Origin: Clostridia bacterium
GTDB lineage: Bacteria; Bacillota; Clostridia; TANB77; CAG-508
Assembly (NCBI GenBank): GCA_017528085.1
Contig: JAFXPH010000011.1
Coordinates: 124,001 to 188,000, forward strand
Direction: 5' to 3'
DNA: 64,000 nt
A program made the translations under genes and the position numbers. The notes under the pieces are model-generated. The model had not been told where the DNA came from and searched no databases. It saw only the letters and a list, made by a program, of their open reading frames with translations. This document shows, one piece after another, positions 1-64,000 of the stretch. Position 1 is the first letter of the stretch. Every line of letters starts with the position of its first letter.

Positions 1-59
1 TAATATGTAGAAATATTGACTAAAAATGCGATTTTTCTTTATGAAATTGGGATATTTCC

Positions 60-88
60 TTGAATAAAATTCAATAAAAGTATATAAT
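60..88 (+). promoter_or_regulatory. Sigma-A promoter of the histidine kinase gene
   Basis: TTGAAT at 60-65 and TATAAT at 83-88 are separated by 17 bp, and a ribosome binding site follows before the ATG at 116. The kinase may therefore be transcribed separately from whatever response regulator lies upstream of the window. Confidence 0.6.
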
Positions 89-115
89 GATAAAAAAATA
101 TATAGGTGAAGAAGG

Positions 116-1597
116 ATGTTGAAAAATATCAATAAAAAAATTATTTTGTTTTTTATTATACTTAGCATTCTTGTTTTATTTATTGTTTATATTTTCAATT
201 TATATCAAATAAAAGAGTTAAACAATATAATTGAAACAACTACTAACTATGAAGAACAAAAAAACATTATAGCAAATTATTCAAATTTATATAAAGATTA
301 TAATATCAAGATAAGCCTTGGACTTGCTGTAATTGTAATCTTATTTGGAGTTATTATTTCTAGAACAGCACTAAAGCCTATAGAAAGAATTATTAAAAGT
401 GCTGAGAACTTTAGAAAAAATGATGGTAGAAGAATAAGATTTTTATCAGACGGTGCAAAAAATGAAGATGATATTGATGAATTTGCATTGATACTTTCTG
501 AAATGACAGATAAGCTTCAAGATAACTTAAATGAAGTATCAAGACAAAAGAATCAAATGGAAACTATATTACTTCACATGAATGATGGAGTCATAGCTTT
601 TGACTTAGATGGTAATATTATCCATATCAACTTAGCAGCAAAAGAGTTTTTAGGTTTAGATAATAATACAAAAACATTCAGTGATGTCTTTTCAAATTAT
701 AATGATATAAATATGGAAAGATTAATATATCTAGAGAATTGGACAAGTTCAAGTAAGACAATTAGTGTTGAAGATAGAACTTATAATCTATTCTTTGCTC
801 CATATAGAAATGAAGATGAAAGACCAAATGGTATAATCGTTGTTATCCAAGATGTAACTGAACATATGAAGCTAGATAGTATGAGAAAGCAATTCGTTGC
901 AGACGTTTCTCATGAGCTTAAAACACCGATTACATCAATACTTGGATATTCACAAACACTTCAAGAAAATGAAGTAGATGATGAGACTAGAGAAAAATTC
1001 TTAGGTAGAATTTCAACTGAAGCTGAAAGAATGTCTGCATTAGTTAGCGACCTTCTAATTTTATCTAGATATGATACAGCTAAGATGCAAGCAGAAAAAC
1101 AAGAATTTGATCTTGGTGAAGTCGTTAAAGATGTCTTTGAAAGCCAACAATTCGAAATGGAAAAGAAAAATCTTACAGGTGAATGCTTAGTTACAGCAAA
1201 TGTACCAAGTGTTTATGCAGATAAAGTTGGAATTCAAAGGGTAGTATTAAATATCATAAATAATGCTATTAAATACACTCCAGATGGCGGAAGTGTTAAC
1301 GTTTATGTGGGATTTGTTTATACAGATGCTTATATAAAAGTTATAGATACAGGTATTGGTATTCCAGAAGATGAAATACCAAGAATATTTGAAAGATTTT
1401 ATAGAGTTGATAAGGCTAGAACAAGAGAGATGGGTGGAACAGGATTAGGTCTTTCAATTGTAAAAGAAATCTTAAAACAAAACAATGGAAGAATAGACGT
1501 AAAAAGTGAGGTAGATAAAGGTACAGAGGTTGTTATCAGAATACCAACTAAACAAAGTAGCGAGAAAAATACACAAAAGGAAAAAGTAGAGGAGTAA
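116..1597 (+). CDS. Membrane sensor histidine kinase, VicK/PhoR type
   Basis: This is a 493-residue two-component sensor kinase that autophosphorylates on histidine and passes the phosphate to a response regulator, presumably encoded just before the window. TM segments lie at about 9-28 and 70-90 and flank a short extracellular loop of about 40 residues. They are followed by a HAMP linker, a PAS domain (about 145-250), a HisKA dimerisation domain with the phospho-acceptor in VSHELKTP (His266), and an HATPase domain with an N box near 378, DTGIGI near 415 and GGTGLGLSI near 440. The order TM-HAMP-PAS-HisKA-HATPase matches the WalK/VicK and PhoR families, which act in cell-wall or phosphate control. 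The very small sensor loop favours cell-envelope or intracellular sensing, but the exact signal cannot be decided. The start follows AGGTGAAGAAGG. Confidence 0.9.
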   Translation: MLKNINKKIILFFIILSILVLFIVYIFNLYQIKELNNIIETTTNYEEQKNIIANYSNLYKDYNIKISLGLAVIVILFGVIISRTALKPIERIIKSAENFRKNDGRRIRFLSDGAKNEDDIDEFALILSEMTDKLQDNLNEVSRQKNQMETILLHMNDGVIAFDLDGNIIHINLAAKEFLGLDNNTKTFSDVFSNYNDINMERLIYLENWTSSSKTISVEDRTYNLFFAPYRNEDERPNGIIVVIQDVTEHMKLDSMRKQFVADVSHELKTPITSILGYSQTLQENEVDDETREKFLGRISTEAERMSALVSDLLILSRYDTAKMQAEKQEFDLGEVVKDVFESQQFEMEKKNLTGECLVTANVPSVYADKVGIQRVVLNIINNAIKYTPDGGSVNVYVGFVYTDAYIKVIDTGIGIPEDEIPRIFERFYRVDKARTREMGGTGLGLSIVKEILKQNNGRIDVKSEVDKGTEVVIRIPTKQSSEKNTQKEKVEE

Positions 1598-1602
1598 AAG
1601 AT

Positions 1603-2847
1603 ATGAAAAAATTATTTAAAATTCTATTATCAAGTGGCCTAATGACAGGAATGAGTTCAATTGCTTTTGCAACTGAAACTGCAATGGTAGGAGCAACTGC
1701 TGAGAGCACAGGCATGTCTTTAAAACCAGTATTCTTTATAGTTTTAGTACTAGTAATAATAGGAATTCTATACTTAAGCTTTAAGTTAGATACTCCATCA
1801 AGTAGTAAACCTAAAAAGAAAACAAAGAAAAGCATGAATGAACAAAAAGTAACAAATAACTTAGTAGAAAAAGATGTTACTTATGAAGCAGAAGCTAAAG
1901 AAACATATGTAGATGAAAACATAGCTCCTGTTAAAGTTGAAGATGATGAAGATGAAGTATCATTATTTGAAAGTTATTCAAATCCAGATACTTTACCTGA
2001 AGAAGATGTTGTAGAAGACGAAGATGACGTCCTTGGAAAATTAGATGCTTTAGATGAAGATGATGACTTCCAAGAAAAGGAAGAAACTAGTTCACTAGAT
2101 TCATTTGTAGAAACTCCAGTAGAAGAGCCAGAAGAAACAAATTATGATTTAAATAGTGGCGCTGATTTAGATGGGGATGGTGATGAAACAAACGACTTTA
2201 CATCAGGTGAAGAATTTGATGGTGAAGGAGATAATGCACTTGATAATTATGATTTAAATAATAATGGAATAGATGATACAGAAGAGACAATAGAAGATAA
2301 GGATTCTTTCTCAGAAACAATGGTATTTGATTCTTATGACTTGAATTCAGAAGAAAAGGCTGAAGAAGATGAAACAGACGAACCTGAAGAGGTTGAAGAG
2401 GAAGTAGAAGAAGAGGAAGAAGAAGAGAATAATTATAATATACCAAAACCACAAGACGATGATGATTTTGGTGGATTTACAACAATAAAAAGAAACTCAG
2501 TTCCTTCTCCAGAGTTTAGTGCAAAAAGAGTAGCAAGTACTCCAAAAGAAGAGAAGAAGGAAGTAAAGAAAGAAGCAAAACCAGCAGCTAAAGAAGAACC
2601 TGAAATTGATTCAGCTTCAATGTTCTTAAAACAAATGGAAGCTAATCTTTCAGGAGTAGAACCTGCTCCAAAGAAAGCAGCAGCAAAGAAAACTGCTACA
2701 AAGAAGGCAGCTCCTGCTAAGAAAGAAACAAAAACAGCTACAAAGAAAACTACAACAAAGGCAGCTTCTACTAAGAAGACAGCAACTGCTAAGAAATCAA
2801 CAACTGCTAAAAAATCAACAACTACAAAAAAGACTACTAAGAAATAG
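1603..2847 (+). CDS. Membrane-anchored acidic protein with Ca-loop motifs and a histone H1-like tail
   Basis: I do not recognise this 414-residue protein. It starts 5 nt after the kinase stop, so it is probably cotranscribed with it. It has a signal-peptide-like N-terminus (MKKLFKILLSSGLMTG) and a TM helix at about 42-60, followed directly by KPKKKTKK, which by the positive-inside rule puts the rest in the cytoplasm. The middle is highly acidic. It holds aspartate-rich loops such as DLDGDGDETND and DLNNNGIDDTEE that resemble EF-hand or thrombospondin type-3 calcium loops. The last 60 or so residues are Lys/Ala/Thr repeats (KKAAAKKTATKK style) like histone H1 or bacterial HU tails and could bind nucleic acid or anionic polymers. 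The C-terminal low complexity is real coding: the frame is open throughout and third positions vary. The function is unknown. Confidence 0.75.
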   Translation: MKKLFKILLSSGLMTGMSSIAFATETAMVGATAESTGMSLKPVFFIVLVLVIIGILYLSFKLDTPSSSKPKKKTKKSMNEQKVTNNLVEKDVTYEAEAKETYVDENIAPVKVEDDEDEVSLFESYSNPDTLPEEDVVEDEDDVLGKLDALDEDDDFQEKEETSSLDSFVETPVEEPEETNYDLNSGADLDGDGDETNDFTSGEEFDGEGDNALDNYDLNNNGIDDTEETIEDKDSFSETMVFDSYDLNSEEKAEEDETDEPEEVEEEVEEEEEEENNYNIPKPQDDDDFGGFTTIKRNSVPSPEFSAKRVASTPKEEKKEVKKEAKPAAKEEPEIDSASMFLKQMEANLSGVEPAPKKAAAKKTATKKAAPAKKETKTATKKTTTKAASTKKTATAKKSTTAKKSTTTKKTTKK

Positions 2848-2876
2848 AATTTAAACAAATAGAAGGGATAATAACA

Positions 2877-3506
2877 ATGAGTGATACACAAAAAGATATC
2901 CTAGAGTGGATTTATTGCATAATAATAGCTCTAGTAATTGCATTAGTATTTAGATATTTCGTTGGAACTCCTACTGTTGTAAAACAACGTTCAATGTTTC
3001 CAACATTAAAGGAAAACGAAAGACTTATATTAAATAGAACATTTAGAATAACAAAACATTATCCTACAAAAGGAGATATAATAACTTTCGAAGCACCAGA
3101 CAAAGATTCTAATACTGGTGAAGTTGATCAATCTAATCCAGTAGCTAAATACTCTGATAAGAAAATGAATTTATTCCAAAAATTTGTATATAGTGGATTA
3201 GAAATAACAAAAACAAGTTATATTAAAAGACTTATAGCAGAACCTGGTGATCATGTAGAAATCAAAGATTCAAAAGTATATATAAACGGAGAATTATTAG
3301 TAGAAGATTATCTTCAACCAGATGTTAAAACTGAATCTACTGCATTTAATGATTTCATAGTACCAGAAGGATATGTTTTTGCTGTAGGTGATAACAGAGA
3401 AAAAAGCACAGATTGTAGAAGATTTGGATGCATACCTTACGATAAAATTGAAGGCATTGTAGTATTTAGATTTTGGCCTTTAAACATGTTTGGAAGAATT
3501 AAGTAA
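2877..3506 (+). CDS. lepB: Signal peptidase I
   Basis: This is a 209-residue type I signal peptidase (S26 family) that removes signal peptides on the outer face of the membrane. It has one N-terminal TM helix (about 11-29). The catalytic serine lies in KQRSMFPTL (Ser39), the general-base lysine in SYIKRLIAEPGD (Lys117), and box E is GDNREKSTDCRRFG. A single N-terminal TM and about 200 residues are typical for Firmicutes SipS-like enzymes. The start follows AGAAGGGATAATAACA. It lies between the membrane-anchored protein and holB on the same strand with short gaps and so is probably in one transcription unit. Confidence 0.95.
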   Translation: MSDTQKDILEWIYCIIIALVIALVFRYFVGTPTVVKQRSMFPTLKENERLILNRTFRITKHYPTKGDIITFEAPDKDSNTGEVDQSNPVAKYSDKKMNLFQKFVYSGLEITKTSYIKRLIAEPGDHVEIKDSKVYINGELLVEDYLQPDVKTESTAFNDFIVPEGYVFAVGDNREKSTDCRRFGCIPYDKIEGIVVFRFWPLNMFGRIK

Positions 3507-3518
3507 AAGGATGTATAT

Positions 3519-4430
3519 ATGATAGGAAATAATATTATTGGAAATGAGAAAGTTAAAAAATCACTTGAAAAAGCTATAGATTCAAATAATATTGTTCACA
3601 GTTATTTATTTATCGGTAAAGATGGAATCGGCAAAAAAGAGATTGCTGTCGATTTCGCTAAAAAAATATTATGTCTTACAAAAGAAGAAACATGTACATG
3701 TAAATCATGTACATGTTTTAATTCTAACAATCATTCTGATTTCTTTATTATAAACCCACTAGATGATAAAAAAATAATATCTGTAGATATGATTAGATCT
3801 ATGATAGATGAAGTCTATAAAAAACCAATTTTATCAGATAGTAAAGTGTTTATAATAAACGATGCTGATAAAATGAATGAATCAGCCCAAAATGCATTAC
3901 TAAAAACATTAGAAGAGCCACCAGAATATGCTTATATAATTCTTGTAGCATCTAATGAGTTGCTTCTACTTAATACTATCAAATCTAGAACAATGAGAGT
4001 ATCATTTAATGATATTCCAAGTAGTGATGTAGAAAAGTACATAAAGGAAAATACAGATGTTAAAAATATATCTAGTAGCTTACTTGAGTACATAGGTGGT
4101 AGTATAGGAAAAAGCTTGAAAGTAATAGAGGATATAGATAAATATAATGCTATAGAAAGCTTTTTACAAAAGACAGAAAAAGAAGATATAGTAGATTATT
4201 TTTATGATGGAAAGAATACTTATACAAAAGAATTTATTAACCAATCATTAGAATATTCAGAAGTTGTTCTAATGGGGTTTGCAAAGGAAAATAAGAAATA
4301 TTTAAACTGCATTAAATATGTAGATGATTGTATAAATAGACTTTCATATAATGCTAATTTTGATATGTCTATAGATATGATGCTTTTCAAAATATGGGAG
4401 GAAGTAAATGAAAACAGTAGCAGGCATTAG
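3519..4430 (+). CDS. holB: DNA polymerase III subunit delta' (clamp loader)
   Basis: This is a 303-residue clamp-loader subunit of the AAA+ family that helps load the sliding clamp on DNA. The N-terminal AAA+ core has a P-loop-like GKDGIGKKE. A cysteine cluster (residues about 64-77, CLTKEETCTCKSCTC) forms the usual zinc module. The sensor-like segment NALLKTLEEPPEY is highly conserved in HolB and DnaX proteins. The 3' end overlaps the ricT start by 23 nt. The order holB-PSP1 gene is conserved in many Firmicutes (B. subtilis holB-yaaT), which supports both calls. Confidence 0.92.
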   Translation: MIGNNIIGNEKVKKSLEKAIDSNNIVHSYLFIGKDGIGKKEIAVDFAKKILCLTKEETCTCKSCTCFNSNNHSDFFIINPLDDKKIISVDMIRSMIDEVYKKPILSDSKVFIINDADKMNESAQNALLKTLEEPPEYAYIILVASNELLLLNTIKSRTMRVSFNDIPSSDVEKYIKENTDVKNISSSLLEYIGGSIGKSLKVIEDIDKYNAIESFLQKTEKEDIVDYFYDGKNTYTKEFINQSLEYSEVVLMGFAKENKKYLNCIKYVDDCINRLSYNANFDMSIDMMLFKIWEEVNENSSRH

Positions 4431-5331
4431 ATTTAAAAAACCTGGAAAGATATATTTCTTTGATCCAGGCGAATTACATATAGAAGAAGGAATGCACGTA
4501 ATTGTAGATACAGCTATGGGCGAAGAATACGGAGAAGTAGTTATTGCATCTAAAGAAGTAGAGGATAGCGAAATTAGTGAACCACTTAAAAAGATATTAA
4601 GAGTTTCTTCTCACAAGGATGAAAAAATCTTTTCAGAACTTAAAGCAAAAGAACCAGAAGCATTAAGAATATGTGAAGAAAAGGTTAAAAAACATGGCTT
4701 AGAGATGAAGCTTATTGATTGCGAATATAAATTCGATGGAAGCAAGCTAATATTCTACTTTACAGCTGATGGAAGAATAGACTTTAGAGAGCTTGTTAAA
4801 GATTTAGCAGCTATATTTAGAACAAGAATAGAGCTAAGACAAATCGGTGTTAGAGATGAAGTAAAGAGAATGGGTGGACTTGGAATGTGCGGTAGAGAAT
4901 TATGCTGTTGTTCATTCCTTGGAAATTTTGCCACAGTCTCAATCAAGATGGCTAAAGAACAAAATATTTCTCTTAACCCATCAAAGATATCAGGTAGATG
5001 TGGTAGATTAATGTGCTGCTTAAATTATGAAGAAGAAGTATATGAAGAAAAATTAAAGAGATTACCTAAAATAGGTGCCATTGTTAAAACAGAAGATGGT
5101 ACTGGAGAGGTAGTATCTATAGAAACATTAAAAGAGATAGTAAGGGTTAAATTTGAAGATGGAGAAGATTCATTCTTCAAAAAATATGAAGTAAAGGATA
5201 TAGAAATTATCAAAGATGTTGAAGAATCTGATGACGCAATGTCTGTAGTTTCTGAAGAAGAAAGAAGAGAGCTTGAAGAATTAGAAAAACTAGAAAAATC
5301 AGAGAGCAATGATAACAACGATAATATTTAA
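4408..5331 (+). CDS. ricT: PSP1-domain regulatory iron-sulfur protein (RicT/YaaT)
   Basis: This is a 307-residue protein with a PSP1 domain. In B. subtilis its homologue RicT works with RicA and RicF as an Fe-S complex that promotes RNase Y-dependent mRNA processing and affects Spo0A phosphorylation. The cysteine-rich core is visible as MCGRELCCCSF and CGRLMCCLNYE (about residues 165-210). The C-terminal 40 residues are acidic, low-complexity and Glu/Ser-rich. The start ATG at 4408 is inside holB, preceded by GGGAGG within the holB coding sequence, so translation is probably coupled to holB. Confidence 0.9.
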   Translation: MKTVAGIRFKKPGKIYFFDPGELHIEEGMHVIVDTAMGEEYGEVVIASKEVEDSEISEPLKKILRVSSHKDEKIFSELKAKEPEALRICEEKVKKHGLEMKLIDCEYKFDGSKLIFYFTADGRIDFRELVKDLAAIFRTRIELRQIGVRDEVKRMGGLGMCGRELCCCSFLGNFATVSIKMAKEQNISLNPSKISGRCGRLMCCLNYEEEVYEEKLKRLPKIGAIVKTEDGTGEVVSIETLKEIVRVKFEDGEDSFFKKYEVKDIEIIKDVEESDDAMSVVSEEERRELEELEKLEKSESNDNNDNI

Positions 5332-5347
5332 TTAACCGGAGCTTTTT

Positions 5348-6625
5348 ATGAAAACACTTATTACGAATGCTAACGTTTTAGATATGGTGGGAGATATTCC
5401 AAACATATCTAAAAAAGATATACTTATTTGTGACAGTAGAATATCTAAAATAGAAGAAAATATACAAGATAATAATATAGATGAAATTATAAATGCTAAA
5501 AATATGATTGTTATGCCAGGACTTGTTAATACACATACACACCTAGCAATGAGTATTTTTAGAGGATATAAAAATGATATTAAATTAATAGATTGGCTAG
5601 AAAATGCTATATTTCCAGTAGAAGATAAGCTAGAACAAGATGACATTTATTGGAATTCATATCTATCATGTTTAGAAATGATTAGAAGTGGAACTACTAC
5701 ATGTAACGATATGTATTTTGGAATGAATAGGGTAATAGAAGCACTAGAAAAAACAGGACTAAGAGGCGTTGTGGCTTGGTGTATTACAGATGATTCTATA
5801 AGAGATAAAATCGAAAGAACTAGAGAATATGCTAAGATTTATAACAATAGGGAAGACAGTAGAATAAAAATCTATGTTGCAGCTCATTCACCATATTCGT
5901 GTGATCCAGATACAATTAAATTATGTGTAGATTTAGCTAAAGAATTAAAGACTGGAATTCATACACATCTAGCTGAAACTAAAGATGAAGAAGAAACTAT
6001 TATTAACAGGTATGGAATGGCAGGAACAGAGTACTTAAATAGTCTTCATGTATTTGATGTACCTGTTGTTTTAGCACATGGAATATATGTATCTGACAAA
6101 GATATAGATATTCTAAAGAGTGTTAAAGGAGGAATATCACATAATCCTATTAGTAATTGTAAATTATCATCAGGAATATGTGATGTAGTAAAATTAAGAA
6201 ATAGTGGATTAAATGTAGGACTTGGAACAGATGGAATAGCGAGTACTACTACTCTAGATATGTTCGAAGAAATGAGAACGGCTTCATATTTACAAAAGGT
6301 AAATGATGCAAGTTCAAGTTCTATGAACTCTTATGAACTTCTAAAAATGGCTACTATAGAAGGAGCTAAAGTACTAGGATTAGATAATGATATAGGAACA
6401 TTAGAAGTAGGTAAGAAAGCTGATATGATCTTTATTAAAACAGACAAGATTCATCTATGCCCTGAAAATGATATATGTACAAATATTGTTTATTCAGCGA
6501 ATGGGGCAGATGTAGATACTGTTATAATAGATGGTAAGGTTATAATGCAAAATAGAAAAATGATTAACCTAGATGAAAAAGAGGTCATGAAGCAAGTTAG
6601 AAAAATCGCAAAAAGACTTTTATAA
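5348..6625 (+). CDS. mtaD: 5'-methylthioadenosine/S-adenosylhomocysteine deaminase-type amidohydrolase
   Basis: This is a 425-residue metal-dependent amidohydrolase that deaminates adenosine-like nucleosides (MTA or SAH) and so belongs to purine and methionine salvage. Metal-site motifs are in order: THTHLAMS near residue 60, HTHLAET near 210, a His in VLAHGIYVS near 240, and an Asp in LGTDGIAS near 295. Length and motif order fit the MtaD/SsnA-like family. The exact substrate (MTA, SAH, guanine or another nucleobase) cannot be settled from sequence alone. It begins 16 nt after ricT and may be the last cotranscribed gene or read into the ferredoxin. Confidence 0.85.
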   Translation: MKTLITNANVLDMVGDIPNISKKDILICDSRISKIEENIQDNNIDEIINAKNMIVMPGLVNTHTHLAMSIFRGYKNDIKLIDWLENAIFPVEDKLEQDDIYWNSYLSCLEMIRSGTTTCNDMYFGMNRVIEALEKTGLRGVVAWCITDDSIRDKIERTREYAKIYNNREDSRIKIYVAAHSPYSCDPDTIKLCVDLAKELKTGIHTHLAETKDEEETIINRYGMAGTEYLNSLHVFDVPVVLAHGIYVSDKDIDILKSVKGGISHNPISNCKLSSGICDVVKLRNSGLNVGLGTDGIASTTTLDMFEEMRTASYLQKVNDASSSSMNSYELLKMATIEGAKVLGLDNDIGTLEVGKKADMIFIKTDKIHLCPENDICTNIVYSANGADVDTVIIDGKVIMQNRKMINLDEKEVMKQVRKIAKRLL

Positions 6626-6670
6626 AGTTTTTTTATAAATTATACTATTTGGATGAAGGGAGAAAAGGTT

Positions 6671-6844
6671 ATGGCATATAAAGTAGGAGATGGATGCATC
6701 GGATGCGGAGCATGCATGAGTGGTTGTCCAGTAGGAGCTATCACAATGGGACCTGATGGTAAAGCAGTTATTGAAGCAAATGTATGCATTAGCTGTGGAG
6801 CTTGCGCAGGAACATGCCCTGTTGGAGCACCTAGCGAAGAATAG
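6671..6844 (+). CDS. 2[4Fe-4S] ferredoxin
   Basis: This 57-residue electron carrier has two clostridial-type cluster motifs, CIGCGACMSGCP and CISCGACAGTCP. I chose the ATG at 6671 (MAYKVGDG) because GGGAGAAAAGG precedes it. An in-frame ATG at 6653 would add six residues and lacks a good site. It faces the porGDAB operon and ends at a shared terminator, and its product is a plausible electron acceptor for that enzyme. Confidence 0.93.
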   Translation: MAYKVGDGCIGCGACMSGCPVGAITMGPDGKAVIEANVCISCGACAGTCPVGAPSEE

Positions 6845-6853
6845 TAAAAAAAT

Positions 6854-6889
6854 AAAAGGTAAGCTTTAAGCTCACCTTTTATTTTTTTT
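6854..6889. terminator. Bidirectional terminator between ferredoxin and porB
   Basis: Inverted repeat AAAAGGTAAGC / GCTCACCTTTT with T-rich tails on both sides. It serves the convergent ferredoxin gene and por operon. Confidence 0.85.
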
Positions 6890-6900
6890 ATCTTTAAAAA

Positions 6901-7869
6901 TTAATTTTGACCTTCAACTGGTTTATTTGTCATAGCTTCTAAGTCTAATAATTCTTGCCATCTCTCATCTACAACTCTTTGGAATTCTTGAATCATCCAC
7001 TCATTACCTGGTTTAAACATATGTTTAAATCTTTTTTGTGGTCTTAAGAACTCTTCGATTGGAAGTTTATTAGCTGGTTTGTAATTAATTACATATCTAC
7101 CATTAATAACTTCATATAGTGGCCAATAACATGTATCAGCAGCTAGTTTATTGATAGTCATTAAATCTTCTGTGTTATATCCCCATCCTCTTGGACATGG
7201 ACTCATAACATTTAAGAATGAAGGACCTTCTGTATAAATAGCTTTTTCAGCTTTTTCATATAAGTCACTGAAGTTTGTCATTGCTAATGTTTGAGCAACA
7301 TATGGTATGTGATGTCCAACCATAATTTTTGTTAAGTCCTTTTTAACTTGAACTTTTCCAGGGATAACTGATCCTGCTGGAGTAGTTGTAGTATCAGCAA
7401 ACTTTGGAGTAGCTGATGATCTTTGGATACCTGTGTTCATGTAAGCACCGTTATCATAGCAAACATAAGTCATATCATGACCTCTTTCCATTGCTCCTGA
7501 TAAACTTTGTAATCCTATATCATAAGTTCCACCGTCTCCACCGAAAGCGATGAATTTTGTGTTCTTATCTTGTGGTAATTTACCTTGTTTTTTAAGTGAT
7601 TTATAAGCAGCTTCAACACCTGATTCAGTTGCACCAGCACACTCAAATGCTGTATGTATAAATGAATCTTTCCATGCTGTATATGGATAAATGAAAGTAG
7701 AAACTTCCATACATCCTGTAGCGCAAGCTATAACTGCATGATCTTCTGGTTTTAATGCTCTTAAGATCATTCTAGTTACTGGTGGAGCTCCACAACCAGC
7801 ACACATTCTGTGGCCAGGAGTTAATCTTGAAGGTTTATTAATCATAACATCTTTTAAATTATATGCCAT
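6901..7869 (-). CDS. porB: 2-oxoacid (pyruvate):ferredoxin oxidoreductase, beta subunit
   Basis: This 322-residue subunit binds thiamine pyrophosphate and one [4Fe-4S] cluster. The cluster cysteines are visible in CAGCGAPP, in ATGCMEVS and in the later CPRGWGYN segment. The TPP motif is GGDGGTYDIG. The family decarboxylates pyruvate to acetyl-CoA and reduces ferredoxin. It is the last gene of a gamma-delta-alpha-beta operon, which is the four-subunit archaeal and thermophile-like arrangement rather than the single-chain clostridial PFOR. VOR or IOR substrates are possible, but pyruvate is the best guess. The start follows GGAGGAATAAGAG. Confidence 0.9.
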   Translation of the reverse strand: MAYNLKDVMINKPSRLTPGHRMCAGCGAPPVTRMILRALKPEDHAVIACATGCMEVSTFIYPYTAWKDSFIHTAFECAGATESGVEAAYKSLKKQGKLPQDKNTKFIAFGGDGGTYDIGLQSLSGAMERGHDMTYVCYDNGAYMNTGIQRSSATPKFADTTTTPAGSVIPGKVQVKKDLTKIMVGHHIPYVAQTLAMTNFSDLYEKAEKAIYTEGPSFLNVMSPCPRGWGYNTEDLMTINKLAADTCYWPLYEVINGRYVINYKPANKLPIEEFLRPQKRFKHMFKPGNEWMIQEFQRVVDERWQELLDLEAMTNKPVEGQN

Positions 7870-7872
7870 CTC

Positions 7873-9057
7873 TTATTCCTCCCTTAATCCTAAATATCTA
7901 TAAGGATTTCCAATATCCTTAGTATCAGCAATCATTCTTAAATCTGTGAATACTGTTTTGATATGATCTGTTGTAGTATCTCTACCACCAATACCATATA
8001 CATAGTTTACTGTTGGTACATGAATATTGCTTGTGAACATTGCAGAAACAACATCTTCATATAATGCACCACCGCATCCGTTTAATGAATCTGATTTATC
8101 AAGTACAGCTATTGCACTAGCATTTTTTAATGCTTCAGCAATTTCTTCAGCTGGGAATGGTCTAAACATTCTAACTTTGATAAGACCAGCTCTAATTCCT
8201 TGACTTCTTAATTCATTAATAGCAGCTTTTGCAGTTCCAGCAGTTGAGTTCATTGCAACTACTACAAGTTCTGCATCATCCATATAATATCTTTCGAAGA
8301 ATTCATAATGTCTTCCGAATGTTCTTTCAAAATCTTCTGAAACTTCTTTGACAACTCTTTTAGCATTTCTCATAGCTTCAGCTTGTTGTTTTTTGTGTTC
8401 GAATAAGAATGCTTGTAAATCTAATGGACCAACAGCCATTGGTTCGTCAGCATTTAATAAGTAATGTTCTGGTTTGTATGTTCCAACAAACGCTTTTACT
8501 TTATCTGTATCTTCTAACTCAATGTTTTCAATTGAGTGTGAAGTAATGAAACCATCTTGGCATACCATAAGAGGTAATTGAACATCTTTGTGTTCAGCTA
8601 TTCTATGTGCCATTAATATGTTATCATATGCTTCTTGATTGTTCTCTGAAAATAACATTATCCATCCAGCATCTCTAACACCCATAGCATCTGAATGATC
8701 ATTATGGATGTTTAATGGTCCAGATACAGCTCTATTTACTAAAGATAGAACTATAGGTAATCTTAAGCTAGATGCGATGTAAATCATTTCCCACATTAAT
8801 GATAAACCATTTGCTGATGTTGCTGTCATAGCTCTAGCTCCTGCAGCTTCAGCACCGATACATGCGCTCATTGCACTGTGTTCACTTTCAACTGGAACAA
8901 ACTCTGTATCAACTTCACCGTTATCTACATACATTGAGAAATATTGTGGTATCTCTGTAGAAGGTGTTATAGGAAAGGCAGCAACTACATCAGGATTTAT
9001 TTGTTTCATAGCATAAGCAGCTGCTTCGTTTCCGCTTAATCTTTCTCTAATTCCCAT
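7873..9057 (-). CDS. porA: 2-oxoacid (pyruvate):ferredoxin oxidoreductase, alpha subunit
   Basis: This 394-residue alpha subunit carries the pyrimidine-binding and transketolase-C-like domains. The N-terminal AFPITPSTEIPQYF segment and SANGLSLMWEMIY are hallmark regions of the POR alpha chain. It ends 3 nt before porB, so the two subunits are made in stoichiometric coupling. The start follows a purine-rich AAGGAAGTAAAG. Confidence 0.92.
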   Translation of the reverse strand: MGIRERLSGNEAAAYAMKQINPDVVAAFPITPSTEIPQYFSMYVDNGEVDTEFVPVESEHSAMSACIGAEAAGARAMTATSANGLSLMWEMIYIASSLRLPIVLSLVNRAVSGPLNIHNDHSDAMGVRDAGWIMLFSENNQEAYDNILMAHRIAEHKDVQLPLMVCQDGFITSHSIENIELEDTDKVKAFVGTYKPEHYLLNADEPMAVGPLDLQAFLFEHKKQQAEAMRNAKRVVKEVSEDFERTFGRHYEFFERYYMDDAELVVVAMNSTAGTAKAAINELRSQGIRAGLIKVRMFRPFPAEEIAEALKNASAIAVLDKSDSLNGCGGALYEDVVSAMFTSNIHVPTVNYVYGIGGRDTTTDHIKTVFTDLRMIADTKDIGNPYRYLGLREE

Positions 9058-9076
9058 ATTCTTTACTTCCTTTCTC

Positions 9077-9367
9077 TTATTTCATCTCTATTGCTTGGAA
9101 AGGACAAACTTTAGCACAAACGCCGCATCCTTTACAAGTATCTAAATTAAATTCGCCTCTATTTCCATTTGCGTCGCATGGAATAGCATTTTCAGGGCAA
9201 ACAGGTAAGCATAAGCCACATTGTTTGCATTTTTCTGGTATATAAACTGGAGTAGTAGAACGCCAATCTCCAGTCTTAAACTCTTCGGCATTACCAGAAG
9301 TGTAAATATTTCCACCTATTGGTAATTTTTGCCAAGGAGTATTTTTGTTGATTGTATCTTCAGTCAT
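9077..9367 (-). CDS. porD: 2-oxoacid:ferredoxin oxidoreductase, delta (ferredoxin) subunit
   Basis: This is a 96-residue polyferredoxin subunit. Two cluster motifs are visible, CKQCGLCLPVCP and CKGCGVCAKVCP, which carry electrons from the TPP site to external ferredoxin. The N-terminal PWQKLPIGG extension is typical of PorD/VorD. The start follows AAGGAAGGATTTTGT. Confidence 0.93.
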   Translation of the reverse strand: MTEDTINKNTPWQKLPIGGNIYTSGNAEEFKTGDWRSTTPVYIPEKCKQCGLCLPVCPENAIPCDANGNRGEFNLDTCKGCGVCAKVCPFQAIEMK

Positions 9368-9383
9368 ACAAAATCCTTCCTTT

Positions 9384-9965
9384 CTAATTAACTTTTTCTA
9401 CTTGCTCTAAAGCCATTCTTAAAGCAGCCATGTTACCATCAATAACTTCTGGTTTCTTAGCAAATTTATGTTTAAATGAACCAATCATATCTTCCAAAAA
9501 TGCTTCATCTGACATTATTTGGCTAACTTTAACAACCGCAGCTAGCATTGGTGTATTTGGGAAATATTTACCCAAAGTTTCTACTGAAATCTTTCTAGCA
9601 TCAATTTTGTAAATAGCTCCATTATAGCCATTTAGTTTTGATTTCAAGAATTCAGCATCTTGTGTTGTGTTAATAATTATAGCTCCTGATTCTTTTAATC
9701 CTGCAGTAACATCTACAGCATCTAAAAGAGTATCATCAACAACTACAACATAGTCAGGATCGTAAATGTTAGAGTGTATAGTAATTGGCTCATCACTAAT
9801 ACGATTGTATGCTGTAATAGGAGCGCCCATTCTTTCTGGTCCATATTCAGGGAAACCTTGAATATATTTTCCAGTGTTGAATGCAGCATCGGCTAATAGT
9901 AAAGATGCAGTTTTAGCGCCTTGACCACCTCTACCATGCCATCTAATTTCAATTAAATTGCTCAT
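9384..9965 (-). CDS. porG: 2-oxoacid:ferredoxin oxidoreductase, gamma subunit
   Basis: This is a 193-residue gamma subunit, first gene of the porGDAB operon. The motif WHGRGGQGAKTA near the N-terminus is the CoA/Rossmann-like signature of the family, and the downstream GFPEYGPERMGAP segment is also conserved. I chose the ATG at 9965 because TAGGAGGTTACTATTT precedes it. A longer reading up to 9992 adds nine residues with no ribosome site. Confidence 0.92.
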   Translation of the reverse strand: MSNLIEIRWHGRGGQGAKTASLLLADAAFNTGKYIQGFPEYGPERMGAPITAYNRISDEPITIHSNIYDPDYVVVVDDTLLDAVDVTAGLKESGAIIINTTQDAEFLKSKLNGYNGAIYKIDARKISVETLGKYFPNTPMLAAVVKVSQIMSDEAFLEDMIGSFKHKFAKKPEVIDGNMAALRMALEQVEKVN

Positions 9966-10031
9966 AAATAGTAACCTCCTAAATTTTAGCAAAATACTAT
10001 AAGGAATAAAAATCTTTCCTTAAGCAATTTG

Positions 10032-10037
10032 ATTATA
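10032..10037 (-). promoter_or_regulatory. Probable -10 element of the porGDAB operon
   Basis: Read on the minus strand this is a TG-extended TATAAT about 67 bp upstream of porG, with no good -35. The leader between it and porG contains a small inverted repeat (TAAGGAA / TTCCTTA). Confidence 0.4.
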
Positions 10038-10123
10038 TCACAAATAGCCCTAATAGAATATTAATTTTTTATTATATTATTAAAAAATATTACAAAATTA
10101 TTACAAAAAAATGCCTATATAGA

Positions 10124-10152
10124 TTGACTTTTTGCGTCAAAAATTATATATT
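10124..10152 (+). promoter_or_regulatory. Promoter of the minD-minE-rodA operon
   Basis: TTGACT at 10124-10129 and TATATT at 10147-10152 are 17 bp apart, about 55 bp before minD. Confidence 0.55.
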
Positions 10153-10208
10153 TATTGTTGTATAACATACGGTAATTAGAATTCGGGAAATATTAAGGAG
10201 GAAATTTA

Positions 10209-11003
10209 ATGGGAGAAGTTATTGTTATAACATCAGGTAAAGGTGGAGTAGGAAAAACAACAACAACTGCAAACTTAGGTGCAGCTCTTGCTGTCGCTGG
10301 TAAAAAAGTAGCCTTAGTAGATACAGATATCGGATTAAGAAACTTAGATGTCGTAATGGGTCTAGAGAACAGAATCGTTTACGACTTAGTTGATGTTATT
10401 GAAGGTAAATGTAAATTAAGACAAGCTTTAATCAAAGACAAGAGATTCACTGACTTATTCTTGCTACCTGCCGCTCAAACTAAAGATAAAACAGCAATTA
10501 ACGAAGAACAAATGAAAAGCTTAACAAAAACATTAAAAGCAGAATTTGATTACGTACTAATAGACTGCCCAGCTGGTATTGAACAAGGTTTCAAGAACGC
10601 AATTTGTGGAGCAGATAGGGCTATTGTAGTAACAACAGCTGAAATTTCTTCAATTAGAGATGCAGATAGAATCATTGGACTTCTTGAAGCAGCTGATATT
10701 AAAAATCCTGAATTAATAGTAAATAGATTAAAACCTTCTATGGCAAGACGTGGCGAGATGATGGATGTTGATGATATAGTAGATTTATTATCAATTGATT
10801 TAATAGGTGTAGTACCAGATGATGAGAATATTATTATTCAAACAAATAAAGGTGAACCAGTTATTTCAAATAAAAAGGCACCATCAGGTAGAGCATACAT
10901 AGAAATTTCTAGAAGAATCTTAGGGGAAAATATCGAAGTTACTGTACCTGGAAAAGAAAAAGGATTGTGGAACAAGATTAAAAGATTTTTTGGAAAAGCT
11001 TAA
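10209..11003 (+). CDS. minD: Septum-site-determining ATPase MinD
   Basis: This 264-residue ParA/MinD-family ATPase binds the membrane in its ATP form and positions the division site together with MinE and, usually, MinC. The deviant Walker A motif is GKGGVGKTT (residues 10-18), switch regions such as DTDIGLRNLDVVMGLENR are present, and the C-terminal amphipathic membrane-targeting helix WNKIKRFFGKA is intact. No minC gene lies beside it: the upstream neighbour is the divergent por operon. The start follows AAGGAGGAAATTTA. Confidence 0.95.
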   Translation: MGEVIVITSGKGGVGKTTTTANLGAALAVAGKKVALVDTDIGLRNLDVVMGLENRIVYDLVDVIEGKCKLRQALIKDKRFTDLFLLPAAQTKDKTAINEEQMKSLTKTLKAEFDYVLIDCPAGIEQGFKNAICGADRAIVVTTAEISSIRDADRIIGLLEAADIKNPELIVNRLKPSMARRGEMMDVDDIVDLLSIDLIGVVPDDENIIIQTNKGEPVISNKKAPSGRAYIEISRRILGENIEVTVPGKEKGLWNKIKRFFGKA

Positions 11004-11027
11004 GAGAAATAAATTGGAGGAAAGTAA

Positions 11028-11636
11028 ATGTTTGAAAATATAGGAAGTTTCTTTAGAAGAATGGTAAAGCCTGAACAAAAAGAGTTGGGCTCAAAAGATG
11101 CAGCAAAAGAAAGATTGCATTTAGTTTTAATGCAAGATAGAGCAAATGTATCTGCAGACTTCTTGGAATTAATGAAACAAGAAATATTAGATGTAGTTAA
11201 AAAATACATTATCATAGATGAAACACAAATAGATGTTAGACTTATTAATCAACCAAATGAAGATGGTACTAATGGTGCTCCTTCACTATATGCAAATATA
11301 CCAATTGTTAACATTAAAAATGAAATGCTAGTTGGTAAGATTAAAGGCAGTAAAAACATTACTATTAACGATATTACTCCTACAGAAGAATCTGAATCTG
11401 AAGAAACAGAGGCAGCTGAAGATGTAGAAAGAGAATTAGATGCTGTTTCAGATGAAGATGATGATGACGTAACATTTGATGATCTTCTTAAAAAAGCAGA
11501 GGAGGAAACTCCTGATGAAGAGATTCATAATGAGAATTATGTAAGTCCTTCTCAAGAAGATGAAGACAGTGAAGAACCAGAAGAACAAGTAAAAAGAGAA
11601 AGTATGAACAAAAGAAAAAACAAAAAAAGAAATTAA
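11028..11636 (+). CDS. minE: MinE with a long acidic C-terminal extension
   Basis: The first 100 or so residues are a recognisable MinE: an N-terminal amphipathic segment (FENIGSFFRRM), the anti-MinCD stretch AKERLHLVLMQDR and the topological-specificity fold ending near YANIPI. MinE proteins are usually about 80-100 residues, and this one is 202. The extra C-terminal part is a Glu/Asp-rich, probably disordered tail (DEDDDDVTFDD near residue 145) ending in a very basic NKRKNKKRN. It lies 24 nt after minD and 11 nt before rodA. The reading frame is clean, so this is not a frameshift. What the tail does is unknown. Confidence 0.88.
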   Translation: MFENIGSFFRRMVKPEQKELGSKDAAKERLHLVLMQDRANVSADFLELMKQEILDVVKKYIIIDETQIDVRLINQPNEDGTNGAPSLYANIPIVNIKNEMLVGKIKGSKNITINDITPTEESESEETEAAEDVERELDAVSDEDDDDVTFDDLLKKAEEETPDEEIHNENYVSPSQEDEDSEEPEEQVKRESMNKRKNKKRN

Positions 11637-11647
11637 TGGGGTAAGAA

Positions 11648-12754
11648 ATGCAAAAAAAATTACTGAAAAATACAGAATGGAGTGTTTTAATTGTTAGTTT
11701 CATGTTATTTCTTATAGGACTAGTAGCTTTGTTTTCAGCTACTAATACTTCAGAACATGAAGAGTTCTATAAGCAAATAAGATGGTTCTTATTAAGCATT
11801 CCTTTTTTAATATTAATATATTCAATAGATTATAATGTAATTCTTAGATTTTCAGGGCTATTTTATTTAATTAGTATTGGACTGTTAGTTGGAGTACTGT
11901 TTACGAAGCCAATTAATGGCGCAACTAGCTGGTATAGGATAACTGAAAATATTTCTTTCCAACCATCAGAAATTGCAAAAATAGCAGTTATACTATTTTT
12001 GGCATTTATAATGAATAAATTACAACTTAAAGGAAAGAAAGAGATAAATAAAATCTGGAAATTAATAATCTATCTATTAATTGCAGCTATACCAATTGGT
12101 TTAATCGTAATGCAACCAGATTATGGTACAGCAGCAGCTTTTATATTAGCAGTATTATTTATTTTATTCGTTTCTGGACTATATAAAAGATATATTATTT
12201 TAGCAATTATTGCTGTAGTTATTGCAGCACCAATTGTATATCAAAAATTACCACCACATGCTCTAAAGAGAATTGAAGTATTTTTAAATCCAGGATCTGA
12301 TCCTAGAGGTGATGGGTACAATATTCTTCAATCAGAACTTGCTATTGGTTCTGGAAAAATTTTTGGTATGGGTCTTGGTAAAGGAAATCAAACACAACTT
12401 GGATTCTTAAGTCCAAAAACAACAGACTTTATATTCTCAGTAATAGGTGAAGAATTAGGATTTATAGCAACATCAGTTGTTGTAGTTTTGTATATAGCAC
12501 TGATAACTAAGTCGATTTATATAGCAAAAACTGCTAAAGACAATGTTGGTGCATATATTGCAATTGGAATTGCCGGAATATTCTTTTTCCATATGACAGA
12601 GAATATAGGAATGACAATTGGACTTTTACCAATCACTGGTGTTCCACTACCATTTGTAAGTTATGGTGGTAGTTCATTAATTACAAACTTTATTTGTATA
12701 GGACTACTTCTAAATATTAGTAGTAGAAGACAAAAAGTAATTTTTGTGGAGTAA
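11648..12754 (+). CDS. rodA: SEDS-family peptidoglycan polymerase, RodA type
   Basis: This 368-residue polytopic membrane protein has about 10 TM helices. Conserved SEDS features are [10 protein letters not shown] near residue 108, MQPDYGTA near 157, and the C-terminal [14 protein letters not shown] proteins polymerise lipid II together with a class B PBP. The gene directly follows minDE, where RodA is common in Firmicutes (minCDE-rodA clusters), and I prefer RodA over FtsW or SpoVE for that reason. The short N-terminus also fits. Confidence 0.85.
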
Positions 12755-12756
12755 AA

Positions 12757-13716
12757 ATGTATATAAAAAAATTAAAAATTAGAGATTTAGAACTTGAAAA
12801 TAATTTAATATTAGCTCCAATGGCAGGTGTAACAGATCTGCCATTTCGTTTAATATGCAAAAAGTATGGTAACCCTGGACTTGTATGTAATGAAATGGTT
12901 AGCTCAAAGGCTATTGTATATAAAGATGAAAAGACATTAAAGATGATAGATACTAGGGAAGATGAAAGACCAATTTCAATGCAGATATTTGGTAGTGAAC
13001 CTGAGACAATGGCTGAAGCTGCTAAATTCATACAAGAATATGCTGATATAGTAGATATCAATATGGGTTGTCCTGCACCTAAAGTAGTTAAAAACGGAGA
13101 TGGCTCAAAAGTTTTACTAGATTTAGACCTTGTCTATAACATAGTAAAAGAGGTTAGAAAAGTTGTTACTAAACCACTTACTGTTAAAATAAGAAAAGGC
13201 TGGGATCATGAACATATAGTAGCTGTTGAAGCTGCTAAGCTTATTGAAAAAGCTGGAGCAGATGCAATCATAGTTCATGGTAGAACAAGAAATGAATTTT
13301 ACTCAGGAGTTGCCGATTGGGATATCGTAAGACAAGTAAAAGAAGCAGTTAATATTCCAGTAATTGGAAATGGAGATGTAAAATCAGTAGAAGACGCTAA
13401 AAGAATGTTTGAAGAAACAGGCGTTGATGGAATAATGATAGGAAGAGCTTCTTTAGGAAATCCTTGGATATTTAATGATATTATTAAAGAATTGGGCTCA
13501 GGAGAGAAAGTAGAACCTATTTCAAATGAAGAAAAGTTTAAAGTATTAAAAGAACACTTTGAAATTCTTCTTAAAGAAAAGGGAGAATATACAGCAACAA
13601 GAGAAATTAGAAAGTTTATTGCATGGTATACAAAAGGCATGCCAAATGCAAAAGCATATAAAGAAAAAATGAACACTATAGAATCATGCGAAAGTTTTTA
13701 TAATTTATTTAATTAA
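12757..13716 (+). CDS. dus: tRNA-dihydrouridine synthase
   Basis: This 319-residue FMN-dependent enzyme reduces uridines in the tRNA D-loop. The TIM-barrel signature [13 protein letters not shown] is at the N-terminus. [15 protein letters not shown] contains the catalytic cysteine (about residue 100), KIRKGW and [11 protein letters not shown] follow, and GNGDV and [10 protein letters not shown] form the phosphate-binding end. It starts 2 nt after rodA, so it is translationally close to that gene. The pattern is closest to DusB. Confidence 0.93.
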
Positions 13717-13727
13717 AGGAGATAATT

Positions 13728-13931
13728 ATGGGATTATTAAGCTTTTTATTTGGACTAAGTGATGAGACAGGCAAGAAGAAAAAGAAAAACATCAAATTAG
13801 AAAAAGAAATGGATGCATACGAATTAGAAGAATGGGAGAAAGAAGAAGTTAGAAAAGGAAACTTCGATGTTTCTAATTTTGATGATGACGAAGAAGATTT
13901 AGAAGAAGAAGACTATTATAATGACGACTAA
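13728..13931 (+). CDS. Small acidic protein with a membrane-binding-like N-terminus
   Basis: This is a 67-residue hypothetical protein after dus (12 nt gap, AAGGAGATAATT site). Residues 1-11 (MGLLSFLFGLS) form a short hydrophobic, possibly amphipathic anchor. A lysine run KKKKKN follows, and the C-terminal half is acidic (FDDDEEDLEEEDYYNDD). The reading frame is followed by a terminator, which supports it as the last gene of the operon. No family is recognised. Confidence 0.7.
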   Translation: MGLLSFLFGLSDETGKKKKKNIKLEKEMDAYELEEWEKEEVRKGNFDVSNFDDDEEDLEEEDYYNDD

Positions 13932-13960
13932 AAAACCGGTTCATAACGAACCGGTTTTAT
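13931..13960. terminator. Terminator after the minD-dus operon
   Basis: Perfect AAAACCGGTT / AACCGGTTTT hairpin followed by a T-rich tail. Confidence 0.9.
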
Positions 13961-13977
13961 CTTTATTTTATAAAAAG

Positions 13978-14002
13978 TGTAACCTTTTTAAAAATTAGAT
14001 AC
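13978..14002 (+). promoter_or_regulatory. Possible ECF-type autoregulated promoter
   Basis: TGTAACCTTTTT upstream of the sigma gene resembles the TGAAAC/TGTAAC -35 boxes of ECF sigma factors. The -10 side (near GATAC at 13998) is uncertain and its spacing is short, so this is only a suggestion that the factor drives its own operon. Confidence 0.3.
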
Positions 14003-14041
14003 ACTATATAGATGTAAGATATCTTATAAAGGAGGGTAAAA

Positions 14042-14578
14042 TTGGGAACTCAAAACAAACTTGCCAATTACTATAACAATAATCAATTGGATATAGAAAA
14101 AGTTATAGAAGATTTTACACCATATGTAAAGACAGTAATTAATAATGGAACTAATAACTTGTTATCATTTGAAGACAAAGAAGAAATATTTGCTGATACA
14201 TTTTTTATCCTTTGGAAAAATATAGAAAGAATTAATATCTATTCAACTATAAGTTCATATTTAGCCGGGATTGCAAATAATTTAATTAAAGAAAAATATA
14301 GAAAATTAAAGATTGCTTACGATATTAGTGATTATGAAAATGTAATAGATGGAAATATAGATTTTTTTGAAAAAGATAGAGATATAGTTTATGATATTGA
14401 GCAAAAATTAAAATCAATGAAACAAGTTGATAGGGAAATATTTAATATGTATTATTATTCCTCTATGTCAATTAAAGATATATCAAAAGCATTAAATATT
14501 TCTGAAATAAATGTGAAGACAAGATTACATAGAATAAGGAAGAAAATAAAAAAAGAATTAGAGAAGGGAGGAAAATAA
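14042..14578 (+). CDS. ECF-like RNA polymerase sigma factor
   Basis: This 178-residue sigma-70-family protein has region 2 (about 40-90, FADTFFILWKNIERI) and region 4 (about 130-175, with the helix-turn-helix MSIKDISKALNISEINVKTR) and nothing else, the ECF layout. The start is a TTG at 14042 behind an excellent AAAGGAGGG site; no ATG is nearby. The next gene starts 1 nt after its stop and encodes a single-pass membrane protein, the usual sigma/anti-sigma pairing. Confidence 0.88.
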   Translation: MGTQNKLANYYNNNQLDIEKVIEDFTPYVKTVINNGTNNLLSFEDKEEIFADTFFILWKNIERINIYSTISSYLAGIANNLIKEKYRKLKIAYDISDYENVIDGNIDFFEKDRDIVYDIEQKLKSMKQVDREIFNMYYYSSMSIKDISKALNISEINVKTRLHRIRKKIKKELEKGGK

Positions 14579-14579
14579 T

Positions 14580-15698
14580 ATGGACTTTGATAAAGATAAA
14601 ATAAGAACTAAAATTGCAATTTCAAGAGCTTTAAATGAAAGAAAGAGTATTGAAGCAAATAAAATGCAAAATATTATAAAAATAATTACAACAACTTTAG
14701 CTGGAATATTAATAAGTTCTGGTGTGGTTTTTGCGGGTTCTAAATTATATGAAAGCATATGGAAAACTCCTGAAAAAGTAGATATACCTTCTGGAGATTT
14801 TTATGAAATAACAAAAATAACAGAAGAAAGCAAGAAAGAAAATATGTCAGAAGAAGAGGCAAAAGAAATTGCTATAAAAAAATTAAATGAAATTAACTTT
14901 AATTCCAATATAGTCAGTACAAATCACTATAAAGAATATGACTCAAATAAAATATGGTATAGATTTTTAACTGAAGACAATTATGAAATAACGATTGATG
15001 GCCAGACTGGAGAATTTTTTGATATTTGGAATCATAATAAGGACATTCAAGATATTAATAAATATATTACTGTTGATGAAGCTATAGAAGTTGCAAATAA
15101 ATATTATAAGTTATTTGGATTTAAAGAAGGGGAATATGAAATAACTAGAATTCACTCAAATAACAAAGATGGAAATGATAAAGAACCAGGTTTTAAGATT
15201 GATATAGATTATTGCAAAAAGTACGGAGACTTAGAAAACTATTATGAAAGAATTAGTGTTGCAATTGAATCTAAAAATAAAGATATTGATTATTTTAGAG
15301 TAGTAAACATCCCTTTTGATAATAATGAATTAGTAGTCACAGAAGAAGAGGCAAAAAATATTGCTTTAGATGAGGATAAAAAGATAGATACATATAATGT
15401 AGAGAGCATAAAAACTAAGCTCATGATAGTAAAGATGAATGCAGATGCATATAATAGAATTAATAATAAAGAAAAATATTATGAAGAAATACAAACTCCA
15501 TATTACCCGGCGGAAGATAGAAACTATTATAAAGTTGATGATAAAATAAGAAAAGCATGGGTTGTAGTTCTAACATATGAGAATAATTTTAATGATATAA
15601 GGAAAAGAATTACTGAGGGATTTTATACATATTTTATAGATGCAACTACAGGAGAAATAATAGGTGGACATCCATATGACTATATAAGATTAAATTAA
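14580..15698 (+). CDS. Putative transmembrane anti-sigma factor with PepSY-like extracellular domains
   Basis: This 372-residue protein has a short cytoplasmic N-terminus of about 35 residues, one TM helix (about 38-58, IITTTLAGILISSGVVFAG) and a large extracellular part. The outer region contains two or three repeats in which an EEAKEIA/EEAKNIA helix is followed by strands and a GQTGEFFD or ATTGEIIGG turn, the pattern of PepSY/YcdB-like domains. Coupling to the ECF gene and the topology suggest that the N-terminus holds the sigma factor and the outside part senses an envelope signal. The N-terminus has no clear ZAS zinc motif, so the anti-sigma role is inferred from context. Confidence 0.65.
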   Translation: MDFDKDKIRTKIAISRALNERKSIEANKMQNIIKIITTTLAGILISSGVVFAGSKLYESIWKTPEKVDIPSGDFYEITKITEESKKENMSEEEAKEIAIKKLNEINFNSNIVSTNHYKEYDSNKIWYRFLTEDNYEITIDGQTGEFFDIWNHNKDIQDINKYITVDEAIEVANKYYKLFGFKEGEYEITRIHSNNKDGNDKEPGFKIDIDYCKKYGDLENYYERISVAIESKNKDIDYFRVVNIPFDNNELVVTEEEAKNIALDEDKKIDTYNVESIKTKLMIVKMNADAYNRINNKEKYYEEIQTPYYPAEDRNYYKVDDKIRKAWVVVLTYENNFNDIRKRITEGFYTYFIDATTGEIIGGHPYDYIRLN

Positions 15699-15700
15699 TA

Positions 15701-15728
15701 AAAAAACCGGTTTTAAAACCGGTTTTTT
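15701..15728. terminator. Bidirectional terminator between the anti-sigma gene and asnS
   Basis: AAAACCGGTTTT / AAAACCGGTTTT inverted repeat with T tracts on both sides. It terminates both convergent units. Confidence 0.9.
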
Positions 15729-15751
15729 GCTTTTTATTTATCTAACAATTA

Positions 15752-17143
15752 TTAGAAATCACAATTGTTTGGAGTTCTTGGGAATGGAATAACATCTCTT
15801 ATGTTTTCCATACCTGTAATGTACATTAGTAGTCTTTCAAATCCAAGACCAAATCCTGAATGAACATTAGAACCATATCTTCTTAAATCTAGATACCAAT
15901 ATAATGGATCTTCTTGAATTCCTTTCGCTTTCATTAATTCTTTAAGAACTTCTAAGTTTTCCTCTCTTTGAGAACCACCCATAATTTCTCCTGCACCAGG
16001 AACTTCAAGGTCAACTGCTGCTACTGTCTTTCCATCTGGATTTAATTTCATGTAGTATGATTTAATATCTTTTGGCCAGTTTTTAACAAATACTGGACCA
16101 TTATAATATTCAGTAATATATTTTTCATGCTCTTTTGCTAAATCTTCACCATAATCTGGTTCAAATTCCCATTTTCTATCAGCTTTCTTTAAGATATCGA
16201 TTGCATCATGATGATCGATTCTAACAAATGTTGAAGTTGTAAGTTTAGTTAATTTTTCTTTTAATCCTTTTTCTATAAATTGATCACAGAAATCAATTTC
16301 TTCTGGACATCTCTCTAATACTTTAGAAACGATATATTTTAAACAATCTTCTTCAATATCCATTAACTCATCTAAATCACAGAATGAGATTTCTGGCTCA
16401 ATCATCCAGAACTCATTAGCATGTGTTTTTGTATTAGAATCTTCTGAACGAAGAGTAGGACCAAATGTATAAACTTTTCTAAATGCTGGAGCGAATGTTT
16501 CGACATGTAATTGTCCAGAACCTGTTATATAAGCTTCTTTACCAAATAAATCGTTTGAAAAATCAGTTTTACCATCTTCAGTTTTTGGTAAATCTTCTTC
16601 TAGATTTAATGTTGTAAGTTTAAACATTTCAGCTGAACCTTCACAGTCAGCACATGTAATAATTGGTGTATTTACATACACATAACCATGTGATTGGAAA
16701 TACTCATGAATTGCAAATGCAGCAACACTTCTAATTCTAAATACTGCAGAAAATGTATTTGTTCTTGGTCTTAAATGTGCTACTGTTCTTAAATATTCAA
16801 AAGTATGTCTTTTATTTTGAATAGGATAGTCACTATCAGATAAGTTAATTATTTCTACATTTGTTGCATGAATTTCAAATGGTTGTTTTGCGTTTTCTGT
16901 TTTAATAAATGTACCAGTAACTACTATAGATGAACTTAAAGTTAATTTGCTAACTTTATCGAAGTTATCTAATTTATCATCAAATACAACTTGAACTGTT
17001 TTAAAGAATGATCCATCATTTACTTCAATGAATCCAAATGCATTTGAAGAACGTAAGTTTTTAACCCAACCTGATATAGATATTTCTTTATCAAAGTATT
17101 TATCAGAATTTTTGTATAATTCTTTTACTTCTATAACTTCCAT
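15752..17143 (-). CDS. asnS: Asparaginyl-tRNA synthetase
   Basis: This 463-residue class II synthetase charges tRNA-Asn with asparagine. The N-terminal OB fold (about 15-105, with ISGWVKNLRSS) is followed by the catalytic core: motif 2 in TFGPTLRSEDSNTKTH and motif 3 in GFGLGFERLLMYITG. The sequence ends with PFPRTPNNCDF, which is AsnRS rather than AspRS. I use the ATG at 17143 behind CGGAGG. The longer reading to 17203 would run through its promoter. With AsnRS present, the GatCAB operon at 58.3-62.1 kb is probably needed mainly for Gln-tRNA(Gln). Confidence 0.95.
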   Translation of the reverse strand: MEVIEVKELYKNSDKYFDKEISISGWVKNLRSSNAFGFIEVNDGSFFKTVQVVFDDKLDNFDKVSKLTLSSSIVVTGTFIKTENAKQPFEIHATNVEIINLSDSDYPIQNKRHTFEYLRTVAHLRPRTNTFSAVFRIRSVAAFAIHEYFQSHGYVYVNTPIITCADCEGSAEMFKLTTLNLEEDLPKTEDGKTDFSNDLFGKEAYITGSGQLHVETFAPAFRKVYTFGPTLRSEDSNTKTHANEFWMIEPEISFCDLDELMDIEEDCLKYIVSKVLERCPEEIDFCDQFIEKGLKEKLTKLTTSTFVRIDHHDAIDILKKADRKWEFEPDYGEDLAKEHEKYITEYYNGPVFVKNWPKDIKSYYMKLNPDGKTVAAVDLEVPGAGEIMGGSQREENLEVLKELMKAKGIQEDPLYWYLDLRRYGSNVHSGFGLGFERLLMYITGMENIRDVIPFPRTPNNCDF

Positions 17144-17174
17144 TTTTTGCCTCCGAATTAATAAATATAGTAGT

Positions 17175-17203
17175 ATTATATAAGATTTTTCGCCATAATA
17201 CAA
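17175..17203 (-). promoter_or_regulatory. asnS promoter
   Basis: On the minus strand, TTGTAT and TATAAT are separated by 17 bp, about 30 bp before the ATG. Confidence 0.65.
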
Positions 17204-17235
17204 GAGATTTGTAGCCCTTTATGAAGAATTATAAT

Positions 17236-17265
17236 TTGAAAAAAAAATACATTGTATGGTATATA
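17236..17265 (+). promoter_or_regulatory. Flavodoxin promoter
   Basis: TTGAAA at 17236 and TATATA at 17260 are 18 bp apart. The stretch ATTGTATGGTATA is shared with the promoter of the small GC-rich gene at 25164. Confidence 0.5.
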
Positions 17266-17303
17266 TTAGGTGACGGTATATATATAATTTGGAGGTATAA
17301 ATT

Positions 17304-17699
17304 ATGAATATAGCAGTTAGATATTATTCAAGATCAGGAAACACAAAAGGTGTTGCTGAAGCTATAGCAAAAGGAGTAGGAGTAGAAGCTATATCAGTAG
17401 ATAGCGAGGATTCTAAAATAAATGAAGATGTAGATGTACTATTCGTAGGTGGAGCTTTATATGCTTATGGTCTAGATAAACATCTAAAAACATATTTAAG
17501 TGAACTTGACGGAAGTAAAGTTAAAAAAGCTGTTGTATTTTCAACATCATGGATTTCAAAACACTCTATAGACTTAATTAAAAAAGGTCTTTCTGAGAAA
17601 AATATTCCAGTTGAAGAAGAATATTTCTATTCAAAAAGTGCTCCAACAGATGCTGTACTTAAAGAAGCAGAAGAGTTTGGAAAGAAAATGGCTGTATAA
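17304..17699 (+). CDS. Flavodoxin-like protein
   Basis: This 131-residue flavodoxin domain has the FMN phosphate loop at the N-terminus (RYYSRSGNTKGVA, residues 6-18) and GGALYAYGLDKHLKTYL near residue 50. It could be a free electron carrier for the por enzyme or a regulatory flavoprotein. The length is slightly short for a classical flavodoxin (about 140 or more). The start follows TTGGAGG. Confidence 0.85.
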   Translation: MNIAVRYYSRSGNTKGVAEAIAKGVGVEAISVDSEDSKINEDVDVLFVGGALYAYGLDKHLKTYLSELDGSKVKKAVVFSTSWISKHSIDLIKKGLSEKNIPVEEEYFYSKSAPTDAVLKEAEEFGKKMAV

Positions 17700-17702
17700 A
17701 CC

Positions 17703-17731
17703 TTGATATAAGCCTAAAATTATGCTATAAT
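17703..17731 (+). promoter_or_regulatory. Strong promoter of the leader-peptide / GNAT unit
   Basis: TTGATA at 17703-17708, 17 bp spacer, TG-extended TATAAT at 17726-17731. Confidence 0.75.
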
Positions 17732-17763
17732 AAAGCTACTTTAAAAATTAAAGAGGTTTAAAA

Positions 17764-17808
17764 ATGAATAAAATAATACTAATTATGAACTCAATACATC
17801 ATTGGTAG
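17764..17808 (+). CDS. Leader peptide of a putative attenuator
   Basis: A 14-codon reading frame, MNKIILIMNSIHHW, starts 7 nt after AAAGAGG and stops with TAG at 17806-17808. The stop lies inside the first copy of a GTAGGAG element that belongs to the downstream RNA structure, as in ribosome-controlled attenuators. The short length, good ribosome site, preceding strong promoter and following switch structure are the evidence. The ending His-His-Trp-stop could be a stalling sequence or could sense His or Trp charging. No homologue is known to me. Confidence 0.6.
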   Translation: MNKIILIMNSIHHW

Positions 17809-17940
17809 GAGGTACTTGATCCTTTTAAAAAAAGTAGGAGCAAGTGCCTAAAAGTCACGAGCTCCTACCGATAGATGTAATTAGTATTAAAGATAGATAC
17901 AATTTAAGCTATTTGTAGGAAACTATGAATAGCTTTTTTT
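17775..17940 (+). promoter_or_regulatory. Structured attenuator with alternative stems and a terminator
   Basis: Outer stem 17775-17785 / 17878-17888 is 11 perfect base pairs. GGTAGGAG (17804-17811) pairs with CTCCTACC (17862-17869), and GTACTTG (17812-17818) pairs with CAAGTGC (17841-17847). A second GTAGGAG at 17834-17840 competes for the same CTCCTAC. A Rho-independent terminator follows (AAGCTATT 17906-17913 / AATAGCTT 17928-17935 plus T run), and a surrounding stem 17893-17902 / 17939-17948 extends it. A ribosome on the leader peptide would mask the first GTAGGAG copy, which is the logic of a translational attenuator. An independent small RNA is the alternative. Confidence 0.6.
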
Positions 17941-17981
17941 GTATCTATTTTTTTATTCATTTTAACCTAGAAGGAGAGGAT

Positions 17982-18572
17982 ATGAAGAATATAAGAAAGA
18001 TTGAAAATTATGAGGATTTCAAAAACGTATATAAAGTTTTTTCTGAAAAGCCTTATGAAGAAAAATATACTGAAGAAGATTATAGGGAGATATTTAGTCA
18101 TTATAGAGATGATGGAATGCTTTATGGAGCATATCTAAATGAAGAATGTATAGGCTTAATTGCACTTACATATGGAGTAAAGAAAGAGCAACCAGTAGAT
18201 TTTGGAGAAGAAAATATTATTTATTTGTCAGATGTTGCAGTAAAAGGTGCATATAGAAAAAAGGGACTTGGAACAATGCTTATGACATATGGAGTAATGG
18301 AATCTTTAAAAGGAGGGTTCGATAGAATCTACATGAGAACATTGGAAAGAGGAAAGTCAATGAGCTATGAGATAGCTTCTAAACTTGGCTTCGAAGAAAT
18401 ACCAGGTATTTCTCAAATGGTAGAGACTGAAAATATATATGGGTTTATTCAAAATAAGAAAAATATATTCTTAAGTTTAGATTTAAGAACTTTAAGTAAA
18501 GATGATTTAAGTAAGATGATGAGTATTTCAAGAGAAGAGATTTTAAATAGTACTAAAGGAGAAGAAAGATAA
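17982..18572 (+). CDS. GNAT-family N-acetyltransferase
   Basis: This is a 196-residue acyltransferase of the GNAT fold. The acetyl-CoA pyrophosphate loop is RKKGLGTMLMTYG (about residue 90), after the strand ENIIYLSDVAV. I chose the ATG at 17982 because AGGAGAGG lies just upstream; an earlier in-frame ATG at 17925 lies inside the terminator hairpin. The stop overlaps the start of the M20 peptidase (TAATG), so the two are coupled. The substrate is unknown. Control by the attenuator at 17703-17940 suggests an inducible activity, possibly resistance or amino-acid modification. Confidence 0.85.
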   Translation: MKNIRKIENYEDFKNVYKVFSEKPYEEKYTEEDYREIFSHYRDDGMLYGAYLNEECIGLIALTYGVKKEQPVDFGEENIIYLSDVAVKGAYRKKGLGTMLMTYGVMESLKGGFDRIYMRTLERGKSMSYEIASKLGFEEIPGISQMVETENIYGFIQNKKNIFLSLDLRTLSKDDLSKMMSISREEILNSTKGEER

Positions 18573-19603
18573 TGAATGAAGTTGATATTTTAGAAAAATT
18601 AGTTTCTTTTAATACAATAAATGATAAAGATAATAAACAAATAATAGACTTTATTGAAGAATATTTAAAAGAATATAATTTTAAAACCATTTATAAAACA
18701 AAGGCATTAGTTATGATAAATGCTAAAGAAAATGAAGAAGTAGGAATAGGCTTTTTAGGTCACACTGATACAGTAGGAGGAGAAAACTGGGACTATGATA
18801 TGTTTTCTTTAACTAAAGAAGGAGATAAATTAATAGGTCTTGGCGCATGTGATATGAAAGGGGGAATAGCAAGTATTCTTTATGCAATATCTAAAATAGA
18901 TTTTTCATCTCTTACTAAAAAGATGATGTGCATATTTACTTATGATGAGGAAATTGGATTTAGTGGCATAAAAGAAATAGTAAGTCAAAATATTAATATG
19001 CCAAAAAGAGTTATCATAGGAGAGCCCACAAATAATGAAGCAAGCATTGGAAGTAAAGGTCTTCTAGAATTTGAAGTTACATTTAAAGGAAAAAAAGTTC
19101 ACTCATCTGTACCTTTTAAAGGTAAAAGTGCAATTATGGATGCAGTAGGATTTATAAATAAGCTTAATAGCTTTTATGAAGAAAAAATAAAACCTATTAG
19201 AAATGAAGATTTTGATGTACCATTTACAACATTTAATGTAGGGCTAATAGAAGGTGGAGAAGGAATAAATTCAGTTGCAGAAAATGCTAAAATCTTTTTT
19301 GATTTTAGAACTATTGATAAAAATGAAGATGATATAGTAGAGTTTGTTAAGAATTTAGCTAAAAAGTATAATGCATCATTAAAAGAAGTATCTAATATTA
19401 AAGCATTTAAGTGCAATGTAGATTTATTTGATAGCATAAATATAAGTCCATTTATAACAGAAGCTTCTTTTATTGAAGGTGAAAGAATTATACTAGGACC
19501 AGGACCAATAAATGCACACGAAAAAAATGAGTATATTACGACTGATTCATTTAAGAAAACTATAGATCAGTACATAGACATTATTAAAAAAACATGTAAA
19601 TAA
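18572..19603 (+). CDS. M20-family metallopeptidase / deacylase
   Basis: This is a 343-residue M20 zinc enzyme (ArgE/DapE/CPG2-like). The metal ligands and catalytic residues are in GFLGHTDTV (about residue 62), GACDMKGGIA (about 94) and TYDEEIGF (about 125), with a C-terminal His in GPINAHEKNEY. A dimerisation insert lies between 170 and 280. Translationally coupled to the GNAT gene, so it could remove what the partner adds, or both could act on one N-acetylated substrate. The specific substrate is not readable from the sequence. Confidence 0.88.
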   Translation: MNEVDILEKLVSFNTINDKDNKQIIDFIEEYLKEYNFKTIYKTKALVMINAKENEEVGIGFLGHTDTVGGENWDYDMFSLTKEGDKLIGLGACDMKGGIASILYAISKIDFSSLTKKMMCIFTYDEEIGFSGIKEIVSQNINMPKRVIIGEPTNNEASIGSKGLLEFEVTFKGKKVHSSVPFKGKSAIMDAVGFINKLNSFYEEKIKPIRNEDFDVPFTTFNVGLIEGGEGINSVAENAKIFFDFRTIDKNEDDIVEFVKNLAKKYNASLKEVSNIKAFKCNVDLFDSINISPFITEASFIEGERIILGPGPINAHEKNEYITTDSFKKTIDQYIDIIKKTCK

Positions 19604-19683
19604 AGTCTCAATACATGATATAATAGTTTTGTAAAAATATAATCCACATTTTATTTATAAAAAGTGGAATTTAAAGAGGTTAA

Positions 19684-20409
19684 ATGGAAAGATTAGATAA
19701 AGTTATTTCAAATTATACAGAGTATTCTAGGTCAGATGTGAAGAAACTGTTAAGAGATAAATGTGTGACTGTAAATGGCACAATAGTCCGAGAGTATGAC
19801 TATAAAGTAGATAAAGAAAAAGATGAAATATTATTAAATGGTGAAAAGCTAAATATTATCGATAACATCTACATAGCACTTAATAAACCAGAAGGATACA
19901 TATCTGCTACAGAAGACAGAGAATCTTTAACAGTACTAGATTTAATTGAAGAAAATGTGATTAGGTCTAAAATATTTCCAGTAGGAAGACTAGATAAAGA
20001 TACTACAGGACTTATTATTTTAACCAGTGATGGAGTATTTTCTCATGAAATTGTTTCACCTAAAAAACATGTAGATAAAGTTTATGATGCAACTATAGAT
20101 AAGCCTGTAACTGATGAGATGATAAAAGGCTTTGAAGATGGAGTAGTTTTAAGAAAAGACGGATGCATGGTAAAAGAAGAAAAATGCATGCCAGCAAAGC
20201 TTGAGATAATAGAGAATAATGTGGGAAGAGTAACTTTAAGAGAGGGCAAGTATCATCAAGTAAAAAGAATGTTTGAAGCATTTGGAGCTAAAGTTGTTAA
20301 ATTAAATAGAATTCAAATTGGAAATTATAAATTACCGAAAGATCTAAAACTTGGAGAATATAGATTTTTAAATGAAGATGATTTATTAAAAATAAAAGGA
20401 GAAAAATAA
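19684..20409 (+). CDS. Pseudouridine synthase, RsuA/RluB family
   Basis: This 241-residue enzyme isomerises uridine in rRNA. The N-terminal S4 domain (about 1-60, RLDKVISNYTEYSRSDVKK) is followed by the catalytic core with the signature GRLDKDTTGLIILTSDG (catalytic Asp about residue 103). The motif form and length fit RsuA (16S) more than RluB. The stop overlaps the next start (TAATG). Confidence 0.92.
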   Translation: MERLDKVISNYTEYSRSDVKKLLRDKCVTVNGTIVREYDYKVDKEKDEILLNGEKLNIIDNIYIALNKPEGYISATEDRESLTVLDLIEENVIRSKIFPVGRLDKDTTGLIILTSDGVFSHEIVSPKKHVDKVYDATIDKPVTDEMIKGFEDGVVLRKDGCMVKEEKCMPAKLEIIENNVGRVTLREGKYHQVKRMFEAFGAKVVKLNRIQIGNYKLPKDLKLGEYRFLNEDDLLKIKGEK

Positions 20410-20849
20410 TGAGACAACCTTATCAAACTTTAGTTTTTCCATACAAAAGAGATGGAAATGAATTTAAGTATGCCATATTTTTAAGAAAGGATTTTAATAT
20501 ATGGCAAGCAATTAGCGGTGGAGGAGAAGAAGGAGAAACAATCTTAGAAACTGCTAAAAGAGAGTGCTTTGAAGAGGCTCAAATAGATCCTAATTCTGAA
20601 TACATGGAACTAGATTCTATGTGTACAATTCCTGTCGTAAAAGTAAGAAAAGGATTCTTTTGGGGAGACGATGTATTTGTAGTTAAAGAACATAGCTTTG
20701 GAGTTAATGTAGAAGGACAAGAATTGGTGCTTGGAGACGAGCATAGTGAAATAAAATGGGCAAGCTATGAAGAAGCTGAAAAACTCCTAAAATTTGATAG
20801 TAATAAAAATGCTCTTTGGGAACTAAATGAAAGGCTAAAAAGATTATAG
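20409..20849 (+). CDS. Nudix hydrolase
   Basis: This 146-residue Nudix enzyme cleaves nucleoside diphosphate-X compounds. The Nudix box begins at GGGEEGETILETAKRE and continues CFEEAQI, matching GX5EX7REUXEEXGU apart from the last glycine (Ala). It is coupled to the pseudouridine synthase by TAATG overlap. The closest functional type (dATP pyrophosphohydrolase-like) is only a guess. Confidence 0.85.
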   Translation: MRQPYQTLVFPYKRDGNEFKYAIFLRKDFNIWQAISGGGEEGETILETAKRECFEEAQIDPNSEYMELDSMCTIPVVKVRKGFFWGDDVFVVKEHSFGVNVEGQELVLGDEHSEIKWASYEEAEKLLKFDSNKNALWELNERLKRL

Positions 20850-20860
20850 AAAAAACCATA

Positions 20861-20889
20861 AAAAAGACGCTTAAAAAACGTCTTTTTTT
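20861..20889 (+). terminator. Terminator after the Nudix gene
   Basis: AAAAAGACG / CGTCTTTTT stem followed by T7. Confidence 0.85.
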
Positions 20890-20926
20890 GTTACTTAAAT
20901 AATTTACATAAAAAGTTAAAAATATA

Positions 20927-20954
20927 TTGCATTCTGGTACAATCGTGCTATAAT
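20927..20954 (+). promoter_or_regulatory. hppA: Promoter of the hppA cassette
   Basis: TTGCAT, 16 bp, then TG-extended TATAAT at 20949-20954. The transcript would carry a leader of about 135 nt. A consensus AAAGGAGG at 20972-20979 there serves a four-codon frame (MVSV at 20991), and a 43-codon frame beginning at 20980 ends inside the hppA start region. Confidence 0.65.
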
Positions 20955-21097
20955 ATAGCTAATTTCATTAGAAAGGAGGATGCTTACAATATGGTATCCG
21001 TGTAACTGTCAGAATAATCTAATTAGGAGGTGGAAGGAAGAAAGAAAAGATCGACGCGTGAATCCTAGATTCAAAAAGAAAGAAGAGGAATTTTTTT

Positions 21098-23242
21098 ATG
21101 TTAGGAGTTGAATTTGTCTTACTAGTTTCAATGCTAGGCGTTGCCTATGCAGGCTACAACTTCAGTTCTGTAAAAAAGCTCCAAGAAGGAACTGATGACA
21201 TGAAAGAAATTGCACAGTCAATAAGAGAAGGTGCGAATTCTTTCCTACAAGAAGAGTATAAAGTACTCTTAAAGACGATTTTGGTCATCACAGCAGTTCT
21301 CGCAATTTTCATTCAGTATACCAGTGCTATTACGTTCGTGCTTGGAATATTCATGAGCGGACTTGCAGGGTTTATTGGAATGAAAATGTCTACCTATGCT
21401 AATGTTCGAGTTACCAATACTGCACGGCTAACAAAGAATATAGGAAAAACCTTAAAGGTAGCACTACAAGGTGGCTCAGTAATGGGCTTATGTGTTAGTG
21501 CATTTTCACTTATAGGTTTAGCTATAATCTACATAGTGTTTTATTGGCAGCTTCAAAGTGTAGGATCGTATACAAACTGGTGTAGTATTACTTTCGAACC
21601 TTTCTCAATGACACTGTCATCATATGCATTAGGCTGCTCAGTAGTCGCAATGTTCAATCGTGTTGGTGGTGGCATTTACACTAAGGCAGCAGACATGGGG
21701 TCTGACTTAGTTGGAAAGGCAGAAATGAATATACCAGAAGATTCACCATTAAATCCTGGAGTTATTGCAGATGCAGTAGGGGATAATGTTGGTGACACCG
21801 CTGGCCTCGGTTCTGATATGAAGGAAAGTTATGTGGGTGCGATAGTTAGTGCTATAGTCCTCATAATTCACCTTTATACTAGAAGCCAGGTAGTGGGTAC
21901 TCCAATAGATGATGGCTTATTTGCTAAGCTTAACATGTATCCTATACTTTTCTGTACAGTTGGCTTATTATCCTGTATTGTTGGATTGATGTACATCTTC
22001 TTAAAGAAAGATGGTTCCGATCCGCATAAGGAACTTAATAAGGCAACATGGATTTCTGCAGGATTAACAGCCGTCCTTAACTTAATATTAACAGTATTAA
22101 TGTTTAAGGGCGAGAGTTTTGTCGGTTTACCTTTCAGAATTGGTTCAATATCTCCATATCTGTCAGCAGTATTTGGGATTATAAGCGGTATTGCAATTGG
22201 GATGATTGCTGAGTATTATACGAGCTATGATTATAAGCCTACCAAAGGCATTGCAGAAGCTTCAAAAGAGGGTTCAGCTATAACCATAACAAGAGGCTTA
22301 GCCGTCGGAATGGAATCAACGCTTTTGTCTGTTTTCATTCTTGGCTTAGCACTTATGCTTGCGTATTTTATTTCAGGAATTTTCGGAATTGCTATGGCAG
22401 CGGTTGGTATGCTTTCCTTTGTTTCGGTTACGGTATCGGTAGATACTTATGGGCCGATTAGCGATAACGCTGGAGGAATAGCAGAGATGAGTGGACTCGG
22501 TGAGGACGTTAGAGAAATCACTGATAAACTTGATGCAGTAGGAAACACAACAGCGGCAATAGGCAAAGGCTTTGCCATTGGCTCAGCTTCATTTGCTGCA
22601 GTGTCGCTAATGATTTCGTTCCTATATGCTTTCTCGCCAATTGATTTAGACGTATCTCTAGATCTACTTAATCCTATTGTACTGTCCGGTACCCTTATTG
22701 GTGCAGCAATACCGTTCTTTTTCTCAGGACTTTTAATTCGAGCTGTGTCATCATCTGCAGGTCAGATGGTTGATGAGATTCGAAGGCAGTTTAGAGAAAT
22801 TGTCGGCTTAGCAGAAGGTAAAACAAAGCCTGATTATAAGAGATGCATCGTTATTGCAACGAAAGGCGCTCTTAAGGCTATGAAGTCACCTGCGCTAATA
22901 TCAATTGTTGTTCCTGTGGTTAGTGGATTCATTATGGGACCTGACTTCGTTGCAGGAATTCTCATGGGCTCAACAATCTCTGCTATCATGCTTGCAATAT
23001 TCTGTGGCAATAGTGGCGGTGCTTGGGACAATGCGAAGAAACTCATAGAATCTATGGGACTTAAGGGGACCCCGCAACACGCAGCAGCTGTTGTTGGAGA
23101 CACGGTAGGAGATCCACTTAAAGATACAGTGGGACCTTCGCTAGACATTCTGATAAAGATTATGAGCACAGTTTCGCTCATAATGGTGTGTATCTATTCG
23201 GACTTTAATCTTATCAAATGGCTTTTAAGTTTATTCGGTTAA
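21098..23242 (+). CDS. hppA: Membrane-bound ion-translocating pyrophosphatase
   Basis: This 714-residue M-PPase has about 16 TM helices and couples pyrophosphate hydrolysis to H+ or Na+ export. Active-site motifs are DMGSDLVGKAE (about 205), DAVGDNVGDTAG (about 226-237) and the C-terminal GDTVGDPLKDTVGPS. The GNTTAAIGKG segment (Ala instead of Lys) is the K+-dependent signature, a group that includes the Na+ pumps. The gene is visibly GC-richer than its neighbours, with codons such as CTC, GTC, CGA and CGG, and it has its own promoter and terminator, so it looks transferred. RBS AGAAGAGGAA. Confidence 0.95.
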   Translation: MLGVEFVLLVSMLGVAYAGYNFSSVKKLQEGTDDMKEIAQSIREGANSFLQEEYKVLLKTILVITAVLAIFIQYTSAITFVLGIFMSGLAGFIGMKMSTYANVRVTNTARLTKNIGKTLKVALQGGSVMGLCVSAFSLIGLAIIYIVFYWQLQSVGSYTNWCSITFEPFSMTLSSYALGCSVVAMFNRVGGGIYTKAADMGSDLVGKAEMNIPEDSPLNPGVIADAVGDNVGDTAGLGSDMKESYVGAIVSAIVLIIHLYTRSQVVGTPIDDGLFAKLNMYPILFCTVGLLSCIVGLMYIFLKKDGSDPHKELNKATWISAGLTAVLNLILTVLMFKGESFVGLPFRIGSISPYLSAVFGIISGIAIGMIAEYYTSYDYKPTKGIAEASKEGSAITITRGLAVGMESTLLSVFILGLALMLAYFISGIFGIAMAAVGMLSFVSVTVSVDTYGPISDNAGGIAEMSGLGEDVREITDKLDAVGNTTAAIGKGFAIGSASFAAVSLMISFLYAFSPIDLDVSLDLLNPIVLSGTLIGAAIPFFFSGLLIRAVSSSAGQMVDEIRRQFREIVGLAEGKTKPDYKRCIVIATKGALKAMKSPALISIVVPVVSGFIMGPDFVAGILMGSTISAIMLAIFCGNSGGAWDNAKKLIESMGLKGTPQHAAAVVGDTVGDPLKDTVGPSLDILIKIMSTVSLIMVCIYSDFNLIKWLLSLFG

Positions 23243-23290
23243 TTGGCGTTTGACAGGGTGGTAAGTGGATAGCTTACACATCGTTGGCTT

Positions 23291-23319
23291 GGGGGTGGCT
23301 TTGGAGCCACTCCTTTTTT
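23291..23319 (+). terminator. hppA terminator
   Basis: GGGGTGGCT / AGCCACTCC stem followed by T7. Confidence 0.85.
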
Positions 23320-23392
23320 ATTTAAAAAAATTGATTTTTTTCATAGTATGATATATGTTTAGATTATAGAAAATAAGTTGGAGGATAAATTT

Positions 23393-24572
23393 ATGGAATA
23401 TCGCTTTGACAAATATGGAAATAAAGTTTCAAATCTTGGATTTGGATGTATGAGATTTGCTCAATCAGGTGGAAAAATTGATATGGGCGCTACTGAAAAG
23501 CAAATCATGAAAGCATATAATGAAGGAGTTAATTACTTTGATACAGCATATGTTTATTCTGGTAGTGAAGAAGCATTAGGAAAAATTGTAGAAAAAAATC
23601 GGAATAAGAGACAAAATTAAAATTGCAACAAAACTTCCGCATTATCTTATAAAAAAGAGGGAAGATTTAGATAAATTCTTTAATGAACATTTAACAAGAC
23701 TAAGAACAGATCATATTGATTATTATTTAATGCATATGTTAAATGATATTAAAGCATGGGAAAAATTAAAAGATCTTGGAATAGAAGAGTGGATTAAAGA
23801 GAAAAAAGAAAATGGTAAAATTATTCAAATTGGATTTTCTTATCACGGAAATACAGAAATGTTCTGCAAGATATTAGATGACTATAATTGGGATTTCTGC
23901 CAAATTCAGTATAATTACTACGATGAACATTCTCAAGCGGGAAGAAAAGGTCTTCATTATGCAAAAGAAAAAGGAATACCAGTTGTTATAATGGAGCCAC
24001 TTCGTGGTGGAAGATTAGTAAAGAAACTTCCTAAAGAAGTAAATAAAATGTTTGAGGATTATAAAATAAAAAGAACTCCAGCAGAATGGGCATTCAGATG
24101 GCTATGGAATCAAGAGGGAATTATGTGCGTACTATCTGGAATGAATTCTATGGAGATGGTTGAAGAGAATATAAAAACGGCTAGTACAAGTAAAATCGGT
24201 GACTTTACTAAAGAAGAACAAAACTTTCTAAAAGAAATAGTAAAGAAAATTAATGAAAAACAAAAAGTTGGCTGTACAGGTTGTAGATACTGTATGCCTT
24301 GTCCACATAATGTAGATATCCCGGGAACATTTGCAGCATATAATGCAAAATATGCAGAGGGATTTATATCAGCTGAAAGAGAATATATAATGTGTACAGC
24401 ATTAAGAAGAGACTCATCAGCTGCATCTAATTGTGTTAAGTGTGGTAAATGTGAGATGCACTGTCCTCAAAAAATAGAAATAAGAAAACAATTAGAAAGA
24501 GCAAAAAAGGAATTAGAAACACCTGTGTATAAGATTGCTCGAGGAATAATTAAACTTATGAAAATGTATTAG
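23393..24572 (+). pseudogene. Aldo/keto reductase with C-terminal iron-sulfur domain, frameshifted
   Basis: The 5' part (23393-23620) encodes the N-terminus of an aldo/keto reductase (VSNLGFGCMRF, then YFDTAYVYSGSEEALG with the catalytic Asp and Tyr). The frame breaks in an A7 run at 23592-23598. Removing one A restores VEKIGIRDKIKIATKLPHY and joins it to the rest, in which MHMLND, FSYHG, EPLRGG and the C-terminal cysteines (CTGCRYCMPCP and CVKCGKCEMHCP) are intact. The full product would be about 392 residues, an NAD(P)H-dependent oxidoreductase with two ferredoxin-like cluster sites. It could be a true pseudogene, a slippage-controlled gene or an assembly error in a homopolymer. Start at the ATG 23393 after TTGGAGG. 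Confidence 0.85.
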
Positions 24573-24603
24573 AAAAGATAGCTAAAAAAGCTATCTTTTT
24601 TAT
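24573..24603 (+). terminator. Terminator after the aldo/keto reductase
   Basis: AAAAGATAGC / GCTATCTTTT stem with T run. Confidence 0.85.
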
Positions 24604-24631
24604 TTACCAAATCCTACAAACCTTACAAACC

Positions 24632-24660
24632 TTGAAAAACAACACTTTTTGCGGTATAAT
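24632..24660 (+). promoter_or_regulatory. Promoter of small cassette gene 1
   Basis: TTGAAA (24632-24637), 17 bp, TATAAT (24655-24660). Confidence 0.75.
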
Positions 24661-24690
24661 AATTATAGCGTTATTCCTTTAGTAATAGGT

Positions 24691-24732
24691 ATGAGATTAG
24701 TATCATACCGCGTCCCTAAGGAGGAACAATGA
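24691..24732 (+). CDS. Upstream peptide overlapping cassette gene 1
   Basis: A 13-codon frame (MRLVSYRVPKEEQ) ends in a TGA that overlaps the ATG of the next gene as ATGA, giving possible translational coupling. Its own ribosome site (ATAGGT) is weak, so it may be fortuitous. Confidence 0.35.
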   Translation: MRLVSYRVPKEEQ

Positions 24733-24914
24733 CGGCTTTCAAGAAGTACCAGCTCATTTTTGCAATTGTTTGCATCGCTGCAGCTATTTGCAACTTCTGG
24801 GTTGGCTATTCGGACGGGGAGATGTCTCTTATTGAGGAACTTTTGTATACCGGTTTCGGATACATCCTGTTCATCTTCGGTGTCTTCGTTGCAGCCGACG
24901 CACTGGGCGATTAA
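24729..24914 (+). CDS. Two-TM micropeptide in a GC-rich cassette
   Basis: This 61-residue membrane peptide has two hydrophobic helices (about 8-25 and 39-57) joined by an acidic loop YSDGEMSLIEE. It begins 6 nt after TAAGGAGG. Base composition is far higher in G+C than in the flanking genes (codons GCC, CTG, GGC, CGG), and it has its own strong promoter and terminator. No family is recognised; size and topology resemble small membrane regulators or toxin-like peptides. The neighbour at 25164 has the same layout. Confidence 0.7.
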   Translation: MTAFKKYQLIFAIVCIAAAICNFWVGYSDGEMSLIEELLYTGFGYILFIFGVFVAADALGD

Positions 24915-24920
24915 CGCAAA

Positions 24921-24956
24921 AAAGGAGCTCGGGCTTGTCCCGACTCCTTATTTTTT
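24921..24956 (+). terminator. Terminator of cassette gene 1
   Basis: AAGGAGCTCGGG / CCCGACTCCTT stem with T6. Confidence 0.9.
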
Positions 24957-25061
24957 AATTTGGAATTTTAAATTGAGCTCTTAAAAATATGTAATATTAA
25001 AAAACATAATGTATATTAGAGTCATTAAAGAAAATAAAAAAACAGCTAAACCGCATCAAAC

Positions 25062-25091
25062 TTGAAAAAATGGCATATTGTATGGTATAAT
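25062..25091 (+). promoter_or_regulatory. Promoter of small cassette gene 2
   Basis: TTGAAA, 18 bp, TG-extended TATAAT (25086-25091). An 8-bp hairpin ACAAATGT / ACATTTGT at about 25117-25142 lies in the leader. Confidence 0.7.
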
Positions 25092-25163
25092 ATTATAAAT
25101 AGCGATAGGCGCTATACAAATGTGAATATTTTACATTTGTGAAACTCTATGATTGGAGGAAGC

Positions 25164-25352
25164 ATGAAGCTCGACATGAACAAGAGGAAGAACATTGCGT
25201 TTCTGATGCTTAGTATCCTGTATGGTGCTATTCTTCTTTACATCGGAACGTTTGTTGTTCCTGGAAGTGAGGACTCGATTGTGTACATCTGCAGTGCTAT
25301 TGCTCTGCTTTTGTTCGGAGTCTGGTTCCTCTTCGACAGCATTCTGTTGTAG
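25164..25352 (+). CDS. Second two-TM micropeptide in a GC-rich cassette
   Basis: This 62-residue peptide has two TM helices (about 9-28 and 37-57) with a short acidic loop PGSEDS. I place the start at 25164 after TTGGAGGAAGC; the in-frame ATG at 25149 precedes that site. Composition is again GC-rich (CTC GAC ATG AAC). It shares length, topology and loop charge with the gene at 24729, so the two may be diverged relatives. No known family. Confidence 0.7.
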   Translation: MKLDMNKRKNIAFLMLSILYGAILLYIGTFVVPGSEDSIVYICSAIALLLFGVWFLFDSILL

Positions 25353-25364
25353 TTAGTGCGGAAG

Positions 25365-25395
25365 TGAGCAGACCATAAAAAGTCTGCTCATTTCA
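25365..25395 (+). terminator. Terminator of cassette gene 2
   Basis: Perfect TGAGCAGAC / GTCTGCTCA stem with an imperfect T tail. Confidence 0.75.
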
Positions 25396-25426
25396 TTTAT
25401 GGATAAATACAGATGCGCACAGTTAC

Positions 25427-25456
25427 TTGACATAATATTCCAAGCGATGTTATAAT
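25427..25456 (+). promoter_or_regulatory. argH promoter
   Basis: Consensus TTGACA at 25427-25432 and TATAAT at 25451-25456, 18 bp apart. Confidence 0.75.
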
Positions 25457-25479
25457 ATTATTAGTTTAATATTTAAAAC

Positions 25480-25818
25480 GTTGATTGAGAGAGTAAGATT
25501 GTAATCAAGCTTTAGCGAGTCAGAGATTGGTGAAAGTCTGATAGTAAGAGACAATTTGAAAAGAACTCATGAGTGATTATCGGAATAAAATAGTATGATA
25601 ATACGTATCGTCCGCGTTAAGGATAAGATGAGTGATTTATATTAATAAAAAGATATAAATAATTAGAGTGGTATCGTGCATAAAGCATCTCTTGAGAAAG
25701 AGATGCTTTTTTGATTCTTATTATTTAATTGTTTAAACTTTTTTTAAATATAAGTAATTAGAGTGGCACCACGCTTACATAAAGGCGTCTCTTATTTTTA
25801 AGAGATGTCTTTTTTTTA
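25480..25818 (+). promoter_or_regulatory. T-box leader of argH with two antiterminator/terminator modules
   Basis: Stem I is recognisable from GAGAGAGTAA (about 25487), GCGAGTCAGAGATTGGTG and AAGTCTGATAG, then GAAA before the specifier. The specifier reads AGA (Arg) at 25562-25564, followed by ACTCATGAGT, in the usual position relative to that conserved segment. Module 1: AGAGTGGTATCGTGC (25665-25679), then terminator AAGCATCTCTT / AAGAGATGCTTTTTT (25683-25712). Module 2: GAGTGGCACCACGC (25761-25774), then terminator GGCGTCTCTT / AAGAGATGTC with T8 (25784-25818). No second Stem I fits in the 50 bp between the two modules. An uncharged tRNA-Arg should promote read-through. Confidence 0.9.
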
Positions 25819-25838
25819 TGAAAGGGGGAATTATAAAA

Positions 25839-27206
25839 ATGGAATTATGGAAAGGAAGATTTGCAAAAGAATTAAGTCCAATTACTAACAATTTTAATCA
25901 ATCTATAGGTATTGACAAAAGAATGTATAAAGTAGATATTGAAGGTTCAATTGCACATACTAAGATGCTTGAAAAACAAAAAATAATAACAAAAGAAGAT
26001 CAAAAACAAATTGAAAAAGGTCTTAAAGAAATATTAAAAGAGATAGAAGAAGGAAAGACTGTAATTAACTCAAATAGTGAAGATATTCATACGTTTATCG
26101 AAGAGACTTTAACTAATAAAATAGGAGATGCTGGAAAGAAAATGCATACAGCGCGTTCAAGAAATGATCAAGTAGCATTGGATATTAGAATGTATTTAAA
26201 AGAGGAAACACAAGATTTAATATTGGATTTAAAGAAGCTTATTAAAAGTTTAATTGATAAAGCTAAAAATAATCTGTATACTATAATGCCCGGATACACT
26301 CATATGCAAAGAGCTCAACCAATTACATTTGCCCATTATCTTATGGCATATGTAGAAATGTTTTTAAGAGATATTACAAGACTTGAAAATACATACCAAG
26401 AAATTAATGTTATGCCTCTTGGCTCATGTGCACTTGCTGGAACTACATATGATTTAGACAGAGAATATGTAAAGGAAGAATTAGGTTTTGATGATATTAC
26501 ATACAATTCATTAGATGGAGTTTCAGATAGAGATTTTGTTATAGATTTGGAAAGTAATTTGTCAATAGTTATGATGCATCTATCAAGATTTTCAGAAGAG
26601 ATGGTTTTATGGTGTTCATGGGAATTTAAGTTTATTGAATTAGATGATAGCTATTCAACAGGTTCATCAATTATGCCTCAAAAGAAAAATCCAGATATAA
26701 CAGAGCTAATTAGAGGAAAAACAGGAAGAGTATATGGAAATCTAATTCAAGGATTAACAATGATGAAATCTCTTCCTCTTGCATATAATAAAGATATGCA
26801 AGAAGATAAAAAAGCTATATTTGATTCAATTGATACAGTAAAAGCTTGCATAATTACATTAATTCCAATGATTGATACAATGACAATTTTAAAGGATAAT
26901 ATGGAACTTGCAGCCAAAAAAGGATTTATAAATGCTACTGATTGTGCAGATTATTTAAGCAAAAAAGGAATGCCATTTAGAGATGCTTATAAGTTAACTG
27001 GAGAAATAGTAAAGTATGCAATTGATAATGACAAAGTATTAGATACAATATCAATTGAGAAGTATAAAGAATTTTCGAAACTATTTGAAGATGATTTGTA
27101 TGATGAGATATCACTTAAAACTTGTATAGAAAAAAGAAATGTTATAGGCGGACCAGCGCCTGAAGCTGTGAAAAAAGAAATTGATATTGCACTAAAGAAA
27201 ATATAA
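25839..27206 (+). CDS. argH: Argininosuccinate lyase
   Basis: This 455-residue enzyme cleaves argininosuccinate to arginine and fumarate, the last step of arginine synthesis. The family signature GSSIMPQKKNPD lies at about 270, and HTARSRNDQVALD lies at about 103. Start ATG 25839 (MELWKGRF) follows AAAGGGGG; an upstream ATG at 25818 falls in the terminator tail. It is under T-box (Arg, AGA) control. No argG or other arg gene is next to it in this window. Confidence 0.95.
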   Translation: MELWKGRFAKELSPITNNFNQSIGIDKRMYKVDIEGSIAHTKMLEKQKIITKEDQKQIEKGLKEILKEIEEGKTVINSNSEDIHTFIEETLTNKIGDAGKKMHTARSRNDQVALDIRMYLKEETQDLILDLKKLIKSLIDKAKNNLYTIMPGYTHMQRAQPITFAHYLMAYVEMFLRDITRLENTYQEINVMPLGSCALAGTTYDLDREYVKEELGFDDITYNSLDGVSDRDFVIDLESNLSIVMMHLSRFSEEMVLWCSWEFKFIELDDSYSTGSSIMPQKKNPDITELIRGKTGRVYGNLIQGLTMMKSLPLAYNKDMQEDKKAIFDSIDTVKACIITLIPMIDTMTILKDNMELAAKKGFINATDCADYLSKKGMPFRDAYKLTGEIVKYAIDNDKVLDTISIEKYKEFSKLFEDDLYDEISLKTCIEKRNVIGGPAPEAVKKEIDIALKKI

Positions 27207-27580
27207 TAATACTTTTATTATAAAGAAGTAAGATTTTTCTATTGCATCAAAAAATTCTAAAATGATGCAATTGAAATTTAAGATGATGCAAATGATAATA
27301 TTAGATATAAAAATAGTAGTGGATTATACTGAAAAAATGATACTTGTAGGCATACTCTGACAAGGATTACGCCAAATTCGACATTTGGGTTGTCATACGC
27401 AACCCAAATGTTTTTTATTACAAAAAAATGGGTTGCCTTTTGGGTTTTAAACTGTATGGAACTGAGAGTGTTTGAGAACATTTGAGAAATGATTGTGCCA
27501 AAAATGTGCCATTTTCAGCACTTCTCAGAATTTTACAGAAAAGAAAAAATCCTCAAAACCATGCGGTTCTAAGGATTTGA
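27207..27580. other. Gene-free stretch, possible scar of an integrated element
   Basis: No convincing gene is visible in these 374 bp. Contents are a strong hairpin at 27381-27418 (ACATTTGGGTTG / CAACCCAAATGT plus T run), the direct near-repeat ATGATGCAA at 27262 and 27283, and the segment GATTGTGCCAAAAATGTGCC near 27491. Such segments, placed directly beyond a tRNA 3' end, are reminiscent of integrase ends of tRNA-targeting elements, but no integrase remains. Confidence 0.35.
27547..27579 (-). terminator. tRNA-Met terminator
   Basis: On the minus strand, AAATCCTTAGAACC / GGTTTTGAGGATTT followed by T5. Confidence 0.75.
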
Positions 27581-27657
27581 TGGTAGCGACGGTGAGATTC
27601 GAACTTACGACCTGCCGGGTATGAACCGGATGCTCTAGCCAACTGAGCTACGTCGCC
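27581..27657 (-). tRNA. tRNA-Met (elongator, CAU)
   Basis: A 77-nt cloverleaf on the minus strand: acceptor GGCGACG / CGTCGCT (G1-U72 wobble), D arm GCTCAGTTGGCTAGAGC, anticodon loop TTCATAC with CAT, T arm with GTTCGAATC, and genomically encoded CCA. Strong resemblance to the B. subtilis elongator tRNA-Met; a tRNA-Ile with modified CAU is less likely. Confidence 0.93.
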
Positions 27658-27676
27658 ATAAATATTTGCAATACTT

Positions 27677-27705
27677 ATTATAAGGGTATTCAATTGTTTT
27701 GTCAA
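27677..27705 (-). promoter_or_regulatory. tRNA-Met promoter
   Basis: On the minus strand, consensus TTGACA and TATAAT exactly 17 bp apart. Confidence 0.85.
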
Positions 27706-27768
27706 CTAATTTTTATAAAAGTATAGATTTATAAATAGAATATTATTAGTTAATAGAGGTAATTAAAA

Positions 27769-27815
27769 GAGACATTTAATGAACTAAATGGGGTTCACTT
27801 CATTAAATGCCTCTT
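27769..27815. terminator. Terminator after the TetR gene
   Basis: Long stem GACATTTAATGAA / TTCATTAAATGCCTC with T-rich ends; it could act in both directions. Confidence 0.75.
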
Positions 27816-27819
27816 TATT

Positions 27820-28413
27820 TTATTCATCTATAATTTTTCTTATAGTTCCATATAATTTTGGTTTAAATTCATCTATAGGTTCTGGCTCCTCATAAAGAAT
27901 TGAATTATAGCAAGTAGAACTTACTAGTTCAATTATCATAAAAAGTGTAGCTTTAGGATTTTCAACTTTAATCTTATATTCGTTTATTCCCTTTATAAAT
28001 AAATCATAAATACCATCTGTATCTTCTTCATTTGAAATAGTATAAACATTTTTTAAAGTATCGTTAAAAACTCCCCAAGATAAGTTTTTAGAAATGAACT
28101 TAAGTAAAACTTGATTCTTTATTAGTTTATTAATGACGCTATCAATAATGAATATTATTTGATCTGTTAAATTTGAAAAGTTTTGCTTTTTAGATTCTTT
28201 ATAAGCATCATTAAATAGCTTTTTTGATTTTCTATAAATTAAAACGTCTCTTATTTCATATTTATCTTTAAAATATAAATAAAAAGTACCTTTACCAACA
28301 TCAGCATTATCAGCAATCTCTTGGATAGAAGTGTCTTTAACACCTTTTCGAGTGAAAAGCTTATATGCTGTTTCTAATAATCTTGATTCTTTTGAAGCTT
28401 CATTTGCTTTCAT
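27820..28413 (-). CDS. TetR-family repressor of the adjacent export operon
   Basis: This is a 197-residue regulator with a TetR N-terminal DNA-binding domain (helix-turn-helix IQEIADNADVGKGTFYLYF, about 29-47) and a helical ligand-binding C-terminal part. It is divergent from the MMPL gene and the two share a 150-bp region with two near-identical palindromes (28496-28508, 28535-28547). The layout predicts repression of the transporter operon and perhaps of itself, relieved by a hydrophobic ligand. Confidence 0.92.
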   Translation of the reverse strand: MKANEASKESRLLETAYKLFTRKGVKDTSIQEIADNADVGKGTFYLYFKDKYEIRDVLIYRKSKKLFNDAYKESKKQNFSNLTDQIIFIIDSVINKLIKNQVLLKFISKNLSWGVFNDTLKNVYTISNEEDTDGIYDLFIKGINEYKIKVENPKATLFMIIELVSSTCYNSILYEEPEPIDEFKPKLYGTIRKIIDE

Positions 28414-28448
28414 TTTTTTTCAATCCTTTTACTTAATAATCTACTATG

Positions 28449-28477
28449 ATTATTGCACAAATTACTTGATATGTCAA
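28449..28477 (-). promoter_or_regulatory. Promoter of the TetR gene
   Basis: Minus strand TTGACA, 17 bp, TG-extended AATAAT. Confidence 0.65.
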
Positions 28478-28494
28478 ACTTTTAACTTTAAATG

Positions 28495-28523
28495 TTGACT
28501 AATGGTCAGTGTGGTGCTATAAT
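28495..28523 (+). promoter_or_regulatory. Promoter of the MMPL operon
   Basis: TTGACT (28495-28500), 17 bp, TG-extended TATAAT (28518-28523). Operator 1 covers the -35. Confidence 0.8.
28496..28508. promoter_or_regulatory. TetR operator 1
   Basis: TGACTAATGGTCA, a palindrome with one mismatch, overlapping the -35 hexamer. Confidence 0.75.
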
Positions 28524-28534
28524 AATTAACGGAA

Positions 28535-28547
28535 TGACCAATGGTCA
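28535..28547. promoter_or_regulatory. TetR operator 2
   Basis: TGACCAATGGTCA, a perfect palindrome around a central A, just downstream of the -10 and upstream of the ribosome site. Confidence 0.8.
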
Positions 28548-28564
28548 GTTTGGAGGTGACAATT

Positions 28565-30643
28565 ATGAAACATTTTGGTCAATTTATAGTAAAGTATCGT
28601 AAGATAATTTTAATTATTGGACTTTTATTATTAATACCAGCAGTAATTGGTTATATTAAAACAAAAGTTAATTATGATATTTTAGTATATTTACCAGATG
28701 ATATTGAAACAATTCAAGGAGAGAATATTCTTCAAGATGATTTTGGAATGGGTTCATATTCAGTTGTAGTATTAGAGAATATGAAGTCAAAAGAGATATT
28801 AGATTTGGAGAATAAAATAAAGCAAATAGATCAAGTTTCAATGTGTATGAGTACAGCCGACGTACTTGGAACTAAAGTTCCAATAGATTTCTTACCAGAT
28901 GAGATAAAGAATAAAGCATATAAAGATGGAACTACTCTTATGGTAATAACATTTAAAGAGGGTATTTCAGATGATGACACTTTACTTGCTATAAAGCAGC
29001 TAAGAGAAATAGCAGGGGATAAGGCAAAGTATAGTGGAATGTCAGCAATAGTTATTGATACAAAGGAATTATCAGATTCTGAAATGGTGATATATGTCGT
29101 AATTTCAGTAATACTTTGTATTATTATCTTACAAATATCACTTGATTCATACTTTGCTCCATTTTTATTAATACTAAATATTGGAATAGCAATAATATAC
29201 AATATGGGATCAAATATATTCTTAGGAGAGATTTCATATATTACTAAAGCTATTAGTGCAGTATTGCAACTAGGTGTTACAACAGATTTTGCAATCTTTT
29301 TATATCATAGCTTTATAGAAGAGAAAGAAAATGGTCTTTCAAAAGAAGATGCTATGGCATCAGCAATTAATAAAACATTAGTCTCAGTTTTAGGAAGTTC
29401 TTTAACAACTATAGCTGGATTTTTAGCATTATGTTCTATGAGATTTTCACTTGGAAAAGACATAGGAATTGTAATGGCAAAAGGTGTACTTATGGGAGTA
29501 ATTTGTGTAGTAACAATTCTTCCAGCACTTATTCTTGAATGTGATAAGTTAATAGGTAAAACAAAACATAAAATAATTTTCCCTAAATTTATAAAATTAA
29601 AAAAATTTATTATAAATCATTATTGGCTTTTTATAGCTTTATTTATAATTGTTTTACCTATTGCTTTTCATGGATATAGAAACACAGATATTTACTATAA
29701 TCTTGATAGATCTCTTCCAAGATATCTACCAAGTATTGAAGCTAATACTGAATTAAAAGAAAAGTACAATATGGTTTCTACAGAACTTTTACTTGTAAAT
29801 AAAGATTTACCGGATGAGACTATAAATAAGATGATAAAGGAAATTGAAAATGTAGATGGAATAGAGTGGGTAGTGGGAGTATCTAAACTAAAGGATTTAG
29901 GAATTCCAAAAGAAATGCTACCTAAAGATGTTCTTGAAAAACTTGAAACTGATAAATATCAATTAGTACTTATAAATTCATTATATGAAATGGCAACAGA
30001 TGAACTAAATAATCAAGTAAATGTAATAAATGAACTTATTGATAAGTATGATAAAACAGCAATACTTGTAGGAGAAGGACCTCTTATGAAAGATTTAGTT
30101 GAAATCAGTAATCATGATTTCAATAGTGTAAATACATTCTCAATAGGTGTAATTTTTGTGATTATGATATTTGTTTTAAAGTCAGCATCATTACCATTCA
30201 TACTAATTACTGTAATTGAATTTGCGATATTTATTAATATGGGTATCCCATATTATTCAGGAACAGTTCTTCCTTTTATTGCATCAATTGTAATAGGAAC
30301 AATACAATTAGGAGCTACTATAGATTATGCAATATTAATTACTACTAAATATATTGGTAATAGAAAAGATGGAAAGAGTAAACATGACGCAATAGATAAT
30401 GCTTTAGAGACATCTATTTCATCAATATTTATTAGTGGACTTTGCTTCTTTGGAGCAACAATTGGAGTTGGTATTTATTCAAAGATAGAAATGATCGGTT
30501 CACTATGTGTATTAATGGGTAGAGGAGCAATAATTAGTATGTTTACAGTTGTATGCTTGTTACCAGCATTTTTAATGGTGTTTGATAAATTGATTTGTAA
30601 AACAACTTCAGGTATGAAAATGATATTTAAAAAAGAGGAGTGA
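28565..30643 (+). CDS. RND-superfamily (MMPL/HpnN-like) exporter
   Basis: This 692-residue transporter has two repeats, each with an N-terminal TM, a large extracytoplasmic loop, and a bundle of TM helices. The first half shows QLGVTTDFAIFLYHSF and the second QLGATIDYAILITTKY, the paired acidic helix typical of proton-driven MMPL proteins. Probable cargo is lipid or a hydrophobic compound. The start is the ATG at 28565 (MKHFGQFIV) after TTTGGAGGTGA; the ATG at 28541 overlaps operator 2. The stop lies 5 nt before the next start. Confidence 0.9.
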   Translation: MKHFGQFIVKYRKIILIIGLLLLIPAVIGYIKTKVNYDILVYLPDDIETIQGENILQDDFGMGSYSVVVLENMKSKEILDLENKIKQIDQVSMCMSTADVLGTKVPIDFLPDEIKNKAYKDGTTLMVITFKEGISDDDTLLAIKQLREIAGDKAKYSGMSAIVIDTKELSDSEMVIYVVISVILCIIILQISLDSYFAPFLLILNIGIAIIYNMGSNIFLGEISYITKAISAVLQLGVTTDFAIFLYHSFIEEKENGLSKEDAMASAINKTLVSVLGSSLTTIAGFLALCSMRFSLGKDIGIVMAKGVLMGVICVVTILPALILECDKLIGKTKHKIIFPKFIKLKKFIINHYWLFIALFIIVLPIAFHGYRNTDIYYNLDRSLPRYLPSIEANTELKEKYNMVSTELLLVNKDLPDETINKMIKEIENVDGIEWVVGVSKLKDLGIPKEMLPKDVLEKLETDKYQLVLINSLYEMATDELNNQVNVINELIDKYDKTAILVGEGPLMKDLVEISNHDFNSVNTFSIGVIFVIMIFVLKSASLPFILITVIEFAIFINMGIPYYSGTVLPFIASIVIGTIQLGATIDYAILITTKYIGNRKDGKSKHDAIDNALETSISSIFISGLCFFGATIGVGIYSKIEMIGSLCVLMGRGAIISMFTVVCLLPAFLMVFDKLICKTTSGMKMIFKKEE

Positions 30644-30648
30644 GGAGC

Positions 30649-32991
30649 ATGAAAATGTTTAGAAAAGCAGTAGCCTCAATGCTACTTTGTTCAATGCTAA
30701 TGTATACAATGCCAGTTATGGCATATGTAAATGATGAAAATGTTTATACAAAAATGGATTCTACTGGAAAACCATACAAAGTAATAGTTACAACTACTGA
30801 AAAAGATGAACAAGGAAATGACCAAAATGTTGAAAATGAGACAGATAAAGAATTACCATTTGATTGTAAGATAACATATAAACTAGATGGAAAAGAAATA
30901 ACAGCAAGTGAACTTATTGGAAAATCTGGTAAAGTTACAATAAAAATGGAATATACAAATAAACTTGCTCAAGATGTAAGAGTAAATGGAAAAGTAGAAA
31001 AAATGTATACACCAATGCTTGTAGTAGCAGGTTTAATTGTAGATAATGAAAATAATAGCAATATTGAAGTTACAAAAGGAAAAGTAATAGATGATGGAAA
31101 TAAATCTATAGTTTTAGGAATAGCTCTTCCAGGAATGGATGAAAGTCTAAAACTTCCAAAAGATGTAGATATTGATATTCCAAGTACAATAGAAATTAAA
31201 ATGGATGCTAAAAACTTCGAACTTGGAAATATTATGACATTTACTTCAACAAAACTTTTTGATAAAACAATTAATTTAGATAAAGAATTAGATGAGGTAT
31301 ATAGCTCAATAAATGAACTTCAAGATGCAGCTAATAAATTAGAAGATGGAACTAATAAATTAAAAGATGGTTCCTCTAAATTAAATGATGGCGCAACTGA
31401 ATTAGATAATGGAGTAGGAACACTTGCAAATGGAGTTAATTCATTAAAAGATGGTACAAGTAAATTAAACAGTGGTGCCAAAACATTAAATGATGGAGCA
31501 GAAGTTCTAGCAAATGGAACAAACTCATTAAAAAATGGGGCAGAGGCTTTAGATACAGGAACAATTGAGATACAAACAGGAGCTGATAGCCTAAAAGCAG
31601 GAACTAGTAAATTAAAAGAAGGAGCAAGTAGCTTGTATGGTGGAATTACTGCATTAGATACAGGTGTAGATTCTGCTTATAGTGGAGCAAAATCAGTAAA
31701 CAGTGGAGCTTCACAAGTAAGAGACGGTGCATCTAAAATAAGTTCTGGAGTAGATGCTCTTACTTCATCAATAGATGATCTTGGCGGAAATATAGGAACA
31801 GCAGCTTCTGGAGTAAAGGAAATTTCAAATAGTGTTAATGAGTTATCTCAAGCTGCTAAAAATATTAAAAGTTTAGCTGAATCTCATAATAATCAAACTG
31901 TAACTGCTACAGTTGATGTAAATGGAATAATAAGTCAAATTGATTCTATAAAAACTGTAGTAAGTGGAGCAATTTCAGGAATAAGTACAGCTAATAGTTC
32001 TTTAGTAAATGCAAAAGCTGCATTAGAAGCAAGTGGTCAAGATGTATCTAGTATTCAAACAGCAATTGAAGAAAATAATGGAAATATAACTTCATTAAAT
32101 AATTACTTAGGACAATTAGATGGATATAAAACATTAATTAATTCTGAAGCAACTAAAACAGAAACATATAATATTTCAGATGTAATTGCAGGATTAGAAC
32201 AAATAGATGCACTACTTCAAAGATTAAGCACTGGTGCTACAAGCGCTTCAGAAGGATTATCACAAATTCAAAGTGGAGTTCAAAATGAACTTCTAAGTGG
32301 AGCTCAAGATTTATCAAGTGGTGTTAATGAATTAAAATCAGGTGCAACTAACTTAGCAACTGGAACTAATTCTTTGGAAGAAGGATTAAGCTCATTAAGT
32401 AAAGGTTCAAAAGGAGCTGTAGCTGGAAGCAAATCATTATCAGATGGTATAACTGAAGCTGATACTGGAGCTCAAGCTTTATCACAAGGTATTGGACAAG
32501 TAGCAAGTGGCGCTAAATCTTTATCTAGTGGAGCAAAACAATTAAATGATAGTGTAGCAAAACAAGTTGTTCCAGGAGTAAAGGCTTTGTCAAATGGTAC
32601 AAATGAACTTGATAAAGGTGCATCTGAATTACAAAGTGGAGTAAATAAACTAAAAAATGGTACAACAGAACTATCAAACGGAACAAAAGAACTATCAAGT
32701 GGAGCAGCAGAGCTTGCAGATGGTATGACTAAATTTAATAATGACGGAATAAGAAAACTATCAAATAAAATAAATGGAGATTTAAGAAGTGTAACAAATA
32801 GAATTGAAAAGTTACAAGAACTTGGAAATGAATATAATAAATTCTCTTCTGATGAAGAAAGGGAGTCTATCAAATTTATTTCTATTATTGATAGTATAAA
32901 AAGTAGTTCAAAAGAAGATTCTGATGAAGAAATGATAGTAGAAAATGAGAATAATAAAATTGATAGTAAAGTAGAAGAAAGTAAAGATTAA
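30649..32991 (+). CDS. Secreted coiled-coil repeat protein (YhgE-like) of the export operon
   Basis: This 780-residue protein has a signal peptide (MFRKAVASMLLCSMLMYTMPVMAYV), a beta-rich N-terminal domain (about 25-215) and then about 450 residues of seven-residue repeats of the form L-x-x-G-x-x-x (examples KLKDGSSKLNDGATELDNG and ALSNGTNELDKGASELQSG). Such repeats form long trimeric or coiled-coil stalks and are found in YhgE/Pip-like proteins partnered with MMPL exporters. The C-terminal 70 residues are charged and lack the membrane anchor seen in YhgE. It lies in the operon directly after the transporter, so it probably forms the extracellular part of the same machine. Confidence 0.75.
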   Translation: MKMFRKAVASMLLCSMLMYTMPVMAYVNDENVYTKMDSTGKPYKVIVTTTEKDEQGNDQNVENETDKELPFDCKITYKLDGKEITASELIGKSGKVTIKMEYTNKLAQDVRVNGKVEKMYTPMLVVAGLIVDNENNSNIEVTKGKVIDDGNKSIVLGIALPGMDESLKLPKDVDIDIPSTIEIKMDAKNFELGNIMTFTSTKLFDKTINLDKELDEVYSSINELQDAANKLEDGTNKLKDGSSKLNDGATELDNGVGTLANGVNSLKDGTSKLNSGAKTLNDGAEVLANGTNSLKNGAEALDTGTIEIQTGADSLKAGTSKLKEGASSLYGGITALDTGVDSAYSGAKSVNSGASQVRDGASKISSGVDALTSSIDDLGGNIGTAASGVKEISNSVNELSQAAKNIKSLAESHNNQTVTATVDVNGIISQIDSIKTVVSGAISGISTANSSLVNAKAALEASGQDVSSIQTAIEENNGNITSLNNYLGQLDGYKTLINSEATKTETYNISDVIAGLEQIDALLQRLSTGATSASEGLSQIQSGVQNELLSGAQDLSSGVNELKSGATNLATGTNSLEEGLSSLSKGSKGAVAGSKSLSDGITEADTGAQALSQGIGQVASGAKSLSSGAKQLNDSVAKQVVPGVKALSNGTNELDKGASELQSGVNKLKNGTTELSNGTKELSSGAAELADGMTKFNNDGIRKLSNKINGDLRSVTNRIEKLQELGNEYNKFSSDEERESIKFISIIDSIKSSSKEDSDEEMIVENENNKIDSKVEESKD

Positions 32992-33005
32992 TATTTAGAT
33001 TAGAT

Positions 33006-33039
33006 AGAAGATAAGCTCTTTAAGCTTATCTTCTTTTTT
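33006..33039 (+). terminator. Terminator of the MMPL operon
   Basis: AGAAGATAAGCT / AGCTTATCTTCT stem with T6. Confidence 0.9.
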
Positions 33040-33109
33040 GCGTTTGAAATTATATGATATAATGCTATTAAGTCATTATTTTAAAATAATGTATATTAGA
33101 GGGGTTAAT

Positions 33110-34222
33110 ATGAATCGATTAGAGATAAGAAAAGAAGATTTAAAATTTAATATAGATAGAATCTTTGAAAAAGCAACCGAATGTGGAAAGTTAGAAAATA
33201 AGTCACCTGCTCAAATAATAGGTGTTGTAAAAATAAATGCATATGGCTTAGGATTAGTTCCATTTTCTAAGTTTTTAATAGAAAATGGTGTTAATTTCTT
33301 AGCTGTAGCAACTCCTGAAGAAGCTTTAGAGCTAAGAAAAAATGGTATTGACTCTAAAATATTGTTACTTACACCTGTAATCCAAAAAGCAGTTTTAACT
33401 GAACTAATAAAAAACGATATAATTTTAACAATTGGAAGCATTTATGAATTAGATCAAATTGATAACATTTATGAAAATCTAAATGTTAGAAAAGTAAATG
33501 TTCATATAAAAGTAGATACTGGTTTTTCTCGTTATGGTTTTTTATATAATGAATTAGATTTATTAGAAAGTGTATTTTCAAATGATAAAATAGATATCCA
33601 AGGATTATATACACATTTTTCTAAAACATTAGATGAGAAATGGACAAATGTACAATTTGATAGATTTATAAAGGTAGTAAATTATTTAAAAGAGAAAAAC
33701 ATTGATCCAGGTTTATTACATTGCTGCAATTCAACTGCATTTTTTAAATATCCTAAAATGCATATGGATGCTGTAAGGATTGGTTCTGCTTGGCAGGGAA
33801 GACTTCCTAATGATTTAGGAGGATTAAAAAGAATTGGAACTTTAAAATCTCGCATTTTAGAATTACGAACTGTTCCAAAAGGAACTAATGTAAGTTATAC
33901 AAATAAGTACACTACAAAAAGAAAAACTAAATTAGCAACTATACCACTCGGATATATGGACGGTATAAATGTAACAAGAGAAAGAGATACATTTAGAATA
34001 AGTGATAATATTAAGGCTGGATTTAGAGAATTTAAAAAGATATTTAGTACAAAACGTTTAAAAGTAAATATTAATGGACAAGATTGTAATATAGTAGGGA
34101 GACTCGGAACATTACATGCAATAATAGATGTTACTGATATAGATTGCAACGTTGGAGACGATGTTATAGTATACGCAAATCCAGTCTATGTTGATGAAAG
34201 AATAAAAAGGGAGTATGTTTAA
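33110..34222 (+). CDS. alr: Alanine racemase family PLP enzyme
   Basis: This 370-residue fold-type III enzyme makes D-alanine for peptidoglycan. The PLP lysine lies in VVKINAYGLGL (about residue 42) and the second catalytic region is VSYTNKYTTKRKT (about 265). The usual Cys-Met-Asp-Gln in the C-terminal barrel is replaced by GRLGTLHAIID, so the substrate site diverges from standard Alr and the enzyme might act on another amino acid. Start at 33110 (MNRLEIRKED) after GAGGGG; a longer reading to 33038 is not supported. Confidence 0.85.
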   Translation: MNRLEIRKEDLKFNIDRIFEKATECGKLENKSPAQIIGVVKINAYGLGLVPFSKFLIENGVNFLAVATPEEALELRKNGIDSKILLLTPVIQKAVLTELIKNDIILTIGSIYELDQIDNIYENLNVRKVNVHIKVDTGFSRYGFLYNELDLLESVFSNDKIDIQGLYTHFSKTLDEKWTNVQFDRFIKVVNYLKEKNIDPGLLHCCNSTAFFKYPKMHMDAVRIGSAWQGRLPNDLGGLKRIGTLKSRILELRTVPKGTNVSYTNKYTTKRKTKLATIPLGYMDGINVTRERDTFRISDNIKAGFREFKKIFSTKRLKVNINGQDCNIVGRLGTLHAIIDVTDIDCNVGDDVIVYANPVYVDERIKREYV

Positions 34223-34240
34223 AAACATACTCCTTTTGTT
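34208..34240. terminator. Bidirectional terminator after alr
   Basis: GGAGTATGTTT / AAACATACTCC stem that includes the alr stop codon, with T-rich tail. It also closes the convergent phosphoesterase gene. Confidence 0.8.
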
Positions 34241-34906
34241 TTATAGAATAACTTCTTCAATAAAATATCTATCCAAGACTTTTGTTCCATTTTTTAAATA
34301 TGAATCTTGATTTACATGGTTGTGTCCATGGATATTGTATGGAACTCTGTTTTTGTATAAATATTCTGTTATACCTTTTAGACCAATATGAACTAAATTT
34401 GAATTGCTATAATTTTGAAATGGCCCATCGTGAGATAGTAAAATATCAACTTCATCTAGTTCATCTAAAAACTTAATGCTTTCCTCATGTGTAAAAGAGG
34501 GAAAATTATCTGACTTATACCTATAACTTCCTTGTATGCCACCAATTTTTATTCCATTAACTGTAACTATTTTCCCATTTAAATCATATAATTCAAAATG
34601 TTTAAGAACTTGAAAATCATCATGATTTCCAAGTAAGGCAACAATCTTTTCTTTAGGAATATACCTTAAAATAATTTCATAGTCTCTATAAGAAATATCA
34701 CCTAAAGCACAGCAAAGATCATATTCTCCTAAATTATGTAGTTTCTCTTGGTATTCTTCATATTGTAGAAAATCATGTGTGTCAGAAATGATTAATAACT
34801 TTATATGATTTGGAAGAACCCTACAACTACCATACTTTTTAAGAAGCTTTTCTTCATTTACTTTGATATTGTTATTATTAATTCTATTTTTAAAGATGTT
34901 AAACAT
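34241..34906 (-). CDS. Calcineurin-like metallophosphoesterase
   Basis: This 221-residue phosphoesterase has the binuclear metal motifs in order: ISDTHDF (about 46), GDISYRD (about 70), GNHDDF (about 97), SHDGPF (about 160) and HGHNHVN (about 200). The small size resembles YfcE-type phosphodiesterases. The substrate is unknown. The start follows AAAGGAGATAAA. Confidence 0.88.
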   Translation of the reverse strand: MFNIFKNRINNNNIKVNEEKLLKKYGSCRVLPNHIKLLIISDTHDFLQYEEYQEKLHNLGEYDLCCALGDISYRDYEIILRYIPKEKIVALLGNHDDFQVLKHFELYDLNGKIVTVNGIKIGGIQGSYRYKSDNFPSFTHEESIKFLDELDEVDILLSHDGPFQNYSNSNLVHIGLKGITEYLYKNRVPYNIHGHNHVNQDSYLKNGTKVLDRYFIEEVIL

Positions 34907-35052
34907 TTTATCTCCTTTTAATTATCTTTATTTAACCATAAAAATTAATTAAACTCAATAATGTCAAGATTATAAATTTATAATTGATACAATATAATTA
35001 AATTCATACGCAAATGAAATACCATAAAGAGTTTTTAAATATAAAAATATAA

Positions 35053-35080
35053 AGGGGCACTGAATTCTCAGCGCCCCTGC
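35053..35080 (-). terminator. Terminator of the 3D-domain cassette
   Basis: Minus-strand stem AGGGGCGCTGAGA / TCAGTGCCCCT with T tail. Confidence 0.85.
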
Positions 35081-35116
35081 GTAGGTATATTTGCGAAATT
35101 AATTATCTAATAGAAC

Positions 35117-35881
35117 TTACCAGTTGACTGCTATGTCGAGTTGTTGTGCGTTGGAACTTGCAAACCCACCGGTATCAACTACTACACCAATGCCGAGACT
35201 TGTTTCTACGAGAGTACCGCGAGGATGGACATCAAGATTTGCAGCAACCATTATATAATCGCCGAGCATCTTTACGCCATCATCTCTAATCCAGTATTCT
35301 CCAGCAACGTTGTCTCGATATTCAGGAGCAATATCATTCCAAAGCCACGTATGGTTCTGGATAGATGATACAATTCCTGACATATCTAAGTTGTAGTAAG
35401 TCTCTTTACCGGAAGGACCGTTTACGGTTCCAACGTATGCGTTGAGAACTGGTCCGTCCCAAGCATATCCTGAATCCGTTTCTGTGGATGAATAGTCACT
35501 TTCTTCTGCTTCAGGTTCAGCGCTGACTGTTTCAGTCTCGACTAAGATAGTCTCAGTTTCAGCTGTTTCAGTCTGAACTTCTTCCTGAGGAGCAGGTTCT
35601 GTTTCCACAATGGTCTCTTGAGACTCTTCAATTTTCACAATCGCCAAATGGGCACTGATTGCACCAGTATGAGGATTTGTTGAATCATGAACAGCCTTTA
35701 AGACGACTGGGGTGGGGTTTGACCGACTCACGGAATCACTTTCAATAGCCTGAGGCTGTTCCGAATATTCTTCGGCGTTGCCCTGGGCAGAGTAGTGGAT
35801 GAATCCCATGGTAAAGATGATCATACCCGTCAGAATGTAAAGAACGATCTTATTCCTCCGATGTGTTTTTGCTTTTCGCAT
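35117..35881 (-). CDS. Membrane-anchored 3D-domain protein in a GC-rich cassette
   Basis: This 254-residue protein has an N-terminal TM anchor (about 12-30), a long acidic linker rich in Glu, Thr and Val (about 45-145), and a C-terminal domain with VHPRGTLVETSLGIGVVVD, then TGG, and an LDIAV end. That is the three-aspartate (3D/RlpA-like) fold of cell-wall lytic or resuscitation-promoting enzymes. I use the ATG at 35881 behind GGGAGG; the longer frame to 36055 covers its promoter. Composition is markedly GC-richer than the neighbours. Confidence 0.75.
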   Translation of the reverse strand: MRKAKTHRRNKIVLYILTGMIIFTMGFIHYSAQGNAEEYSEQPQAIESDSVSRSNPTPVVLKAVHDSTNPHTGAISAHLAIVKIEESQETIVETEPAPQEEVQTETAETETILVETETVSAEPEAEESDYSSTETDSGYAWDGPVLNAYVGTVNGPSGKETYYNLDMSGIVSSIQNHTWLWNDIAPEYRDNVAGEYWIRDDGVKMLGDYIMVAANLDVHPRGTLVETSLGIGVVVDTGGFASSNAQQLDIAVNW

Positions 35882-35926
35882 AAAAAAACCTCCCAAGTAT
35901 AAAGAAAAGCAAACATACCTAATATA

Positions 35927-35955
35927 ATTATACCATTTTAGAGTCAAAATTTCAA
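35927..35955 (-). promoter_or_regulatory. Promoter of the 3D-domain cassette
   Basis: Minus strand TTGAAA, 17 bp, TG-extended TATAAT (plus-strand 35927-35932). Confidence 0.75.
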
Positions 35956-36065
35956 TTTTATGTAACCTGTGATGATTATTTTTGATATAAAAAAAGAGAA
36001 AAGCCAGTTTAATTATGACTTTTCTCTTGGTTAACGTTTTGTGGAATTTCTTCATTTTTTAGTTT

Positions 36066-36869
36066 TTAAGTAAAAGATTTATCAGTCTCATCTTTGTGTT
36101 CTTTAATATACTTTGTCCATTTTATATATCCATATGTAGTATTAGTAAAGTATCCTAGTTTTAACACTAATAAAACATATTGACCAGCTAGTATATTAAT
36201 TATTGTCTCTAATATAGCATCTATGTACCAAGCTATCCATTGCTCACGATATCTAAAGAATATGAATAACCCATTTAGTATTGCTACTGCTGATACACAT
36301 GCGTCTAAATAACATACTATTACTTCATATAGTTCGTTTCCACCAAATAGATCTGTTCCAAGATCTAAAGTTGTTAAGAAATATCCAACTCCAGCTGTCC
36401 AAACTATTATTCCTAAAATACAAAGTACTTCTGCAAGACCACTTAATTTTCTAACTTTTGTTAAATTATCATCTACTTTATCTGGATGTTTATGCCAATT
36501 TATAAAGCTTATAATATCAATTGGAATCCAGAAGAATATTGTTGTTGCCATAGTTGCAAATCTGTATGCTAGCACTATACAAGTAGTAATCTCTGTAACT
36601 TCAATGAATAGTGAAACAATAAAGTTCCATTTACTTTGTTTTGATATTAGTAATTCGCATAAGATGTTGAAAAATATGTCAGCTAAATATAATGCCATTA
36701 TAATCTTTCCATTTACTCCATTAATATCTTCTTCAGGGAATAGGAAAGCGAATATAATAGAAAGTATTAATATACTAAAAAACCATACTTTCTCATAGGT
36801 AGTAAAGTAGCTCCATAAATCTTTTAGTCTTTTTATAAATTTGTTTTCTTTTTTTACTTGTTCTTCCAT
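36066..36869 (-). CDS. pnuC: PnuC-type nicotinamide riboside / NMN transporter
   Basis: This 267-residue membrane protein has about seven TM helices and the PnuC-like aromatic pattern (WIPIDIISFINWHKHP). It facilitates uptake of an NAD precursor such as nicotinamide riboside. The start follows TTAGGAGTAATT. No NAD or preQ1-type riboswitch is visible in its short leader. AT content matches the chromosome, unlike the neighbouring cassettes. Confidence 0.8.
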   Translation of the reverse strand: MEEQVKKENKFIKRLKDLWSYFTTYEKVWFFSILILSIIFAFLFPEEDINGVNGKIIMALYLADIFFNILCELLISKQSKWNFIVSLFIEVTEITTCIVLAYRFATMATTIFFWIPIDIISFINWHKHPDKVDDNLTKVRKLSGLAEVLCILGIIVWTAGVGYFLTTLDLGTDLFGGNELYEVIVCYLDACVSAVAILNGLFIFFRYREQWIAWYIDAILETIINILAGQYVLLVLKLGYFTNTTYGYIKWTKYIKEHKDETDKSFT

Positions 36870-36945
36870 AATTACTCCTATTAATTAAATGTATTTTAAA
36901 AATATTATCATAAATGATTATATTTCTCAATAAGATAAAAACAAT

Positions 36946-36979
36946 AAACCCCCACAATCTTTAGCAGAAAGTGGGGGTT
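36946..36979 (-). terminator. Terminator of the orphan cassette gene at 36986-37366
   Basis: Minus strand AACCCCCACTTTCTG / AGATTGTGGGGGTT with T-rich tail. Confidence 0.85.
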
Positions 36980-36985
36980 ATTGCA

Positions 36986-37366
36986 TTAGTAGACCGAAAG
37001 ACCGGTAATAATGCAATTCAAATCACTGAACTTCTTCAAAGAAAAGTGATCTTTTGCATCAATCCAGGTGTCACTTCCAGTTCTTCCAATTGCAAAGACA
37101 TATCTGACTTCAGTGAACAGAAGAGCAACCGTATCACCCTCGTGAATGCCAGCATACTCGAAGGTTTTGGTTATGCGTTCGTACGCACCCAAGGCATGTT
37201 CTTCGTTGTCGCCAAGGTTGATGTTCGGGATGTTGTGGACCCAAATGGTCGAAGCTTCCTCAAACATGATGTCCATGGCGTAGTAGCATTTGTGCTCGAA
37301 GTAATAAGGCTTTTCTTTTAAGCCGGTTATCCGGGCAGTTGCCACACTGACGTTCAGAAATTCCAT
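36986..37366 (-). CDS. Orphan 126-residue protein in a GC-rich cassette
   Basis: No family is recognised. The protein is soluble, with beta-strand-like N-terminal (FLNVSVATARITGLKEKP) and C-terminal (FSDLNCIITGLSV) segments and no signal peptide or TM. AGGAGG lies 6 nt before the ATG. It has its own minus-strand promoter (37435-37463) and terminator. Its codons (CCC, GTC, AAC, CGC) are unlike those of the AT-rich neighbours. A plus-strand frame over the same bases was rejected because all signals point to the minus strand. Confidence 0.65.
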   Translation of the reverse strand: MEFLNVSVATARITGLKEKPYYFEHKCYYAMDIMFEEASTIWVHNIPNINLGDNEEHALGAYERITKTFEYAGIHEGDTVALLFTEVRYVFAIGRTGSDTWIDAKDHFSLKKFSDLNCIITGLSVY

Positions 37367-37434
37367 AGTTCATCCTCCTAACAGTATGTTTTTTGAAGAG
37401 TCTAATCTAGGGTTCTATCTTTTACGTAAGACGT

Positions 37435-37463
37435 ATTTTAGCACGATTATGCTTAAAAATCAA
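37435..37463 (-). promoter_or_regulatory. Promoter of the orphan cassette gene at 36986-37366
   Basis: Minus strand TTGATT, 17 bp, TG-extended TAAAAT. Confidence 0.7.
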
Positions 37464-37546
37464 CTAAAACATCTGCAGGGGTTGAATCTATTTGTATTTT
37501 TATTAGTAGTAGTATATAATTCTACTATAAAAGGAGATAAAGTATT

Positions 37547-38527
37547 ATGAAATATGATAGATTTGAAGATTTTTTAAATAGTGTTAAAGATACAATTACT
37601 CCAATTAAGGAAAAGTGGGCAGTAGAAAATAAAATTCTAACAAAAAAGTATAATAAATTTAAAATATTTATTGTTATATTTGATATTATTCTTTTTATAA
37701 TTACATCTAAATATTTAGCATATTTTAATACTCCAGATTTATATTTTAAATTTGCAAAATATGCACTTATAGTATTGGTTATTATAATGATAGATGCTTT
37801 CTTAGCTGTTATTTATGATACTCTTACTTTTAATGTTAATAAAGTGAACACAAATAAAGAATATAAAGATAAAATTATTAATAAAATGCTTGAAAACTTT
37901 GTAGATGAACTAGAATATGATCCACAAAAAGGAATTGATGAAAAAACATATAAAGATTCTTTATATGATGATTATTATGATGATTATAAATCTGAAGATT
38001 ATTTTACTGGAAAAATTAATAATCAATTTGTTAAAATGAGTGATGTATATGTTACAGAAACAGTTGTTGAAGAAGATAAAGATGGAAATAAACATACAAG
38101 AACCAAAATTATTTTCGATGGCCTTTTTGGAAAAGTTAAATTAAGTAAATCGATTGGAGCTAACGTCCAAATCACACCTAATGGTAGTAGATTTAACGTA
38201 AAAGGGTCTAAGAGATTAGATATGGATTCTAGAGAATTTGAAAGTATATTTGATGTTTATACTAATAATCCTATAGTTGCTATGCAAATTTTAACAGTAA
38301 ATATTGAAGAAGATATGGCAGAACTTCAAAAAACTCAAGATATAAGAGTTGAAATAAATATTATGGATGATGATATGTACATTTTATTCCATACAAATAA
38401 TATGTTTGAGATATTTAGAGCTGATGAAAAGGGTGATAAAGCATTAGAAAAATATTTCGAAATTATGAAATTTATAACTAAAATCATTGATAAAATAACT
38501 CAAGCTATTGATGATACTAGTATATAA
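37547..38527 (+). CDS. DUF3137-type membrane protein
   Basis: This 326-residue protein has two TM helices (about 36-55 and 68-92) followed by a cytoplasmic soluble domain. The stretch KIIFDGLFGKVKLSKSIGANV and the following FNVKGSKRLDMDSREFESIFDVY match the DUF3137 family, whose function is unknown. A KSEDYF segment with tandem Tyr/Asp lies in the linker (about 140-155). The start follows AAAAGGAGATAAAG. Confidence 0.75.
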   Translation: MKYDRFEDFLNSVKDTITPIKEKWAVENKILTKKYNKFKIFIVIFDIILFIITSKYLAYFNTPDLYFKFAKYALIVLVIIMIDAFLAVIYDTLTFNVNKVNTNKEYKDKIINKMLENFVDELEYDPQKGIDEKTYKDSLYDDYYDDYKSEDYFTGKINNQFVKMSDVYVTETVVEEDKDGNKHTRTKIIFDGLFGKVKLSKSIGANVQITPNGSRFNVKGSKRLDMDSREFESIFDVYTNNPIVAMQILTVNIEEDMAELQKTQDIRVEINIMDDDMYILFHTNNMFEIFRADEKGDKALEKYFEIMKFITKIIDKITQAIDDTSI

Positions 38528-38532
38528 AACGT

Positions 38533-38575
38533 TAGCTTTGATAACTATAAATTATAGTTACCAAAGCTTTTTTTA
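38533..38575 (+). terminator. Terminator after the DUF3137 gene
   Basis: AGCTTTGATAACTATA / TATAGTTACCAAAGCT stem (one mismatch) with T run. Confidence 0.8.
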
Positions 38576-38596
38576 TGGTCTAAAATGGCTCCAAAA

Positions 38597-38625
38597 TTGA
38601 ATTTTAGGCCAAAATATGGTATAAT
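38597..38625 (+). promoter_or_regulatory. Promoter of the 38678 cassette
   Basis: TTGAAT, 17 bp, TG-extended TATAAT (38620-38625). Confidence 0.75.
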
Positions 38626-38677
38626 TAATAGTAGCGATTTTATATTGCACAATACAAAGAAAGGATGAATTTTCACC

Positions 38678-39208
38678 ATGAAGGAAATCAACTCAGTAAC
38701 TATCGACAGCAATGTCGAAAATCGGGAAACAGTAGATGTGTTTTTCAACAATCCGTTGACTCTCGCATCGGTGATCGCACAGCGGCATGATGGCTTCATG
38801 AAAGGAGCATACTATGTTATGCCGGATGCCAACAAGAACACCAAAGGTGAGGTCAAGAAGGTATATCTTTCCAATGGACGTGATTTCTCCATCAATCTCA
38901 ATGATCTGATGGGCCAAGGAATTTCCACCCATTCGTTATACCCTGACCACTTCGACGACATCTATCACGTGTTCTGCTACCCGGTGTACGACCTGTTCGA
39001 TGCTTTCAGCATCAAGGAGACTCAGAAGACGATCTACTTTGACATGGCTACCGGCAAAGGATACGAGTGCTCTGTGTACTTCTATCTGGAAAACTACGGC
39101 AAGCGTTTCCTGGTAACCTTCAATGACGGAGAGAAGAAGTATCTCACTTCCCATGAATATGGAAAAGAGTTCATCTTCCTCGACGGAGACCGATTTCTGA
39201 TCAAGTAA
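38678..39208 (+). CDS. Orphan 176-residue protein in a GC-rich cassette
   Basis: Not recognised. It is a cytoplasmic, aromatic-rich protein with segments such as VYLSNGRDFSINLNDLMGQG and EYGKEFIFLDGDRFLIK. The start follows AAAGAAAGGATG. GC content is among the highest in the window (codons CTC, TCG, GTG, CGG, CCG) and drops sharply at both ends, exactly at its promoter and terminator. It is therefore the clearest case of a transferred single-gene unit. Confidence 0.7.
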   Translation: MKEINSVTIDSNVENRETVDVFFNNPLTLASVIAQRHDGFMKGAYYVMPDANKNTKGEVKKVYLSNGRDFSINLNDLMGQGISTHSLYPDHFDDIYHVFCYPVYDLFDAFSIKETQKTIYFDMATGKGYECSVYFYLENYGKRFLVTFNDGEKKYLTSHEYGKEFIFLDGDRFLIK

Positions 39209-39238
39209 GCAAGATTGATTTCAAACGGCAACACTTTG

Positions 39239-39277
39239 CAAGGCGAGACCATTGGTCTCGCCTTGTTTCTTTTTTAT
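39239..39277 (+). terminator. Terminator of the 38678 cassette
   Basis: CAAGGCGAGACC / GGTCTCGCCTTG stem with T-rich tail; it runs into the 3' end of the convergent gene. Confidence 0.9.
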
Positions 39278-40164
39278 AAATCAATTGATAAAAGATTTTT
39301 TACTTTAGGAAATGCATGTACATATTTACTAGAACCACTTTCAAACAAAATATATAATTTATTATTATTAAAAATTAATCCTTCAGACATCGGTGGAACT
39401 GTAAATTTTTTTATTAATGAATCTTTTGACAGTTTATATTCTTTAGAAGAGTTTGTATGATTTTCATATACTACAATTCTTGAATTTAAAAAGTTAGAAT
39501 ATGATTTTGAAAAGATAAAATTATTATTATCATCCATTGTCATTCCTTGCACTAATGCAGGAATTTCAATTTTGTAAGTAGGACTATCAAAATCAATATC
39601 TTGGCTTACCTCATAACCAAGTAGAAGTGGTTTGTTATTAGGAGCCTTGTAAATAGGGTATAGGTAAAAATCTCCTATCCAAAGTATTCCATTTTTATAA
39701 AAGCAAAAGTCACCTCTGTTTTTTAATTTGTATTCTTTTTTTGCTATTATTTTTGAATCATTAGTAGTTAGAATTTCATCTAAATCATATTCTTCAAGAA
39801 AATAATTATTTGATATCCAAACCTTACTTTGACTTAATGCAAGTCCACTAACATGTCCAGTATTAGGCTCATTTGTCGGTAGAAATAAATCTAATTCTTT
39901 TACCAAAGAATTAGTATTCATATCAGTAAGATATAATTTACTTACTTTTCCTTTTGCATTATATGAAGTCTGAAGAATCATTTTACTATCTTCATATATT
40001 GCTAAACCTTGAGGAACATATTTGTCATCTATACCATTAATGATATAGGTACTAGTTATATTTTTGTTTAATTTGTATAAGATTAATATTTTTACATAGT
40101 TAAGTAAAAAAACTAATATTATTAGTAAAAATATAAATAATAATCTTTTGACTATTTTACCCAT
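39274..40164 (-). CDS. Membrane-anchored, probably beta-propeller protein
   Basis: This 296-residue protein has an N-terminal TM (about 6-26) and an extracellular part made of short strand repeats with YVPQGLAIYEDSKMILQTSY, GHVSGLALSQSKVWISN, LWIGDFYLYP and SEGLIFNNNKLYILFE. The spacing is that of a SMP-30/NHL-like propeller. No catalytic residues can be assigned. The start follows GGAGTATTAA. Confidence 0.55.
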   Translation of the reverse strand: MGKIVKRLLFIFLLIILVFLLNYVKILILYKLNKNITSTYIINGIDDKYVPQGLAIYEDSKMILQTSYNAKGKVSKLYLTDMNTNSLVKELDLFLPTNEPNTGHVSGLALSQSKVWISNNYFLEEYDLDEILTTNDSKIIAKKEYKLKNRGDFCFYKNGILWIGDFYLYPIYKAPNNKPLLLGYEVSQDIDFDSPTYKIEIPALVQGMTMDDNNNFIFSKSYSNFLNSRIVVYENHTNSSKEYKLSKDSLIKKFTVPPMSEGLIFNNNKLYILFESGSSKYVHAFPKVKNLLSIDL

Positions 40165-40175
40165 TTAATACTCCT

Positions 40176-40207
40176 AAAAAAGCTCTTTTATAAAAGAGCT
40201 TTTTTTA
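40176..40207. terminator. Terminator between two minus-strand genes
   Basis: AAAAAAGCTCTTTT / AAAAGAGCTTTTTT stem; it closes the 40205-40972 gene. Confidence 0.8.
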
Positions 40208-40972
40208 TCTATCTGTATTTATAATTACGTATTTATTGAATTCTTCTTGATCCATCTTTACAGTCATGTAAGTAATATAATTATTTGAAATTTCTACTAT
40301 TATTGCAATATTATCTACTTTGTTATACTTTGAGATTTCCACTGTAAAATCACCAGTACTTACAGCTCTTGCAGTATAACCTAGTTTTTCCATATATGCG
40401 GCATACTCGTTTATAGTATAAGTACCTATTGGTTCTACAAATAAAACAGTTACTAATTCTCCTTTATGACCATTACTAACACTTCCTTTATATTTAAAAG
40501 AAAATGCAGTTTGAATAGGATCCGAAACATTATTGACAGTTGGTATTTCCATTCTCATAAGAGTAATAGGCTCAAATGACCCATAGTCTTTAACTGTTAT
40601 AAATAGTCTCGGAATAGTTAGGATTCCAAAAGTAATAATGAAAAATACTAAATATACTCCTTTTTTTCTGACAAAGAATAAAAACATAAATAATAAAGTA
40701 AAACCAACAACCCAACATTCTGCATATTTAAGTACAGAAAATAGGACAGCATCACTATCTATAACAACACTTACAAGCCCATACATAAATAAAAAAGATA
40801 TTATTGGAAAACCAAATGCTACAATTAAAATAGCAACTATAATTTTTCCTACTGCATTACTTTTCTTTTTTGGATTCCCATCTTCATCTAAGTCTATCCT
40901 GCTTTCGGCATATGTGCCTTGATAGTTAATAATTGCATCTGGCTCTTTTACATTTGAGTCATTTTCATCCAT
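40205..40972 (-). CDS. Membrane protein of unknown function
   Basis: This 255-residue protein has a short cytoplasmic N-terminus, three TM helices (about 40-130) and a soluble C-terminal domain of about 125 residues with alternating strands (GELVTVLFVEPIGTYTINEY, YITYMTVKMDQEEFNKY). No family is recognised. The start follows GAGGTGG. Confidence 0.65.
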   Translation of the reverse strand: MDENDSNVKEPDAIINYQGTYAESRIDLDEDGNPKKKSNAVGKIIVAILIVAFGFPIISFLFMYGLVSVVIDSDAVLFSVLKYAECWVVGFTLLFMFLFFVRKKGVYLVFFIITFGILTIPRLFITVKDYGSFEPITLMRMEIPTVNNVSDPIQTAFSFKYKGSVSNGHKGELVTVLFVEPIGTYTINEYAAYMEKLGYTARAVSTGDFTVEISKYNKVDNIAIIVEISNNYITYMTVKMDQEEFNKYVIINTDR

Positions 40973-41073
40973 TAATCCACCTCAAAAATAATTAATTCAA
41001 AAATATTTTATATTTAATTTGTTTTTATATCAATATATTAATGTTATAATTAATGAAAAGGTGGTGATTAAAA

Positions 41074-41604
41074 GTGGAAGAGATAGTATTAATTGAACCC
41101 AAAAAAGAGTATGCAAATCAAGTAATGATGTACAAAGAGGCATTCTTAAATAATAATGATTCTTTAGATGGATGTGCAGGACTTGAAGATTGCAGTAACT
41201 TTGAAGAATGGAATGATTTTGAAAATAGACTATCAAAAAAATATTTAGATTCATATGTTCCATCAACTGTTTATTTAGGAATAAGAAAAAGTGATGATAA
41301 ACTTGTTGGAATGATAGACTATAGACATGAACTATCAGATTTCTTAATGAACTTTGGTGGTAATATTGGTTATAGTGTACTTCCAGATGAAAGAAGAAAA
41401 GGATATGCCACTGAAATGCTAAGACAAGTACTTGTAAAAGTTAAAGATAGTGGAAAATCAAAAGTACTTCTAACTTGCGATAAAGAAAATATTGCTTCTC
41501 AAAAAACTATTATTAGAAATGGTGGTTATTTGGAAAATGAAGTAATTGATAGTGCAAACTTAAGTAAGTCAGGAGTTATTCAAAGATATTGGATTAGTTT
41601 ATAA
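41074..41604 (+). CDS. GNAT-family N-acetyltransferase
   Basis: This 176-residue GNAT protein has the acetyl-CoA loop DERRKGYATEM (about 108) and a conserved C-terminal ENIASQKTIIRNGG. It starts at GTG 41074 after AAGGTGGTGATTAAAA; no ATG competes nearby. The length and the N-terminal YKEAFLNNNDSLDG segment resemble the yjaB/YwbB-like cluster of Firmicutes acetyltransferases. The substrate is unknown. Confidence 0.85.
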   Translation: MEEIVLIEPKKEYANQVMMYKEAFLNNNDSLDGCAGLEDCSNFEEWNDFENRLSKKYLDSYVPSTVYLGIRKSDDKLVGMIDYRHELSDFLMNFGGNIGYSVLPDERRKGYATEMLRQVLVKVKDSGKSKVLLTCDKENIASQKTIIRNGGYLENEVIDSANLSKSGVIQRYWISL

Positions 41605-41610
41605 AAAATA

Positions 41611-41645
41611 AAAGAGCGACAGGGTATATGCGTCGCTCTTTTTTG
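41611..41645. terminator. Shared terminator of the GNAT gene and the 41651-42388 cassette
   Basis: AAAAGAGCGACAGGG / CGTCGCTCTTTT stem with T tracts on both sides. Confidence 0.85.
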
Positions 41646-41650
41646 TTACT

Positions 41651-42388
41651 TTATCCGGCCAGTTGGGCCATTTCCTCAACTCCTTCGAATGAAATCAGGA
41701 ATTCCTTGCCGATTGTCATTGTGATTCTCTCTGGCAGAATCTCTCCAGTATCCTTGCAGGACAGGGGGAGTACTGCGGTAGAAAGTACATTGTGCTCGTC
41801 GTGATGTACGCCGATAACACATTTGCCTTCTTCCAGGAGTCTGATCTCAATCAGCTGCGCCAGAAGAGACTGGAATGTGCCATACTGCTTCTCGGTGTAT
41901 GTAGAATTCTTTGCGAAGAAATCTTCATAAAATCCGGGAATCCGAACATATGAAAAATGATTCTTCGGAAAGAAGACTGCATTTGTCCACCAGTTCACGG
42001 CGTCAACGACCACATCTGAGTAGTATTTCCCATGCATCAAGAGCTTCGGAGGAAGAAAACCAAAGTCTTCCTTGAAGAAGTACCTGAACGAATAGGAAAA
42101 CTGAGAGTCAGTGATCGCATCAACGACTTGAGGGAAAAGGACAATGGAGACAAGAATCTCATTCTGGTTTTTGATTAAGCTAGACTTAAGATCTTTGCTT
42201 AAAACCGGAGAATAGTTTCTCGCCATAATGTCCTGCTTCGCTCTTATGACATCTGACAAAAGACCCTGTGGTGTGGCCGAATCGTGAACAATCTCTTTGA
42301 GGTATGTACAGAAATCGACCAGATACCGGGAGAAATGAGGAGTCCTTACAGAAGAAAGCTTCATCCGTAAATTTTCTGCATAGTACAT
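41651..42388 (-). CDS. Orphan 245-residue protein in a GC-rich cassette
   Basis: Not recognised. The protein is soluble, with Tyr/Phe-rich N- and middle parts (SYSFRYFFKEDFGFLPPKLL, VNWWTNAVFF) and a C-terminal strand region (ERITMTIGKEFLISF). It lacks a signal peptide. AAAGGAG lies upstream of the ATG at 42388. A promoter at 42446-42474 and a shared terminator frame it, and base composition is far from that of its neighbours (codons CCG, GTC, CTG, CAG). Confidence 0.65.
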   Translation of the reverse strand: MYYAENLRMKLSSVRTPHFSRYLVDFCTYLKEIVHDSATPQGLLSDVIRAKQDIMARNYSPVLSKDLKSSLIKNQNEILVSIVLFPQVVDAITDSQFSYSFRYFFKEDFGFLPPKLLMHGKYYSDVVVDAVNWWTNAVFFPKNHFSYVRIPGFYEDFFAKNSTYTEKQYGTFQSLLAQLIEIRLLEEGKCVIGVHHDEHNVLSTAVLPLSCKDTGEILPERITMTIGKEFLISFEGVEEMAQLAG

Positions 42389-42445
42389 GGGGCAATCACT
42401 CCTTTTTTTCTTTTTATGCAGATACTATAAAAGTAACCTACAATA

Positions 42446-42474
42446 ATTATAGCATAATTTACATAAAAAGTAAA
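42446..42474 (-). promoter_or_regulatory. Promoter of the 41651-42388 cassette
   Basis: Minus strand TTTACT, 17 bp, TG-extended TATAAT. Confidence 0.65.
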
Positions 42475-42497
42475 AATAATGGAAAGAGAATAAAAAA

Positions 42498-42534
42498 ATA
42501 CTTACCAAAACTTGGTAAGTTATTTTTTTATTGT
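42498..42534. terminator. Terminator after the small export protein gene
   Basis: ACTTACCAA / TTGGTAAGT hairpin with T runs on both strands. Confidence 0.85.
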
Positions 42535-43052
42535 GTTAAGTTTGATTGGAATAAATAATTAATTCCACCTTTTGCACCAGCAGTTAAAGCTAGCACTATG
42601 ATTCCTGCTGTAAGAACTCCAAGGAATATAGGAGCAATACATTTTTTTGGTTTTAAATCTAAAAGTGCTGCTATTAATGATCCTGTCCAAGCACCTGTAC
42701 CTGGAAGTGGGATAGCAACGAATAGATATACTCCTAAAAATACAGCAGTCTCAAGATGTTTGCTTTCAGCAATCTTTTTATTTGCTTTTTCTGTAATTAC
42801 ATTTATTAATTTTTCAAATGGTTTCCATCTGCTTAAAAACTTAAATATTACTTTGATGTATTTTACTATGAAATAAACTGGAATTATATTTCCAATAAAA
42901 GCACATACAAATGCTTGTACATAGTTTAAACCAAAAGTAAAAACACCGATTGGGATACCACCACGAAGTTCAATAATTGGAACCATACCAATTAAACTAG
43001 TTAATAAGTATTTAACATATAGTGGTAAACTTTGAAGTGCCTCAACTGACAT
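42528..43052 (-). CDS. Small membrane export protein (COG2426-type)
   Basis: This 174-residue protein has about five TM helices and the conserved PIIELRGGIPIGVFTFG loop near the N-terminus and PLPGTGAWTGSL near residue 115, the hallmarks of the small putative export protein family. The substrate is not known. The start follows AAGGAGATAAGAG. Confidence 0.8.
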   Translation of the reverse strand: MSVEALQSLPLYVKYLLTSLIGMVPIIELRGGIPIGVFTFGLNYVQAFVCAFIGNIIPVYFIVKYIKVIFKFLSRWKPFEKLINVITEKANKKIAESKHLETAVFLGVYLFVAIPLPGTGAWTGSLIAALLDLKPKKCIAPIFLGVLTAGIIVLALTAGAKGGINYLFQSNLTQ

Positions 43053-43188
43053 CTCTTATCTCCTTTAATATAAACTTGCAATATGAATGATATACTAAAA
43101 CTATAAAAAAATCAAGAATGGGAGAAGTGTTGAATTAAAATATAGGATGTGATACTATTTGAAATGTAAAGAAAGGAGGATTTTTAAT

Positions 43189-43947
43189 ATGGATGACGAG
43201 CCTATTAATAATAATAAAAAAATAGTTACTATTTTTTCTATCTTTGTTGTTGTAGTACTAGGGTGTTTAATTTATGGCTTACTCGAAAATGGAAAAATTA
43301 AAGATGCATTAAAGAGTAGTAACGAAGACGTATATGTAAGCAATGAAGTGGTTGCAGTTTATGAAAATGATGAAATGTCATTAGATGAATTTGCAGAAAT
43401 AAGAGAAAAAATAGAACTAAAAGAATTATTCAAAGATGATTATAGATTTTACTATGAAGTAATAAATAATTCTGACAAAACAATAAGCACAGTAGATGTT
43501 TATTTAATTTTATATGATGAAGAATATGATAAACCTTGTTATGTAAGAATGGAATGCATATCTGCTTTAAAAGCACATAGTAGTGCGATAGCGTCATTTT
43601 ATATTGATGAAGGTTTAGTTCCAATTGCAGGAAGAAGGGAAGCATTTGCTATTCCAGAATTAAGAAGAAGTAGTGTAGCCACAGCTGATGTTTCTATTGA
43701 ATATGATTTAGCAAAAAGAGATAAAATAACAGTTAAAAACAATGGAGATAAAGCAGTTGAACATGTAGAAGGAGCAGTAGTCCTATATGATGAAGAAGAA
43801 AACATTGTAGAAATAGAAACATTTTATTCATATGATTTAAAACCACATAAATCATCTACAGAAAGTTTATTATTATTTAGTAAACCAAATGAAGTTACAA
43901 ATTATAAAATTTATATGACGGCATATTCATATGTGTATGATGACTAA
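43189..43947 (+). CDS. Single-pass membrane protein with two FxLYD-like domains
   Basis: This 252-residue protein has one TM helix (about 11-32) and an extracellular portion. It shows two Ig-like repeats: DYRFYYEVINNSDKTIS then DVYLILYDEE, and DKITVKNNGDKAVEHV then EGAVVLYDEE, matching the FxLYD domain pattern of surface lipoproteins. I chose the ATG at 43189 after AAAGGAGG; an in-frame ATG at 43159 is too far from it. Role unknown. Confidence 0.7.
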   Translation: MDDEPINNNKKIVTIFSIFVVVVLGCLIYGLLENGKIKDALKSSNEDVYVSNEVVAVYENDEMSLDEFAEIREKIELKELFKDDYRFYYEVINNSDKTISTVDVYLILYDEEYDKPCYVRMECISALKAHSSAIASFYIDEGLVPIAGRREAFAIPELRRSSVATADVSIEYDLAKRDKITVKNNGDKAVEHVEGAVVLYDEEENIVEIETFYSYDLKPHKSSTESLLLFSKPNEVTNYKIYMTAYSYVYDD

Positions 43948-43949
43948 CA

Positions 43950-43978
43950 AAAAAAGCATCCAATGGATGCTTTTTTGT
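43950..43978. terminator. Bidirectional terminator
   Basis: AAAAGCATCC / GGATGCTTTT stem with T6. Confidence 0.9.
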
Positions 43979-43979
43979 T

Positions 43980-44195
43980 TTATTTTTTATCTTCTTTTTT
44001 ACTTTCTTTATCTTCAGGTTTAACCTTTTTCTTTGCAGTAGGAATGATAACCTTCTTTTTCTTTTCAGTATCAGGGTTTAAATCACTCATATAATCATTT
44101 ACTTCAGAAATACTTAAATTAGAATCGTCTCCAATTATAATTTCGATTTCTTTTTCTTGGTTTTCTTCTCTATTTTCTTCTTCATTTTTAAACAT
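43980..44195 (-). CDS. Small charged protein
   Basis: This 71-residue highly charged hypothetical protein has an acidic N-terminal half (EEENREENQEKEIEI) and a Lys-rich C-terminal half (KKKVIIPTAKKKVK). The start at 44195 follows GAGGTGATGAAG; upstream in-frame starts overlap that site. No family. Confidence 0.5.
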   Translation of the reverse strand: MFKNEEENREENQEKEIEIIIGDDSNLSISEVNDYMSDLNPDTEKKKKVIIPTAKKKVKPEDKESKKEDKK

Positions 44196-44305
44196 CTTCA
44201 TCACCTCAACCGGTTATTTCTATCTAGATTATAGCAAATATGTTTTTAATAGTCAATTTAATGTTGTAATATTATAAATGTCAACATTTTAAAGGCTTTT
44301 TTTGA

Positions 44306-44334
44306 TTGACATTATTTAAATTCCATCTTATAAT
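44306..44334 (+). promoter_or_regulatory. scpB promoter
   Basis: Perfect TTGACA and TATAAT hexamers, 17 bp apart. Confidence 0.85.
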
Positions 44335-44366
44335 AATTATATTAAAAAATGTTAGGAGAGAAGAAA

Positions 44367-45050
44367 GTGTTTAGTAAAGAACAATCAACAATTGAGGCAA
44401 TATTATTTGCAGCTGGAAGAGAAGTATCTTCAAAAGAATTAATGACAGTACTTGAACTATCTGAAGAAGATATTGAAAAGCTAGTAATTAATATGAATAC
44501 TCAACTTTCAGAATTAAATAGTGGTGTTGAGATATTAAAAGTTGACGGCTCATATCAAATGTGTTCAAAGAAGGATTACTACGAAAGTATATATCCTGTA
44601 CTTGACAATAGAACTAAGCCAACTATTTCAACAGCAGCTTTAGAAACTCTTTCAATTATTGCTTATAATCCTAACATAACAAGAGCAGAAATAGAGTCTA
44701 TAAGAGGAGTTGGATCTGATGGAACAATCTATAAACTATTAGAATATGGTTTAATAGAAAATTCAGGAAAATCAGATGCTCCAGGAAGACCACAAATGTT
44801 CAGAACAACTAAGAGTTTTCTAAAGATGTTTGGAATTTCAAATTTAGATGAACTTCCAGAACTTCCTAAGTTTAAAATTGATGAGAATGAGCAAATTGTT
44901 CTTGATGAATTCTCTACAAATGAGACTGAAGAAAATGCAGAAGAAAGTGTAGAAGAAACTGAGGAAGTTAAATCTAAAGAAGATGAAGTTTTTGAGGCTC
45001 CAATGCCCGCAAGGGAAGACTTAAGTGATGAAGATGATAAAAAAGAGTAA
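44367..45050 (+). CDS. scpB: Segregation and condensation protein B
   Basis: This 227-residue kleisin-partner protein works with ScpA and SMC in chromosome condensation. Two winged-helix domains are visible: TIEAILFAAGREVSSKEL at the N-terminus and TKPTISTAALETLSIIAYNP (about 95). The conserved GRPQMFRTTKSFLKMFG lies near 140. An acidic tail ends the protein. The start is a GTG at 44367 because AGGAGAG precedes it; the ATG at 44349 lies too close to the transcription start and has no site. No scpA is adjacent, but smc lies 3 kb downstream. Confidence 0.9.
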   Translation: MFSKEQSTIEAILFAAGREVSSKELMTVLELSEEDIEKLVINMNTQLSELNSGVEILKVDGSYQMCSKKDYYESIYPVLDNRTKPTISTAALETLSIIAYNPNITRAEIESIRGVGSDGTIYKLLEYGLIENSGKSDAPGRPQMFRTTKSFLKMFGISNLDELPELPKFKIDENEQIVLDEFSTNETEENAEESVEETEEVKSKEDEVFEAPMPAREDLSDEDDKKE

Positions 45051-45068
45051 AAATTGGAGGTAATAAAA

Positions 45069-46505
45069 ATGGGAAAAGAAGATTTCGTAAAAGAAATTAC
45101 AAATATAGAAGAAGATTTTGCACAATGGTATACAGATGTTGTAAGAAAAGCAGAACTAGCTGATTACACAGATGTTAAAGGATTTGTTGCAATTAGACCA
45201 TATGGCTATGCATTATGGGAAAACATTCAAAAATATGCAGATGAGAAGTTTAAAAAAGTTGGCGTAACTAATTTATATATGCCAGTTTTAATTCCAGAAA
45301 GCTTACTAAATAAAGAAAAAGATCATGTTGAAGGATTTGCTCCAGAAGTAGCATGGGTAACTTATGGAGGAGGAGAAGAACTAGAAGAAAGACTATGTAT
45401 TAGACCTACTTCAGAAACAATCATGTCAACAATGTATTCAAAATGGGTTTCATCATGGAGAGATTTACCAATACTTGGAAATCAATGGTGTAACGTTTTA
45501 AGATGGGAAAAAGAAACAAGACCATTCTTAAGATCAAGAGAGTTCTTATGGCAAGAAGGCCATACAGTTCATGAAACAGCTGATGAAGCAAAAGCTATGA
45601 CTCTTCAAATGCTAGATATTTATGCAGATGTTGTAGAAAACTTACTTGCAATTCCAGTTCTAAAAGGTGAAAAGACAGAAAAAGAAAAATTTGCAGGTGC
45701 TGAAAATACATATACAGTTGAGACATTAATGATTGATGGTAGAGCACTTCAATCAGGAACATCTCATTATTTTGGACAAAACTTTGCAAAACCATTTGAC
45801 ATTAAATTCCAAAATAGAGAAGGAAAAGAAGAATATGCTTACCAAACATCATGGGGAATTAGTACAAGATTAATTGGTGCAGTTATTATGGCACATGGAG
45901 ATAATAGAGGTTTGAAATTACCACCAAAAGTTGCTCCAATTCAAGTAGTTGTTGTTCCAATTGCTCAACACAAAGAGGGAGTGTTAGATAAAACTAAGGA
46001 ATTAGCTAATACTTTATCTAAGAAATTCAGAGTAAAATTTGATGATAGAGATAATTATTCACCAGGATTTAAATTCAATGATTGGGAAATGAGAGGTGTT
46101 CCACTAAGAGTAGAAATGGGACCAAGAGATATTGAAAATGGTGAAGCAGTTCTAGTAAGAAGAGATACTCAAAGCAAAGAAACAGTTAAATTAGAAAATA
46201 TCGAATCAAGAGTTGAAGAATTATTAGAAGAAATTCAAAGAGATATGTATAATGTTTGCTTAGAAAGAAGAAAAGCAAAAACAACAGAAGCATATACTTT
46301 AGAAGAAATTGCTAAGAACTTAGATGAAAATCAAGGATATGTAAAAGCAATGTGGTGTGGTGATAGAGCTTGTGAAGACAAAGTAAAAGAAGTAACAGGC
46401 GCACCATCAAGATGTATTCCATTTAATCAAGAACATTTATCTGATAAATGTGCAATCTGCGGAAAGAAAGCAGAAAAAATGGTTGTATTTGGACGTCAAT
46501 ATTAA
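45069..46505 (+). CDS. proS: Prolyl-tRNA synthetase, archaeal/eukaryal-like short type
   Basis: This 478-residue ProRS charges tRNA-Pro. Class II motifs: FVAIRPYGYALWENI (motif 1 region), RWEKETRPFLRSREFLWQEGHT (motif 2, split here into two parts at PFL) and IMAHGDNRGLKLPP (motif 3). The C-terminal zinc-type domain has CGDRACEDK and CAICGKKAE and the protein ends in VFGRQY, all typical of the type without an editing insert. Start at 45069 after TTGGAGG. Confidence 0.95.
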   Translation: MGKEDFVKEITNIEEDFAQWYTDVVRKAELADYTDVKGFVAIRPYGYALWENIQKYADEKFKKVGVTNLYMPVLIPESLLNKEKDHVEGFAPEVAWVTYGGGEELEERLCIRPTSETIMSTMYSKWVSSWRDLPILGNQWCNVLRWEKETRPFLRSREFLWQEGHTVHETADEAKAMTLQMLDIYADVVENLLAIPVLKGEKTEKEKFAGAENTYTVETLMIDGRALQSGTSHYFGQNFAKPFDIKFQNREGKEEYAYQTSWGISTRLIGAVIMAHGDNRGLKLPPKVAPIQVVVVPIAQHKEGVLDKTKELANTLSKKFRVKFDDRDNYSPGFKFNDWEMRGVPLRVEMGPRDIENGEAVLVRRDTQSKETVKLENIESRVEELLEEIQRDMYNVCLERRKAKTTEAYTLEEIAKNLDENQGYVKAMWCGDRACEDKVKEVTGAPSRCIPFNQEHLSDKCAICGKKAEKMVVFGRQY

Positions 46506-46519
46506 TATTATAAATAGAA

Positions 46520-46551
46520 AAAGCAGGTATTTAATTTATATACCTGCTTTT
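46520..46551. terminator. Bidirectional terminator after proS
   Basis: AAAAGCAGGTAT / ATACCTGCTTTT stem; the minus-strand gene ends within it. Confidence 0.8.
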
Positions 46552-47501
46552 AATAATTTCTTAATTTGTTTTTCTTCCATGTATAGCTTTTCGATATATG
46601 CTTCTCTCATTTTCTTTGTCTCTTTAAATTCTTCAAGCATCTTATCGATTTTCTCTGGATCTTCATAGCTATGTAAATACATTTGAGCGCCAGCTTTATA
46701 GTATTCATATGTTTCAGATCCTGGTTTACATTGAATCATTCTATTGAAGTACTTGCTTGCATCATGTACTCTTTTAATTTCTGTTTTTAAGAATGCTATG
46801 TAGTCAGCACGAGATGCAATCTCATATTCAGTATCGTCAATAACAACTTTAAATAATGCTTTTAAAATTGTTTTGTCAATCTTTCCAAGTCTAGCTTCTG
46901 GATTTAATGTTTTCTTAGCCACATCACCAAGTGTCTTAGTAGGTGGTGGGTTAGAATTTTCTATTAATATATTTAATGTTTCTATAATTCCAACGTGTGA
47001 TTTATATTGCCTTTTAGCTGTGATAGCTTCAAATTCATCGGCAACTCTTAAGATTTGTCCTTCATATGGTATTTGATCTTTTACTAATCCTTGTGGGTAG
47101 CCTGTACCATTTAATGCTTCATGGTGATATAAAGGACCTGCATAAAATGGTCTCATTTTTAAATCCTTTATACACATTTGAGCACCAATTGTTGTATGAG
47201 TTTTCATTATCTCGAATTCTTCATCTGTAAGTTTAGTTGGCTTTTGTAAGATAGAAGGTGGAATAAATAATTTTCCAATATCATGAATGTAAGCACAAGT
47301 TGTACAATAAATCTTAAAACCTCTATCTAGATGCAATTTATCACAAAGACGAAGTGTGATGTTTGCAACATTTTCACTGTGTCTTCTTGTAAATGCATCC
47401 ATACCATCTAACATCTTTAGTTGGTATCTTATTTTATCATCCAAGTTATATGACTTAAGCATAGTTGGATCATAAAAGTCAAATTTCTCAGTTTTTCTCA
47501 T
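46536..47501 (-). CDS. HD-GYP domain protein
   Basis: This 321-residue protein carries an HD-GYP-type metal-dependent phosphohydrolase domain: HSENVANI, YIHDIGKL (HD), HTTIGAQ and HHEALNGTGYPQGL (GYP). Canonical members hydrolyse cyclic di-GMP. The N-terminus has only about 40 residues and no receiver domain. A C-terminal helical region follows, with Arg/Lys/Glu repeats. The start follows AGGAGAAAAAA. Whether c-di-GMP is used is not shown by this window. Confidence 0.85.
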   Translation of the reverse strand: MRKTEKFDFYDPTMLKSYNLDDKIRYQLKMLDGMDAFTRRHSENVANITLRLCDKLHLDRGFKIYCTTCAYIHDIGKLFIPPSILQKPTKLTDEEFEIMKTHTTIGAQMCIKDLKMRPFYAGPLYHHEALNGTGYPQGLVKDQIPYEGQILRVADEFEAITAKRQYKSHVGIIETLNILIENSNPPPTKTLGDVAKKTLNPEARLGKIDKTILKALFKVVIDDTEYEIASRADYIAFLKTEIKRVHDASKYFNRMIQCKPGSETYEYYKAGAQMYLHSYEDPEKIDKMLEEFKETKKMREAYIEKLYMEEKQIKKLLKAGI

Positions 47502-47653
47502 TTTTTTCTCCTATGTATTCGATAATAATATTTTATACTTTAATAAAAATAAGGTCAAGAAAAAATGAATATATAATAGATTCTACTTGAAAAAATGTCA
47601 AAACTATAATATTATTTGATTGACTCATTATGAAAAAAGAAGGATGAAGACCA

Positions 47654-50600
47654 ATGTATTTAAAACGACTAGAAATGTATGGTTTCAAGTCTTTTGCAGA
47701 CAAAACTGTACTAGAATTTAAAGATGGAATAACAACAGTAATTGGACCTAATGGTTCTGGTAAGAGTAATATCTCTGACTGTATTAGATGGGTACTAGGT
47801 GAGCAAAGTATTAAGTCACTTAGAGGATCTAAATCAGAGGATATTATTTTTTCTGGTACACAAAATAGAAAAGCTATTGGATATGCAGAAGGTTCACTTG
47901 TATTTGACAACTCAGATGGAAAACTTCCAATTGAGTTTAATGAAGTTACTGTAACAAGAAGAATCTATAGAAGTGGTGAGACTGGATATTTTATCAATAA
48001 AGCACCATGTAGATTAAAAGATATATCTGAATTATTCATGGATACAGGTATAGGTAAAGATGGTTATTCTATTATTGGTCAAGGTAAAATAGATGAGATA
48101 CTAAGTAATAAATCAGAAGATAGAAGAAGAATCTTCGAAGAAGCTGCTGGTATTGTCAAGTATAGAACAAGAAAAGAAGAATCAGAGAAGAAACTAGAAC
48201 AAACAAAATTAAACTTACTTAGAATCAATGATATTATCGCAGAGATTGAAAGCAACTTAGATCCACTTAAAGAACAATCTGAAAAAGCAAGAAAATATTT
48301 AAATCTTCGTGAAGAGTTAAAGAGCATCGAAGTAGGTCTTTTCTTAAAGAACATTGAAAATTCAAAAGCAAAAGCTACAGAAATAGATTCAAATTTAGAT
48401 GTATTCGAAACTCAAAAAGTTAAAGAAGATGAAAAGATGGCAAATCTTCAAATAAAGAAAGAAGAATTAAGGGGAAGAGTAAATGCTTTAATCGATCAAA
48501 TTGAAGAAAGCCAAAATTTAGGATTTGAAGGTAATCAAAGAAAAGAGCAGTTATATAGTAAGATAAAAATCAATAATGAAAGAATTGCTAATAACGAAGT
48601 TAACTGTGATAGATATAAAGAAGATATCGAAGAATTAAAACAAAAAAATAAAGAATTAGAAGATGAGAAAAATCAAAAATTATCTAAAAAGGATGATTTA
48701 TTCTCAAACAAAGATAAATATGTAAAACAATTAGAAGAAAAAGAAGCAGAACTTGCTAAATACTCAAAGACTTTATCAGATAAAGAACTTGAGATAGAAG
48801 GTAAGAAGAAAGTACTAGATGCAAATATCGATAGAAGATATGAAATTGCAATTGAACTAAGTACTGAAGCTGTTAACTTAGAGAACTTAGATAAGAATGA
48901 AAAGTCAATTAAAAATGAACTTTCAGATTTAATTTCAGAACTTGACAAAACAAGAGAAAATAAATCTTCTCTTGAAAAAGCCTTTTATGAGGTTGAGAAA
49001 GAAAGACATGCGTTAGAAAAAGAATTATCTAGCATGAAAGAAGAAAAAGATAAAAGTGATGAAAAGATTAATGGTTTTGATGAAACTATTAATTCTTTAG
49101 AGACAGATTATAGAGTAAAATCTTCTAAATTAAAATTCTTAGAAGATATGGAAAGAGAAAAAGAAGGATACAATAAATCTGTTAAATCAATTTTAGTTGC
49201 AGCTGAAAATAATTCTAGTCTAAAAAGAGGTATGCATGGAGTATTAGCAAACCTTATTAATACAGACAAAGAATATGAAACTGCAATTGAGATGACACTT
49301 GGATCTACTATTCAAAATATTGTTACTGACACAGAAGAAGAAGCTAAAAATCTAGTTAAATTCTTAAGAGATAATAACTTAGGTAGAGCATCTTTCTTAC
49401 CAATTTCTTCAGTTAAAGGATCTAAACTTTCACACTTTAGCTCTACAGCTGGAGTAATTGGGGTTGCAAGTGATTTAGTTAAATATGACAAAAAATATGA
49501 AGGTATTATTCTAGACTTACTTGGAAGAACAGTTGTAGTAGATGATATTGACAATGCAGTAGCACTTGCTAAGAAAAATAAGTATTCATTTAAAATAGTT
49601 ACTTTAAAAGGTGACATTATTAATCCTTCAGGAGCTATTTCTGGTGGTTCTATTTATAAGAAACAAGATAGCATCTTAGGTAGAGGAAAAGAAATAGAAT
49701 CTTTAAAGAAAGATATTAAAACTCTAGAAGGAAAAATAGAAAAAGCTAAGAAAGATAAAGATGATTATATTAAAGAAATTAAATCAATATTAGAAAAATT
49801 TGAAGTTTCTCAAAAGAAGATGCAAGAACAAGAGATTGTTTATGCAACTGAAAAACAAAAAATTGATAATGTTGGTTTAGAGATTTTAAAATTAGAAGCT
49901 AAGAGAGATAAGTTAAAAGAAGATATCGAAAATATCGGAAAACAAAGAAACGATATAAAAGCTCATCAAGAACAAATCGATAAAGATATCAAAGCAATTG
50001 ATGAAGAGAATGCTTCATTATCAAGTATTATCGAAGAGTTTTCTAATTTAAATAAAGACAATCAAAAATATATTGATGACTTGAATCTTGACATTACTAA
50101 CTTAAAAATTTCTGTTACTTCATTTGATGAAAGTGAAAACTCAATTAATGAAATGATGGAAAGAATAGATCAAGATATTGCAAACAATGAAAAGAGTATT
50201 GCTAACAAAGAAGAAAGTATAAATGGATTTGTTAAAGAAAATGAAACTCTTTTAGAAAATAACAAGGAAGTTGAAGAGGATATTAAAAAATTAGAAGAAG
50301 ATATCCTAGGTTCTTCAGAAAAAGTTGAAAAACTAAAAGCTGAAAGACAAGAGAAGAATGAAGAACTAGACAGTGTTGAAGAAGAAATAAATTCTCAAAA
50401 TGATAGAGTAAATGATTTAATTAATCAAATATCAAAACTAGATGTAAAGAAACAAAAAATTCAAATGGAACTTGACCAAATTATTAACAAATTGTGGGAA
50501 GAATATGAGCTTACAGTTAATAATGTGGGAGAATATAAACCATGTGAAAATATAAGTAGTGTACAAAAAGAAGTTAATTCTTTAAGAAACAAGATTAAAG

Positions 50601-51196
50601 ATTTAGGAAGTATCAACGTTGATTCAATTGAAGAATATAATAAACTAAAAGAACGTTATGACTTTATGTCAGAACAAAGATTAGATTTAGAAGATTCTTC
50701 AGCAAAACTTAATAAAGTAATTCAAGAAATGTTAGATACAATGACTAAACAATTCTCTGAACAATTTAAGATAATAAATAAAAACTTCTCTAAAGTATTC
50801 GTTGAATTATTTGGAGGAGGAAAAGCTGAACTTAAACTTACTGATGAAGATAATGTATTAGAGTGTGGAATTGATATTGAAGTTCAACCACCAGGAAAAA
50901 AATTACAAAACATGCTTCTTCTATCAGGTGGTGAAAAAGCATTTTCTGCAATTGCACTTCTATTTGCAATTCTTAAAATTAATCCAGCACCATTCTGTGT
51001 GCTTGATGAGATAGAAGCTGCACTTGATGATGTTAACGTATATAGATTTGCAGATTACTTAAAGAAATTTACTAATAAAACTCAATTCTTGGTAATAACA
51101 CATAGAAAAGGTACTATGGAAGCTGCAGATACAATTTACGGTATAACAATGGAGGAAAAAGGTATAAGTAAATTATTATCAATGAAATTAAAATAA
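47654..51196 (+). CDS. smc: Chromosome partition protein SMC
   Basis: This 1180-residue SMC ATPase organises chromosomes. The N-terminal head has Walker A GPNGSGKSNISDCIRWVLGE (about 32-51). Two long coiled coils flank a hinge (about 515-680, RGMHGVLANLINTDKEYE to ISGGSIYK). The C-terminal head has the signature LLSGGEKAFSAIALLFA and Walker B FCVLDEIEAALDD. The length is typical. The start follows GAAGGATGAAGACCA. Confidence 0.97.
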   Translation: MYLKRLEMYGFKSFADKTVLEFKDGITTVIGPNGSGKSNISDCIRWVLGEQSIKSLRGSKSEDIIFSGTQNRKAIGYAEGSLVFDNSDGKLPIEFNEVTVTRRIYRSGETGYFINKAPCRLKDISELFMDTGIGKDGYSIIGQGKIDEILSNKSEDRRRIFEEAAGIVKYRTRKEESEKKLEQTKLNLLRINDIIAEIESNLDPLKEQSEKARKYLNLREELKSIEVGLFLKNIENSKAKATEIDSNLDVFETQKVKEDEKMANLQIKKEELRGRVNALIDQIEESQNLGFEGNQRKEQLYSKIKINNERIANNEVNCDRYKEDIEELKQKNKELEDEKNQKLSKKDDLFSNKDKYVKQLEEKEAELAKYSKTLSDKELEIEGKKKVLDANIDRRYEIAIELSTEAVNLENLDKNEKSIKNELSDLISELDKTRENKSSLEKAFYEVEKERHALEKELSSMKEEKDKSDEKINGFDETINSLETDYRVKSSKLKFLEDMEREKEGYNKSVKSILVAAENNSSLKRGMHGVLANLINTDKEYETAIEMTLGSTIQNIVTDTEEEAKNLVKFLRDNNLGRASFLPISSVKGSKLSHFSSTAGVIGVASDLVKYDKKYEGIILDLLGRTVVVDDIDNAVALAKKNKYSFKIVTLKGDIINPSGAISGGSIYKKQDSILGRGKEIESLKKDIKTLEGKIEKAKKDKDDYIKEIKSILEKFEVSQKKMQEQEIVYATEKQKIDNVGLEILKLEAKRDKLKEDIENIGKQRNDIKAHQEQIDKDIKAIDEENASLSSIIEEFSNLNKDNQKYIDDLNLDITNLKISVTSFDESENSINEMMERIDQDIANNEKSIANKEESINGFVKENETLLENNKEVEEDIKKLEEDILGSSEKVEKLKAERQEKNEELDSVEEEINSQNDRVNDLINQISKLDVKKQKIQMELDQIINKLWEEYELTVNNVGEYKPCENISSVQKEVNSLRNKIKDLGSINVDSIEEYNKLKERYDFMSEQRLDLEDSSAKLNKVIQEMLDTMTKQFSEQFKIINKNFSKVFVELFGGGKAELKLTDEDNVLECGIDIEVQPPGKKLQNMLLLSGGEKAFSAIALLFAILKINPAPFCVLDEIEAALDDVNVYRFADYLKKFTNKTQFLVITHRKGTMEAADTIYGITMEEKGISKLLSMKLK

Positions 51197-51219
51197 ATTG
51201 AATAGAGAGGAGAAAGAGT

Positions 51220-53109
51220 ATGTTTCTAAATAGTAAAAAATCATTACTAAAAATCACATTTTTATTTGTGTTTTTCGTAATATTTTTAATGACTATGTCT
51301 AATGCTTACACAGAACTTAAAGACTATGAAATTAATATTAACGTCTTAAATGATGGAAGTATGCATGTAGAAGAAATATGGAAAGTAGAAGCAGAAGATA
51401 TTACTACATTATTTAAAACATTCAAAGAAGGCGATGGATATAGTGTAATTGGCAATGTTTATATTAAAGAAACAACAGGGTCAAAGAATGAAGTTTTTAC
51501 TCAAACAAGTCAGTATAAGTACAAACAAGATCCAGGATTATATCATGCATTAGTAAATCCTGATGGTGATTTTGAAATCGCATGGGGAGCTCCAATGGAT
51601 GGAGAAACAAGAACATTCGTTATTGAATACGATGTTTATGATGTAGTTACTAGATATAACGATTGTGAAGATTTTTACTGGAAAATAGTTGGTGAATCAT
51701 TTGAAGCACCTATTGATCATCTTCATGGTACAGTTACAATTCCAAGTGGAATCAGCAATTTAGATGATTTTAGAATATGGGCTCACGGTACTTTAAACGG
51801 TACTCTTGAGAAAACATCAACAAGAGAATTTACTTATAAGGTAGATAACAATAAGCCTAAATCATTTGTAGAATTAAGAGTTACAACTCCAACAGGAATA
51901 TTTATGGAGGGTGTAAAAAGTGTTAATGTAAATAAGTTAGATGATATCTTAAGTGAAGAACAAAGAAATGCAGATGATGCAAATCGCCAAAGAGAGAAAC
52001 TAGCAAAAACTCAAAAGTTGCATATGATGATAGGAAATATTGGAGGAGCTTTAGTAGGTTTCCTATGCTTGCTTTCATTCTCAAAGAGAAGAGCATTTTT
52101 AGAAACTCATCCAAAGCTTGTTCCAGAAGTTGATTATGAGTATTTTAGAGATATACCAGATAAATCATTATCAGGATTTGACGCTTGTGCAATATCTGAT
52201 ATGACGGTAGATGTATCTCAAAAAATATCTTCATTATTAATGAGCTTGGCACTTAAAAATTACATATCTTTTGATATTCAATCTAAAAATAAAAAAGATA
52301 TGTACATCATTTTAAATAACAAAAATCTAGATGCTCAGCTAAATGAACACGAAAAAAATCTAATGGATTATTTAAGAGGAATTAATGAATCTGGAAGATT
52401 TAGTTTAAAAGATTTTGAAAAATATGGAACTAGTCATGTATCTAAAGTAGATAGATTATTAGATAGATTTGATGAATTATCAAAAGAACATTTAAAAGAG
52501 TATGGAATGATAGATGAAGAAAGAAAATCAAAATCAGAAGGAGCAATGGCAATTTTAGTACTTGTAATAACAATGTCTATGTTTGCACTTCCATACTTAT
52601 TAGTGCTTAAGTCATTTATAGGTGCTGGTATTTTAGGTGCAGTTGCTTTAGCGACAGTAATTGATTTAGGAATGTTCTATAAAAAAGTCGGAAAACATAC
52701 TCAAAAAGGTCTTGACGAAAAAGTTAAATGGGTTGGACTAAAGAAGTTTATGAAAGACTTCTCAATGCTAGATCAAAGAGAAATACCAGAATTAGCATTA
52801 TGGGAAGAATACCTAGTATATGCAACTGCATTTGGCGTTGCAGATGAAGTTATTAAACAACTTAAAGTAGTTTATCCAGAATTAAATGATACTCAATATA
52901 TTGCAAATAATTATACAGTTCTTAATATGGCAAGCAATGATAGTTTTGGAAAGTCATTTTCAAGCTCACTTGCAAGCTCTATTGGAAGCGTTACAAACAT
53001 GTCTTCAGGCAGCGGCGGAGGAGGCGGATTCTCTTCTGGCGGCGGCGGTGGCGGCGGCCGGAGGTGGCGGCGGCGGTCGTTAAAAAATGGGATGACATAT
53101 ATTAAATAA
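51220..53109 (+). CDS. DUF2207 membrane protein, C-terminus probably frameshifted
   Basis: This protein has a signal sequence (about 8-30), an extracellular beta-domain with VLNDGSMHVEEIW and FVIEYDVYDVVTRYND (DUF2207), a TM near 270, a cytoplasmic part, and two TM helices at about 442-480. The terminal Gly-rich tail (SSGGGGGG) should end in Gly-Gly-Gly-Arg. Instead the frame changes at about 53057-53060 within a GGC repeat and the end is basic (RRWRRRSLKN). Deleting one base gives a stop at 53081-53083 after an all-Gly tail, the family's usual end. The last 9 or so codons of the long reading are likely an artefact. Confidence 0.85.
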   Translation: MFLNSKKSLLKITFLFVFFVIFLMTMSNAYTELKDYEININVLNDGSMHVEEIWKVEAEDITTLFKTFKEGDGYSVIGNVYIKETTGSKNEVFTQTSQYKYKQDPGLYHALVNPDGDFEIAWGAPMDGETRTFVIEYDVYDVVTRYNDCEDFYWKIVGESFEAPIDHLHGTVTIPSGISNLDDFRIWAHGTLNGTLEKTSTREFTYKVDNNKPKSFVELRVTTPTGIFMEGVKSVNVNKLDDILSEEQRNADDANRQREKLAKTQKLHMMIGNIGGALVGFLCLLSFSKRRAFLETHPKLVPEVDYEYFRDIPDKSLSGFDACAISDMTVDVSQKISSLLMSLALKNYISFDIQSKNKKDMYIILNNKNLDAQLNEHEKNLMDYLRGINESGRFSLKDFEKYGTSHVSKVDRLLDRFDELSKEHLKEYGMIDEERKSKSEGAMAILVLVITMSMFALPYLLVLKSFIGAGILGAVALATVIDLGMFYKKVGKHTQKGLDEKVKWVGLKKFMKDFSMLDQREIPELALWEEYLVYATAFGVADEVIKQLKVVYPELNDTQYIANNYTVLNMASNDSFGKSFSSSLASSIGSVTNMSSGSGGGGGFSSGGGGGGGRRWRRRSLKNGMTYIK

Positions 53110-53122
53110 ATATAAAAATGAT

Positions 53123-53159
53123 TAAAAAAGTGGAAATTCATTCCACTTTTTTATTTTTT
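53123..53159 (+). terminator. Terminator after the DUF2207 gene
   Basis: AAAAAAGTGGAA / TTCCACTTTTTT stem and T tail. Confidence 0.9.
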
Positions 53160-53368
53160 AAAATCAAACGGGCAGAAAAAACGAGAAAAAAAGAGATAAT
53201 GCCACAATGTGATTTAATTTAATATGATTTATAAGGGATGAAGCAAATTAATTGTGGTTAAAATTGAATTATTAGACGAGGTGATAAAAAGTTTTGATTG
53301 CAATGGGGTATTGGTTGTAGTATAATTATGTTTGTTGACGCGTAAAAAAGAAAAGGATGTGAATTTTT

Positions 53369-54412
53369 ATTTTAAAAGGAAAAAACATTAAATACTATAC
53401 CAAAGAATTACTTAGAGCAATCAAAGTCGTAGCTGTCGATTCAGCTATAGTTTTAACAGTCGTAGCAATCAAATATAGACCTGCATATGACGTCAGCTTA
53501 GCAGGAAAATATTTAGGAGTTGCAGAAGACAGAATAGTAATAGAACAAAAATTAGATGAATATTTAAAAGATACTTCAGATAACGTAGCTTATAGAGAAG
53601 CAAGCGCAATGCCTGAATTTGAATTCAAGCTAATCTCTAGAGCAAACAAAGCTGAAGAAGCAAGAATTATTAGTGATATTGAAGATACAATTATATCAAC
53701 ATATAGATATTATGCTATTACAATAGATGGCGAAACAAAAGGCGTAGTTAATTCTATTGAAACAGCAAATACAGTTATAGATGAAGTTAAATCAGACCTA
53801 TTAGAAGGTGTTGAACTTAATATTGGTATGGTAGAAATATTTACAACAGATAAAAATATCGAAAATATTGATGAGACAAAAAATGTTTTAAACGGCGTTA
53901 AGCTTGCTAAAACAGATGCATATAAAAAAGAACAAGAAGAAAAGAGAAAGGCTGCAGAAGAAGCTAAGAGAAAGAAAGCTGCTGCTAGACTTGCCCAAAC
54001 TACTACACCAGGTGCAGTAACAGGAAGTTTAAATGGTATGTCTATTAGTAGACCAGTTTCAGCTATTATGATTTCTTCCAGATTTGGAAGTAGCGGATCA
54101 AGAAGATCTGGTCATACAGGTTTAGACTTAGCTTGTAATACTGGAGCACCTATCACTCCAATCTCAGCAGGTACAGTTACATTCGCTGGATATAAGGGCT
54201 CATATGGTAACTTAATTATAATTGACCATGGTAATGGAGTTCAATCATATTATGCACACTGTAACTCAATTAATGTTGGAGTTGGACAATCTGTAAGTAC
54301 AGGAACTGTAATCGGTGGAGTTGGTTCTACTGGTAACTCAACAGGACCTCACTTACACTTAGAGATAAGGGTAAACGGAACTCCGATAAATCCGGAGGGA
54401 TATTTATATTAA
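53369..54412 (+). CDS. M23-family peptidoglycan endopeptidase, probable AUU start
   Basis: This protein of about 347 residues has an N-terminal TM anchor (about 17-36, AVDSAIVLTVVAIKY), a middle domain with YRYYAITIDGE, and a C-terminal M23 metallopeptidase domain (from about 225) with HTGLDLACNTGAP, QSYYAHCNSI and GPHLHLEIRV as the zinc ligands. The first in-frame ATG is 53609, but coding sequence clearly continues upstream to a TGA at 53360 with no ATG, GTG or TTG. AUU at 53369 lies 7 nt after a near-consensus AAGGATGTG and gives the familiar MLKGKNIKYYTKELLRAIKV opening. Either AUU is the start or a mutation has changed an ATG. The family cleaves peptide cross-links in the wall. Confidence 0.8.
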   Translation: MLKGKNIKYYTKELLRAIKVVAVDSAIVLTVVAIKYRPAYDVSLAGKYLGVAEDRIVIEQKLDEYLKDTSDNVAYREASAMPEFEFKLISRANKAEEARIISDIEDTIISTYRYYAITIDGETKGVVNSIETANTVIDEVKSDLLEGVELNIGMVEIFTTDKNIENIDETKNVLNGVKLAKTDAYKKEQEEKRKAAEEAKRKKAAARLAQTTTPGAVTGSLNGMSISRPVSAIMISSRFGSSGSRRSGHTGLDLACNTGAPITPISAGTVTFAGYKGSYGNLIIIDHGNGVQSYYAHCNSINVGVGQSVSTGTVIGGVGSTGNSTGPHLHLEIRVNGTPINPEGYLY

Positions 54413-54437
54413 TTCTAAATAAAATATTTATTTAACT

Positions 54438-54476
54438 AAAAAGAAACGTATAATTTTTTTATACGTTTCTTTTTTT
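54438..54476 (+). terminator. Terminator after the M23 gene
   Basis: AAAGAAACGTATAA / TTATACGTTTCTTT stem with T tail. Confidence 0.85.
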
Positions 54477-54554
54477 ACATTTCATAGAATTATATTGTAT
54501 TAAAATTGTTTTTTTATTATAATAATTTTGAGTTATTATAAATAGGAGACAATC

Positions 54555-56126
54555 ATGAAAAGGAAAGAGTCTTTTTTAATAAAAGGTGAAAATGAGTCTT
54601 TCGGAGTTGATTTGTCAAGAGTTGATATTGATTTCTTAAAAGAGGTTAGAGAGAATCAAGATGGCATTAGTAAAGGATTAGATGATATTGTTCATTTCTA
54701 TTCAATGTATGCTTTAGGAAGATTTTCTGAACGAATAGAAGCTAGCGACTTTTATCAAGATAAAAGAATAAAGAATGAAGCAACATCATTTATTTCTGAA
54801 CTAACAAATCTTGCTGACCAAACTGTAAAATCAGATGAAGCTGATACAGGAAGCATTGACAGTTTAAAAGAGAAAGTAAAAGATCTTAAAGTTTATGCTG
54901 AATATTTATATTTACTTCACTTTATTAAACCAGATGAAGAAATCAACAAGAAAACTGTTGAACAAGCTGTTGAAAGAAAAAGAGAATCTGAAAAATGTTT
55001 AAGTGAACTTTTGGAATCTGACGGATTTTTCTTAGGAGATCTTAATGGGCTTTCTTCAGGAGTATTGAATCATAAAAAATTTGATGATTACTTTGCTCAA
55101 AGAAAAAGACCTTCATTAAAGAAAAGATATACTAGATTTGTAGCTGAATATTCAATTGAAAAAATAAGCTACAACAGGGACCTTTTATTAACTTATGGAA
55201 AAATCAATAATTTAAAAGTTAAAGATATAGTAAGTGACTTTAGAAGATTTTTAATGCTTCATGATAATTTATTCCTATTAGATAACTTACAAGAAGTAGT
55301 AGATTTAGTATCTATTAAACAAGAATTTGAAAAAGAAAAAAGAGAATTAGAAGCTGAAGAAAAAGCATCTGAAGTAGTACCTAAAAAAGAAGAGCCTAAA
55401 GCTAAAGAAGAACCTAAAAAAGAGCCTGAAGATAAAAAACAAGAAGAACAAGAAGATGTTCATAAAATAGCAAAAAGAAAAGTAAGAGAACGTGTTTATT
55501 TAGCATACTTCTATTGGTTCTTTAAAGATGGTAAATCTATTAAAGATGTAGTAGATAAAGAAGAAATAAAAGAAATATTCTCAAGAATAAAAGAAATTCA
55601 AGATATTACTAAAAGAAAAATTATTATTGCTATGATGTCAGACGTATCTGAAGAAGAAGGTAGAAAACTTCTAGATGAATTTAAGGGCTTAGCTAAAGAG
55701 AACGGCTTATCAGAAGAGACTATCAATGGAATAGCAGTAGAAATTGGGAAAAAATATATAACTCAAGATAGAGAAATTGATTTAGTAAGAAACGATATAG
55801 ATATTTCTTATCAAGATAAAAGATTAAGAAATAATGTTAAAGGTATCAAAAAACAAGAAAGTAGCGACCCAACACTAATGAGATACGATTTGACAGGCGT
55901 TTCTGAAGAAAATCTAGATACTGAAAAAATGTATAAAGCTATAAGCAAAAATAGTAGACTTGTAAGCATCTATTTAGATAGAGAAGGCAGAAGAGCTTAC
56001 ATGGTATCTGATGCAAGATCTCCAAGATTTACGAGATTAATGCTTGAAAGAACTTTATCTGAAGATTACATTTTGATGCCTAATATGGAAAAAGCAGTAA
56101 AAGATATTCAAGAAGAGCAAAAATAA
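54555..56126 (+). CDS. Large cytoplasmic helical protein of unknown function
   Basis: I do not recognise this 523-residue protein. It is mainly alpha-helical, with a Lys/Glu/Pro-rich segment at about 265-300 (PKAKEEPKKEPEDK) joining two globular parts. The second part contains repeated KRKVRERVYLAYFYWFFKDG and KEIQDITKRKIIIAMM helices. No TM or signal peptide and no metal motif. The start follows AATAGGAGACAATC. It is a single-gene unit between two terminators. Confidence 0.6.
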   Translation: MKRKESFLIKGENESFGVDLSRVDIDFLKEVRENQDGISKGLDDIVHFYSMYALGRFSERIEASDFYQDKRIKNEATSFISELTNLADQTVKSDEADTGSIDSLKEKVKDLKVYAEYLYLLHFIKPDEEINKKTVEQAVERKRESEKCLSELLESDGFFLGDLNGLSSGVLNHKKFDDYFAQRKRPSLKKRYTRFVAEYSIEKISYNRDLLLTYGKINNLKVKDIVSDFRRFLMLHDNLFLLDNLQEVVDLVSIKQEFEKEKRELEAEEKASEVVPKKEEPKAKEEPKKEPEDKKQEEQEDVHKIAKRKVRERVYLAYFYWFFKDGKSIKDVVDKEEIKEIFSRIKEIQDITKRKIIIAMMSDVSEEEGRKLLDEFKGLAKENGLSEETINGIAVEIGKKYITQDREIDLVRNDIDISYQDKRLRNNVKGIKKQESSDPTLMRYDLTGVSEENLDTEKMYKAISKNSRLVSIYLDREGRRAYMVSDARSPRFTRLMLERTLSEDYILMPNMEKAVKDIQEEQK

Positions 56127-56166
56127 AAGCAATGATTTTTTTAAAAAAATGTCATTGCTTTTTTCT
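56126..56166 (+). terminator. Terminator after the 523-residue gene
   Basis: AAAAGCAATGA / TCATTGCTTTT stem with T run. Confidence 0.8.
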
Positions 56167-56299
56167 ATCAAACCCTTAGAATATATATCTTTTTTGTAAC
56201 AATTGGTGTAATATTTGTAACAAATATTGACTTTTAAATAGGTATATTATAAAAGATAGATAAGGAAATTAGTTAATAAAAAAGAGGAGTGACTAGGTT

Positions 56300-56581
56300 A
56301 TGGAAAACAAAAGCAAAAAAAGCTGGTTAACATCATTGATGTTATGTTGGTTTTTAGGATTTTTAGGAGTACATCGTTTATATGCTGGAAAAATCGGATC
56401 TGGATTTTTACAAGGCTATGGAACAGTTGTTGCAGCTTGTTTAACATATTTAAATATCTATGCAGGTATGGCAGCATTTGTTATTGTTGGAGCAACAGTA
56501 GTAAATGATTTTTCTTTAATACTATTAAAGAAATTCCAAGATTGCTATGGAAAAGATATAGCTGAAGATAGATTATATTAA
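56300..56581 (+). CDS. TM2-domain membrane protein
   Basis: This 93-residue protein has two TM helices (about 10-30 and 42-68) with the TM2 signature WFLGFLGVHRLYAGKIGSG. Related proteins occur in many bacteria as small sensors or scaffolds. A TTGACT (56227) with a weak -10 lies upstream. RBS AAAGAGGAGTGACT. Confidence 0.8.
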   Translation: MENKSKKSWLTSLMLCWFLGFLGVHRLYAGKIGSGFLQGYGTVVAACLTYLNIYAGMAAFVIVGATVVNDFSLILLKKFQDCYGKDIAEDRLY

Positions 56582-56595
56582 TAATGGTAAATAAT

Positions 56596-56632
56596 AGCAG
56601 GTTTGGAATAAACCTGCTTTTGTATTTTTTTT
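56596..56632 (+). terminator. Terminator after the TM2 gene
   Basis: AGCAGGTTT / AAACCTGCT stem with T tail. Confidence 0.8.
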
Positions 56633-56653
56633 AAAATGTATTGGAGGGTAAAA

Positions 56654-57298
56654 ATGGACACTAACGAAATTAAAGGCGAAGCAGATGAAATCAAAAATCA
56701 AACAAAAGACACAATTGATGAAGTAAAAGACACTATCAAATCTACAAATTTTAAAGAAGAAACAAAAGCAACAACAGGATTTGTAAAAGAAATATTATTA
56801 AATCCTTTTGAAGAAATTAGAAGAATCGCTACAGAAGAAAACAAAGCATTAGGAAAAGTTATTATAATAGTAATAGCACTAATAGCATTAAGTTTAATAG
56901 AAGGAATGTTATCATATCATAGCTCTGTAAAAGATGCATTTAAAGATGTTATAATGGCAGTTTTAAATCCAATCGTATTTATTGCAGCATATGGTGTACT
57001 AAGCTTTGTTCTTACAAAGAAAGAAGAAAGAAAAAGTTTAATTACAACACTTTCAACAGTTGTAATTACATATATACCAGGGGTTATTGGACTTGTATTT
57101 TCAATTGTTAATGATATAACAAAAAGCAAACTATATATAATCTTCGGAGTATGTATTACAGTTTGTACAATTGCAAAATACTTATTTAGATTCTTTGCTA
57201 TTAAATACTTAAATAATTCAGAAGATGACAATGAAACATTTAGAAAATTCTTAGTTATAGAAGCAATTACAGCTTTTGTAGTAAGATTGATATTTTAA
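56654..57298 (+). CDS. Yip1-like polytopic membrane protein
   Basis: This 214-residue protein has a soluble, Lys/Asp/Glu-rich N-terminus (about 1-60, KDTIDEVKDTIKS) and five TM helices from about 70. The helix spacing and the LNPFEEIRRIATEENKALG segment before TM1 resemble bacterial Yip1-family proteins. Start at 56654 after TTGGAGG; the upstream ATG at 56636 precedes that site. Confidence 0.7.
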   Translation: MDTNEIKGEADEIKNQTKDTIDEVKDTIKSTNFKEETKATTGFVKEILLNPFEEIRRIATEENKALGKVIIIVIALIALSLIEGMLSYHSSVKDAFKDVIMAVLNPIVFIAAYGVLSFVLTKKEERKSLITTLSTVVITYIPGVIGLVFSIVNDITKSKLYIIFGVCITVCTIAKYLFRFFAIKYLNNSEDDNETFRKFLVIEAITAFVVRLIF

Positions 57299-57339
57299 TT
57301 AGTAATATTTGTACTTTATTTAAATATTAAGTTGAACTT

Positions 57340-57366
57340 GGAAGTTAGTAAAATAACTTCCTTTTT
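57340..57366 (+). terminator. Terminator after the Yip1-like gene
   Basis: GGAAGTTAG / ATAACTTCC stem with T5. Confidence 0.75.
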
Positions 57367-57441
57367 CATTTTATTTCAATAAAGCGTTCATAATTTAGAC
57401 ATAATCAAATTATATATTTATGCTATGAAAGGAAGATACAA

Positions 57442-58191
57442 ATGGAAGTTTTAAAAAGAGCACAAAAGAAAGCAATAGTTAAATATGTAGATGAAGAAGT
57501 TGTTTTGCCAGAAGAAATATCAAGAGAAGTTTATGATAATTTTAAATTATATGAAAATAAGTTCACTGATGGAACAATATATTCTATAAAAGATTATACT
57601 GAAGATAAAGATTCTATTAAAATTAATGTAATTAAAGACAAATATTCTCATTTTTTATATACAAAATATAAAAGACCTAATCTAGAATATAGATGTGAAA
57701 ACACATGGAGTGGTGCGATTATTGAAACTAAGGATAATAAATTTATCTTTGGAAAACAATCACACATGTCAGAAAAAGATGGTATGATAACAATAACAGC
57801 AGGATCTACAGATTTATCAGATATAATTGGCGAAAATGTAAATTATGAAAAGACATTTGTAAGAGAGATGTATGAAGAGTTTGGGATTGATGCTAACAAT
57901 AAAGATGTAGTTGACAACTATTACTTAAAATACTTTAAGATACCATGTGAAAATGAAGAATGGTCATTTGGATTTATTTATAAAGTTAAACTAAATATCA
58001 CATTTGACGAGTTCTATGAGATGTTTCATAAGTACAAAAAATACTTAGAAGAAAACAAATTAGAAGTTGAGTTTGATGAGGTATATGGCATTTATAAAAA
58101 TAGAGAATATATTTTAGACTACGAAAAAACAGAAGGAATAAAGCTAATTCCGTTTTATGAAGAATTATTATTAAAAGAACTAGAAAATTAA
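57442..58191 (+). CDS. Nudix-fold protein with partial Nudix box
   Basis: This 249-residue protein has a Nudix core near 125-150: GSTDLSDIIGE, then VREMYEEFGID, matching the REUxEExGU half of the box, with a less clear 5' half. An N-terminal domain of about 90 residues precedes it. The segment ENEEWSFGFIYKVKLN follows. The substrate is unknown and activity is uncertain. The start follows AAAGGAAGATACAA. Confidence 0.7.
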   Translation: MEVLKRAQKKAIVKYVDEEVVLPEEISREVYDNFKLYENKFTDGTIYSIKDYTEDKDSIKINVIKDKYSHFLYTKYKRPNLEYRCENTWSGAIIETKDNKFIFGKQSHMSEKDGMITITAGSTDLSDIIGENVNYEKTFVREMYEEFGIDANNKDVVDNYYLKYFKIPCENEEWSFGFIYKVKLNITFDEFYEMFHKYKKYLEENKLEVEFDEVYGIYKNREYILDYEKTEGIKLIPFYEELLLKELEN

Positions 58192-58219
58192 AGGATGACT
58201 TAAAAAGTCATCCTTTTAA
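58191..58219 (+). terminator. Terminator after the Nudix-fold gene
   Basis: AAAGGATGACTT / AAGTCATCCTTT stem with T tail. Confidence 0.85.
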
Positions 58220-58253
58220 ATTTCGCTTTTGTTTAATTTATAGGCATTTTACC

Positions 58254-58282
58254 TTGTTTTTTTCGCCATTTAGTTATATAAT
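58254..58282 (+). promoter_or_regulatory. Promoter of the gatC operon
   Basis: TTGTTT, 17 bp, TATAAT (58277-58282). Confidence 0.6.
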
Positions 58283-58309
58283 ACACCTATTATGAAAGGA
58301 GAGATAATT

Positions 58310-58603
58310 ATGGCAGAAAAGGTTAGTAAAGAAGAAGTTATGCATATAGCTAAACTTGCTTGTCTAAATTTATCTGAGGATGAACTTTCAAGATATACAA
58401 AGGATATGCAGGAAATGCTTGAATTTGCAGATACTATTAATAATCTTGACACAGAGAATGTTAATGAAACATTAGGTTCAATTTCTAAATCAAATGCATT
58501 TAGAAAAGACGAGGTAGTAGATTTCCCAAATAAGGATTTATTACTTAAAAATGCTCCAAGTCAAGAGGATGGAATGTTTCATATTCCAAAGGTTATTAAT
58601 TAG
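58310..58603 (+). CDS. gatC: Aspartyl/glutamyl-tRNA amidotransferase subunit C
   Basis: This 97-residue subunit stabilises GatA/GatB and helps convert Glu-tRNA(Gln) or Asp-tRNA(Asn). The conserved HIAKLACLNLSEDEL and the LAM-like ALNNLDTENV segments are present, and the C-terminal ENAPSQEDGMFHIPKVI-like end (here LLKNAPSQEDGMFHIPKVI) is typical. Start ATG 58310 (MAEKVSKEE) after AAAGGAGAG. Confidence 0.93.
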   Translation: MAEKVSKEEVMHIAKLACLNLSEDELSRYTKDMQEMLEFADTINNLDTENVNETLGSISKSNAFRKDEVVDFPNKDLLLKNAPSQEDGMFHIPKVIN

Positions 58604-58612
58604 GAGTTTTAA

Positions 58613-59206
58613 ATGATTTTAGGAATAGATATTGACGATACAATTTCAAATACATGTGAATTATTAGTAGAATATGGTAAAGAATTTACAAAGAATTGTT
58701 TAAATAGAGATAAGACTATAGAGTTTAATGGAAATCTTTCAAATCATTTTTATTTAGAGCAACTATTTGGATGGAATGATGAAGAAACAGGAGAATTTTT
58801 CAAAAAATACTATAAAAGATTTGTTGAAAATGTTAATCCTAAACCTGATGCTATAGAAACTATCAACAAACTTCATGATGAAGGCCATAAGATAGTTTTA
58901 ATAACATCAAGAGATAACTTCGCAGATGTAAATGCAAAGGTTGAAACTGAAAAATGGTTAAAAAAACAAGGTCTAAAATATGATGAACTAATTACAGATG
59001 TTTCTAGTAAATATCAAACTTGTTTAAAGTATAATGTTGAGCTATTTATTGATGATAGCTACACTAATTGTATGGAAATGTCATCAAATGGAATAAAAAC
59101 ACTTATGGTTGATGCAAAATACAATTATAATTTAAATAATGAAAAGATTAGAAGAGTTTATTCTTGGCCAGAGATATATTCTATAATAAATTCAGAAAGG
59201 AAATAG
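58613..59206 (+). CDS. HAD-family 5'-nucleotidase-like protein
   Basis: This 197-residue HAD phosphatase has motif [10 protein letters not shown] (residues 5-13, nucleophile Asp5), motif II in VLITSRDN (about 98) and motif III/IV in [10 protein letters not shown] (about 143). The layout resembles the pyrimidine 5'(3')-deoxyribonucleotidase (NT5C) family. It is inserted between gatC and gatA, 9 nt after gatC and 2 nt before gatA, so it is cotranscribed with the amidotransferase genes. The reason for this is unknown. Confidence 0.85.
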
Positions 59207-59208
59207 AT

Positions 59209-60678
59209 ATGGAACTATATGAACTTACAGTTCATGAGCTTGCTGATAAACTAGAAGCTGGAGAAGTAACAGCTACTGAAATAACAAAAAGCTATTTCGA
59301 TAGAATAAAAGAAAAAGATCCAGAAGTTAGAGCTTATGTGACTTTATTAGAAGAAGATGCTTTGAAAAAAGCAAAAGAAGTAGATGAAAAAAGAATAAAC
59401 GGTGAAAAAGTTTCTAAATATGCCGGTATTCCAATTGGTATAAAAGATAACTTATGTATTACAGGAACAAAAACAACTTGTAGCTCAAAAATGCTAGAGA
59501 ACTTTATTGCTCCTTACAATGCAACTGTTATAGAAAAATTAAATGATGAAGATGCTGTTTATTTAGGAAAATTAAATATGGATGAATTTGCTATGGGAAG
59601 TTCAACAGAAAACTCAGCATTATTTAAGACTCATAATCCATGGGATTTAGAAAGAGTACCAGGAGGATCTTCTGGTGGTAGTGCTGCAGCAGTTGCTGCT
59701 GATATGGCTCCATGGGCACTAGGTAGTGATACTGGTGGATCAATTCGTCAACCATCATCACTTTGTGGTGTTGTAGGACTAAAACCAACATATGGTTTAG
59801 TATCTAGATATGGCCTAGTAGCATTTGCATCATCTTTAGATCAAATAGGACCAATAACAAAAGACATTACTGATGCTGCAATTTTACTAAATATAATTTC
59901 AGGACATGATGAACATGATTCAACATCACTTGATATTGAGAAAAAAGATTATACAAAAGCATTAGTAAATGATGTTAAAGGTATGAGAATTGGTATTCCA
60001 AAAGAATATATCGCAGATGGAATAAATGAAGAAGTTAAGAACGCAGTTCTAGAAGCTGCTGAAAAATATAAAGAATTAGGAGCAACTGTTGAAGAGTGCT
60101 CATTAGATGTTGGAAAATATGCAACAGCAGTTTACTACATTATAGCTGATGCTGAAGCAAGTTCTAACTTAGGAAGATTTGATGGAATAAGATATGGTTA
60201 TAGAACAGAAAACTTCTCAAACTTAAGAGATATTTATAGAAACTCAAGAAGTGAAGGTTTCGGACCAGAAGTAAAAAGAAGAATTCTTCTTGGAACTTAT
60301 GTATTATCTTCAGGATATTATGATGCATATTATAAAAAAGCTCAAAAAGTTAGAACATTAATTACTAATGCATATAATGAATTGTTTGAAAAATATGATG
60401 TATTATTAACACCAACATCACCAACTACAGCATTTAAGATTGGTGAAAAAGTTGATAATCCTTTAGAAATGTACTTAGCAGATATTTGTACAGTACCTGT
60501 AAATATTGCAGGACTTCCTGGAATGAACATTCCATACAAGTTAGATTCTAAAGGCCTTCCAATTGGTGTTCAATTAGTTGCAAAACAATTTGATGAAGAA
60601 AAATTATTAAGAATTGGTTATACATTAGAACAAAATACAAACTTTAGAGATAATAAACCAACATTTAGAAAAGGATAG
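59209..60678 (+). CDS. gatA: Aspartyl/glutamyl-tRNA amidotransferase subunit A
   Basis: This 489-residue amidase provides ammonia from glutamine. The Ser-cisSer-Lys triad is visible as a Lys in [11 protein letters not shown] (about 79) and two serines in [15 protein letters not shown] (about 155) and [14 protein letters not shown] (about 178). Start ATG 59209 follows AGAAAGGAAATAG; the frame can be extended to 59164 but only into the preceding gene. Confidence 0.95.
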
Positions 60679-60689
60679 GAGGGAAGACT

Positions 60690-62138
60690 ATGTTAAGAGA
60701 TGATTATGAAATGGTAATTGGACTTGAAGTTCACTGTGAATTATCTACAAAAACTAAAATTTTCTGCTCTTGTTCAACTGAATTTGGTGGTGAACCTAAT
60801 ACTCATTGCTGCCCAGTTTGTATGGGTATGCCAGGAGCACTTCCTGTATTAAATGAGAAGGTTGTTGAATATGCAGTTAAAGCTGGTCTTGCTACAAATT
60901 GTAGTATAGAAGAAAATAGTAAGAACGATAGAAAGAATTACTTCTATCCAGATACTCCAAAAGCTTATCAGATATCTCAATTTGATAAACCACTTTGCTA
61001 CGATGGATATGTAAATATCGAAACAGAGGATGGAGAAAAAACTATAAGAATTGAAAGAATTCATATAGAAGATGATGCTGGAAAATTAAATCACGATGAA
61101 TATGGTAGAGGAAGCTTTGTTGATTTAAACAGAGCAGGTGTTCCGCTTATAGAGGTTGTTTCTAAACCAGATATGAGAAGTGCTGAAGAAGCTGAAAAAT
61201 ATATGAGAAAATTAAAATCAATTTTTGAATATATTGAAGTTTCAGACTGTAAAATGGAACAAGGTTCTTTAAGAGCTGACGTTAACGTTTCTGTAAGAAA
61301 GAAAGGAACTGAAAAGTTCGGAACTAGAACAGAGATGAAAAACATGAGCTCATTTAGAAGTATTGTAAGAGCTATTAACTATGAAGCAGAAAGACAAGTA
61401 GATGTTATAGAAAATGGTGGAGTTGTTGAACAAGAAACTCTAAGATGGGATGATATTTCAGGAAAGACATTCTCAATGAGAGACAAAGAAAATGCAGATG
61501 ACTATAGATACTTCCCAGAACCAGACTTAGTAGCAATTAAACTATCTAAGGAATATGTAGAGAATATAAGAAAAACTTTACCAGAATTACCTGAAAGTAG
61601 AAGAAAAAGATATCTTGCAGATTATGAATTATCAGAAAAAGCTGCAAACTTTGTTACTTCTTCAAAATACTATTCAAATATTTTTGAAGAAGCAATTAAG
61701 GTTTGCAACAATCCAAAAACTGTAAGCAATATGCTTATGAGTGATATAGCAAGAATTCTAAATGAAAGAGAAGAAGAACCAGATGAAATAAAATTTTCTG
61801 GTAAACAATTAGGTGAGCTTGTTTCACTAATAGATAAAGGAACAATAAGTTCAGCAATAGCTAAAAAAGTATTAGAGGAAATGTTTGTTGAAGATGAAGT
61901 TAAAGATCCAGAAGTAATCGTTAAAGAAAAAGGTTGGATCCAAATATCTGATGAAGGAGCTATTAAAGAAATAGTAGTTAAAATCGTAGATGCCAACCCA
62001 CAATCTGTTATAGATTATAAAGGTGGTAAAGATAAGGCATTAGGTTTCTTAGTAGGACAAGCTATGAAGGAAACAAAAGGTCAAGCAAATCCACAAATAC
62101 TTAATAAATTGTTTATTGAAGAAATCAATAAAAGATAA
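60690..62138 (+). CDS. gatB: Aspartyl/glutamyl-tRNA amidotransferase subunit B
   Basis: This 482-residue kinase-like subunit activates Glu-tRNA for amidation. The N-terminal GLEVHCELSTKTKIFC and the zinc cysteines CSCSTEFG and CCPVCMG are present, as are DLNRAGVPLIEVVSKPDM and the C-terminal YqeY-like domain. The start follows AGGAGGGAAGACT. It is the last gene of gatC-nucleotidase-gatA-gatB. Confidence 0.96.
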   Translation: MLRDDYEMVIGLEVHCELSTKTKIFCSCSTEFGGEPNTHCCPVCMGMPGALPVLNEKVVEYAVKAGLATNCSIEENSKNDRKNYFYPDTPKAYQISQFDKPLCYDGYVNIETEDGEKTIRIERIHIEDDAGKLNHDEYGRGSFVDLNRAGVPLIEVVSKPDMRSAEEAEKYMRKLKSIFEYIEVSDCKMEQGSLRADVNVSVRKKGTEKFGTRTEMKNMSSFRSIVRAINYEAERQVDVIENGGVVEQETLRWDDISGKTFSMRDKENADDYRYFPEPDLVAIKLSKEYVENIRKTLPELPESRRKRYLADYELSEKAANFVTSSKYYSNIFEEAIKVCNNPKTVSNMLMSDIARILNEREEEPDEIKFSGKQLGELVSLIDKGTISSAIAKKVLEEMFVEDEVKDPEVIVKEKGWIQISDEGAIKEIVVKIVDANPQSVIDYKGGKDKALGFLVGQAMKETKGQANPQILNKLFIEEINKR

Positions 62139-62151
62139 TATTTAAATAAAA

Positions 62152-62180
62152 AAAGATTCAGTGAAAACTGAGTCTTTTTT
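62152..62180 (+). terminator. Terminator of the gat operon
   Basis: AAGATTCAGT / ACTGAGTCTT stem with T6. Confidence 0.85.
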
Positions 62181-62181
62181 G

Positions 62182-62210
62182 TTGTATTTTATGTAAAGTT
62201 GTGCTATAAT
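62182..62210 (+). promoter_or_regulatory. Promoter of the 62325 cassette
   Basis: TTGTAT, 17 bp, TG-extended TATAAT (62205-62210). Confidence 0.75.
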
Positions 62211-62241
62211 ATTGGCTACCGGTTGGTTAGAAAGGAATAGT

Positions 62242-62328
62242 ATGACTAGACTTCCAAAAACAACCACCAATCTTCATAGGAATGGCAAAACAATGTTTCA
62301 CAGGTATTGTATAAGGAGGGCGATATGA
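62242..62328 (+). CDS. Upstream reading frame coupled to the 62325 gene
   Basis: A 28-codon frame beginning MTRLPKTTTNLHRNG follows AGAAAGGA. Its TGA overlaps the next ATG (ATGA), and the ribosome site of the next gene (AAGGAGGG) lies within it. The product is very basic (many Arg/Lys/His). It is a plausible coupled leader but could be chance. Confidence 0.45.
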   Translation: MTRLPKTTTNLHRNGKTMFHRYCIRRAI

Positions 62329-62561
62329 ACTCTATCATTTATTTGTGCCTCGTGGTATCATTGATTGCTAATGTAGCTTTACTCGTCGCTGTTATCTGCT
62401 GCCTTGTCCATATTTCTGGTATGCACAAAGATATGGACGATCTTTATGACGAAAAAGAAAGAGACCACAAGGAAAGTCAAAAGATCATTAGAGAGATTAA
62501 GGACGGATACGAAAAAATTCTCGACGACTACAGAAACGGGAATACAGGCGATAAGATGTAA
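62325..62561 (+). CDS. Single-TM small protein in a GC-rich cassette
   Basis: This 78-residue protein has one TM helix (about 5-27) followed by a highly charged cytoplasmic helix (DMDDLYDEKERDHKESQK) of about 50 residues. It has its own promoter and terminator and is GC-richer than gatB and rpsT. No family is recognised; it could be a membrane-tethered coiled coil or a holin-like protein. Confidence 0.65.
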   Translation: MNSIIYLCLVVSLIANVALLVAVICCLVHISGMHKDMDDLYDEKERDHKESQKIIREIKDGYEKILDDYRNGNTGDKM

Positions 62562-62664
62562 AGCAGATTTCTCTGATAGCGATAAAATAACGTTTCTTTC
62601 ATATTTCGGATGAAATTTTGTTAGAAGAAACATGTATTGCTATTACTATGAGCTAAGATTGGGG

Positions 62665-62706
62665 AAGAGCTTTCCAGTGGAATATCCACTTGAAAGCTCT
62701 TTTTGA
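62665..62706 (+). terminator. Terminator of the 62325 cassette
   Basis: AAGAGCTTTCCAGTGGA / TCCACTTGAAAGCTCTT stem with T5. Confidence 0.9.
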
Positions 62707-62737
62707 TTATTATGACTATTAATTTTGGGGTAAAAAA

Positions 62738-62764
62738 AATAATCGTATTTCTACGATTATTTAA
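62738..62764 (-). terminator. rpsT terminator
   Basis: AAATAATCGTA / TACGATTATTT stem overlapping the rpsT stop, then A/T run on the minus strand. Confidence 0.75.
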
Positions 62765-63020
62765 CTGTATTTAATTTTTTTGATAAACTTGATTTTTTTC
62801 TAGAAGCAGTATTAGCTTTAATTACACCTTTTGTGCAAGCTTGATCTACTTTTTTAACTGCTAATTTATAAGCTTCTTCAGCTTCTTTTTTCTTTCCTGC
62901 CTCAACAGCTGCTTCAAATGTTTTGATAGCTGTCTTGTAAGCTGATTTAACCATATTATTTTCTAATGTTTTCTTCTTAGAAACATCAACTCTTTTGATT
63001 GCTGATTTAATATTTGGCAT
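62757..63020 (-). CDS. rpsT: Ribosomal protein S20
   Basis: This 87-residue protein binds 16S rRNA early in 30S assembly. The N-terminus MPNIKSAIKRV, AYKTAIKTF and the C-terminal KGVIKANTASRKKSSLSK are typical of S20, with Lys and Ala richness throughout. The start follows AGGAGGTGCACATTA. Confidence 0.95.
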   Translation of the reverse strand: MPNIKSAIKRVDVSKKKTLENNMVKSAYKTAIKTFEAAVEAGKKKEAEEAYKLAVKKVDQACTKGVIKANTASRKKSSLSKKLNTVK

Positions 63021-63065
63021 TAATGTGCACCTCCTCTTATTGACATAAGTAAAATTTCTTTAGTT

Positions 63066-63094
63066 ATTTTAACATGAATATATTTAAAATGCAA
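63066..63094 (-). promoter_or_regulatory. rpsT promoter
   Basis: Minus strand TTGCAT, 17 bp, TAAAAT. Confidence 0.6.
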
Positions 63095-63106
63095 GTGTTT
63101 TTTAAG

Positions 63107-63661
63107 TTATTCTAAATATTTAACGACTTTTGCAGGATTACCTGAAAGGTATAAATCATTACCAAATTCTTTAGTAATTACAGAGCCTGCTTCAACTACA
63201 ACATTGTTTCCTATTTTAGCACCTGGATTAAAAATAACTCCAGCACCAATTCTACAATCACTACCAATAGAAATTGGTTTAGCAAGTTGTGTGCCACTTG
63301 TTCTTAATTCAAAATCTTTTGGGAAAGATAATGTATTTAAAATAACATTTGAAGACATATAAACGTTATCACCAATTGTTATTTTTCCTTCATCTAGGAA
63401 AGTACAATTGAAGTTTGCAAAGAAGTTGTCTCCAATAGTTATATTAAAACCATATTCACATTTAAAACCATCTTCAATGTATAAATTCTTTCCAGTTCTT
63501 TCAAATAGTTTTTCAAGAATTTTCATCTTTTCTTTAGATCTTGTGTAGTTTAAAGTATTAAAATCTAATAAACAAGACTTACAAAAATGTCTTGTTTCTA
63601 TTAATTCTGAATCAAGTGGGTCATAGTACTCACCTGAAACCATTTTTTCTAGTTCTGTCAT
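63107..63661 (-). CDS. Maltose/galactoside O-acetyltransferase-like protein lacking the catalytic His
   Basis: This 184-residue left-handed beta-helix protein has the Mac N-terminal region (EKMVSGEYYDPLDSEL), repeated I-G-D-N hexapeptides and a C-terminal SGNPAKVVKYL, all of the maltose O-acetyltransferase family. In the family the catalytic histidine is in a T-A-x-H-P motif. Here the matching residues read TLSFP with Phe at 113, so catalysis would need another residue. The protein may be inactive or have a new role. The start follows TTAGGAGATACAA. Confidence 0.85.
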   Translation of the reverse strand: MTELEKMVSGEYYDPLDSELIETRHFCKSCLLDFNTLNYTRSKEKMKILEKLFERTGKNLYIEDGFKCEYGFNITIGDNFFANFNCTFLDEGKITIGDNVYMSSNVILNTLSFPKDFELRTSGTQLAKPISIGSDCRIGAGVIFNPGAKIGNNVVVEAGSVITKEFGNDLYLSGNPAKVVKYLE

Positions 63662-63845
63662 TTGTATCTCCTAATTTTTTACTCATAAAAATCATATCAT
63701 TAAATTATTAAAATGACAAACTAATATTAAAGAAAAATTCGTAAAATTCACAAGATTTTCACATTACGGTAGTATAATAAGAACGTTGAATAATGTGAAC
63801 TTTTATGATATATATCAATTCGAATATAAAAAAAGGAGAAAAGAT

Positions 63846-64000
63846 ATGATTGCAATTGCCTCAGATCATGGCGGATATAGCCTAAAAGAAGAGTTAAGAG
63901 AGTACTTAGAAAGTAAAGGAATCTCTATAAAGGATGTTGGAACATATTCAGACGAAAGATGTGATTATCCAATTTATGCTAAAAAAGCTATAGAGTGCAT
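63846..64000 (+). CDS. rpiB: Ribose-5-phosphate isomerase B, 3' truncated by the window end
   Basis: The first 51 codons encode MIAIASDHGGYSLKEEL, with the RpiB active-site region SDHGG, and DVGTYSDERCDYPIYAKKA, which in this family contains the catalytic Cys region and substrate contacts. The gene continues outside the window. The start follows AAAGGAGAAAAG. A TATAAT at 63773-63778 without a good -35 lies upstream. Confidence 0.9.
   Translation, partial: MIAIASDHGGYSLKEELREYLESKGISIKDVGTYSDERCDYPIYAKKAIEC

Follow-up and report, generated by a model that had tools for sequence, protein, structure and literature searches.

T-boxes in which a single tRNA-binding arm precedes two terminators raise the question of how one arm could control both, which is listed in the field as an open question; these "partially tandem T-boxes" have been named in a review as of unknown mode of action (PMC7583486). 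Such a leader is found before argH in the window, the whole 64,000-nucleotide stretch analysed here (G000:C5:124001-188000, from a 1.64-Mb draft genome in 16 contigs). It consists of one Stem I with one Arg specifier, followed by two antiterminator/terminator modules, and it belongs to this already known kind; its design is not unique. T-boxes with duplicated terminator-antiterminator elements were reportedly described by Vitreschak and colleagues in 2008.

Layout of the argH leader

The following parts were located on the forward strand:

25427..25456 (+), putative sigma-70-type promoter, read from the sequence: TTGACA at 25427-25432, 18-nt spacer, TATAAT at 25451-25456
25472..25578 (+), Stem I, with the distal-loop motif GATTGGTGAAAG at 25525-25536 (Rfam RF00230 alignment)
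25562..25564 (+), specifier AGA (Arg), within TTTGAAAAGAACTC (Rfam alignment)
25630..25664 (+), module 1 latch: GAGTG, Stem III (25635-25660, 9 bp) and AA; RRRxG-Stem III-AA match, 0/200 shuffles
25665..25692 (+), antiterminator 1: AGAG at 25665, bulge UGGUAUC at 25669-25675, A2 helix GUGC/GCAU, CUCU at 25689-25692
25682..25712 (+), terminator 1 hairpin with U-tract: -14.1 kcal/mol (25684-25711), z -3.8, equalled by 0/200 shuffles
25717..25754 (+), weak Stem III-like hairpin of module 2: no RRRxG purine string, -2.9 kcal/mol, z -0.5
25760..25792 (+), antiterminator 2: AGAG at 25760, bulge UGGCACC at 25764-25770, A2 helix ACGC/GCGU, CUCU at 25789-25792
25782..25817 (+), terminator 2 hairpin with U-tract: -17.5 kcal/mol (25778-25816), z -7.6, equalled by 0/200 shuffles
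25839..27206 (+), argH (argininosuccinate lyase, 455 aa), the regulated gene: open frame starting 22 nt past terminator 2

Rfam RF00230 matched a single T-box (25472-25695, + strand) at 119.9 bits (gathering score 93) and over the full model (1-219). Stem I, the distal loop, the specifier AGA, the region after Stem II and Stem III are all in place, and AGA (Arg) fits the downstream argH. Both modules fold, the antiterminator and terminator helices being mutually exclusive in each. These results bear out the preliminary description, which had reported one Stem I, one AGA specifier and two modules before argH, an AGAG paired with CTCT in each module (AGAG 25665 with CUCU 25689-25692, AGAG 25760 with CUCU 25789-25792) and a differing discriminator partner N, which is U in the bulge of module 1 (UGGUAUC) and C in that of module 2 (UGGCACC). 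The feature had been placed at 25480-25818; its layout stands, and its start is better set at about 25463 (the inferred transcription start) or at 25472 (Stem I).

No second Stem I was found in the window leader, neither upstream (Rfam) nor between the modules, where the 47-nt spacer leaves no room; the AGAG-to-AGAG distance from module 1 to module 2 is 95 nt. With its single Rfam match and this short spacer, the leader is not a fully tandem T-box, in which every unit has a complete sensor including its own Stem I, although both kinds have two regulated terminators in series, for which a multiplicative response is expected. Fully tandem T-boxes are common, for example in thrS and trp operons (PMC12452182). 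The argH leader shares with the transcriptional T-box of RF00230 the Stem I with specifier, Stem III, the UGGN bulge, the competition of antiterminator and terminator and an amino-acid gene downstream, and differs from it in having the antiterminator/terminator part twice. Like other partially tandem T-boxes it has a single Stem I followed by two antiterminator/terminator elements; it differs from these in the gene downstream (argGH in the relatives, argH here) and in that module 2 of the genus has no clear Stem III latch. At the other seven T-boxes of the window genome no second close T-box motif was found.

Inheritance and conservation of the second module

To place the leader among its relatives, argH was followed through the 53 genomes of the genus. 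It is present in eight of them, the window's included (other ArgH matches, with E of ~1e-4 to 1e-7, are distant paralogues and were left out), and in all seven others a T-box precedes argG-argH. Three of these leaders have a double module (G018, G050 and G027, spacing 103-108 nt, or 95-108 nt with the window included), and four have a single one (G033, G009, G022, G049). The preliminary description had held that the interpretation would fall if module 2 could not form in relatives or if these had a second Stem I; module 2 forms in the three named, and a second Stem I is absent from all eight argGH/argH leaders of the genus, each double-module leader giving one T-box match with Rfam. A promoter-like sequence matching that of the window lies at the same place in G018 and G050. 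Six relatives have AGA at the position aligned with the window's specifier; G033 (L136, reverse strand) has AGG, so that tRNA-Arg(CCU), or UCU by wobble, would be expected to be read there.

A search for two close T-box motifs matched in 4 of 390 genomes of the family, all four being Arg T-boxes before argGH or argH, and the reversed control pattern matched in none. Outside the genus, 80 loci of ArgH relatives yielded no T-box pair and one weak isolated motif. The double-module architecture is inherited from an argGH leader of this genus. To account for the double leaders, the ArgH tree requires two changes, such as a single gain plus a loss in G033. To judge from its assembly, the window genome no longer has argG: nothing in it matched the ArgG of the genus, and PF00764 gave a sub-cut-off match only. 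As a result, argH lies directly behind the leader. The window argH (25839-27206) also has a long branch in the ArgH tree (0.48 changes per site).

The second module has been well kept. Its T-box 14-mer is identical at 13-14 of 14 positions among G000, G018/G050 and G027, although at fourfold argH sites these species share only 30-43% identity (binomial P 1.6e-6 to 4.8e-5 for the 14-mer), in a sample in which two of the relatives are near-copies and the motif search favours intact second modules. Decayed second modules are not simply hidden by that search, since all eight genus leaders were read by eye. Across 11 modules, two-sided changes exceed those of shuffled and slid controls both in the A2 antiterminator helix, one example being ACG/CGU versus GUG/CAC, and in the terminator helix. 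A second motif arising by chance was considered and rejected on the reversed-pattern controls, the conservation and the covariation. Conversion between the two modules could also keep module 2 like module 1.

What the two modules may sense

The reading that we incline to, by a modest measure, is that of a partially tandem transcriptional Arg T-box whose two modules act as a series gate, probably weakened in the window copy. RNA polymerase would have to clear both terminators in series and, as both must be passed, readthrough would be the product of two decisions. With arginine plentiful both terminators would form, and leakage would come to roughly two small leaks multiplied together. An uncharged tRNA-Arg(UCU), held by Stem I, would pair its ACCA end with bulge 1, and once polymerase is past terminator 1 bulge 2 would have to be offered either this tRNA or a freshly bound one. 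The predicted effect for argGH is a tighter OFF state and a steeper response. We infer such AND-gate behaviour. Two terminators in series can only multiply, so that a lower basal level and a steeper response are the safest reading. The genus provides a small natural series of argGH leaders that are closely related, have either one module or two, and share their Stem I and a tRNA discriminator that is known; the question of one arm and two terminators is therefore directly testable.

In a search that left the discriminator free, with genes counted by hand from the listing, 37 tRNA-Arg(UCU) genes were found in 36 genomes of the genus and all have A73, as do all tRNA-Arg(CCU) genes of the genus, that of the window genome included. 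The gene for tRNA-Arg(UCU) is absent from the window's own draft assembly, and for this reason a G73 in the window species has to be considered, although it is unlikely. Against the A73 of the genus, UGGU of module 1 fits and UGGC of module 2 mismatches, and in the relatives G018, G050 and G027 UGGU is found in both modules. The bulge of module 1 deviates elsewhere: among 49 T-box motifs in 31 relatives, AUC in place of ACC occurs in only two, one of them that of window module 1. In the antiterminator model of B. subtilis tyrS, the same C-to-U change serves as a variant with reduced function. With argG lost and two deviant bulges, weakened control in the window species is likely, and we consider the device there probably weakened.

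A rival reading, that the window leader as a whole is decaying after the loss of argG, with the deviant bulges as drift and the switch poor or dead, has a little less than an even chance. The absence of argG, the directly adjoining argH, its long branch, the rare AUC bulge and the mismatch of UGGC with A73 all speak for it. However, both terminators and both antiterminators still fold, neither the promoter nor Stem I is damaged, argH has an open frame, and a leader of another family, L190 before an asnA-like gene, has the identical bulge pair (UGGUAUC first, UGGCACC second). Decay of this sort concerns the window copy alone and is compatible with a series gate in the relatives. The bulge pair shared with L190 is possibly a coincidence. 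AUC recurs in L179, again in module 1; no second module has it.

For the genus as a whole, two points bear on whether module 2 reads tRNA: the conserved bulge says yes, and the missing latch says perhaps not. Throughout the genus, the RRRxG-Stem III-AA latch (described in PMC7583486) is perfect in all first modules and all single modules; it was not found in module 2 of G000 and G027, and in module 2 of G018 and G050 it is weak (4 bp, shuffle 0.08-0.10). As an antiterminator without Stem III hardly binds tRNA (PMC7583486), module 2 may fall short of a full tRNA sensor. The double leaders of the genus have no clear complete discriminator (RRRxG-Stem III-AA plus antiterminator) in the second unit; several double leaders elsewhere have one, and the definition of partially tandem T-boxes, as we understand it, does not call for it. 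Elsewhere in the phylum, second modules keep the latch in L179-L182, L188, L193 and L195.

These latch data are what would be expected if module 2 were mainly a tRNA-insensitive back-up attenuator, in which competition of antiterminator and terminator would persist and set a fixed partial readthrough, leaving module 1 alone to sense arginine. We regard this as rather unlikely, as module 2 has retained the UGGNACC bulge in all four species, whose divergence is near saturation, and we know of no role for this bulge beyond tRNA pairing and latch structure. More doubtful still is a version of the series gate in which one tRNA, anchored by Stem I, would be passed from module 1 to module 2 after terminator 1, in a two-step re-check of charging that uses no canonical Stem III latch. 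This hand-over, which we infer as one possible route, would differ from two independent switches in that the charging state of the same tRNA is checked twice.

That module 2 is the functionless remnant of a complete second T-box minus its Stem I is quite improbable: fully tandem T-boxes are common (PMC12452182) and L193 has a double module followed by a complete T-box, yet no relative has a trace of Stem I in the 47-nt spacer, the spacing stays within 95-108 nt and module 2 is conserved far above neutral. The proposal in the preliminary description that the modules recognise two tRNA-Arg isoacceptors with different discriminators, to which the differing N of the window modules (U, C) had given rise, fails on identification of these discriminators and is hardly credible, since every tRNA-Arg(UCU) and tRNA-Arg(CCU) gene found in the genus has A73, U stands in both modules of the relatives, 16 of 17 other double leaders in the phylum survey have an equal N in both modules, and a single specifier selects one anticodon.

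Double-module leaders in the phylum and a small ORF before argG

The double-motif pattern was found in 16 of 398 sampled phylum genomes, including the window's, with the reversed control at zero. The preliminary description had called partially duplicated T-boxes known but rare; known they are (PMC7583486), and their rarity is relative at ~4% of sampled phylum genomes. The layout recurs: beyond that of the window there are at least 17 more sites, in 15 of 397 other phylum genomes, at which single-Stem-I double-module leaders precede other genes. Assigned by eye from the downstream frames, these genes resemble phenylacetate-CoA ligase, sodium:solute symporters, DAHP synthase, ABC binding proteins, asnA and, in another family, argG. 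A T-box over the gathering score was found at 13 of the 17 loci, and two T-boxes at L193 only. Recurrence in 15 other genomes, before aromatic, Asn, Arg and transport genes, is as expected if the layout is useful. The leader before the argG of another family (L191) is an apparently independent Arg double-module leader with the likely specifier CGC and UGGC in both modules.

A separate feature was observed in 13 genomes from six genera of the family (L196-L208), where a conserved small ORF of 19-40 codons lies between the Arg T-box terminator and argG. All 13 ORFs stand behind an Arg T-box motif and 15-70 nt 5' of argG, and they share the core Y-K/E-K-F/Y-x-Y-S-G-W-x-K-R-R (YSGWxKRR), with synonymous changes at Tyr, Gly and Lys codons and with AGT, CGA and AGA invariant. 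The YSGWxKRR ORF is absent from the window. It looks like an arginine leader peptide, none of which was found in the literature searched; if it is one, argGH would be under a second, translation-based control. A general anti-Shine-Dalgarno role for it was rejected, as this holds in a minority of the sequences only (4/13), the duplex not being significant in the other nine. In the four (L199, L200, L201 and L207), the argG Shine-Dalgarno region finds its complement in codons of the Phe-Tyr-Ser region or in the Pro-Lys codons, an arrangement that resembles a translational attenuator, and the duplex reaches -9 to -15 kcal/mol (shuffle p 0-0.04).
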